This document shows, piece after piece, positions 1 to 34,606 of a stretch of DNA of 34,606 nt (position 1 is the stretch's first letter; the number at the start of each line of letters is the position of its first letter). The position numbers were made by a program, and so were the translations under genes. The stretch comes from Cyanosarcina radialis HA8281-LM2. GTDB lineage: Bacteria; Cyanobacteriota; Cyanobacteriia; Cyanobacteriales; CCAP-1448. The stretch spans positions 1 to 34,606 of the forward strand of contig JAHHHA010000051.1 of NCBI GenBank assembly GCA_019359615.1. The letters run 5' to 3'. Under the pieces are notes generated by a model, which did no database searches, was not told the DNA's origin, and was given only the letters and a program-made list of their open reading frames with translations.

Positions 1-114
1 GAGCATTTGAGAACTAGTTTAGCTAAAATTTTGAATGATTTGACTTCAGAAGCGATCGCTTCTTTGACGGGATGGCAATTTATTCGTGACGCACTATCTG
101 TAGCAAACATTTAG
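1..114 (+). CDS. C-terminal end of an unidentified protein (partial)
   Basis: The frame is open from the first base and ends at TAG 112-114, giving 37 residues that finish in LTGWQFIRDALSVANI. The GCGATCGC octamer inside it reads as SEAIAS, and the composition is like that of the neighbouring coding DNA. I do not recognise the family from this fragment. The start lies outside the window, so it could also be a chance open frame. Confidence 0.4.
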   Translation, partial: EHLRTSLAKILNDLTSEAIASLTGWQFIRDALSVANI

Positions 115-239
115 CGAATTCATATAAAAGGCTAAGCTGTTAATTAAGAATAGCGTAGCAGGATGGTATATCCTCAATCTCTGGTGCGGGTGATTTGGCA
201 TTGAACGGGGCGGTAGCCGTATGTTCTATGCCCCATACC

Positions 240-3200
240 CTATGCCCCATTCAGATACTCTTGAATCGCTTTGACCTCCAACGGCACAGATTGTAAAGAG
301 CGAATCGCAGAGGCAGTAGCCCTAGCACCAGCCAGGGTCGTCACCATTGGAATTTTGTAGGCTAAGGCAGTGCGGCGGATCAGGCGACCGTCGGCTTGGG
401 ATTCCTCACCAGAAGGGGTGATGATAATTAGCTGAATGCGCTCGTTTTTAATCGCATCGATGACGTGAGGACGACCTTCATGCAACTTCAATACTAGCTC
501 GACCTCTAGACCGTGGGCTTCTAGCACTTCCTTGGTGCCAATGGTGGAAACAATCTTAAAGCCTAGATCGATTAACTCCTTCACCAGCGGGACAGCGATC
601 GCTTTGTCGCGACCTTTGAGAGAAACGAATACCGTACCGGAAAGGGGCAAACGCTGACCTGCTCCTAATTGGGCTTTGGCAAACGCTTTACCGAAATCGG
701 TATCGATTCCCATCACCTCGCCAGTGGAACGCATTTCTGGCCCTAAGATCGTGTCGGTGCCAGGGAATTTCTCAAATGGCAGTACCGCTTCCTTCACCGC
801 CATGTGGGAGAACTGCGGCTCTTGAGTCAAGTTCAAAGATTCCAAAGTTTGACCGGACATAATTCGGGCCGCTAGTTTAGCTAAAGGTACGCCGCTGGCT
901 TTGGCCACGAAAGGCACGGTACGCGAAGCGCGGGGATTGGCTTCTAAGATGTAAACTTGGCGATCGCCATTTTGTCCGACTACGGCAAACTGAATGTTAA
1001 TCAGGCCGATGACGTTCAACGCTTGCGCTAACTTCACCGTCCAAGTGCGGATTTTATCTAAAGTGGCCGCGTCGAGAGAAGCAACTGGTAAAGAACAAGC
1101 CGAGTCGCCTGAGTGAATTCCAGCTTGTTCGATGTGTTCCATAATGCCGCCAATGACGACTTTACTAGTGCGATCGCATAGGGCATCGACATCGACTTCG
1201 ATCGCATTTTCCAAAAACTTATCGATTAAAATCGGATGGTCTGGTTCGATCTGAACGGCATATTGCATATACCGATTTAATTCCTCATCCGAATAAACGA
1301 TTTCCATCGCTCGCCCTCCCAACACGTAAGAAGGACGCACCAACACCGGATAGCCGATTTGACGGGCGGCGATCGCGGCATCTTCATAACTCCAAGCAAT
1401 CCCGTTAGGCGGTTGCTCGATTTCTAACTTCCGCAAAATTTTGGCGAATTCCTCTCGATTTTCGGCCATGTCGATCGATTTTGGCGAAGTACCCCAGATT
1501 TGAGGAGTTCGGAGTTCGGAATTGACTTTTGAGTTTTCCAAATACTCCTGCAACGGTACTGCCAACTTCAAGGGAGTTTGACCGCCAAATTGGACGATGA
1601 TGCCTTCGGGGTTTTCGGCTTCGATGATGTTGAGAACGTCTTCTTTGGTGAGAGGCTCGAAGTACAGGCGATCGCTGGTATCGTAATCGGTGGAAACTGT
1701 CTCTGGGTTAGAGTTGACCATGATCGTCTCAAACCCTTCTGCTTCCAAAGCGTAGGAAGCATGGCAGCAGCAGTAGTCGAATTCGATCCCTTGTCCGATG
1801 CGGTTGGGACCGCCACCTAGAATCATCACTTTGCGGCGATCGGAGGGAATAACTTCTGATTCTTCCTCATAAGTGGAATAGTAATAGGGCGTAAACGATT
1901 CAAATTCAGCGGCACAAGTATCTACTACCTTGTAGGCAGGAACTACACCTAATTGTTGGCGATATTGCCGCACTTCATCTTCAGTGGTTTTGGTGGCAAA
2001 GGCAATTTGGCGATCGCTAAACCCATATCGTTTCACTTCCCACATCCGCTCTTTAGAGATCTCGCTTAGGGGCGTGCGCTTGAGAAATTTTTCCATTTCC
2101 AAGATTTCCTGCATCTTGTCGAGGAACCAAGGATCGATCCCGGTTAACTCGTAGATTTCGGCGGCGCTCGTTCCCATCTGGAAGGCATGACGCACCGTAA
2201 AGATCCGTTCGGGATTTGGTGTTCGTAAAGCTGGGCGAATTTGATCTAAGGAAGGAATTTTTTCATAGCGATCGCATCCCCATCCCGCCCGTCCGGTTTC
2301 TAGGGATCTCAAGGCTTTTTGGAACGATTCGCAAAAGGTGCGCCCAATGGCCATGGCTTCTCCCACAGATTTCATCTGGGTGGTCAGCAGCGGCTCGCTT
2401 CCGGGAAACTTTTCAAACGCAAACCGAGGAATTTTGGTTACTACGTAGTCTATAGTCGGCTCGAATGAGGCTGGGGTCTTTTTGGTGATGTCGTTGGGAA
2501 TTTCATCTAGGGTGTAGCCGACAGCTAACTTAGCGGCAAACTTGGCAATGGGGAAACCTGTAGCTTTGGAGGCTAAAGCCGAACTGCGGCTGACGCGGGG
2601 GTTCATTTCAATCACGATTACGTCCCCAGCAACCGGATTGACGGCGAATTGAATGTTCGAGCCGCCCGTTTCTACCCCAATCTCGCGGATGATTTTAATC
2701 GAGGCATCGCGCAGTTGTTGGTACTCCTTATCGGTTAAGGTTTGGGCGGGAGCAACTGTAATCGAATCTCCTGTATGAATCCCCATCGGATCGATGTTTT
2801 CGATCGAGCAGATAATCACGACATTATCTGCCAGATCTCGCATCACTTCGAGTTCGTACTCTTTCCACCCCAGCAAGGATTTTTCGATCAAAATTTGAGA
2901 TACGGGCGAGGCATCAATCCCGCTTTGGGCGATTTCTTCAAATTCTTCTTGGTTGTAAGCAATACCGCCACCCGTGCCGCCGAGAGTAAAAGCAGGGCGA
3001 ATAATTAAAGGATACGAGCCAATTTCGCTGCCGATCGCTTTGGCTTCAGCCAGGGTGTTGGCAATTCCTGAAGGGCATACCGCCACGCCAATTCGTTGCA
3101 TGGCCTCTTTAAACAGCAATCTGTCTTCGGCTTTTTCGATCGCCTCTAGCTTGGCACCGATTAATTCGACCCCGTATTTCTCTAAAACTCCATTTTTAGC

Positions 3201-3506
3201 TAAGGCGACAGCCAGATTCAACGCCGTCTGTCCTCCCATGGTCGGTAGTAAAGCATCCGGTCGTTCTTTGGCGATTACCTTTTCTACCAATTCTGGGGTC
3301 AGGGGTTCGATATAAGTGCGATCGGCCGTTTCTGGATCGGTCATGATCGTGGCTGGGTTCGAGTTTACCAGCACCACTTCATATCCTTCTTCCCGTAGGG
3401 CTTTACAGGCTTGCGTTCCAGAATAGTCAAATTCGCAGGCTTGTCCGATGACGATCGGACCGGAACCTAGAAGCAGAATTTTTTGCAAGTCTTGGCGGCG
3501 AGGCAT
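240..3506 (-). CDS. carB: Carbamoyl-phosphate synthase large subunit
   Basis: Makes carbamoyl phosphate from bicarbonate, ATP and ammonia supplied by the CarA glutaminase, feeding arginine and pyrimidine synthesis in the cytoplasm. The 1088 residues show the expected duplicated architecture. The N-terminal half opens with [17 protein letters not shown] (residues 14-30) and an ATP-grasp region. The second half opens with [16 protein letters not shown] and has a second ATP-grasp region. A C-terminal MGS-like allosteric domain carries the [13 protein letters not shown] segment. The length is slightly above the roughly 1070 residues usual for the family. Part of the excess lies near residues 654-670, where the DNA looks like a short tandem repeat (listed separately). 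The last codons overlap a CCCCAT-type direct repeat, and the stop TAG is at 240-242. No carA is adjacent, so the two subunits are encoded apart, as is common in cyanobacteria. Confidence 0.98.
1504..1532. repeat. Short tandem repeat inside carB
   Basis: GGAGTTC is repeated directly at 1504-1510 and 1511-1517, followed by GGA and then ATTGACTTTTGA. On the coding strand this includes TCAAAAGTCAA, which also occurs in the repeat-built spacer near 22744. These are typical intergenic short tandem motifs of cyanobacteria, yet here they keep the carB frame and encode part of the linker [12 protein letters not shown]. That the motif arrived by repeat spread is an inference. Confidence 0.5.
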
Positions 3507-3785
3507 AGGGGTAGCTCATCTGGAGAAGTCCAGATCATTTTAAGGGGTTTGGGAAGCGATCGTTTGGTTCGCGGATAACTTTATCCAAAATTTCCTGACA
3601 AATCGCGATCGCTTGCATCTTGTTACTCTTTTTCAAACCTTGGAACTAGCGATCGAGGAATATGGGCTAATTAGTTAGGTTACCCCAATAAGTTAGTTAT
3701 TTGTAAATATTATTTAGCTAATTTAGTGTTAATTGAGAATATTTGCTACTATTAGACTATTTATATAGTGTTTAGTTAGACTTTG

Positions 3786-4529
3786 ATGAAATTCCGTTGG
3801 TTATTGATACTTTTTCTGTGCGGTCTGATTGGTTCTGTTGGCCTGTATATGTACAGTATTATGCCCAAACCAGATTATTCTCCTGTATTACCTGTAACTG
3901 CTCCATTAGAAGAGCAATTGTGCAGCCAGCTACCTCCTATTGACCGAGAATTGTGCAAATTGCCTGTGGGTGAGGCATATCACAACGTTCCCGAAGATAT
4001 GCGAGTTGGCGACAAGCAGATAATTCAAGCTGGAATTGCCCCAAAAATTACACCAGACCTCAGAAGAGAAATTCCTGGAGAACCTACAGTTAAGCGAGGT
4101 GTTAAGTTCGATCCTCAAGGGGTAGATATGCAGTTGCTAGTCAATCCTGATGAGTTCAAAGTCTTTAAGGTAAAGGGTGGTAAACAGTTCGTCACTGCAA
4201 AAATTCCTGGCGAGTGGATTTGGGAAGTAACTCCCCTTAAGCCAGGAAAAAGCCTAATTGTAGTGCAGGCTACTGTCGATTTGAAAGTACCTCAACTTAA
4301 CGTGTCACGCCCAATTACAGTTGAAGTTTTTAGCGATACAAGGGAAGTCGAAGTTAATTGGACATACTCTATTAGCGAGTTTGTCTCTAAGAACTGGAAA
4401 GAAGTTTTAAGTTTAATAATTGGTTCTGGGTCGCTAGCTGGCGCGACCGTTTGGTGGATTGGTAAGCAGGAGCAGAAGAAGAAGGCGAAAGAAGACTTAC
4501 AAGCTAAAGAAGAAACGACAAAAAAATAA
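3786..4529 (+). CDS. Membrane-anchored hypothetical protein, upstream of a toxin-antitoxin pair
   Basis: The 247-residue protein has a hydrophobic N-terminal anchor or signal (RWLLILFLCGLIGSVGLYMY, about residues 4-23). An extracytoplasmic domain follows, then a second hydrophobic helix near residues 208-226 (LSLIIGSGSLAGATVWWIG) and a Lys/Glu-rich cytoplasmic tail. The stretch EWIWEVTPLKPGKSLIVVQA has the W-x-W-x-V-x-P-x4-G-x-x-x-L pattern seen in beta-sandwich domains of various uncharacterised bacterial membrane proteins. ATG 3786 was chosen over the TTG directly before it, and no strong ribosome-binding site is visible. The toxin gene starts 37 nt downstream on the same strand, so the two may be co-transcribed. 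No function can be assigned. Confidence 0.75.
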   Translation: MKFRWLLILFLCGLIGSVGLYMYSIMPKPDYSPVLPVTAPLEEQLCSQLPPIDRELCKLPVGEAYHNVPEDMRVGDKQIIQAGIAPKITPDLRREIPGEPTVKRGVKFDPQGVDMQLLVNPDEFKVFKVKGGKQFVTAKIPGEWIWEVTPLKPGKSLIVVQATVDLKVPQLNVSRPITVEVFSDTREVEVNWTYSISEFVSKNWKEVLSLIIGSGSLAGATVWWIGKQEQKKKAKEDLQAKEETTKK

Positions 4530-4566
4530 AATTGGTGTCTCTGCTATAAATGTCTTCGATCGATTT

Positions 4567-4911
4567 ATGGAAATACAACCCAAAGAGATTCGGCGTTATG
4601 TTACCGCAGACGGCAGAATTCCTTTCGATGAATGGTATTGTTCGCTTCGAGATCGCAAAACACAATACAAGATTGATGCTAGGCTGGAGCGAGTTAGCAT
4701 AGGTAATCTGGGAGATTATCGGTCTGTGGGAGAAGGAGTTTGCGAGCTAAGAATTAAATATGGGCCTGGTTATCGCATCTATTTTGGACAAATAGGAACG
4801 ACGATTGTATTGCTTCTGTGTGGTGGAGATAAAAGCACTCAAGAACAGGACATTAACAAAGCTAAGGAATATTGGGCAGATTATGAAGACCGCGAACATA
4901 CCAACCAGTAA
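4567..4911 (+). CDS. RelE/HigB-like toxin (phage Gp49-like addiction module killer)
   Basis: The 114-residue product matches the addiction-module killer protein family in the RelE/ParE superfamily, whose members usually cleave ribosome-bound mRNA. Visible family features are the opening block with F-x-E-W (GRIPFDEWYCSLRD), the helix KIDARLERVSIGNLGDYRSVGEG, and the core strands CELRIKYGPGYRIYF followed by a hydrophobic strand and a C-terminal helix (KAKEYWADYE). ATG 4567 gives the usual length. An upstream frame extends to 4459, but that part is a basic out-of-frame overlap with the preceding gene and is unlikely. Toxin-first order and a 29-nt overlap with the antitoxin are typical of HigBA-type modules. 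Activity is inferred from family only. Confidence 0.88.
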   Translation: MEIQPKEIRRYVTADGRIPFDEWYCSLRDRKTQYKIDARLERVSIGNLGDYRSVGEGVCELRIKYGPGYRIYFGQIGTTIVLLLCGGDKSTQEQDINKAKEYWADYEDREHTNQ

Positions 4912-5194
4912 GAGTTATCATGAGTTTCTCATCGATCGCCTGCAAGAACCAGAACACGCTGCTGGCTTTATTGAAGCGATTTTAGAAGAAGAAAATCCCG
5001 AACCTGAATTATTAGCAAATGCTTTGATGAAAGTGGTTGAAGCTTATACTAAAGTCGATCGCTTATCAGAATCAGCTAAACAGCACTCTGAAAAAATCGT
5101 CCAAATACTAACCAAAAGTGGTAGCGCGGAAATTTATCGCTTCGTAGAACTAATAAAGGCACTAGGCTTTCTGATTGAAATTAAAGTTAAATAG
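4883..5194 (+). CDS. Antitoxin of the RelE/HigB-like module (degenerate HTH)
   Basis: The 103-residue protein begins MKTANIPTSKSYHEFLIDRLQEP and continues with AAGFIEAILEEENPE. This corresponds to the D/E-rich N-terminal segment of the addiction-module antidote family (HigA-like). The C-terminal part ends in ELIKALGFLIEIKVK, equivalent to the last helix and strand of that family (typically LKALGLKLSV). The region that should be the DNA-recognition helix (SAKQHSEKIVQILTKSGSA) looks divergent from a normal XRE-type helix-turn-helix. It overlaps the toxin by 29 nt, so translational coupling is likely. The start at ATG 4883 is supported by length. The family call is likely; DNA-binding autoregulation is uncertain. 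Confidence 0.78.
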   Translation: MKTANIPTSKSYHEFLIDRLQEPEHAAGFIEAILEEENPEPELLANALMKVVEAYTKVDRLSESAKQHSEKIVQILTKSGSAEIYRFVELIKALGFLIEIKVK

Positions 5195-5298
5195 AGCGAT
5201 CGCCAGACAGGAGATGTATATATTTTTGCTGGTAACGTGCAATCGCATCCCCTATTTAGAGCGATCCGGAATCTGACTTTAAAATCCCGTTTATCTTT

Positions 5299-5345
5299 AG
5301 TCCGCGCAGGCGGACTTCGTTTGTATAGGTGCGGTTTCAACCGCC
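5299..5345 (+). repeat. Compound palindromic dispersed repeat, copy 1
   Basis: Two palindromes sit side by side: AGTCCGC-GCAG-GCGGACT, then about 11 nt (TCGTTTGTATA), then GCGGTT-TC-AACCGC. The same composite occurs at 30625-30668 and, inverted, at 31964-32011. It lies 105 nt after the antitoxin stop, in a 279-bp spacer where I see no gene. Confidence 0.85.
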
Positions 5346-5473
5346 AAGGAAAAGTACCTTACTATAACCAGGGTTAGTATAAAATAAAGACTACCTGACA
5401 ATCAAACTTTGCTATTCGGCTAGTAAACAGAGATAATGGAAATTTAGTTGCGATCGCACCCCAGTTTAAAACT

Positions 5474-6418
5474 ATGAAAATATTTACCCTAATACCAAAA
5501 GATTTTAGCTTAAGTAAAAAACTAACTATCCTCATGTCGGTAATTTTTTTAACAGGAATTATTGCCAGTAGTTTCGTTTACTATAACGTTCTGTTTGGGT
5601 ATGCCAAGAACGAACTAAATACACAAGCTAATCTCCTAATCTCAACATTGGATTCGGTGCGAAAGTACACTAACGATAGAGTTACCCCGTTGCTACAGGA
5701 GCAATCGGAGGAGAAACTCTTATTAGAATCTATCCCTGCTTTTGCTAGCACTAGCGTATTTCACGTTCTCGCTGATGTCTATAAAGATAAATATGGTGAC
5801 TATCTTTATAAAGATGCGATGTTCAATCCAACTAATCTTAGAGATCTAGCTACCAAAGATGAAATAAAAGTTATAGATAAATTAAGCCAGCAACATCAAG
5901 TAAAAGGAGCAAAAATAGATGAAGGATTTCTCACGATCGATGGACAAAATCACTTCTATACCGCTCGTCCGATTATCATTACTCAAGCTAGTTGCTTGCA
6001 ATGCCATAGCACCCTAGAAAAAGCTCCTCCAGCCTTAAAGGTTTTATATCAACAAGGTAAATATCAAGCTAATGCAGGTTTTGGTTGGGAATTAAACAAA
6101 GTCATCGGTACTAAGATCGTCTACGTCCCTGCCGATAAAGTCTACCAAAGCACTAGGCAAAGTTTTATCCTCGTATTAGGAATTTTTATCGCGATTTTTG
6201 CCGCAGCTATATTCTTAGTTAATTTGTGGTTAAAACAATACGTCGTTCGACCTCTTAATCGTATAACTCAAGTGGCAGAAGCCGTGAGCTTGGGCGATAT
6301 GGAAGCTGATTTCGAGAAAAAATCTAATGATGAAGTCGGTCGTTTAGCTGAAGCTTTTACGCGCTTAAAAACAAGTTTAGTAATTGCTATGAAAAGGCTT
6401 ACTCAGAAAAATGAGTGA
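5474..6418 (+). CDS. Tll0287-like (DUF3365) c-type haem sensor with HAMP domain
   Basis: The membrane sensor has 314 residues. An N-terminal transmembrane helix (about 18-40) is followed by an extracytoplasmic DUF3365/Tll0287-like domain with one CxxCH c-haem site (C174-L-Q-C177-H178). A second transmembrane helix (about 230-252) and a HAMP linker (VVRPLNRITQVAEAVSLGD...DEVGRLAEAFTRL, about 257-305) complete it. Proteins with this layout usually pass a redox or gas signal through HAMP to an output domain, but here the chain ends right after HAMP with a short basic tail. Any partner must therefore be a separate protein. A Ser/Thr kinase gene converges on it, with only 11 nt between the stops. 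The ligand and output are unknown. Confidence 0.88.
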   Translation: MKIFTLIPKDFSLSKKLTILMSVIFLTGIIASSFVYYNVLFGYAKNELNTQANLLISTLDSVRKYTNDRVTPLLQEQSEEKLLLESIPAFASTSVFHVLADVYKDKYGDYLYKDAMFNPTNLRDLATKDEIKVIDKLSQQHQVKGAKIDEGFLTIDGQNHFYTARPIIITQASCLQCHSTLEKAPPALKVLYQQGKYQANAGFGWELNKVIGTKIVYVPADKVYQSTRQSFILVLGIFIAIFAAAIFLVNLWLKQYVVRPLNRITQVAEAVSLGDMEADFEKKSNDEVGRLAEAFTRLKTSLVIAMKRLTQKNE

Positions 6419-6429
6419 ATCTTTATAAA

Positions 6430-7560
6430 TTACAAGAGAGCTTCTTTAAACTGTTTTACATTTTGGGGATTGGGAATTTCTGTAGATAATACATCAACTA
6501 ATTGCTGAGGTAGTATGCGAGGATTTTTAGCTAGAGTATCCTGCAAAATAAAACTGGACATGGGGCCAATATAACGGGCGAGTTCCCGCTGACAGCGTTC
6601 TAAAAATGCTGGTTCGAGTTGCAAGTTGACAGAAATTTTGGCATGAAGAATATCTAAAACTTCTTTAGCAGATTGGTAGCGATCGACTACCATAATTGCT
6701 AGCATTTTATCTAAAATATTTCCTAGTTCATCATTAATCGTTTTACCTTGTTTCTGTAAATATTCTCGCCAGAGCCACCGTAAATTATGGCGATCGTAAA
6801 TCTCATCTTGAAAATTGCCAAATCGATCGGTAGTCGGCAAACATCCGGTCAACAATCGCACAGATGTCGCCGCTAAACTGTAAATATCGCTGGCAGGGTA
6901 AGAGTGTCCCATCATTTGCTCGATTGGGGCATATCCAGGAGTATAAATTGCCGTTCCAGGTTGAGATTGAATGTTGGTACTGGTTTGTTTGGCTCCACCA
7001 AAGTCTATTAAAACTAATTGCCCGGTTTGCTGGCGACGCATAATGTTTTGAGGCTTAATATCTCGATGGATAATCTTGTGAGTGTGGAGATAATCTAAAA
7101 CTGGTAATAAATCTTGCAAAATAGATTTGATTTTTAGTTCGCTAAATACTCCAGTTTGAGAGAATTCTTGAGATAAATTATCGCCATCAATAAACTCTTG
7201 AACTAAATACAGGGCGTTATCTTGCTCGAAATAAGCATATAATTTAGGAATCTGAGGATGATTTAAGTTATATAGTTGTTGAGCTTCCCGAACGAATAAT
7301 TCCCGAATCTTGCCTTGCATTGAGCCTGACGTACCAGCAATTAATTTTTTAATAGTTCTGGGTTCGCCCATCAAGTCAGTGTCTTCGGCTAAATAGGTTC
7401 TGCCAAAGGCACCTTCTCCTAAGCATTTAGTCAGCCGATAATGAACTCGAAATAAATAACTTTTAGACGATTTTGATAAGTCTTCTCCGCATCCGTGGCA
7501 TACAGTGCGATCGACAGGGTTTTTAGGATAATAGCAAGCTGGATTGAGACAATAAAGCAT
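6430..7560 (-). CDS. Eukaryotic-type Ser/Thr protein kinase with N-terminal zinc ribbon
   Basis: The protein has 376 residues. The N-terminus carries four cysteines (C4, C9, C21, C24) arranged like a zinc ribbon. The kinase domain covers about 40-310 and has its expected motifs: glycine loop GEGAFGRTY (48-56), the ATP lysine in RTIKKL (K71), helix-C glutamate near E92, catalytic loop HRDIKPQN (165-172, D167), DFG (186-188) and the APE-like APIEQ. About 60 residues follow, with RYIGPMSSFILQD, a small helical tail seen after other cyanobacterial kinases and signalling proteins. No transmembrane helix is visible, so it is probably cytoplasmic. All catalytic residues are present, so it should be active. 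The substrate is unknown. Confidence 0.93.
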   Translation of the reverse strand: MLYCLNPACYYPKNPVDRTVCHGCGEDLSKSSKSYLFRVHYRLTKCLGEGAFGRTYLAEDTDLMGEPRTIKKLIAGTSGSMQGKIRELFVREAQQLYNLNHPQIPKLYAYFEQDNALYLVQEFIDGDNLSQEFSQTGVFSELKIKSILQDLLPVLDYLHTHKIIHRDIKPQNIMRRQQTGQLVLIDFGGAKQTSTNIQSQPGTAIYTPGYAPIEQMMGHSYPASDIYSLAATSVRLLTGCLPTTDRFGNFQDEIYDRHNLRWLWREYLQKQGKTINDELGNILDKMLAIMVVDRYQSAKEVLDILHAKISVNLQLEPAFLERCQRELARYIGPMSSFILQDTLAKNPRILPQQLVDVLSTEIPNPQNVKQFKEALL

Positions 7561-7880
7561 ATAAAGATCGAAGCAAACGCATTTAATATCTGTAATTAAA
7601 AATAGCTAGAGAGATAAACCGATTTTAAGATCTAAGAGGTAAGGCATCCGATCGCAAAATGCGTCAGCCTGAATAAGAATACTTCAAGTCCAAATCTAGT
7701 CAATCCGCAAACGCGATCGACTCATATCAATCTTTCCTGAAACACTCGCCGAATTGCTCCTGGCTCTAATATTAACAGCGATTCCACCAAAGCCAATACC
7801 ATCACCCTGACAACAGTTGGGGCGATGGATTTGAAGCGGCCGTAAACTAGAACGATGGTTTGCGATCTTCTGCTAGCAGG
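7561..7880. other. Gene-poor spacer with a coding-like stretch after DUF1622
   Basis: This 320-bp spacer holds no recognisable gene. On the minus strand the DUF1622 frame stays open for 52 more codons after its TAA (7881-7883), down to TGA 7722-7724. It reads ...VYGRFKSIAPTVVRVMVLALVESLLILEP..., which is hydrophobic and coding-like. The opposite strand is also open from 7741 to 7845. Either could be a gene remnant or chance; I cannot assign a family. Confidence 0.4.
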
Positions 7881-8378
7881 TTAGCTGCGATCGCTTTCTG
7901 GTTGAGGCATCCGACGTTGTTCGCCTTGTTGGATCTCCCGTTCTAAGAAATAGTTCAACAGGGTTCGCAACAGGACGATCTCGCCCAAATTCAAAATGTC
8001 TTGCCGAGTCGGTGCGACAGCGGTGCGGAGGATGTCGCTAGCAACGGTAAATTCTAGTCCTAACGCCAGCACTCGTCCTAATTGCAGGCGAATTCCTTCT
8101 GTAGCATCAAAGTGCAGCCTGGAGCGGTTAAATAACAATGGCAGATAAAGGGCAATCCCTCGAACGACTGCGCCGCTAATCACAATAGCAGCGGCAATTT
8201 CTGCCCCCGCCGCTAAATAGCCGACGATAATTCTCAGCCATTCCTCTAACGGTGTAAGAGCTTGTCGTTCTCCTGGATCTTCTCCTGCATTTAAACTTAA
8301 CAGTGCAACTAATCCTAAAATCAGCGTCAGGGGAAGAATTAAGCTGACTAATGATTCTCGTACTGAATCTCGTTTCAT
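7881..8378 (-). CDS. DUF1622 family membrane protein
   Basis: The 165-residue membrane protein has three hydrophobic segments: LVSLILPLTLILGLVALLSL (about 10-29), a second around IIVGYLAAGAEIAAAIVISG (about 50-69), and a third near the IALYLPLL region. The diagnostic DUF1622 block follows: RLQLGRVLALGLEFTVASDILRTAV plus the helix EIVLLRTLLNYFLEREI. The first segment and the acidic loop GEDPGERQALTP are extra compared with the usual roughly 110-120-residue family members. The family is widespread but has no known function. The gene appears monocistronic, with more than 390 bp to psb30 upstream. The ATG at 8378 has no clear ribosome-binding site. Confidence 0.85.
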   Translation of the reverse strand: MKRDSVRESLVSLILPLTLILGLVALLSLNAGEDPGERQALTPLEEWLRIIVGYLAAGAEIAAAIVISGAVVRGIALYLPLLFNRSRLHFDATEGIRLQLGRVLALGLEFTVASDILRTAVAPTRQDILNLGEIVLLRTLLNYFLEREIQQGEQRRMPQPESDRS

Positions 8379-8522
8379 ATTTTTGATGCTGCTATGTCGG
8401 GCATTTTCCTACTCCGATAGGCAGCGATCGCAATATATACCAATCCACGATCGACCCCCTGCCTAATGAAGGTTAAGAATTAAATCCGGTAATTATGGGG
8501 CGGGCAGGAAAGCCCACCATTT

Positions 8523-8551
8523 TGTGGGACAGCCCAGAGGGCTATCCCACA
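8523..8551. repeat. Imperfect palindrome (13-bp arms)
   Basis: TGTGGGACAGCCC and GGGCTATCCCACA flank an AGA loop, with one G:U-type mismatch in the stem. It lies between psb30 and DUF1622 in a 394-bp spacer otherwise filled with repeat-like sequence. A T-rich tract follows on the plus strand (8565-8573), but no plus-strand gene precedes it. I therefore call it a dispersed palindrome and not a terminator. Confidence 0.7.
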
Positions 8552-8619
8552 AGAATTACCCAATTATTTTTTTAACTTCCATAAGGCAGGGGCTTGAGAT
8601 CGGGAATAAATTGTTTTAA

Positions 8620-8662
8620 CATCTCGACTTCGCTCGATGTTGAAGCCGAGCGCAGCCGAGGT
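8620..8662. repeat. Dispersed CTCGACTTCGCTCGA / GAGCGCAGCCGAGG repeat
   Basis: The segment contains TCTCGACTTCGCTCGATG followed by GAAGCCGAGCGCAGCCGAGG and then GTAAGCGAAGCCGAAGC. These words are typical of a cyanobacterial intergenic repeat built from short inverted pieces. It lies 111 bp downstream of psb30. Confidence 0.5.
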
Positions 8663-8772
8663 AAGCGAAGCCGAAGCTTTAATTTTCTCTTTGAAAGGAG
8701 AGATTTGTACCCTAAAATTGCGAATTGACAATTGTTTTGGGATGGTATTCAAGCGCAGACGATCTTACTTAC

Positions 8773-8934
8773 TTATAGGTTGCCGCGCAGTGCTGCTAGC
8801 AAGAAAACAACAACTGGTCCAGCCAGAACGATTAACGCTAGCATTAGTAGCTGAGCGATCAGTTCCCAGTTAATGCTGGCGATCGCATCAAAAACACCGT
8901 TAAAAATATCAAAAATTCCGGCTAAAAGTTCCAT
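8773..8934 (-). CDS. psb30: Photosystem II small subunit Psb30 (Ycf12)
   Basis: The short gene encodes 53 residues. It is a single-helix membrane subunit at the edge of the photosystem II core, where Psb30/Ycf12 stabilises the complex. Visible family features are the INWELIAQL motif, a single hydrophobic helix (LLMLALIVLAGPVVVFLLAAL) and the conserved C-terminus AALRGNL. This matches the usual NINWEVIAQL...RRGNL pattern. The N-terminus (MELLAGIFDIFNGVFDAI) is a few residues longer than the common 46-residue form. The ATG at 8934 is preceded by a good ribosome-binding site (AGGGAGGA, about 4 nt upstream). The gene stands alone between DUF1622 and ccmK4. Confidence 0.93.
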   Translation of the reverse strand: MELLAGIFDIFNGVFDAIASINWELIAQLLMLALIVLAGPVVVFLLAALRGNL

Positions 8935-9087
8935 TGTTCCTCCCTAATGAACCCGATCGAGTAAATTGCCGATCTAAAAATTAGCGATCCAATTTTACCT
9001 GGTCGGCACTCATTTTGTTTAACCTACTTTACATAAGTACAATAAATTACAGGATTGACCCTAATAATTAGGTTTCAATCCTGGCAA

Positions 9088-9435
9088 TTAATTAATGCGA
9101 CCGGGCAACCTAATCCCTTCTGCGGCTTCGCGGTACTGTTCGACCGATGGCGTATAGGCAATCGGGAGAACCGCCTCGACGTTTTCGTGAGGGCGAGGAA
9201 TGATCACCCAAGTTTCTAACACGCCCCCATAAACATTCTCTACTGCTGCGATTCCGGCATCCATAGCAGTTTTGACCTCGGAGACATCCCCGCGAATTAA
9301 GATGGTAAACCGGGCACTACCTGCCCTGAGATAGCCGACCAAAGTGATTCGACCAGCCTTGACCATGGCATCGGCGGCGGCCAAGATTCCTGGAAAACCT
9401 TTGGTTTCTAAGGCTCCAACTGCTTGTTGTGACAT
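9088..9435 (-). CDS. ccmK4: Carboxysome shell protein CcmK4
   Basis: The 115-residue single BMC-domain protein forms hexamers that tile the beta-carboxysome shell. The N-terminal block AVGALETKGFPGILAAADAMVKAGRITLVG is characteristic of the family. The pore loop is RAGSA (residues 37-41), as in CcmK4 and not KIGSG of CcmK1/2. IPRPHENVEAVLPI is also typical of CcmK4, followed by REAAEG and a short tail. An AGGAG motif lies 12 nt upstream of the ATG, slightly far. It sits 129 bp downstream of ccmK3 on the same strand. This matches the satellite ccmK3-ccmK4 locus found away from the main ccmKLMNO cluster in beta-cyanobacteria. Confidence 0.94.
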   Translation of the reverse strand: MSQQAVGALETKGFPGILAAADAMVKAGRITLVGYLRAGSARFTILIRGDVSEVKTAMDAGIAAVENVYGGVLETWVIIPRPHENVEAVLPIAYTPSVEQYREAAEGIRLPGRIN

Positions 9436-9564
9436 TGCGATCGCTCTCCTGACTTCTGGTAAACTCAGCCCCTAGCAAAAACGAGTAATTTTGTAGAGCC
9501 TCTAGAGATTATAGAGTTCTCGTCCGCTGCTTTTCTATGGAATCTATAAGATTTTTCTGATGCT

Positions 9565-9870
9565 TCATCGGAATCGTTCGACCGCATCTGTATAAGATAT
9601 GGGCAACACAGATTCGACATTTTCGGGAGGGTTGGGAACGATGTAGTGAGTCAATATTTGCTGGCCGTAAACCTTTTGTGTCGCTTCTACCCCAGCTTCC
9701 ATAGCTGCTCTAACTTCCGAAATCGGTCCGCGAACGGCAACAATAAACTGAGCCGCTTCCGCCAGATCGAAATAGACAAGGGTGACTCGACCGCCTTTAA
9801 CCATAGCATCCGCTGCCGCTAGCACTGGTGGAAAACCAAGCGTTTGAATCACTCCGACCGCAACTGGCAT
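9565..9870 (-). CDS. ccmK3: Carboxysome shell protein CcmK3
   Basis: This 101-residue BMC-domain protein opens MPVAVGVIQTLGFPPVLAAADAMVKGGRVTLVYFDLAEAAQF. The pore segment (LAEAAQ, about 36-41) lacks the usual G-S pore residues, which is the hallmark of CcmK3. IVPNPPENVESVLPI and the C-terminus ERFR also match that subtype. CcmK3 is known not to assemble well alone and to form mixed hexamers with CcmK4, which agrees with the next gene downstream. An AGGAG site lies about 7 nt before ATG 9870. The pair is probably co-transcribed to tune shell permeability. Confidence 0.94.
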   Translation of the reverse strand: MPVAVGVIQTLGFPPVLAAADAMVKGGRVTLVYFDLAEAAQFIVAVRGPISEVRAAMEAGVEATQKVYGQQILTHYIVPNPPENVESVLPISYTDAVERFR

Positions 9871-9913
9871 AAAAATCTCCTAAACAATAGACAATTTAGA
9901 GGCATTACGATCG

Positions 9914-9948
9914 GGTTCGTTGGGTTTCCTGCCGTCAACCCAACCTAC
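9914..9948. repeat. GTTGGGTT...AACCCAAC dispersed palindrome, copy 1
   Basis: GTTGGGTT (9919-9926) and AACCCAAC (9937-9944) can pair around a 10-nt loop. Related copies occur at 16693-16724 and, as a half copy, at 11424-11446. It lies between ccmK3 and the Rieske gene. Confidence 0.75.
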
Positions 9949-9978
9949 ACCCGCCTTTAGAGATTGCTTCTATAAATA

Positions 9979-10329
9979 TTAGATGTCAACCCAGATACTA
10001 CCATCATCGATCCGGGTTGGAAAAACGGGCAATGTCTTCTCTTTAATCACCTTGCCTAACATACTACCGATCGCTGGCGGCCAAGGACACCATTGTTTCA
10101 CCGCACCAGTTTGGAGATCGAAAACGCTGCGGTGAAAAGGACAAACGAGCGCTCCATCTTCAGTGAGTTTGCCTTTGCTCAAAGGAGCTTTCAGGTGAGG
10201 ACAGATATTATCTACCGCGTAAAGCTGACCGTCTCGATCGATCAGCAAAACGGCCCGCTGGCCGATTTTGACTACCTTTCGTCCCCCTGGCGATAGGGCA
10301 TCTCGATCGAGAACTTTAGTCCAAGCCAT
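9979..10329 (-). CDS. Rieske [2Fe-2S] ferredoxin-type protein
   Basis: The 116-residue soluble protein is essentially one Rieske domain. The cluster ligands are visible as C43-P-H45 and C63-P-F-H66 (NICPHLKAPLS and LVCPFHRSVFD), with FDLQTGAV after the second box. It has no transmembrane anchor, so it is not the cytochrome b6f Rieske subunit. It resembles the small NirD-like or oxygenase-type ferredoxins. No oxygenase or reductase gene is next to it, so its electron partner is unknown. It lies upstream of ccmK3-ccmK4 on the same strand (108-bp gap with a repeat) and is divergent from coaE. Confidence 0.9.
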   Translation of the reverse strand: MAWTKVLDRDALSPGGRKVVKIGQRAVLLIDRDGQLYAVDNICPHLKAPLSKGKLTEDGALVCPFHRSVFDLQTGAVKQWCPWPPAIGSMLGKVIKEKTLPVFPTRIDDGSIWVDI

Positions 10330-10413
10330 CTCAAGTCTCCTTCACAGCAACTAAATTATGAGTTATGAATTATGAAGCGGGAAATTACCGCACCTCTGAA
10401 GTAATGGAACAGC

Positions 10414-11019
10414 ATGAGCGATCGCCCGCTGCGGGTTATTGGCTTAACTGGTGGGATTGCCACTGGAAAAAGCACTGTATCTAATTATCTGGCTAATGAG
10501 TACCATCTACCGATTTTCGATGCCGATATTTATGCTAGAGAAGCGGTCGAGCCAGGTTCGGCCGTACTGGAACGGATTGTCGATCGCTACGGACCTGAGA
10601 TTTTGCTAGCTGATGGCACGTTGAATCGGCGGCATTTGGGCGAGGTGGTTTTTAATAACTCCCACGAACGTCAGTGGTTAGAGCAACAAATTCACCCCTA
10701 CGTGCGCGATCGTCTAGAGAGTGCATTAAATTGCCCAACTGCTCCGGTTGTGGCGTTAGCTATCCCCTTGCTATTTGAGGCTCAGATGACGGACTTAGTA
10801 ACGGAAATCTGGGTAGTCTACTGCTCGCCAGATCGACAACTAGAACGTTTAATCGCCCGCGATCGCTTGAGCTTAGAACAGGCTCGATCCAGAATCGACA
10901 GCCAAATGCCAATTACCGACAAGTGCGAGCGAGCCGATGTTGTCTTAGATAATTCTTCTACCCCAGAGGCATTGTGGCAGCAAGTCGATTTAGCTTTAAC
11001 CACAAGATCGATCGATTAG
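10414..11019 (+). CDS. coaE: Dephospho-CoA kinase
   Basis: Catalyses the last step of coenzyme A synthesis, ATP-dependent phosphorylation of the 3'-hydroxyl of dephospho-CoA. The 201-residue length is typical. Motifs seen are the P-loop GLTGGIATGKST (10-21), the substrate-binding DADIYAREAV, HPYVRDRLE, PLLFEA, and the lid region with RLIARDRLSLEQARSRIDSQ. The tail ADVVLDNSSTPEALWQQVD is also family-like. The start ATG 10414 lies just before the HIP1-like GAGCGATCGC, and the P-loop is at the expected distance. The gene appears monocistronic. An unrelated minus-strand open frame overlaps its 3' end. Confidence 0.97.
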   Translation: MSDRPLRVIGLTGGIATGKSTVSNYLANEYHLPIFDADIYAREAVEPGSAVLERIVDRYGPEILLADGTLNRRHLGEVVFNNSHERQWLEQQIHPYVRDRLESALNCPTAPVVALAIPLLFEAQMTDLVTEIWVVYCSPDRQLERLIARDRLSLEQARSRIDSQMPITDKCERADVVLDNSSTPEALWQQVDLALTTRSID

Positions 11020-11224
11020 TTTGAGAGAGATTACCCAACACTCTCAACCATAAAGTATCAGGTGTTTTTGGTAATTGGTGAATCACCACAGCATTGGGCA
11101 AGAAGCACGCATCGATTTCCCGCACTTCCCAGCTAATTTTGCGGTCGGCTTCTACTCTGCCCAAGGGAGAGAGTAAAGTTTTGAGTAAATCTTTAGCAAA
11201 CTGGTCGTGGGGAAATTGAGACAT
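10958..11224 (-). pseudogene. Truncated N-terminal fragment of a cyanobacterial Rpn/transposase-like nuclease-family protein
   Basis: The first 44 codons read MSQFPHDQFAKDLLKTLLSPLGRVEADRKISWEVREIDACFLPN. This opening (HDQFAKDLL...L.PLG.V....I..EVREID..F) begins a large cyanobacterial family, several hundred residues long, related to PD-(D/E)XK Rpn-type proteins. Here only about 88 codons exist, and the last 20 run through the 3' end of coaE on the other strand. The rest of the gene is missing, so I read it as a decayed fragment whose real similarity ends near 11090. A short expressed protein cannot be excluded. Confidence 0.55.
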
Positions 11225-11423
11225 CGAATTCAGCGATCGAGAGGCAGAAGCAAAAATGAAATGTGCGAGATTGCGAGGGATCTTAAATGCCTATCCCCAT
11301 CTGAAGTGCCAGCTATACTACGTAGACGCTGAAGCTTACTCTTTACGATCTCGACTCCGACAGCCAGCGAGGCAGTACGTCTGTTGTCGGTATAAATATA
11401 AATATTAAAATGAGGTATTACGT

Positions 11424-11472
11424 CGGGTTCGTTGGGTTTCACTCCGTACCCTGCGCGAAGGCTACGCCTAAA
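11424..11472. repeat. Half copy of the GTTGGGTT repeat joined to another repeat piece
   Basis: GGGTTCGTTGGGTTTCACTC (11425-11444) matches the left arm of the repeat at 16693 and the lead-in at 9914. It then switches to CCCTGCGCGAAGGCTACGCC, a different dispersed motif, without the AACCCAAC right arm. The 276-bp spacer 11225-11500 holds no convincing gene. It ends with a CATTCAT triplication at 11490-11514. Confidence 0.55.
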
Positions 11473-11500
11473 ACTAACCTAGAACTTAATTTATAATTCA

Positions 11501-12910
11501 TCATTCATCATTCATCTGGCGGATTTGCCGAGTTTGTTCTAAAACTGCCTGAAAATCTTGCTCTGGGAATCGTTTGATGTAATTGATTTTAATCTCTTCT
11601 ATGAAAGCGGAAAGTAAAGATTGAATGGTTTCTAAGGTTTGCTCTCTTTGCAGTTCGTGCACCAAAGTTTCGCTGAAATGCTGTACCAACTGACCAGAAA
11701 GTTCGATGCCAACTGGATCTTCTAAAGTATCGATAATTGCTTTGTAGGCAGACTGAGAAACTTCATTAACTAGGCGTTCGATCGATTGACTTGGTAGTTG
11801 TCCAATGCCTGGGAGTTGTTGCAATTTTCGGTAGGCCGGAGACTGAGCGAGGATACTTTGAACGCTATGTTGCAAAATTGCTTCTATATCTGGCTGAATC
11901 TTGGGGAAAACACGATAAACGAGGAGCTTGACTAGCAGATTACCGATCGCCTCTACTTCATTAACTTGATTTATATCGACATAAGGACGAGTCATACTGC
12001 CCAACACCAAGCGGATAATCTCGCCTCGTCTGATGGAATTTTGAGCTTGATTGAGAACTTGTAATACTACTACTTCTGTTATTTCCTCAGCCAAAGTAGC
12101 AACAAACTGATGGTTTATTTGAGTTTGAACTGTATTTAGATTGATTAACTTAGCTTCATGCAGGCGAATTACGACTGGAATCGATCGCAGCAACCGCCAG
12201 AAAGGAAGTAGAAGTAACAGATCGTACCACCGCCATAGCATTGCTTCTCGCCAAGTTAAATTTTTATGAGAACGATGAATACCGTAAGTTCGAGCCAGAA
12301 AATCTATCAAAAAAATGATAATAAACCAAATATCTATTTTCCAAAAATCGTCAATAAATTCGCCATCTTCTCCTATTTGCCGAAAATAATTAGTAGCAAT
12401 TAAAGGCTCGATCTCGCGATTGTAGAAAGCAATTTGTTTTTCCCAGCCAGACGCAGTTAAATAATCGACGCTCCAGAACGTTTGGAAAGATTGAGTAGAT
12501 GACTTATTGCCAATATGCCCGCGCATGATATTTTTAATTTTTTCTAGAGTGCCAGTTTTATTAGCTACGGCAAACGGGTTATTTTGAATCATCTCCGTAC
12601 TGAGAACTCGCAGCCTTTGTAGTAATTTTTCTACCTCTGGGGAGCGCAACCCTGTTTGTGAAACTTGAGTTCTGAGTTGCTCTACCGTATCGAGATATTC
12701 TTGCGTCTCTCGATGGGGTTCGATGGCCTTCAGTCGATCGTATACTTGGGTCAGTCCGGGCAGTCGTCGAAAATAGAAGTTGCGCCAAGTAACATAGCTC
12801 AAATCGAATAATACTAAGCCGAAATTCGCTAAGGCTAAAATTGCCATCCCTCGTTCCAACCAGAGGTAACGGCGGTTTTTTTGAGCAGTTTTGATTGATG
12901 GTTCTCCCAT
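11501..12910 (-). CDS. Conserved membrane protein downstream of the methyltransferase-nuclease gene
   Basis: The product has 469 residues when started at ATG 12910. An upstream start at 12961 would overlap the preceding gene and adds only a weak leader. A first hydrophobic segment (about 16-36, ERGMAILALANFGLVLFDLSYV) is followed by a soluble helical loop of roughly 150 residues. Next comes a membrane block around FWKIDIWFIIIFLIDFLARTYG, then RWYDLLLLLPFWRLLRSIPVVIRL. The latter resembles the S3-S4 part of voltage-sensor folds, with arginines in the last helix. The C-terminal half is soluble and helical. I do not recognise a named family. It begins 31 nt after the methyltransferase-nuclease stop, so co-transcription is likely. 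Confidence 0.75.
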   Translation of the reverse strand: MGEPSIKTAQKNRRYLWLERGMAILALANFGLVLFDLSYVTWRNFYFRRLPGLTQVYDRLKAIEPHRETQEYLDTVEQLRTQVSQTGLRSPEVEKLLQRLRVLSTEMIQNNPFAVANKTGTLEKIKNIMRGHIGNKSSTQSFQTFWSVDYLTASGWEKQIAFYNREIEPLIATNYFRQIGEDGEFIDDFWKIDIWFIIIFLIDFLARTYGIHRSHKNLTWREAMLWRWYDLLLLLPFWRLLRSIPVVIRLHEAKLINLNTVQTQINHQFVATLAEEITEVVVLQVLNQAQNSIRRGEIIRLVLGSMTRPYVDINQVNEVEAIGNLLVKLLVYRVFPKIQPDIEAILQHSVQSILAQSPAYRKLQQLPGIGQLPSQSIERLVNEVSQSAYKAIIDTLEDPVGIELSGQLVQHFSETLVHELQREQTLETIQSLLSAFIEEIKINYIKRFPEQDFQAVLEQTRQIRQMNDE

Positions 12911-12941
12911 ATGGCGTTTCTCATTCGAGACTAAAAAAACT

Positions 12942-15602
12942 CTATTCGTCGGCAAATGCACTATCCAACTCTACGAGCGAATCCTCTTCGGTTTCAATCT
13001 CATCGACTGCATTATCGGTTAATCCTAGCTCCTTCTTAGCAAATACACGTCTGGCACGGCGATCGAGAATTTTGATAATGTTAGTTCTATCTTCTTTAAT
13101 CGCCTCAATATCTTCTTTTTGAATCAGTACCAAATAGTAACGAGATACTTCCATCATGCGATAGGCATACTGAAAAGCATCTCTAGTAAACTCACCAGTA
13201 GTCACAATCATGACGACATCAGACCCAGTAACAAAAGTCATACCTACTTCTTTAGCTAACACCTCAACATCCACTCGTTTGGTGTTTTTGCACTGAATTT
13301 GCCAGCGATGATAGACAAATCGATCGGATGCCGCCAACACATCTACTTCACCTTGTCCGGTTTCATAATCTCGTTTGCGCCATTTGGTGAACCGCAGGCT
13401 AGTCAGACGGATCATCCAAATAGCAAGCAGTTCTAACGCTTTACCTTTAATATGCTTGTCGGGATGGTCTAGGTCGCTAACCACATCTTCAAAACTCCGA
13501 TTTAACTCGGTTTGAGAAATTTCTGTCAGATCTGCGATCGAATCTAACAACTTAGCTAGCAGTTCTTGCTGGGCTTTCTCAGTCAGCTTAACCAGATTGG
13601 GTTTAGCACCTCGTCCACCTGTAGTTTTCTCAGTTGCAATTAAACCTACTTTTACTAAAGGTTCAATAATGTCTTTAACGAATGACTTTGAGGGGAATCT
13701 TACTTTATAAACGCTAGCAGCATACTTAGCGATTTCATTCCATTTAGTTAGCTCGATGATGCTCATATGGAGCATTGCCAGAAGAAAATACTTTTGGTCT
13801 GATGTCAGAGTATAGATCTCATCAATATAGTCTCGATCGAGTTCTAGGATGTCATAAACTCGATCCCAGTTAATCTCGTAGGCTTTCTCAAAAACTCCTG
13901 CTTGCTCTAACCATTGACGCATAGTGCTAACGTAAATGGCATTAGGAGAAAGGGAATAACCCATCTCTTGGAGTTCGTAACCAATCAGATCTAATTTGGG
14001 TTTATCCCCTCTAGAGTTGATTGCTTCTATCGCTTTGAGTAAAGACATTCCAGTTAAGTCGATCAGGATATGACGAGCAAAATTTGTAGCTACTTCATTG
14101 GCATCGCTTTGGTTTTCTATGATTTGATTAGCAATATCTGTAACCTGATACTGCAAATCATCGCCAATTGACTCAATTAATTTATAAGCCCGCAGGGAGA
14201 GAAACGTATTCATAGCTAGTTTGCTACGATTTTCACCTTGCTGTAGGGCGTTTTGGGTTGAGTGACTTGAATAGTAACGCTTGGCTATTTCATTTTCTAA
14301 GTTTTGGCGATGAGGTTGACAATCTACGCATAGTTGAACCAATTCAGCTAAATTCATAGTTTTGGGTTCAAACTGATGCCCGTAGGTAAATTTTAGTTTT
14401 CGATCTGCCATACCATTACTCGGCGATTGGAATAAATCTAGTTGTTGTATAGCATTTGAATTATGAGGTTCAGATACTCTTTCCATAAAATCGGGGGCTA
14501 ACTCTAGTGCTTTAGCTTTAAGAGCTTTCCTATCTATTAATGGAGTCACGACTAATGGGGCATCCTCTTCAAATCGAAACTGCGATGCTTTGAGATAATT
14601 TTCATCTAACTCAATCGCCAACCAACGGCGATCGAGTGTTTCAGCTACTCGCCCTGTCATGTTTGAACCAGCGAATGGATCGAAAACCAAATCGCCTGGT
14701 TCGGTGCAGAGATTGATGACAAATTCAGGTAGGGCTTGCGGAAATCGAGCAGGATGAGCTTTCATTCCTTCTGCTTGGCATCGCCGCTGATAGTAATCGT
14801 TAGATGCCGTGTTAGAAGCGGAGATCACATTTACAGGTTGCCCTAAATCGTTTTCTAAAATCCAGTTGAACTCTCCTAAAACTGGTTGGCCAATTACCGA
14901 TCCACAAGTTGGATCGGCAATAATGTTTGGAGGAATGGCACCGCCGCGATCGTTCTGAAATTTGTTAGAAATATCGTGACCGGAGGGACGAAGCCTAGCA
15001 TCGTATCCATTCTTTAGTAAGTTTTTCATCGCCTCGCTATAAGGACGTAAAACCCGCTTATTGTTGGCTTTAGGGTGCGGATCTTTCGATAACCACCAAA
15101 CTGTATTGACGGCATCTTTAACTCGCTCTCTCCGTACCGTTACCCACTCGGCAGGCGTAGGCAATTTGGCTGGGTTGTACCAAAAAAGCTCTTGCGCTAA
15201 GAAAAATCCTAAACCTCCTGCGGCTTTTGGCTTACAAAGCTCTATAGCTAGCTCAAAATGATAAGTCGATCGCACGGGGAACCCTTTAATCCAAGTGCCG
15301 CCAATATCGATCGCTAGAGAGCCTTGAGGCTTGAGAATACGGTAGAACTCGCGAGCAAATGCCTTGAACCATTCGATATACTCGTGAGCGTCTACATTGC
15401 CATACTCTTTTTTTCTGACTAGGGCAAAAGGTGGGGAAGTGCAAATCAGATCGATGCTTTCATCTGGCAATTGAGCCATCAGTTCTAAGCTATTGCCTAA
15501 ATAGGCCGAACCTAGCTTAGTCGCGTAGTAAGGTTTAAGCCCGATTTCGATCGAACTATCGAACTTAGAAACAATTTGCACGATTTGACTTTTCTGCAAC
15601 AA
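12942..15602 (-). CDS. Fused DNA methyltransferase (N4/N6 type) and Mrr-like restriction endonuclease
   Basis: The single chain has 886 residues. Residues about 25-345 form a beta-class amino-methyltransferase: catalytic motif IV LICTSPPF (52-59) comes first, then KAHPARFPQALPEFVI (281-296), SAM motif I FDPFAGSN (307-314) and WLAIELDENYL. The SPPF and HPARFP elements favour N4-cytosine modification. The centre (about 400-720) is helical with winged-helix-like stretches. The C-terminus holds an Mrr/PD-(D/E)XK-type core, GEVDVLA...QIQCK (E752, D754, Q770, K772), and an acidic tail. This would be a self-contained restriction-modification enzyme in methyltransferase-first order. The start is uncertain: TTG 15602, TTG 15599 or GTG 15581, with no clear ribosome-binding site. 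The TTG start leaves 48 bp to the divergent phosphatase ATG. Confidence 0.88.
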   Translation of the reverse strand: MLQKSQIVQIVSKFDSSIEIGLKPYYATKLGSAYLGNSLELMAQLPDESIDLICTSPPFALVRKKEYGNVDAHEYIEWFKAFAREFYRILKPQGSLAIDIGGTWIKGFPVRSTYHFELAIELCKPKAAGGLGFFLAQELFWYNPAKLPTPAEWVTVRRERVKDAVNTVWWLSKDPHPKANNKRVLRPYSEAMKNLLKNGYDARLRPSGHDISNKFQNDRGGAIPPNIIADPTCGSVIGQPVLGEFNWILENDLGQPVNVISASNTASNDYYQRRCQAEGMKAHPARFPQALPEFVINLCTEPGDLVFDPFAGSNMTGRVAETLDRRWLAIELDENYLKASQFRFEEDAPLVVTPLIDRKALKAKALELAPDFMERVSEPHNSNAIQQLDLFQSPSNGMADRKLKFTYGHQFEPKTMNLAELVQLCVDCQPHRQNLENEIAKRYYSSHSTQNALQQGENRSKLAMNTFLSLRAYKLIESIGDDLQYQVTDIANQIIENQSDANEVATNFARHILIDLTGMSLLKAIEAINSRGDKPKLDLIGYELQEMGYSLSPNAIYVSTMRQWLEQAGVFEKAYEINWDRVYDILELDRDYIDEIYTLTSDQKYFLLAMLHMSIIELTKWNEIAKYAASVYKVRFPSKSFVKDIIEPLVKVGLIATEKTTGGRGAKPNLVKLTEKAQQELLAKLLDSIADLTEISQTELNRSFEDVVSDLDHPDKHIKGKALELLAIWMIRLTSLRFTKWRKRDYETGQGEVDVLAASDRFVYHRWQIQCKNTKRVDVEVLAKEVGMTFVTGSDVVMIVTTGEFTRDAFQYAYRMMEVSRYYLVLIQKEDIEAIKEDRTNIIKILDRRARRVFAKKELGLTDNAVDEIETEEDSLVELDSAFADE

Positions 15603-15650
15603 CTCAGGAAGTATAGAGTACCAGCTTTTATCAAAATCTTATACGTAAAT

Positions 15651-16634
15651 ATGAAACGCTCTCACCGCCTCATGGCGATCGCAGGACTAGCTGTGCTGGC
15701 TGGCAGCGTGCCTTTATACTTACAGTACGCTAAATCTTTATCTCCTAGTTCTTCAGTTTCTCCTGGGTCGAACGAGCCTGCTGCTGCTGCTAAATCCGAC
15801 CCCGTATTTGTGGGCGCGGGAGATATTGCTAATTGCTTCACCGACACCGATGAAGCGACAGCTAAATTGCTAGATGGCATTCCTGGGAAGGTATTCACTC
15901 TAGGAGATAATGTCTATAACGATGGTGCGGCAGAAGAATTCAAACAGTGCTATCAACTGAACTGGGGACGGCACAAACAGCGCACCTTTCCTTCTCCTGG
16001 CAACCACGACTACCATTCGCGGGGGGCGGCTCCTTACTACGCTTACTTTGGAGCCAATACCGGTCCAGCGGGTAGAGGCTACTATAGCTATAATCTGGGT
16101 CAATGGCATATCATCTCGCTCAATAGCAATGTGGATGCTGCCAAAGGTTCAGAGCAAGAAAAGTGGCTCCGTGCCGACTTAGCAGCCAATCCTAAAGCGT
16201 GTACGCTGGCTTACTGGCACCATCCGGTATTCAGTTCGGGGCAGCATGGCAACGACCCGATAATGCAAGATATCTGGCAGACGCTTTATGAATATGAGGT
16301 CGATGTCGTTCTCAACGGACACGACCACAATTACGAACGCTTTGCCCTCCAAAATCCTGACGGACAAGCAGATCCAGAACGGGGGATACGCCAGTTTGTG
16401 GTCGGTACTGGGGGTACTAGTCTGCGGAGTGAGGCTGCGGTTCGCCCTAACAGCGAAGTCCGTAATTTTGAGGCTCATGGAGTGCTGAAGTTAACGTTGC
16501 GCTCCACGAGTTACGACTGGGAGTTCGTTCCCATTGCTGGTGCAACTTTTAAAGACAAGGGTAGTGCGGACTGCGTTGCTAGTACCCGACTGCCACCAAC
16601 GCCATCGCCGACAACTACGCCAACTTCTAAATAA
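15651..16634 (+). CDS. Secreted calcineurin-like metallophosphoesterase
   Basis: The 327-residue product has an N-terminal signal or anchor (LMAIAGLAVLAGSVPLYL, about 7-24) and a Ser/Pro/Ala-rich linker. The metallophosphoesterase domain shows the binuclear metal motifs in order: GAGDI (D58), LGDNVY (D86, N87), PGNHDYH (N118, H119), the LAYWHHP histidines and NGHDHNYER near residue 222. This order and the purple-acid-phosphatase-like GHDHNYER suggest a periplasmic or cell-surface phosphatase. The C-terminus is a Pro/Thr-rich tail (PPTPSPTTTPTS). ATG 15651 was chosen because it puts the signal at the N-terminus; a longer open frame starts at 15576 but runs into the divergent gene. Substrate unknown. 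Confidence 0.92.
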   Translation: MKRSHRLMAIAGLAVLAGSVPLYLQYAKSLSPSSSVSPGSNEPAAAAKSDPVFVGAGDIANCFTDTDEATAKLLDGIPGKVFTLGDNVYNDGAAEEFKQCYQLNWGRHKQRTFPSPGNHDYHSRGAAPYYAYFGANTGPAGRGYYSYNLGQWHIISLNSNVDAAKGSEQEKWLRADLAANPKACTLAYWHHPVFSSGQHGNDPIMQDIWQTLYEYEVDVVLNGHDHNYERFALQNPDGQADPERGIRQFVVGTGGTSLRSEAAVRPNSEVRNFEAHGVLKLTLRSTSYDWEFVPIAGATFKDKGSADCVASTRLPPTPSPTTTPTSK

Positions 16635-16692
16635 ACCACGCAATACTAGGGGCGCAATCCTTCGACAATCTCAGGAACCCAACATTGGTGGG

Positions 16693-16724
16693 TGTTGGGT
16701 TTCACTCCGTTCAACCCAACCTAC
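16693..16724. repeat. GTTGGGTT...AACCCAAC dispersed palindrome, copy 2
   Basis: GTTGGGTTTCACTCCGTTCAACCCAAC forms a stem with 8-bp arms and is followed by CTAC, as at 9914-9948. It lies between the phosphatase and the next plus-strand gene, in a 233-bp spacer with no other feature seen. Confidence 0.75.
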
Positions 16725-16867
16725 GATCGATCTTACTTATTATGGGTATTTAACCGGATTCGATATGATGCATTATTCCTCAATTTGCTGGTTGCGAAAA
16801 ATGTAACGGTGAAAGCCGATCGCCCTCATCAACTTTAAGCTGTGGATGAAGTATTTGGTAACGAGCC

Positions 16868-17362
16868 ATGACCAAAAAGTCAATAACTCTCTTAACAATT
16901 CTTGTCGGTTCTTTGCTGTTCGCGCCCCAATCTGCACCAGCCCAAGAAAGCAACAATTTACTGGATGCTCCACCTGAGAATATATCCAACTCAGACAACT
17001 ATCTTCAGGTGTTAAGTAATGCCCAAGGAATAGAGGGAGCTTATATTGGCTATGCCGCCGCCCCTAATCCTGCATATAAACCGATAAAGATAGCTTTTCA
17101 ACAAGCTTTGGCCGATAAGAACTCAAATTCCATTGGCGAACTCAGAGAATTGATGAACCAAGCATCTCCGGCCGGTCGTATCTACATTGCGGCTTTGATT
17201 CAGCGGTTAGATAAAACTGAAGGCGATCGCATTTTGACCGCTTTGCAATCCGACTCGTCAGTAGTGACGGAACGCAGCGGTTGTACTATCGGCGGACGCA
17301 CTGTAGGTGATTTAGCCACAGATTTATTGAAAAATGGCTCGATCGCGATCGCTCTGCCTTAA
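16868..17362 (+). CDS. Small secreted hypothetical protein
   Basis: The 164-residue protein has a clear signal peptide: basic MTKK, hydrophobic core SITLLTILVGSLLFA and a likely signal-peptidase site after APAQ-like residues near 25-26. The mature part is helical (KPIKIAFQQALADKNSNSIGELRELMNQ...YIAALIQRL). It ends with ERSGCTIGGRTVGDLATDLLKNG, which resembles the tail of small cyanobacterial periplasmic proteins. No family is recognised. ATG 16868 gives the signal peptide directly. Its stop shares the bases TTAA with the stop of the convergent gene downstream. Confidence 0.75.
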   Translation: MTKKSITLLTILVGSLLFAPQSAPAQESNNLLDAPPENISNSDNYLQVLSNAQGIEGAYIGYAAAPNPAYKPIKIAFQQALADKNSNSIGELRELMNQASPAGRIYIAALIQRLDKTEGDRILTALQSDSSVVTERSGCTIGGRTVGDLATDLLKNGSIAIALP

Positions 17363-18087
17363 CCTAGTCCTATACCTTCATTTTCTGAGATTAATAATTT
17401 CCCTTCGCCTTCATACATCCACACGTAACCCTCTCCCCCGCCCTTACCGAAATGACCTAATTTTCGGTAATCTTCGGCGATGCCCTTAGTAAATCCCTTA
17501 ACTAAATCGTAATCGGCGATCGCAATTTCACCTCTTCTGAGTTCGACGATTCTTGCTGGTGCGATCGTCCCAACTACCACCGTAGCTCTTTGGTTGGGTA
17601 AAGCGCGTAAAGTCACCCGCCAACCGCCATCGCCAGAGCCAACAACTTGGCGAAATTTCAATCTTCTAGTCCCAATTACTACATTATCAGAGCAAAATTG
17701 AAAGATATTATCGTCAAATTCCCATTGCTCGTTTTCTAACAAATCGATCGATGTATAGTGCAAGAAGTGACCTTTCGATTTTGGTTCGAGATAAACTTTG
17801 CCCGTGCCTCGATAAACTGGAGCGTTGTAATCTGTCTCGGTGCTTAATGCTATCCATAAATCTTTGAGGCGATTATCAGTTTTATAAACTCCATAAGTCA
17901 ATTGCCCCATACATCTATGTAAGGAGCCTTTTTGAATTATGGTTCCAGAGTTTTCTAACTGAATTTCTACTTGTTGGACAAAAGGAATATTCTTAGTAGG
18001 ATGAAACCATTTATTAGTTTCTTTATTAATATTATTTTGTAAATACCATAAATCTGTTGGTTCCAAAACTTTGACTTCGTGACGCAT
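17359..18087 (-). CDS. AIM24-like family protein
   Basis: The 242-residue beta-rich protein has no signal peptide. The block FVQQVEIQLENSGTIIQKGSLHRCMGQLTYGV and the later GTGKVYLEPKSKGHFLHY...WEFDDNIFQFCSDNVVIGTRR follow the AIM24 (DUF124) pattern of repeated strands with G-x-G-x-V-x-L. GGEGYVWMYEGEGKLLIS near the end fits the closing strands. AIM24-type proteins are widespread and poorly understood; the yeast member affects mitochondrial membrane organisation. The assignment is from pattern only. The stop overlaps the convergent neighbour by 4 nt, and it is monocistronic on its strand. Confidence 0.7.
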   Translation of the reverse strand: MRHEVKVLEPTDLWYLQNNINKETNKWFHPTKNIPFVQQVEIQLENSGTIIQKGSLHRCMGQLTYGVYKTDNRLKDLWIALSTETDYNAPVYRGTGKVYLEPKSKGHFLHYTSIDLLENEQWEFDDNIFQFCSDNVVIGTRRLKFRQVVGSGDGGWRVTLRALPNQRATVVVGTIAPARIVELRRGEIAIADYDLVKGFTKGIAEDYRKLGHFGKGGGEGYVWMYEGEGKLLISENEGIGLG

Positions 18088-18280
18088 GATTTTTGATTAG
18101 AAGTTTAGAAGAATTCTAACCTGGGAACAGTAACAATTGCCAATTTGCAATTAGCAATAATTGCCTCCGGCACGCTTCGCGAACGCAAAGTTTGAAGGTA
18201 CAAGCCTCTAAATTCAGTTTTTATGCCAAAATAAAAGGGATCGACACAAATCGTAACAAAACGCGATCGCCTTTGCCAGT

Positions 18281-18928
18281 ATGCAGCTTAGACCAAATCA
18301 ACGCCAGAAAATTGACGCATCTGACGACGCTGGATTTTACTCTTTTCCCCGCTTTGTCACCCACGTAGATCCGGGCTTTATTCAACAGCTAACCGATCTG
18401 TACCGCGATCGCCTTGGGCCTCATACTCGCATCCTCGATCTGATGAGCAGTTGGGTTTCTCATCTGCCAGCAGAAATGGAATTTGCCCACGTCGAAGGTC
18501 ATGGTATGAATGCTGAAGAATTAGCCAGCAACAAGCGACTGAACAGTTACTTCGTCCAAGATCTCAATCAAAATCCTAAATTACCTTTGGGCGATCGAGA
18601 TTTTGATGCCGTACTCAATACCGTTTCAGTTCAATACTTGCAATATCCAGAAGCTGTATTTGCGGAAATCTACCGCATCCTCAAGCCCGGTGGCACCGCC
18701 ATTATTAGCTTCTCCAACCGGATGTTTTTTGAAAAGGCAATTCAGGCATGGCGGGATGCTGCTGAAGCTAGCAGAATCGAGCTAGTGAAAGCTTACTTTC
18801 AATCGGTGTCGGGATTCACTTCGCCAGAGGTAATCGCTCGCCCTGCCAGAGCCGCTAATCTCTACCAATGGTTCGGCGGAGCTAGCGGCGATCCATTCTA
18901 TGCAGTAATTGCTAGTCGCCAAACTTGA
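18281..18928 (+). CDS. Class I SAM-dependent methyltransferase
   Basis: The 215-residue protein is of the Methyltransf_11 type. TRILDLMSSWVSHLP (about 46-60) takes the place of motif I but lacks the usual glycine-rich G-x-G. FDAVLNTVSVQYLQYPEAVFAEIYRILKPGGTAIISFSNRMF is a textbook motif IV-VI stretch. The degenerate first motif is characteristic of a conserved cyanobacterial/plastid subgroup whose substrate is unknown. ATG 18281 follows a HIP1 site. The gene appears to stand alone, with no partner that hints at a substrate. Confidence 0.85.
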   Translation: MQLRPNQRQKIDASDDAGFYSFPRFVTHVDPGFIQQLTDLYRDRLGPHTRILDLMSSWVSHLPAEMEFAHVEGHGMNAEELASNKRLNSYFVQDLNQNPKLPLGDRDFDAVLNTVSVQYLQYPEAVFAEIYRILKPGGTAIISFSNRMFFEKAIQAWRDAAEASRIELVKAYFQSVSGFTSPEVIARPARAANLYQWFGGASGDPFYAVIASRQT

Positions 18929-18960
18929 TTTCAGCAAACAACGGCTCGATCGCCGACGAT

Positions 18961-18990
18961 GTAGAGACGTTTCATGAAACGTCTTTACAG
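18961..18990. repeat. GTAGAGACGTTTCATGAAACGTCTTTAC palindromic repeat
   Basis: A near-perfect palindrome (GTAGAGACGTTTCAT / ATGAAACGTCTTTAC) begins 33 nt after the methyltransferase stop. Its core AGACGTT...AACGTCT is shared with the hairpin at 30755-30777. No T-run follows, so it is not an obvious terminator. It is a member of a common cyanobacterial intergenic family. The rest of the spacer up to 19196 shows no gene. Confidence 0.8.
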
Positions 18991-19196
18991 GTCTGATGGG
19001 GTCAAATCGGCGATCCGATTCCGATCGCTCTTGCTAGAATTGTCTGATTACACCTAACATACCGATCGACTAGACCGCCCGACAATAACCTCAGGAAAGG
19101 GTAAAATCCCCTAGTGTGGCGCAGTGACTCTGAGCTAGCATCCTGGAGTTATCGGTCTTTCCCATGACGATGCGTCTCCGCCGCCGAGGAGTTTTT

Positions 19197-20102
19197 ATGA
19201 ATCCTGCCGTGAATCGCTCCCCCCAATCGCCTCAACCCAAATCCCCAGAAAAACTGGTGCGCCCGACCAGGCCAGAGCCAGAGCCTATAGCTTCAACCCA
19301 AGCTAGCGAGCGCCAAGAGGCTCCGCCCGCTCCCGCTCCGCCTCCAGAGCAGGTCGCAGAAGAACCTAAAGCCAGACAACAGCCGATTCCGCCTCCTGGC
19401 GAGCCAATGCAGTATCGAGCTATAGGGCTAGTTCGAGGTCAATATCTGCCTTCAGCAGAGCAGTTTACCCAAGGTATGCTGTTAGCTGATGACGAAACCT
19501 TAATCGATAGCGTCCTCTTGGGTCGAGTCATGAGTTTGGTGAAAAATCATATAGATTTATCTCAACCTCATCTTTGGGTGGTCTATCCTCGCACCCGTAA
19601 GGAAGACGATAAATTGCACCTGCAAATCGTGGGAGTTTGGGAGCCAGAAACGCTCGATCGAGACAAAGCCGACGAAAGTAGCGACAGCGATCGAACTGAA
19701 GATGGTGAAGAGGCGATCGAAGACGGTTATTTTTCCATTCGGGGCGAGGTCGTCTATCAGTCGCCCCCAGATCGACAAATCGTCGTCAAAATCAGACAGT
19801 CATCTCGCCAGCAGTCAGAAAAAGCTAAGTTTTTCAAGCTTCATCTCCAATGTTCGATCGGCGATAAAATGCTCGGTCGCTTTTGGGATTTCCAAGTCTT
19901 GAGGCAAGATCGAGACTTGGTAGTTCGAGAAGGTAAAGATATTGGCTTCTTGCCCTTGAAGAAAAAGCCTAAGACCGCTTTCAGCAAGCGTCCGGTCGAT
20001 CGAAAGCCTCAATTGCCCAGACGAGACGATCGCCCCCCTATGCCAGCATCCCCCTCAGAGCGAAAACCGCTGCCCAAGCCGATCAAACGTCAAGGACTGT
20101 GA
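19197..20102 (+). CDS. Conserved cyanobacterial protein with proline-rich N-terminus
   Basis: ATG 19197 is preceded by GAGGAGTTTTT, a good ribosome-binding site, and gives 301 residues. An upstream ATG at 19164 would add an arginine-rich leader and is less likely. Residues 1-75 are proline/glutamate-rich and disordered. A folded region starts at PMQYRAIGLVRGQYLPSAEQFTQGMLLADD and contains HLWVVYPRTRKEDDKLHLQIVGVWEPE, an acidic insert (DESSDSDRTEDGEE), and FSIRGEVVYQSPPDRQIVVKIRQ. The tail is basic and proline-rich. The pattern is known to me only as an uncharacterised cyanobacterial family; function unknown. Confidence 0.8.
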   Translation: MNPAVNRSPQSPQPKSPEKLVRPTRPEPEPIASTQASERQEAPPAPAPPPEQVAEEPKARQQPIPPPGEPMQYRAIGLVRGQYLPSAEQFTQGMLLADDETLIDSVLLGRVMSLVKNHIDLSQPHLWVVYPRTRKEDDKLHLQIVGVWEPETLDRDKADESSDSDRTEDGEEAIEDGYFSIRGEVVYQSPPDRQIVVKIRQSSRQQSEKAKFFKLHLQCSIGDKMLGRFWDFQVLRQDRDLVVREGKDIGFLPLKKKPKTAFSKRPVDRKPQLPRRDDRPPMPASPSERKPLPKPIKRQGL

Positions 20103-20458
20103 AGTAAATATTGACCGAAACAATTGTCAATTCACAATGTTCGTTGCCAAGTGGTAATGCCCAACGGGTTTTGACACCCATTTTCTCGGTCGTACTCTTA
20201 TAAATGGAGTTAAGCTATAGGGGCAGGTCGATCCCCAAATGCTTGTGAGGTCACAATTTTATCCTCAGTCAAATCCGTTCGATCGTCGCTATGATGCTTT
20301 CAGCTAAAAATCGCTATCTATAGTCATTTAAAAGTGGTAAGCTGTTTTACATTTAACAAAGCATATTTTCAAGTCAACGATCGCACCTCCAAGTCTTCTC
20401 CCCTATCGCCGCTAAGGTTCCTCAATCGGAGTCAGAAATTAAGTCTATAGAGTCCAAC
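20103..20458. other. Leader/promoter region of the BY-kinase gene, no gene seen
   Basis: This 356-bp spacer shows no coding frame of note. It probably contains the promoter of the downstream tyrosine kinase gene, but I could not pick a reliable -10 or operator. It is AT-rich around 20320-20370 (TTTAAAAGTGG...TTTTACATTTAAC). Confidence 0.35.
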
Positions 20459-22729
20459 ATGAACGATCGCCAAAACTCTTCCTCCTCGCTTCCGGTCAAT
20501 GTAGCTCGATCGACTGAGAGCGACGAAGGTGGATTGAATTTAGGACAATTTCTGGCAGCAATCCGTCGCCGCTGGTTTCTAATCGTAGGCATCACCACTG
20601 TAGTAGCAGCAGGAGCGTTGTGGAAGGCGCTGACCGATACTCCCGTGCATCTAGGCAGCTTCCAGATTTTAACCGAACCCGTGACGGGCGAAGAGCGAGT
20701 CACATCTTCAGTATCTCAAACTATAGGCAGAGAGGACAAACCGCCAACTATAGTGCTAGACGAAACTAAGTTACAGGTTTTACAAAGCCACAAATTGTTA
20801 TTTCCAGTTTTTCAAAAGCTGCAAGCTCAATACCCCACGATTAGTTATAACTCAATTATTTCTAATTTAGATATTCAAGCTGCTGGTAAAAACACTAATG
20901 TTTTAGAAGTTTCTTATCAAGATGCTAATCGAGATCTAGTTTTGGATGTCTTAAGTTTAGTTAAAGATGCTTATTTAAGCTATAGCGGTGAAGAGCGGCA
21001 AAAAGATGTCACTGATGGCATCAAATTTGTGGACGAGCAATTGCCTCAATTAAGAACGCAAGTTGAGGTTCAACAACTGCGCTTGCAAAAATTGCGGCAG
21101 CAGTATAACTTAGTCGATCCGCCAACTAAGGCTCAAGAACTAACGGTGCAAATTAATGCTTTTCGGCAACAACAGCTAGATACTAGATTGCAACTAGATC
21201 AGGCGATCTCCCGTTATAACGACTTGCAAAGAGAGCTAGCTAAAAAGCCAGGAGAAGCAGCAGCAGCGGTAGCTTTAAGAGATAATCCCCGCTATCAAAG
21301 AATCTTAGACCAAATTCAAGAGATCGATCGGCAAATCGCTCAAGAGTCGAGCCGCTTTGAGCGTGGTAATCCCATCATTGAGAATTTACAACAGCAGCGA
21401 CAAAATTTGTTGCCTTTGTTGCTGCAAGAACAGCAGCGAGTGCAACAAGAAATGCTGGGCGGTATCCAAGAATTGCAAGAACGATATCAAACTCTGAATC
21501 AAAATATTGCGATCTTAGACGGACAATTAAAACAGTTGCCAGCTATCAGTCGCAATTACGATGCGATCCAACAGGAATTACAAATTGCTGCTGCGAACTT
21601 GAATCAGTTTTTAGCCAACCGAGAAGCATTGCGAATTGAAGAGGCCCAAAAACAAGTACCTTGGCAATTAATTGCACCTCCAGCCCTCAATTCTCCGATC
21701 GATCTTCTAGGTTTTCCGGTTAATGTTAAAAACTATTTAGCTGTAGGGACTTTGTTAGGGCTACTGTTGGGAACTGCTGTGGCTTTAGTGGTAGATAAAC
21801 TCAGCAATGTCTTGTACACCCTAAAAGAAGTTAAAAGCATTACCAGACTGCCCCTGTTAGGAGTAATTCCGTGGGACAGAGATCTCAAAGAACTAGCGCC
21901 AGCGGCGAACGTACCGACTTTAGTGGAGCAATCGGGGCATAATTTTGGGCTGTTAAGTACCGATCAACCTCAAGATTACAAGGCGACTCCCTTTTTTGAA
22001 GCTTTCCGCTTTCTTTACACTAATATCCGCTTGCTCGGTTCTGACGATCCTATAGGTTCGTTGATTATCAGTTCGCCTACCGCTGGAGATGGCAAATCTA
22101 CGATCTCGGCTCACTTAGCCCAATCAGCAGCCGTAATGGGGCAGCGAGTGTTACTAGTCGATACCGATTTGCGTCGTCCTAGCGTTCACGATCGCTTGGG
22201 AGTCAGCAATATGCAGGGATTGACCGATGTGATTTCCAACAACTTAGATTACAACAACCTGATTCAGCGATCGCCTTTAGAAGACAATTTGTTCGTGTTG
22301 ACGGCAGGGATGATGCCACCAGATCCGATCAGGTTGCTGGCTTCGGAGAAGATGAGAGAGTTGATGTCAAAGCTGCAAGCAGATTTTGACTTGGTAATTT
22401 ACGATACGCCCCCTCTGTTGGAATGCGCTGATGCTTATTTACTCGCTCCTCACACGAATGGCATCGTGTTAGTTACGGCTTTAGGCAAGCTCAAGCGCAA
22501 TATTCTCGAAGAAGTCATAGAAGATTTCAAAACTAAAGGATCTGGCGCTCAAATTTTAGGGTTAGTGGCAAATAGAGCTAAAGGTTCGGCGGTAACGCCT
22601 TCTGGCTATCAGCGCCGAGGATATGCCTCAGACACTCGCCCGCAAAAGCAAATAGATTACTCTCGCTCCATCAACGCTTTAACCAGTTTAGATATGGCTT
22701 CAACTTCTGGCAGGGATAAAAGACGCTAG
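20459..22729 (+). CDS. Wzz-type polysaccharide co-polymerase fused to a BY-kinase
   Basis: The 756-residue inner-membrane protein controls export or chain length of exopolysaccharide. It has an N-terminal Wzz segment with a transmembrane helix (RRRWFLIVGITTVVAAGALW, about 36-55), a long periplasmic coiled-coil region (about 180-390, rich in Gln and Leu) and a second transmembrane helix (about 425-445, NYLAVGTLLGLLLGTAVALVV). The cytoplasmic tyrosine-kinase domain shows Walker A SPTAGDGKST (539-548), Walker A' LLVDTDLRRP (565-574) and Walker B LVIYDTPP (645-652). The C-terminal tail has spaced tyrosines (GYQRRGYASD...DYSRS) as the likely autophosphorylation cluster. No other polysaccharide genes are adjacent. 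Confidence 0.95.
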   Translation: MNDRQNSSSSLPVNVARSTESDEGGLNLGQFLAAIRRRWFLIVGITTVVAAGALWKALTDTPVHLGSFQILTEPVTGEERVTSSVSQTIGREDKPPTIVLDETKLQVLQSHKLLFPVFQKLQAQYPTISYNSIISNLDIQAAGKNTNVLEVSYQDANRDLVLDVLSLVKDAYLSYSGEERQKDVTDGIKFVDEQLPQLRTQVEVQQLRLQKLRQQYNLVDPPTKAQELTVQINAFRQQQLDTRLQLDQAISRYNDLQRELAKKPGEAAAAVALRDNPRYQRILDQIQEIDRQIAQESSRFERGNPIIENLQQQRQNLLPLLLQEQQRVQQEMLGGIQELQERYQTLNQNIAILDGQLKQLPAISRNYDAIQQELQIAAANLNQFLANREALRIEEAQKQVPWQLIAPPALNSPIDLLGFPVNVKNYLAVGTLLGLLLGTAVALVVDKLSNVLYTLKEVKSITRLPLLGVIPWDRDLKELAPAANVPTLVEQSGHNFGLLSTDQPQDYKATPFFEAFRFLYTNIRLLGSDDPIGSLIISSPTAGDGKSTISAHLAQSAAVMGQRVLLVDTDLRRPSVHDRLGVSNMQGLTDVISNNLDYNNLIQRSPLEDNLFVLTAGMMPPDPIRLLASEKMRELMSKLQADFDLVIYDTPPLLECADAYLLAPHTNGIVLVTALGKLKRNILEEVIEDFKTKGSGAQILGLVANRAKGSAVTPSGYQRRGYASDTRPQKQIDYSRSINALTSLDMASTSGRDKRR

Positions 22730-22734
22730 TACCG

Positions 22735-23125
22735 CTGCGTAGCAGTCAAAAGTCAACGCTTCAACAAGCTCAGCTACCAAGTCAAAAGTCAAAAGTCAAA
22801 AAGCGGATGCAAGTCGCGGCGAGGTTCCCATCTCCTAGCGGAGATGCTAGCCCTTCCAGGGCGGCTACGCCAACGCTTACCGTCAGGTCGTCCGCAGGAC
22901 TTACGCCATGCAGCTTGCACCAAGCAGCGGAGGCGCTGAAGCAAGGAGGTTTCCTCAATCATGCCAAGCGCACCAAGCAGTCTACGCCATCAGCGCATCT
23001 GCGATTTGTCATGGTAGGTGGATTTCCGCCGCAATGCACTAGTTATGTGAGATTTACAAAACCGTTTTTCCCTGAAGGGGCCTCCGGCTCCCCTCTCCCA
23101 AGGGAGAGGGGTTGGGGGTGAGGGC
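22735..23125. repeat. Spacer built of dispersed repeats
   Basis: The 22730-23241 gap is largely repeat-derived. It has tandem AGTCAAA units (22744-22802). Motifs such as GGCGGCTACGCCAACGCTTACCG, TCCGCAGGACTTACGCC, AAGCAGCGGAGGCGCTGAAG and CAAGGAGGTTTCCTC follow. It ends with a perfect hairpin, CCCCTCTCCC-AA-GGGAGAGGGG (23090-23111), within the GGCCTCCGGCTCCCC...GTTGGGGGTGAGGG motif. A 104-codon open frame across it is a by-product of these GC-rich repeats. Nothing gene-like is left apart from the AT-rich leader (about 23150-23241) of the next gene. Confidence 0.8.
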
Positions 23126-23241
23126 AGCAATGGATGGTATGAGAACCGGATTTGGTATTAACTAATTAGGGGTTTGTGTATTTTTATTAAGATTTATGAC
23201 ATAATTTATCTTAGGTATATTTACAGATTTTAGTTAATTGA

Positions 23242-23940
23242 ATGACTTGGAGCAATTTTTCTCAACCACTGCTAAGCGAAAAACAAGAAGCTCTCGATTT
23301 TCAGGATTTACAAGGCATTTGGCACATTAATTGGAAAATTAGCGATCTAACTCTATATTCAGGCTCGTATACTCGCGTAGACCAAGTATTCATCATTTGG
23401 GGACTGATAGCCACCACTATCTTTACTATCGCTCAATTTCTACCTATTAGCTGGACAACGCAAGCAATTTTCTGGACGGCGCTTACCCTGGTCGGTACGG
23501 CGAGCGCGATCGCCTTGACTTGGTTTTGGGTAAGTGTAGAGCGGCTGCGCTGGGTCATCTATGGCTGGACGATTTTGATGCTATCAGGTCTGGCTCTAAC
23601 TGATGGGGGAATTTTCTTCGGCTGGGGCGAGGTTTTGCTCAATTTGTGTCCGCTGTGGCTGGGACTAAGCGCTGTTGGCTACTTATTTACTGGCGTAGGG
23701 GTGCGATCGCGTGCTTTGCTTTTGGTGGGAAGCTTACACCTCCTGGGCATAGTGTTTTTACCTTATGTCGCTCCTTGGCAATTTCTGACTACTGGTGGCT
23801 TGATGGGTTTGAGCTTGTTGCTGTTAGCTCAGATGCAGTGGGATATGCGATCGCCAATTGCCTACGATCTGTTGACCCCAGAACAAAAGCAGTTTAACCA
23901 ACAGCAACACCAAAAGCGGCAGTTGTTGGATAATGTGTGA
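23242..23940 (+). CDS. Hypothetical multi-pass membrane protein
   Basis: The 232-residue protein starts with a soluble stretch (LQGIWHINWKISDLTLYSGSYTRVDQ) and then has about six hydrophobic helices: IIWGLIATTIFTIAQFL, AIFWTALTLVGTASAIALTWFWV, WVIYGWTILMLSGLAL, LNLCPLWLGLSAVGYLF, ALLLVGSLHLLGIVFL and LTTGGLMGLSLLLLAQM. It ends in a Gln-rich tail. The layout suggests an inner- or thylakoid-membrane protein. No active-site motif or known family is apparent. The start at 23242 follows an AT-rich leader. Confidence 0.75.
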   Translation: MTWSNFSQPLLSEKQEALDFQDLQGIWHINWKISDLTLYSGSYTRVDQVFIIWGLIATTIFTIAQFLPISWTTQAIFWTALTLVGTASAIALTWFWVSVERLRWVIYGWTILMLSGLALTDGGIFFGWGEVLLNLCPLWLGLSAVGYLFTGVGVRSRALLLVGSLHLLGIVFLPYVAPWQFLTTGGLMGLSLLLLAQMQWDMRSPIAYDLLTPEQKQFNQQQHQKRQLLDNV

Positions 23941-24505
23941 CTTCTCCCGATGCTGATGCTACGCATACAGTGCGGGACTTCCCGCCTAATAGTTAAATTT
24001 TTCTGTCAAAACCAGCACCTTTTCGGATGTGCGTCAATACTGAAAGTAAGCAACATCTATTTGATATATGTGGCTCGACCAAAACAGAGATTTTGCTGTT
24101 TGTCCTGTGAATTGCCACCCGAAGGAGAACGGTGTCAAGGTAGCAAGTGGTCTGGAATAACAAAAGCTATAAGCAAACAAGCTATAACGCCCGGTTGAGT
24201 TTCAGTTTTAGTGGTGTAGGGTTTTTACCGTTTCCCCTACTCTGCGACCGCTGAAGGGATTGTGAAACCATCCACCAGAACAGTCTGAGGCGCTCGACAC
24301 GTTATCAATCGACTCTTAACCGGGTTCTCTTTCTTGAGGCGGAAGAGTACGATCTTACCCGTCAAAGCGGCGGATCGCCAGAAATTATCAATGCAGTTCT
24401 AGAACTGCCCATTAGTTTAAAGTCCAGTAAGGAGCGATCGCACCCCAATGAATTCTGACAAAAAAGGGCGATCGCTCCGCTCTCGTGTGGCAAAAAACTT
24501 CCCAT
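23941..24505. other. Gene-poor stretch with a possible gene remnant
   Basis: This 565-bp stretch has no recognisable gene. A coding-like open frame without a start codon runs from 24255 to TGA 24456-24458 on the plus strand (…RYQSTLNRVLFLEAEEYDL…SPEIINAVLELPISL). It could be the eroded end of a gene. The left part (23950-24200) carries ordinary AT-balanced sequence with GTGCGGGACTTCCCGC, a small palindrome, at about 23970-23985. HIP1 sites lie at 24435 and 24468. Confidence 0.4.
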
Positions 24506-25567
24506 TTAGGGATAAAAACTCAACTGCGGCAATCCCAATGTTTCTTGCCAACCCATCATCAAGTTGAAACATTGGACTGCTTGTCCGGCTTGTCCTTTGA
24601 TTAAGTTATCGATCGCTGACATGACAATTATCCGGTTAGTGCGCGGATCGACTTCAATGCCGATATAGCAAAGATTAGTCCCGGCAGCCCATTTAGTTTG
24701 AGGGTAGATACCACTGGGCAAGATTTTGACAAACGGAGAAGAGCGATAAAACGCGCTGTAAATCGTAATTAAATCTTCTCGAACTAGCCCTGGATCGCTC
24801 AACGTCGCGTAAACAGTCGAAAGAATCCCGCGCACGATCGGAATTAGGTGAGGAGTAAACTGCACTCTGACATCGTATCCAGCCAACTCGCTACAGATTT
24901 GCTCGATTTCTGGAGTATGTCGGTGACGAGCAACGCCATAGGCAGCTAAAGAGTTATCGGCTTCAGCCAGCAGCAAGTTAGTTTTTGCCTGCCTGCCAGC
25001 CCCAGAAGTACCAGATTTAGCGTCGATAATGGTGGTTTCGGGTAAGATTAACCCTTGCTTGAGCAGGGGCAACAAAGCCAACAAGCTAGCCGTACAGTAG
25101 CAGCCAGGGCAACCTACTAAGGAAGCAGCAGCAATGCGATCGCGATAAAGTTCTGGCAATCCGTAAACGGCAGTGGCAGCAATTTCTCGATCGCTGCGCT
25201 CTTTACCATACCAATCGCTATAGGTTTCTAGATTACTAAACCGATAGTCGGCAGATAAATCTAAGACCTTACAACCCTTCGCCAGCAACGTCGGTGTCAT
25301 GTCGCACGCCAAACCATTGGGCAAAGAGAGAAATACTACCTGACAGCGAGCGGCGATTTTTTCTAAATCGATCGACTCGACGACCAAATTTACCCGATCC
25401 GTTACGTGGGGATATATATCAGAAAAAGGCTTGCCCGCACTGCTTTCGCCCCCTAAATAAGCAATTTCTACCTCTGGGCGATCGATTAACAGTCTAATCA
25501 ATTGCACGCCGCCGTAACCTGAGGCCCCAACAATCCCAATCGGTACGCTCTCTTGTTTGCTCATCAT
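24506..25567 (-). CDS. argC: N-acetyl-gamma-glutamyl-phosphate reductase
   Basis: Third step of arginine synthesis: NADPH-dependent reduction of N-acetylglutamyl phosphate to the semialdehyde. The 353-residue length is normal. The NADP loop [10 protein letters not shown] is at 11-20. The catalytic cysteine is C156 in GCPGCYCT, and [18 protein letters not shown] and [10 protein letters not shown] are standard conserved blocks. The ATG ATG pair at 25567/25564 is preceded by GGGAGAAAG, a usable ribosome-binding site, so either start is possible. It is not linked to other arg genes here, but carB, which shares the arginine pathway, lies in the same window. The 257-bp upstream region holds its promoter and no gene I can support. 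Confidence 0.97.
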
Positions 25568-25839
25568 CTTTCTCCCTGATTTCGCGATAGCACCCAGCCA
25601 TCAGCTATATTTTTCAGCTTTGGCTGCATTTTAGGCTCGAAACTACAATCTCGCAGTAGGAATTTTGAACGCCGCTCTGAAAATACTAAACCAACGATAT
25701 TTGGTGCTGTTAGAGCCAAATATCTCAACAAAGCCAAAATATTTGCGATCGAGGCCAAATCAATGTTATACCATTGCCTTAAATATTTTCGTGTCCAAAT
25801 TGCGATCGACAATCGCTATCTCGAATGAGGAAACTGAAA

Positions 25840-26745
25840 ATGTCACTTAGGCAGCACGTGAAATTTCTTACTTCCCAACGTTCGTTCCTACTCAGTTTAG
25901 TAGCCATACTGGGTTGTGCTGGGACTTATTGGTCGATCCAAGCTGTATTGACCGATCCGGCTGAAGGAATTCCACCGTCTGTCGGGCAAAGCGGTAGCAC
26001 TCAGATTAGGATTGCGATTAATCGCAGAAGAAACGAGTCTTACAGAAGCATGATCGATCGGGCTGAAGCAGCTTCTAAAACCGCAGCCCAGCGCCAATTT
26101 CGTCAAAATGGCGTGCTGACAGATATTGGGGTTATGGTAGTAGGAAGGAATGAGGGCTTAGTCGCACCAATTTTGTATTTGAAGGTTAGTCGGCAAAATT
26201 GGCAAACCAATCCTAGCGTCACCCGTTGGTCTACTTACTTCCCCTCTGCTGAGTATTTACTGGGCTTTAAAGCAGCCCCACCGACTCCCGAACCGACAGC
26301 GCCGATCGCTCCAACTATTCCTCCAGAAGCCGCACCTCCCCCAACTGAGGCTCAGCCTCAGCCTACACCTCTAGCACCAGGGTTGGCACCACCTCCACCG
26401 GGGGCAACACCTACAAACATCCCAGGTTTAGAATCTACGCCGACAACGCAGCCAGGTGTAGAACAGACACCTCCTCTAGCGCCAGGGCAAGAGCAAGCAC
26501 CAATACCAGGAGCATCCCCCCCAGGAGTACAACCGACAGCAGTTCCAGGAATATCGCCACCAGGAGCAGCACCTACAAACATCCCAGGAGCATCGCCCCC
26601 AGGAGCAGCACCGACAAATATACCAGGAGCATCGCCCGCACCTGGTTCGTTCCCAGGAGAAACCCCAGCGCCAGGATCTACTCTAGCGCCCACACCGATC
26701 CCCACGCAGACTATACAGACAACTCCAGGGATAACCACCCCATAG
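25840..26745 (+). CDS. Membrane-anchored proline-rich repeat protein
   Basis: The product has 301 residues from ATG 25840, which follows GAGGA at an 8-nt spacing; an ATG at 25825 is less favoured. A single hydrophobic helix (LLSLVAILGCAGTYWSIQAVL, about 17-37) is followed by a small folded domain: residues about 50-145 with RIAINRRRNESYRSMIDRAEAASKTAA and APILYLKVSRQNW. A long disordered Pro/Ala/Thr/Gly tail (about 150-301) then includes tandem GASPPGAAPTNIP units. The tail probably lies outside the cytoplasmic membrane. Many cyanobacteria have such proteins, but the family has no known function. Confidence 0.8.
   Translation: MSLRQHVKFLTSQRSFLLSLVAILGCAGTYWSIQAVLTDPAEGIPPSVGQSGSTQIRIAINRRRNESYRSMIDRAEAASKTAAQRQFRQNGVLTDIGVMVVGRNEGLVAPILYLKVSRQNWQTNPSVTRWSTYFPSAEYLLGFKAAPPTPEPTAPIAPTIPPEAAPPPTEAQPQPTPLAPGLAPPPPGATPTNIPGLESTPTTQPGVEQTPPLAPGQEQAPIPGASPPGVQPTAVPGISPPGAAPTNIPGASPPGAAPTNIPGASPAPGSFPGETPAPGSTLAPTPIPTQTIQTTPGITTP
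26505..26645 (+). repeat. In-frame tandem repeat encoding GASPPGAAPTNIP units
   Basis: Units of about 39 bp built on CCAGGAGCATCGCCCCCAGG and GCAGCACC(T/G)ACAAA(C/T)AT are repeated in frame, two nearly identical and one or two diverged. Third-codon differences (CCT/CCG, AAC/AAT) show the units have been kept at protein level. Copy number may vary between strains. Confidence 0.75.
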
Positions 26746-26827
26746 GAGAAAAGTTTTTGGAGCGGGGCATAAATCCCCTCCTGCAAAAACATACTCCTCA
26801 CCTCCTGACTTCTGACTCCTGACTTCG

Positions 26828-29056
26828 TTAAGGAACTGCAACCGGAATCAAGGCATTTTCGGGCAGATAGTCTTGAAAGCGATCGCGATCGGATAGCACT
26901 AAGACCGCTCGCAGGGGATAATCTGGTTCGACTTGCAAATCTGCCCAAGGTATGGATAATTCCAAACACCGATCTACAGCCATTTGAGCGCGAGTGAAAC
27001 GAGGATGCCACTGATGGTGTTCTCCTGCTTCTTGAAATTGAATTGAATTAGTTAATAAATTAAGTTCTAGATGGTGGTGAAACAAGTAATTCAATGGTGC
27101 TAGATCGGGTAAATCGAGCAGCGGAACTGGACTGTTGTGCATGGTGCGATCGGGGTAGAACCAAAGCAAATTCAACTCCGGCGGGCAATCTATGCCCGGT
27201 TTAATGCCGCTGCCAAAGTCTAGGCGCAGGTAAAAGTTGAGGTGATCGACTCCATACCAGAGGCGCTGAATCGCGCTGCTGCGGTGCATCGTTCCTCTAG
27301 CCCCGCCAATTTCCATCCGTCCGGCCAGATCCCAATCTTGCTCGTCGCCTCGGCCGTCAATTAGGGGATGGATGAAGCCCGCTGGTGGTCTATCGCCTCG
27401 CGCTTCGTGAATCTCGACATATCGATCGAGTTCTTCGGGAATCGGTTCGTTCAATGCTTGATAGAGTGCCACCAAGTGTTCGCGGAATAACTCGTCGAAC
27501 ATGGCATCTTGGTTGGAAGTATGACCTTCGCCAAACCACCAAAACCAGTCAGAACCTTCTGCCGCATAGAGGGCTTCCCAAGCCGTGGGGTTAGTTTCTG
27601 GGGTGGCTTCGGGATGGTTGGCTAAGACTTGCCGCGCTGCGGTTAGCAAATCCCAGGCTCGATTTTTCGCCGGATCGCCGATCCAAGTTCTGAAGTTGCC
27701 ATCTACCCAAGAACCGCTGTGTAACTCTTGGGCGGGTAGAGTTGCGGTGGCGGGGAAGCGATCGAGAAATTCTGCTACGGTGACTAGTTGAATTTCTGGG
27801 TGATGGCTGAAGGTTTGATACAAGTTTTCTAGGAAAGGTTTGCCATCTTGCGGGTAGTGTTCCCAGCAATTTTCGCCGTCGAGGGCGATGGTGACTAGCC
27901 AGGGATGGGCAAGGGCCGTACCGCCTTCAGATTGACGATGTTTGAGAGAACGGGCGATCGCTTCTAGGTGTCCGACCAAATCCGCCGCTGCTCGTTTCGG
28001 TTCCATGGCCCCATAGCTGAAGCCGATTAAATCCGAGAGGCGGTGATCCCGAAAGACGATCGCTAAATCCCCAAATTCGGTTTCGAGACGATACGGACGA
28101 TATAGCATTTCCGGTTCTAAAACGTTACCAGCCCCGTCGCGGTGGAAAAAGTGCTTTAGAGTCCAACCTAAAATCGCTTCATCAGAACACAACCACTTAA
28201 ACCCCTGTTGGGCGACATAAGGTAAAATTGCCGGACTGACTGACTGTTCTGAAGGCCATAACCCGCGCGGTACAACCCCAAATCGGTCTTTATAGATATA
28301 CCAAGCTTTGTCTAAGTGTCGGGGAATATCTTCGGCCCATTGAAACCGCTGTTGCGGTAAATTCATATCGGGTACGGCTACCCGACCAGCGTTGGTATCT
28401 GCTAGTAGGGGCAAGATCGGGTGAGTGTAGGGCGTAGTCGTCACTTCTAACTGCCCTGCCTCCTGCATTTTCCGGTGTTGGGGAATGATGCGGCTAATAA
28501 TTTCTCGCTGTTTGGTGTAAATTGCTTGGCGATCGCTCAAAGTAAAGCCCTTCTGCTGTTTCAACCAGCCTGCAATCTCTGGATCGTCCCAAAATAAAGG
28601 GTCGATCCACGCTAGATTGTGCCAAGCGAGCAAGTCGCTATAATCTGGCAGTTGCCAATTTTCCAAACACCACCCGCGTCCTTTTTCCTGCCGCTGCTGG
28701 TAGAGTTCGCTGTAGCGGGGATGGGGATCGATCGCGCTGCGGTGGTTGGCATCAAAAAAATGCTCGACAATAAATTCTCGATCTTCTCTGCTTAGCTGTT
28801 CTGTAGGCGTTATCGATAGCTTCAAATAGGGATCTAAGGCAGTTCCGGCAACATATTCTTCTAATTGCAGGATCAAAGAGGGTACTAAGTTGACTGTTTG
28901 ATGCAGCTTCGGATAACGCTCTAACAACAAGACTAAATCTAGATAATCTTTCGTGCCGTGCAACCGCACCCAAGGCAGGCGGTATTGATTATCTCTAGAT
29001 CTATACAAAGGCTGGTGCTGATGCCAGATGAAAGCGACGTAGAGAGGATGAACCAT
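26828..29056 (-). CDS. Glycoside hydrolase family 57 (alpha-amylase/amylopullulanase-like)
   Basis: The 742-residue enzyme probably acts on glycogen or other alpha-glucans. GH57 conserved regions are visible in order: HQHQP (13-16), GQLEVTTTPYTHPILPLL (201-218), GLWPSEQSVS with probable nucleophile E280, and ALDGENCWE with probable acid/base D393. The C-terminal third (about 540-742) is a beta-rich extension. It contains HLNFYLRLDFG and SIPWADLQVEP, as in the domain of unknown role following GH57 catalytic cores. There is no signal peptide, so it is likely cytoplasmic. The 3' end lies 82 bp from the convergent proline-rich gene. Exact specificity (amylase, pullulanase or transferase) cannot be fixed from motifs. 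Confidence 0.92.
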   Translation of the reverse strand: MVHPLYVAFIWHQHQPLYRSRDNQYRLPWVRLHGTKDYLDLVLLLERYPKLHQTVNLVPSLILQLEEYVAGTALDPYLKLSITPTEQLSREDREFIVEHFFDANHRSAIDPHPRYSELYQQRQEKGRGWCLENWQLPDYSDLLAWHNLAWIDPLFWDDPEIAGWLKQQKGFTLSDRQAIYTKQREIISRIIPQHRKMQEAGQLEVTTTPYTHPILPLLADTNAGRVAVPDMNLPQQRFQWAEDIPRHLDKAWYIYKDRFGVVPRGLWPSEQSVSPAILPYVAQQGFKWLCSDEAILGWTLKHFFHRDGAGNVLEPEMLYRPYRLETEFGDLAIVFRDHRLSDLIGFSYGAMEPKRAAADLVGHLEAIARSLKHRQSEGGTALAHPWLVTIALDGENCWEHYPQDGKPFLENLYQTFSHHPEIQLVTVAEFLDRFPATATLPAQELHSGSWVDGNFRTWIGDPAKNRAWDLLTAARQVLANHPEATPETNPTAWEALYAAEGSDWFWWFGEGHTSNQDAMFDELFREHLVALYQALNEPIPEELDRYVEIHEARGDRPPAGFIHPLIDGRGDEQDWDLAGRMEIGGARGTMHRSSAIQRLWYGVDHLNFYLRLDFGSGIKPGIDCPPELNLLWFYPDRTMHNSPVPLLDLPDLAPLNYLFHHHLELNLLTNSIQFQEAGEHHQWHPRFTRAQMAVDRCLELSIPWADLQVEPDYPLRAVLVLSDRDRFQDYLPENALIPVAVP

Positions 29057-29247
29057 AAATTTCGCGCGTGGGAGGACTAAACACTACTTAGCTTAGTAAC
29101 TTCTTTTACTAGAAGTTTGCCATTCTCTGTGTAGCTACAGCGACCGTTGTTTGGATATAGCCCTTCTTGGGGCGATCGCTAACCTTATTATGTTAACCCT
29201 CGCGTCTAGCGATCGATTATATCCAAGATTTAGAATTGGGTAATATC

Positions 29248-29826
29248 TCAGGCATCAACCCTCGGCTTTCCTGGTTTTAGCCAATCAAAAAGCTGGGATA
29301 CTGTCAGATCTAAATCTAAAAAATCTGGTACTGGTAGGCGATCGCTACCTCTCATTTCTAATGGTTGTTGTCCTGGCAGAAATACCAACACTAACCGCTC
29401 GTTGGGAGCCAGGAACCAACCTAACTTAGTGCCACGATCTAAACAGTGCAGGATGTTACTGATGACGTTGGTGGCGTTCTGGTCGGGGGAGATAATTTCA
29501 ATTACCCAATCTGTAGGAACGGCAAAAGTATTTTCAACTTCACCATTAACATCGAAAGGTATTCTTTCCCAGGTAAATACACTCACATCAGGGACGATCG
29601 ATCGCCCGCCAAAGGTACAGCGCAGTTCGGGAAAAGCTAAGGCGATTTCTTGTGGTTCGGCTATTTGGTTAACAACATCGCATAGTTTGAATTGCAGTCG
29701 AGAATGTTTGCCTTGAGGCATAGGTTTTTGATAGATGCGATTGTCAATAAATTCGCTAGCTGGTTTCGTTTCTGGCAGTTGCAGAAACTCGGTTAAAGTT
29801 ATAGATTTATCGATCGTACTTGTCAT
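29248..29826 (-). CDS. Uma2 family protein (DUF820, PD-(D/E)XK nuclease fold), copy 1
   Basis: The 192-residue protein has the usual Uma2 arrangement: ITLTEFLQLPETKPASEFIDNRIY, GKHSRLQFKLCDVV, the catalytic-type VPDVSVF (PD) and WVIEIISPDQNA (E-x-x-S), and GWFLAPNERLVLVFLPG. These proteins have a restriction-endonuclease fold and are highly amplified in cyanobacteria; their biological role is unsettled. The catalytic Asp and Glu are present, but the lysine that normally follows the second motif is not obvious in EIISPDQ, as is usual for this family. The gene appears monocistronic. Confidence 0.9.
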   Translation of the reverse strand: MTSTIDKSITLTEFLQLPETKPASEFIDNRIYQKPMPQGKHSRLQFKLCDVVNQIAEPQEIALAFPELRCTFGGRSIVPDVSVFTWERIPFDVNGEVENTFAVPTDWVIEIISPDQNATNVISNILHCLDRGTKLGWFLAPNERLVLVFLPGQQPLEMRGSDRLPVPDFLDLDLTVSQLFDWLKPGKPRVDA

Positions 29827-29917
29827 ATTCAGAAATCAATATTGGTTCGATTTTAGCTTGAGGTATAAGCGATCGTTCTTCCAGCTACATTATCAAATGA
29901 GCGATCGCTTACTCGAT

Positions 29918-30160
29918 CTAACTTGCCTCCGTTGGTGCAGCCCCGACTTTGCTCTTCGTTTTGGCTTGCCAAACTACCCTGAATTGCTCTGAATTTAGAG
30001 TACATATAGCCGTTGTTTCTCCATATTGATTCGCAAACTCTACTTCGTACTTACCACCGTTAAAACACTCTACAATAGCTCCCTGCTCTCCTACACAAAG
30101 ATTAGACTCAGGCAAATCTACTAACAACTCAACTACATCAAATAACTCTGGTTTCATCAC
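29918..30160 (-). CDS. DUF4926 domain protein, second gene of an overlapping pair
   Basis: This 80-residue protein consists of one DUF4926 domain: PELFDVVELLVDLPESNLCVGEQGAIVEC, GGKYEVEFANQYGETTAICTL and EQFRVVWQAK. This is a small SH3-like beta barrel. The ATG at 30160 overlaps the last 4 nt of the DUF6883 gene (ATGA-type junction), so the two are translationally coupled. Small DUF4926 proteins are often the second gene beside a larger DUF partner in cyanobacteria, which resembles an antitoxin or immunity gene, but this role is an inference. Confidence 0.88.
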   Translation of the reverse strand: MMKPELFDVVELLVDLPESNLCVGEQGAIVECFNGGKYEVEFANQYGETTAICTLNSEQFRVVWQAKTKSKVGAAPTEAS

Positions 30161-30507
30161 TGCTTTTTCCTTACATATAGCGTTACTAATCTAGCTACGT
30201 CACTTCCAGGAGCTACTATCCAACCAGTGCGAACAATTTCTTTCTGCTCTTCCTCCGATCCTTGAACTTCCAAATCTACCTGGTAGCGTTGCCCATATTC
30301 ATCTGTACGCTGTAAAATAGCTTCACCTTCTAGAGCTACAGCTAAAATCTGTGCCATTAGAGCTTCGTAATTATCTTTGGTAAAACCAAGATAAAGCTGA
30401 AACATAACAGCTTTATCGGCACCTTTGGGGTTGTCGGAGTTGAGGGCATATTCTGTTAGCTTGCGTGGCTCGATGATAACTCTGTTGACAATATCTCCTA
30501 GCTTCAT
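30157..30507 (-). CDS. DUF6883 domain protein, first gene of an overlapping pair
   Basis: The 116-residue protein has the DUF6883 pattern. IIEPRKLTEYALNSDNPKGADKAVMFQLYLGFTKDNYEALMAQI is the N-terminal block. GQRYQVDLEVQG comes next, and TGWIVAPGSDVARLVTLYVRK is the C-terminal block. The K-A-x-x-F and G-W-x-x-x-P-G-x-D-x-x-R-L-V-T signature resembles domains seen in toxin systems, where the family is also found fused to polymorphic toxins. It is transcribed ahead of DUF4926 with a 4-nt overlap. Whether it is a toxin is unproven. Confidence 0.85.
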   Translation of the reverse strand: MKLGDIVNRVIIEPRKLTEYALNSDNPKGADKAVMFQLYLGFTKDNYEALMAQILAVALEGEAILQRTDEYGQRYQVDLEVQGSEEEQKEIVRTGWIVAPGSDVARLVTLYVRKKQ

Positions 30508-30624
30508 GTCCGATTATGACATTTTGATTTTAGACTCTGAATACAGACTGCTTTGGTGTAGCTGCGATTTACAATCTTAACTATTTTAATTATGAGCGAT
30601 CGCTTTTCCTCGATGAAGTCACTG

Positions 30625-30668
30625 CCGCGCAGGCGGACTTTGATTGTATACCTGCGGTTTCAACCGCC
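30625..30668 (+). repeat. Compound palindromic dispersed repeat, copy 2
   Basis: Same layout as copy 1: CCGCGCAGGCGGACTT, then TGATTGTATACCT, then GCGGTTTCAACCGCC. The left arm of the first palindrome is altered (ACTGCCGC for AGTCCGC), so that hairpin is partly eroded here. It lies in the 282-bp spacer between nfu and DUF6883, which contains no gene I can support. Confidence 0.8.
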
Positions 30669-30749
30669 ACACTATGATAATCGGATTTGGTTTTATCAAG
30701 CAAAAGGCGATCGCACCAGTTTTTGCACCAGCACAGATCGCCTTAGATT

Positions 30750-30778
30750 GAAAAAGAGACGTTGCAGTGCAACGTCTG
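30750..30778 (-). terminator. Intrinsic terminator of nfu formed by a dispersed palindrome
   Basis: On the minus strand, a hairpin AGACGTTGCA-C-TGCAACGTCT (10-bp arms) lies about 13 nt after the nfu stop and is immediately followed by CTTTTTC. The hairpin core is shared with the repeat at 18961-18990, so a repeat copy seems to serve as the terminator. Confidence 0.65.
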
Positions 30779-30789
30779 TAGAATTCGGA

Positions 30790-31032
30790 CTAGATTACTT
30801 GTTCGACTTCAGCAATTTCGGGAATGAATTCGCGCAGGCGGCGTTCGATCCCCATTCTCAAGGTCATAGTCGAACTGGGGCAAGAACCGCAGGCTCCTTG
30901 CAAGCGAAGCTTGACAACAGGACCGTCAATATCTACTAATTCCACGTTGCCGCCGTCAGCCATTAAGTAAGGGCGCATCTCGTCTAAGACTTTTTCAACG
31001 TTATCGTTAGTCAGTTCTAAAGTTTGTGACAT
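30790..31032 (-). CDS. nfu: NifU-like Fe-S cluster scaffold (Nfu domain)
   Basis: This 80-residue protein is a single C-terminal NifU domain, the scaffold and carrier for [4Fe-4S]/[2Fe-2S] clusters in the SUF pathway. In cyanobacteria it supplies photosystem I and ferredoxins. The diagnostic CxxC is C48-G-S-C51 in [19 protein letters not shown]. The N-terminal [26 protein letters not shown] is standard. The ribosome-binding site GAGGTG lies just upstream of ATG 31032. It is probably essential and monocistronic, with a terminator right behind it. Confidence 0.96.
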
Positions 31033-31126
31033 CGTTCACCTCAATTTTTGTCCGGCATTTTGCGGATAGCAACTACGTTCATCCTAACAGTCTGTCGAGG
31101 GCGATCGAATCGCCCTGGCTGACAGA

Positions 31127-31777
31127 CTATACCATTGCTGGTTCGAGCAACTTCACGTTGGAGAAATCAAATTCAGTGGTCGTGCGTTCTCCTCCTTCCA
31201 GGGAATGAACTACCTGACGAGTCATGATGTGATAGTCGCCAACAGGTTCGTAGGTGTCTTCAAATTCCAACTTCCTGAGTAAGTCCCCAGTTTCGGGGTT
31301 GCGGAAAATGGCATCGTAGCTGCTGGAAACGTAGCCTTTACCAGTATCGAGACTTTTTTTGGTATTGATGACAAAAGCCATCCGCCCCATGACTCGGCTG
31401 ACCTGACAAATCTCCTGGCCTCGGATTTTGTAGTTAGAACCCATAGCATCGCCTTTCACCAGGATTTCTACTGCCCCAGTACCATCGGTTTGGCCCAAGT
31501 CAAACTCGTGCTTGCCATGGGCTTGAGCAAAAGTTGCCCGTTTGCGGTGGGTGATGACATCTCGCAGTTGCGTATAGATGCTTTCTTGGACTTGTTCGTC
31601 GTCTACACCGCTGACTTCTACGGTGTAGTCGCCGTTCACCCGCACTTTACCCGTATAAGTCTCATCTCCTTGCTGGAGTCGGACATCGGCACTATATCCA
31701 GGGAAGTTAGAGTCCCAGGTATAGCGGTGTTCGTAAGCTGCCTGAAATAACTCGCTAGCTGTGGTGCGATCGCTCAT
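31127..31777 (-). CDS. DUF3386 family protein
   Basis: The 216-residue soluble protein matches the cyanobacterial/plant DUF3386 family. Visible blocks are SELFQAAYEHRYTWDSNFPGYSADVRL, the repeated beta pattern YTGKVRVNGDYTVEVSG, QIRGQEICQVSRVMGRMAFVIN-like strands and DTYEPVGDYHIMTRQVV. The family has a lipid-binding-like antiparallel beta fold by pattern, but no known function. It lies 94 bp upstream of nfu on the same strand, and joint transcription is possible. Confidence 0.88.
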   Translation of the reverse strand: MSDRTTASELFQAAYEHRYTWDSNFPGYSADVRLQQGDETYTGKVRVNGDYTVEVSGVDDEQVQESIYTQLRDVITHRKRATFAQAHGKHEFDLGQTDGTGAVEILVKGDAMGSNYKIRGQEICQVSRVMGRMAFVINTKKSLDTGKGYVSSSYDAIFRNPETGDLLRKLEFEDTYEPVGDYHIMTRQVVHSLEGGERTTTEFDFSNVKLLEPAMV

Positions 31778-31963
31778 AAAACTCTACTACTAATCAACAT
31801 CTCTAGTTTAGAAGCTTAGGAAGCGAGAAAACCCATGTCGTATTTTCCCGCCGCTGCACCGAACACCCAAAACCGATCTTAAACGCACCGCGATCGTTGC
31901 CTCTTAGATCGCAGTTTTCGATCGTTCCTTGGTGAGATTTACACAGATCGACTGCTTTACCCT

Positions 31964-32011
31964 GGCGGTTGAAACCGCAGCCTTGGCAAACAAAGTCCGC
32001 CTGCGCGGACT
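31964..32011 (-). repeat. Compound palindromic dispersed repeat, copy 3 (inverted)
   Basis: Read on the minus strand it is AGTCCGC-GCAG-GCGGACT, a short linker (TTGTTTGCCAAGGCT), then GCGGTTTCAACCGCC. Both hairpins are intact. It lies in the 330-bp spacer between DUF3386 and the phospholipase gene; no gene is seen there, although an open frame overlaps it by chance. Confidence 0.85.
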
Positions 32012-32107
32012 CAAGAATAAACTCTATTTTCAAACCAGATTTGGTATCAAAAGCTGGTTTTTGACCTAAACAATTGCGAATTGAAAATTGCGAATTGATA
32101 TGACTTG

Positions 32108-33367
32108 TTAAAGTTGCCAGCGGAAAAAGAGGGTAAGCCTGCCCAAAAACCGCTGCCAAAACGGACGCGATCGCCAAGTTACATTTTCTATTAATCGGCT
32201 GTTGGCAAACGCATCCAGAAAAAAACGATCGACTCGTTTAATCAATTGAGATTCCCGCAAAGAAAAGTTGATTTCGTCGTTGTGGAAGAAACTGCGAGGA
32301 TCGAAATTGGCACTGCCGAGAGTCACCCACTGGCGATCGCACAACATTACCTTAGCGTGCATCATGCTCGGTTGATATTCGTAAATCTCGATTCCAGATC
32401 TGAGTAAGTCTTCATAGCGTTCGCGAACGGCGTAGTAAACCAACTTTTTATCGTTACGCGGGCCGACAGTCAAAACCCGAACGTCTACTCCTCGATGCCG
32501 GGCCTGTTTGAGTGCCTTTCTACAGTTAGCGTCTAACAAAAAGTAAGGGCTAGCAATCCAAACCCGTTCCCTGGCCGCTAGAATGCTCATCCACAGCAGC
32601 GTACTAATGGGCGAAACTTTAGCTTCGGAATCGCTGGCTGTAACCATGACTTCAATAGAACCAGGCATCGATCGATCTTCATTCAAATTCAAACAGGCGA
32701 AACCGCCTGCATACATCCAATGCCTGATAAAAGACCCTTCTAAAGTAGCGACTATCGGCCCGGCAAATTGAATCTCGGTGTCGAGCCAAGGAGCAGTGTA
32801 TCCTGTTTCCTTACTGCCCTCCCAATCATCGGAAACGCCCATGCCGCCAATGAGGGCAACTCGTCCGTCAATGATGATCAACTTGCGATGAGTGCGCTCT
32901 AAATACCCCAGCGGATCTTTCCAGTGGAATAGGTGAAAGAAACGCACCTCGACCCCTGCTTGACGGAGTTGCTGCCAGTAATTTTTTGGCAGCTTTATGA
33001 CTCCAAAGCGATCGACCAGCAACTGCACTTTCACCCCTGCCAAAGCGCGATTTCTCAAAGCAGCAGCAAACTCGTCAGCCCGACGGCCGGGAGTCATGTA
33101 AAAAGTTTCAAAGTGAATGGTGTGTTGCGCTGTTTTAATCGCTGCTAATCGCGCTCTATAGATGGCATCTGGTTCGCTCCAAAATCCGGCGATGTCGGCC
33201 CGAGCGAAAAAGGAGTTGGATAAGCCCAGCAGAATAGCAGCAAAGTTGGGAGAATCAAGTTCAGGAATTTGTTGGATGCCGTACTCAATTTTGTGACGGA
33301 AGATCCCGTGAAGATACAAAGCCAGCAACAATATTCCTAACAGCGAGATTGAAATTACATCAGCCAT
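32108..33367 (-). CDS. Phospholipase D / cardiolipin synthase-like enzyme
   Basis: The 419-residue membrane-anchored enzyme has an N-terminal hydrophobic helix (VISISLLGILLLALYLHGIF, about 4-23) and two PLD domains. The two HKD motifs are complete: H160-R-K162...D167 (ERTHRKLIIIDGRVALIGG) and H337-A-K339...D344 (MMHAKVMLCDRQWVTLGSANFD). The order and spacing fit a bacterial cardiolipin synthase of the ClsA/ClsB type, which transfers a phosphatidyl group. Other phospholipase D activities are possible. ATG 33367 has an upstream GGGG-rich ribosome-binding site. It stands alone on its strand. Confidence 0.92.
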   Translation of the reverse strand: MADVISISLLGILLLALYLHGIFRHKIEYGIQQIPELDSPNFAAILLGLSNSFFARADIAGFWSEPDAIYRARLAAIKTAQHTIHFETFYMTPGRRADEFAAALRNRALAGVKVQLLVDRFGVIKLPKNYWQQLRQAGVEVRFFHLFHWKDPLGYLERTHRKLIIIDGRVALIGGMGVSDDWEGSKETGYTAPWLDTEIQFAGPIVATLEGSFIRHWMYAGGFACLNLNEDRSMPGSIEVMVTASDSEAKVSPISTLLWMSILAARERVWIASPYFLLDANCRKALKQARHRGVDVRVLTVGPRNDKKLVYYAVRERYEDLLRSGIEIYEYQPSMMHAKVMLCDRQWVTLGSANFDPRSFFHNDEINFSLRESQLIKRVDRFFLDAFANSRLIENVTWRSRPFWQRFLGRLTLFFRWQL

Positions 33368-33625
33368 CTACCCCTATAGTTGTCTTTGTTTTAAAATCTC
33401 ATGGCTATTCGATCGCATACATCTATCTAAAGAGATAAATTGCTCGATCGCAAAGATAGATTTTGGACTAAATTCTACGTCTTTACACTATAGCGATCTC
33501 CTCTTGTTGGCAACGCCTAGCTCGTGCAGATTTTTTGTCTAGAAATTGACGATCGCTGTCAGCTAATGTGAGATTTACACGTTCTCTGGTTTAAAGTGTA
33601 TTGACAAAATAGCATCGCTCAAAAA

Positions 33626-34390
33626 TCAGAGATTAGAGGGATCGATCCCCAGTTCCCGCAGCTTTGCAGCCAAGCGTTCAGCCCGTTGTTTTTCTTGCTC
33701 GGCCCGCTGTTTTTCTTGCTCGGCCCGTTGCTGGGCAGCTTCTTCGGGGAGTAACACCAAATCTCCGTCGGAGGTATAAAACCTCAGCCACGAGCAGCTT
33801 CCTGTTATTGGTTCGCGATCGATCGCGCCTTCCCAGGTTCCCAACCAGAGTCCCAGGGTTTCGCACCAGAGCCAGCCGCGCTCGCTCGGATTCAAGGGTT
33901 GATAGCCACGAGCTAAATCTAGTCGCCAACCTGCCAGGGAATTAGGATCGAAGGGATCGAAGACGAAATAATCGGGTGTCCGAAAAACTTGCTCGTAGAG
34001 GTCTTTTTTGGCTCCTCGATCGATCGCTGCCGTGCTAGGGGAGAGAAGTTCGATAATCGCATCGGGATAGCGACCGGATTCTTCCCAAACCACCCAACCT
34101 TGCCGCTCTCGATTCGCTTCCACCCCCAGGACGGCAAAAAAGTCGGGACCCCTAAAGTCGCGGTTCATGGCTTGATGGCGGCTGTAGTAGACAAACATAT
34201 TGCCGCCTACGAAGCTGTCGGGGCGAGGTCGAAGCACTTGCTGCGCTGAGCGAATCAGCACGTTCATCGCGATCCGATGACGATTGCTTTCCAAGGGTTC
34301 TCCATCGTCAAAAATTAAGTCAGTGGGAGGGGATGGAACTTCCCAGCCTGGTAGCTCAGTCTGGAGATTTAGGGCAGTCTCCGGCACCAT
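33626..34390 (-). CDS. Uma2 family protein with charged coiled-coil tail, copy 2
   Basis: The protein has 254 residues. The Uma2 nuclease-fold core is present: FVGGNMFVYYSRHQAMNRDFRGPDFFAVLG and the IIELLSPSTAAIDRGAKKDLYEQVF block, which carries E, S and K residues typical of this fold. A beta-rich part (WLRFYTSDGDLVLLPEE) follows, then a coiled coil with repeated QRAEQEK units (about 220-245) and the usual ending ELGIDPSNL. This longer form is typical in cyanobacteria; its role is unsettled. It is unrelated in detail to the shorter Uma2 at 29248, so the two are paralogues and not a recent duplication. Confidence 0.9.
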   Translation of the reverse strand: MVPETALNLQTELPGWEVPSPPTDLIFDDGEPLESNRHRIAMNVLIRSAQQVLRPRPDSFVGGNMFVYYSRHQAMNRDFRGPDFFAVLGVEANRERQGWVVWEESGRYPDAIIELLSPSTAAIDRGAKKDLYEQVFRTPDYFVFDPFDPNSLAGWRLDLARGYQPLNPSERGWLWCETLGLWLGTWEGAIDREPITGSCSWLRFYTSDGDLVLLPEEAAQQRAEQEKQRAEQEKQRAERLAAKLRELGIDPSNL

Positions 34391-34479
34391 AACTCATACC
34401 TTCACCAAGTGTTTCTCAATTATATCGAGTAGATCGACGCGATCCTCTAGATCGATTTCGCGACGATAACCGCTGCCTA

Positions 34480-34606
34480 TTGACCTACTCCCACGCATGA
34501 ATGACGTGGGATTCAAGGCTCAAGCAGGGATTGCAGTCTGCGACTGTCTGACATCCCCTAACCTTATGGTTGAAGCCCCAACCATTTTGATATTTTTAGC
34601 CGCGTT
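34480..34606 (-). mobile_element. Right end of an IS200/IS605-type element (partial)
   Basis: The segment combines the tnpB 3' end, a subterminal imperfect hairpin (CCCACGCAT...ATGACGTGGG, 34490-34510) and, read on the minus strand, GTAGGTCAA beyond it. The TCAA is the usual right-end cleavage tetranucleotide and places the element boundary at about 34480. The rest of the element lies beyond the window. The last part of tnpB plus the hairpin would normally be the scaffold of the omega RNA that guides TnpB. Confidence 0.7.
34520..34606 (-). CDS. tnpB: TnpB RNA-guided nuclease of IS200/IS605 family, C-terminal end (partial)
   Basis: Only the last 28 residues are present, reading NAAKNIKMVGAST..LGDVR...AIPA. 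The D-x-N-A-A-x-N-I end of the RuvC-like domain, followed by a variable VGAST-LGDVR tail, is how many cyanobacterial TnpB proteins finish. The stop TGA is at 34520-34522, 9 nt before the right-end hairpin. The start and the catalytic residues lie outside the window, so it cannot be judged whether the gene is intact. Confidence 0.75.
   Translation of the reverse strand, partial: NAAKNIKMVGASTIRLGDVRQSQTAIPA

What the first reader, a model, noticed from the sequence alone, without database searches (positions are those of the whole stretch)
29918..30507. DUF6883-DUF4926 overlapping pair as a candidate toxin-antitoxin-like module
Two small genes overlap by 4 nt with the larger first, and DUF6883 is a family known from toxin contexts. 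DUF4926 is a small SH3-like barrel often found as a second gene. The neighbouring Uma2 gene and the repeats fit an accessory area. Neither has an established function.
Basis: partly seen in the sequence, partly recalled or inferred. Interest (0 to 1): 0.5.

Follow-up and report, generated by a model that had tools for sequence, protein, structure and literature searches.

The report
Predicted RNase toxin and its antitoxin
Two small neighbouring genes in what appears to be a cyanobacterium look like a poison-and-antidote pair: the first is predicted to cut RNA, probably transfer RNA, the second to block it, and the same pair of domains is found in many bacteria, including at the tips of toxins that bacteria fire at each other.

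Summary
In detail: 30157-30507 (-) is DUF6883 and 29918-30160 (-) DUF4926, overlapping by 4 nt (GTG start) or 1 nt (ATG). The pairing is real: of 146 DUF6883 rows tallied from a capped list over 244 genomes of the phylum, 140 have DUF4926 beside them (downstream, same strand, in all but one); the other 6 are broken fragments. DUF4926 alone is common. Elsewhere DUF6883 is the C-terminal tip of LXG, filamentous-haemagglutinin, Hcp, PrsW and MuF proteins, mostly followed by DUF4926. A Subdoligranulum plasmid carries the pair as an orphan cassette behind a repeated linker, as polymorphic toxins do. The predicted DUF6883 structure (pLDDT 95.9) best matches the tRNase toxin CdiA-CT Kp342 (Z 10.9), a BECR-fold RNase; its near-invariant K16, Y20 and T109 appear to correspond to the Lys-Tyr-Thr triad. 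DUF4926 is a small, acidic SH3-like barrel. The pair, with a Uma2 gene, sits at a site that is empty in five relatives. Best reading: a standalone RNase toxin-antitoxin module built from the same parts as a polymorphic-toxin tip and its immunity protein. RNase activity and neutralisation are untested; Asn replaces the usual His26 here.

The parts
30157..30507 (-). DUF6883 gene, 116 aa: predicted BECR-fold RNase toxin. K16, Y20 and T109 (with R106) are the proposed active site. Position 26, His in most relatives, is Asn here.
   Evidence: PF21814 E 3.7e-40; AF2 pLDDT 95.9; best folds 6cp9 Z 10.9 and 6cp8 Z 8.2; conservation
29918..30160 (-). DUF4926 gene, 80 aa (GTG start) or 79 aa (ATG start at 30157): predicted SH3-like, acidic antitoxin/immunity protein
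   Evidence: PF16277 E 4.8e-26; AF2 pLDDT 89.4, strands only; SH3/Tudor-type matches; net charge -6
30157..30160 (-). Overlap of the toxin stop TGA with the DUF4926 GTG start (the ATG start would overlap by 1 nt); suggests translational coupling (inference)
   Evidence: sequence
29248..29826 (-). Uma2-family gene downstream of the pair, absent together with it from the empty sites; no functional link shown
   Evidence: PF05685 E 5.3e-28; not found at the site in five relatives
30757..30777 (-). Terminator-like hairpin after the NifU gene, which may separate it from the pair's transcript
   Evidence: consensus scan only
30513..30541 (-). Promoter-like site with TG before the second hexamer, just upstream of the DUF6883 gene; not above chance
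   Evidence: consensus scan, 3 sites found in the region against 3.6 expected

Best explanation
The pair is a two-gene toxin-antitoxin-like module. The first gene encodes a small BECR-fold ribonuclease similar in fold to the tRNA-cleaving CDI toxins CdiA-CT Kp342 and EC3006, and most likely cuts tRNA with a Lys16-Tyr20-Thr109 active site helped by Arg106. The second gene, probably translationally coupled to it, encodes an acidic SH3-like barrel that binds the toxin and keeps it inactive, probably by covering the RNA-binding face. The same toxin/antidote domains serve as exchangeable tips and immunity proteins of polymorphic toxins in several phyla; in the window's phylum the survey found mostly the standalone form, here inserted with a Uma2 gene between NifU and a GH57 gene. 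Shown here: adjacency, order, asymmetric loss, domain architectures, predicted folds, conserved residues, an empty site in relatives. Inferred: RNase activity, tRNA as target, neutralisation by binding, and the benefit to the cell.
For: (1) Pairing: 95 of 146 DUF6883 rows have a Pfam-level DUF4926 within 1 kb, 94 of them downstream on the same strand. With a wider profile 45 of the other 51 also have one downstream; the 6 exceptions are partial or frame-broken DUF6883. (2) Asymmetric loss: of 55 loci with DUF4926 but no Pfam-level DUF6883 partner, 49 show no DUF6883 trace; in 41 of these the DUF4926 match is near full length, in 8 partial. (3) Toxin tips: DUF6883 is C-terminal to MuF, LXG, Fil_haemagg_2 (three loci), Hcp and PrsW, and MuF on two viral contigs. 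DUF4926 follows in 37 of 39 genome-contig loci at E up to 1e-3 and 38 of 39 at E up to 0.01 (L190's DUF6883 was not recognised by the profile), and in 5 of 5 viral-contig loci, two of which are near copies of L068. (4) Cassette: in plasmid locus L068 a 66-83 bp segment, 92-97% identical, lies in the large gene, before DUF6883-DUF4926, and before a further cassette. (5) Fold: H-H-H-E-E-E-E, pLDDT 95.9; Foldseek's top four rows are 6cp9 chains; VIA Z 10.9 over 101 residues for 6cp9, 8.2 for 6cp8. (6) Residues: K16 82 of 83, Y20 83 of 83, T/S109 79 of 83, R/K106 74 of 83. The published triads are K157/Y160/T255 and K204/Y208/T330; the ends of the VIA ranges put K16 on 157 and 204, T109 on 255 and 330, R106 on 252, Y20 on 208. 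(7) Antidote character: DUF4926 core net negative in 88 of 88; distances of the two proteins correlate at r 0.72 over 146 pairs of fetched loci, maximum of 1000 shuffles 0.07. (8) Insertion: all five relatives that keep DUF3386-NifU-GH57 together lack Uma2, DUF4926 and DUF6883 between them.
Against: No activity was measured. Foldseek's best E-value is only 1.3e-3 and none is at or below 1e-3. The VIA tool warns that a best Z of 7 to 8 is usual for models without a clear match, so only 6cp9 stands well clear; 6cp8 (8.2) is borderline and BrnT and RelE (6.1-6.9) are within that range. Neither DUF6883 profile finds 6cp9 or 6cp8 by sequence up to E 10. VIA prints ranges, not residue pairs, so the triad mapping assumes no gap near the ends; Y20 would fall on 161 of Kp342, not 160. 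Asn replaces His at position 26, which is His in 20 of 20 aligned tips and in 52 of 83 of the survey alignment, so this copy may be weaker. The window's DUF6883 has net charge -3, and the family is only weakly basic (mean +1.1, positive in 62% of 94), odd for an RNA-binding protein. DUF4926's fold matches are unspecific. No recognised domain was found in the large gene of L068. The distance correlation is partly shared descent.
Confidence: 0.78

Rival explanations
1. The standalone pairs are not toxin-antitoxin modules but orphan toxin/immunity cassettes left from polymorphic toxins, kept mainly because the immunity gene protects against relatives' delivered toxins.
For: Orphan cassette at L068; many DUF4926 genes without a toxin; the same domain as a tip in other phyla.
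Against: The window's gene begins at the domain boundary with its own start codon and has no delivery domain, and full-length toxin genes persist in many copies (9 matches, two of them pieces of one gene, in G131). The toxin family keeps its proposed catalytic residues.
Confidence: 0.2
2. DUF4926 is the toxin (an SH3-like barrel such as CcdB/MazF, recalled) and DUF6883 the antitoxin.
For: Some known toxins have SH3-like folds (recalled); DUF4926 models as an SH3-like barrel.
Against: DUF6883, not DUF4926, is the C-terminal tip of delivered proteins; DUF4926 is found alone while, among the listed rows, full-length DUF6883 was not; DUF4926 shows little polar conservation (V9, G23, E40, G46).
Confidence: 0.04
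3. DUF6883 is a BECR-fold toxin but cuts another RNA (mRNA on the ribosome like RelE, or rRNA) rather than tRNA.
For: BECR toxins vary in target; BrnT, RelE and HigB also match, more weakly.
Against: The closest matches are the two tRNA-Ile nucleases, and the Lys-Tyr-Thr pattern is theirs.
Confidence: 0.3
4. The window's copy is catalytically weakened and serves as a benign or regulatory remnant.
For: Asn at position 26 in place of the usual His; net charge -3.
Against: The frame is open and full length, K16, Y20, R106, T109 and W96 are kept, and the Asn is shared by 8 other rows of 83, from several families of the order, so it is not a fresh lesion.
Confidence: 0.15

Closest known systems
CdiA-CT/CdiI of Klebsiella pneumoniae 342 (PDB 6CP9)
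   Same: Fold (Z 10.9, rmsd 2.2 over 101 residues), Lys/Tyr/Thr/Arg pattern, a cognate immunity protein
   Different: No detectable sequence similarity; that toxin is the tip of a large secreted protein; its immunity protein is a mostly beta homodimer, whose relation to DUF4926 was not tested; stimulated by EF-Tu/EF-Ts, not tested here
CdiA-CT/CdiI of E. coli 3006 (PDB 6CP8)
   Same: Fold (Z 8.2) and a Lys204-Tyr208-Thr330 triad with the same Lys-Tyr spacing of four
   Different: Extra helical subdomain and an all-helical immunity protein
RelBE, HigBA and BrnTA type II toxin-antitoxin modules
   Same: Standalone two-gene module with a BECR-fold toxin; HigBA and BrnTA also have the toxin first (recalled)
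   Different: Weaker fold match (Z 3.5-6.9); their antitoxins carry DNA-binding domains (recalled), whereas only DUF4926 is recognised here
Polymorphic toxin tips with immunity proteins (LXG, CdiA/FHA, Hcp, PrsW, MuF)
   Same: The same two domains in the same order; an orphan cassette with a shared linker
   Different: The window's gene has no delivery domain
YxiD-YxxD of Bacillus subtilis (Ntox50; PMC12700104, passages read)
   Same: BECR-fold tRNase with an immunity protein whose acidic loop covers the active site
   Different: Histidine active site, different Pfam family, Sm-like immunity protein

Membership tests
BECR-fold ribonucleases | N-terminal helical segment followed by a four-stranded meander sheet (definition in PMC3482391) | tested here: met
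   H-H-H-E-E-E-E at pLDDT 95.9; best fold matches 6cp9 and 6cp8, then BrnT and RelE more weakly
BECR-fold ribonucleases | Conserved candidate catalytic residues | tested here: met
   K16 82 of 83, Y20 83 of 83, T/S109 79 of 83, R/K106 74 of 83
BECR-fold ribonucleases | Ribonuclease activity | not testable with these tools
   needs an assay
CdiA-CT Kp342/EC3006-type tRNases | Lys-Tyr-Thr triad at structurally equivalent positions | tested here: inconclusive
   Ends of the VIA ranges put K16 and T109 on the triads of both toxins and Y20 on Y208 of EC3006, but Y20 on 161, not 160, of Kp342; residue pairs are not printed
CdiA-CT Kp342/EC3006-type tRNases | Detectable sequence homology | tested here: not met
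   Profiles A3 and A7 find neither at E up to 10
Polymorphic toxin / immunity systems | Domain family occurs as C-terminal tip behind varied delivery modules, with an immunity gene downstream | tested here: met
   LXG, Fil_haemagg_2, Hcp, PrsW, MuF; DUF4926 downstream in 37 of 39 or 38 of 39 at a looser limit; not found after L067's MuF fusion
Polymorphic toxin / immunity systems | Orphan cassettes sharing linker DNA with a full-length toxin | tested here: met
   L068: three copies of a 66-83 bp segment, 92-97% identical; the large gene itself has no Pfam match
Polymorphic toxin / immunity systems | Delivery domain on the window's own protein | tested here: not met
   116 aa, DUF6883 over residues 2-114
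Type II toxin-antitoxin modules | Two small adjacent co-directional genes, kept together | tested here: met
   140 of 146 rows, the 6 exceptions broken
Type II toxin-antitoxin modules | Antitoxin with a DNA-binding domain (common, not universal; recalled) | tested here: inconclusive
   Pfam finds DUF4926 alone; SH3-like fold, no helix of four or more residues in the model; nucleic-acid binding by the barrel not excluded
Type II toxin-antitoxin modules | Toxin stops growth; antitoxin binds and neutralises it | not testable with these tools
   needs expression and binding assays
Known anti-phage defence systems (PADLOC) | Match to a PADLOC model | tested here: not met
   0 families for both proteins at E up to 1

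The most novel reading that the evidence does not exclude
DUF6883-DUF4926 is an undescribed toxin-antitoxin family in which a polymorphic-toxin tRNase tip and its SH3-barrel immunity protein live as a mobile standalone module, kept at up to about eight places per genome in what I take to be cyanobacteria, with an antitoxin lacking a classical DNA-binding domain, and serving as a tRNA-cleaving growth stop, for example during phage attack or as an addiction module.
Probability: 0.4. Interest if true: 0.65.

Novelty: new variant of a known kind. Interest (0 to 1): 0.52.

Why it matters
It gives two domains of unknown function a concrete, testable role: one an RNase, probably tRNase, toxin; the other its antidote. 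It links a gene pair found in about a quarter of the phylum's genomes surveyed to the tips of toxins delivered by several secretion and phage routes, and names residues for a simple loss-of-function test. Genomes with many such pairs may hold a large, unrecognised store of toxins or of immunity to them. In the held open-licence library, searches for DUF6883, PF21814 and PF16277 found no paper, and one for DUF4926 found one.

Tried and rejected
RelE as a second partner of DUF4926: a RelE/ParE-type gene lies just upstream of DUF4926 at L047, L110 and L059 (Pfam) and, judged by eye, at L048 and L224. At L047 and L110 another small gene, probably its own antitoxin (judged by eye), precedes it. I read the adjacency as incidental in toxin-antitoxin-rich stretches and do not use it as evidence. 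A BrnT gene near L094 and a PIN-domain gene before L236 fit the same picture.

A DUF6883 subfamily without DUF4926: the Pfam-level survey suggested this (51 rows unpaired), but the wider profile found a diverged DUF4926 in 45. That profile was itself trained on loci that included 21 of the 51, so the fair test is on loci fetched later: 24 of 30 (L191-L220, exceptions broken) and 37 or 38 of 39 (L152-L190).

PADLOC and NCBIfam gave nothing at their cut-offs. Phage records had no tblastn match to either protein. Solved structures had no sequence match worth using. The promoter scan was no better than chance. Direction of evolution (tip to standalone or the reverse) was not settled: tips and several clades of the window's phylum mix on one side of an unrooted tree with few columns. 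No complex of the two proteins was predicted; no tool for it. At E up to 1e-3 no DUF4926 was found for the DUF6883 of L067, L070 and L175; at E up to 0.01 L175 has one.

One of the 95 pairs has DUF4926 upstream. The 55 DUF4926 loci are 54 of the 55 unpaired rows (G000:C57 left out; it holds a DUF6883 fragment) plus L007.

Full report
What is there. The finding's coordinates are exact. On the minus strand a 116-aa DUF6883 gene (30157-30507, PF21814 E 3.7e-40) is followed by a DUF4926 gene (29918-30160, PF16277 E 4.8e-26). The junction is CAG-TGA-TG, so the overlap is 4 nt with the GTG start or 1 nt with the next ATG. A Uma2 gene lies 91 nt further downstream, and a NifU gene upstream is followed by a terminator-like hairpin. 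The window is one whole contig, C40, of genome G000. G000 is unnamed; that it is a cyanobacterium is my inference from its many GCGATCGC (HIP1-type) sites, gene content and a CyVA-1 RNA, and 'the phylum' below means that of G000.

Is the pair conserved? In 244 genomes of the phylum DUF6883 occurs in 63 and DUF4926 in 68; comparing the two lists by eye, 62 genomes have both. Among 146 DUF6883 rows and 150 DUF4926 rows tallied from capped lists, 95 DUF6883 rows have DUF4926 within 1 kb, 94 of them downstream on the same strand; 40 of the best 40 and 73 of the best 77 are paired. All 51 unpaired rows were then read: with a wider profile 45 have a diverged DUF4926 downstream, and the 6 without (L203, L209, L216, L217, L219, L220) are partial or frame-broken DUF6883. 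So among the listed rows no full-length, unbroken DUF6883 was found without DUF4926. The reverse is common: of 55 loci with DUF4926 but no Pfam-level DUF6883 beside it, 49 show no trace of DUF6883 within about 1.3-1.5 kb, 5 a fragment, and 1 lies beside another complete pair; of the 49, 41 DUF4926 matches cover 50 or more of 59 profile positions in one piece and 8 do not. This asymmetry is what a toxin and its antidote predict. Distances within the two families correlate at r 0.72 over 146 pairs of fetched loci, 113 of them from the phylum (maximum of 1000 shuffles 0.07), as expected of genes inherited together.

Where else the domains occur. Plasmids of Rubrobacter and Rahnella carry the pair. 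A genome-contig scan with two relatives from outside the phylum gave 39 loci from Bacillota, Pseudomonadota, Actinomycetota and others. DUF4926 lies just downstream in 37 at E up to 1e-3 and in 38 at E up to 0.01; in L190 the profile does not recognise DUF6883. Several of these DUF6883 copies are themselves broken or partial (L170, L186, L188, L189). Among ten proteins scanned, nine bore DUF6883, each time at the C-terminus; in front of it lay LXG (Lysinibacillus), filamentous-haemagglutinin repeats (Sebaldella and two Pseudomonas), Hcp (Citrobacter) or PrsW (Paenibacillus), and nothing recognised in three. MuF-DUF6883 fusions are on an Anoxybacillus plasmid with phage structural genes (no DUF4926 found there) and on two viral contigs. 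All 5 viral-contig loci have DUF4926 downstream, but L268 and L269 are about 99% identical to L068 over 4.7 kb, so they are not independent. On the Subdoligranulum plasmid (L068) a 66-83 bp segment recurs at 92-97% identity inside the large upstream gene, directly before DUF6883-DUF4926, and before one more cassette; the large gene itself has no Pfam match. LXG, FilH, T6SS, PrsW and MuF are listed delivery modules of polymorphic toxins, and recombination with standalone toxin cassettes is their described mark (PMC3482391, passages; MuF toxins: PMC5576092, abstract and outline).

Fold and active site. AlphaFold2 with 83 sequences gives DUF6883 three helices and a four-stranded sheet at mean pLDDT 95.9. 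Foldseek's first four rows are chains of 6cp9, the CdiA-CT/CdiI complex of K. pneumoniae 342 (TM to the query 0.67-0.71, E 1.3e-3 to 3.0e-3). VIA-align gives Z 10.9 for 6cp9 (101 residues, 2.2 A), 8.2 for 6cp8, 6.9 for BrnT and 6.1 for an archaeal RelE; the tool warns that values below about 8 may mean only a common arrangement. Both CDI toxins are BECR-fold nucleases that cut tRNA-Ile(GAU), with triads Lys157-Tyr160-Thr255 and Lys204-Tyr208-Thr330 plus Arg and His (PMC9086364, Table 1 passages and section 14 part 1; PMC6851490, passages). In DUF6883 K16 (82 of 83), Y20 (83 of 83), W96 (83 of 83), T/S109 (79 of 83) and R/K106 (74 of 83) stand out. The ends of the aligned ranges (10..113 on 151..259; 8..114 on 196..335) put K16 on 157 and 204, T109 on 255 and 330, R106 on 252, and Y20 on 208 but on 161 rather than 160. 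This assumes no gap near the ends, as residue pairs are not printed. His26 is present in 20 of 20 aligned tips but is Asn in the window and 8 others of 83, and the window protein has net charge -3 while the family mean is +1.1; both speak for caution about its strength.

DUF4926. Its model is an SH3-like barrel of strands (pLDDT 89.4) with unspecific matches to SH3, Tudor and Pif1-type barrels. Its core is net negative in 88 of 88 partners examined. [quoted passage not shown] I infer the same here; nothing was tested.

Mobility. Of the 19 other genomes searched, five (G244, G005, G008, G062, G172) keep DUF3386 and GH57 close together; in all five NifU lies between them, and no Uma2, DUF4926 or DUF6883 is found there. 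The window pair therefore looks inserted, together with Uma2. In the tree its clade (11 rows, support 100/94) spans several families of the order, and the genome's second copy (L002) falls elsewhere on a long branch, which suggests, but does not prove, horizontal movement.

Verdict. As a class this is known (BECR toxins with cognate neutralisers); this family pair, its standalone form and its antidote fold were not found described in the papers searched (DUF6883, PF21814 and PF16277 none; DUF4926 one paper, seen only in the listing), a library that lacks most subscription journals.

Noticed in passing
window 30625-30669 and 31963-32008: Inverted copies of a dispersed repeat flank NifU-DUF3386; the pattern has 8 matches in the genome with up to 3 mismatches, none for the reversed control.
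   Followed up: partly
window 24076-24153 (+): CyVA-1 sRNA (RF02965), 65.7 bits against a gathering score of 41.4.
   Followed up: no
window 33626-34390 (-): A second Uma2-family gene, with a charged, repetitive C-terminus encoded by a 21-nt direct repeat.
   Followed up: no
G000:C21:232045-232219 (L007) and C57:990-1363 (L003): Broken copies elsewhere in the same genome: a frame-shifted DUF4926, and a truncated DUF6883 next to DUF4926.
   Followed up: partly
L037:1428-2117 and L125:1639-2292: DUF4926 continues in frame into a long C-terminal extension with an NQFG.GDNVAGDK motif, which I recall from cyanobacterial conflict proteins; a possible fused function.
   Followed up: no
L070:2176-3711: Methylobacterium plasmid pMRAD03: DUF6883 lies inside a 511-aa protein with about 130 aa after it and no DUF4926 found; the domain may be used differently there.
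   Followed up: no
L067:6359-6526: The MuF-DUF6883 fusion is followed by a 56-aa ORF without any family match above cut-off, possibly a different immunity protein.
   Followed up: no
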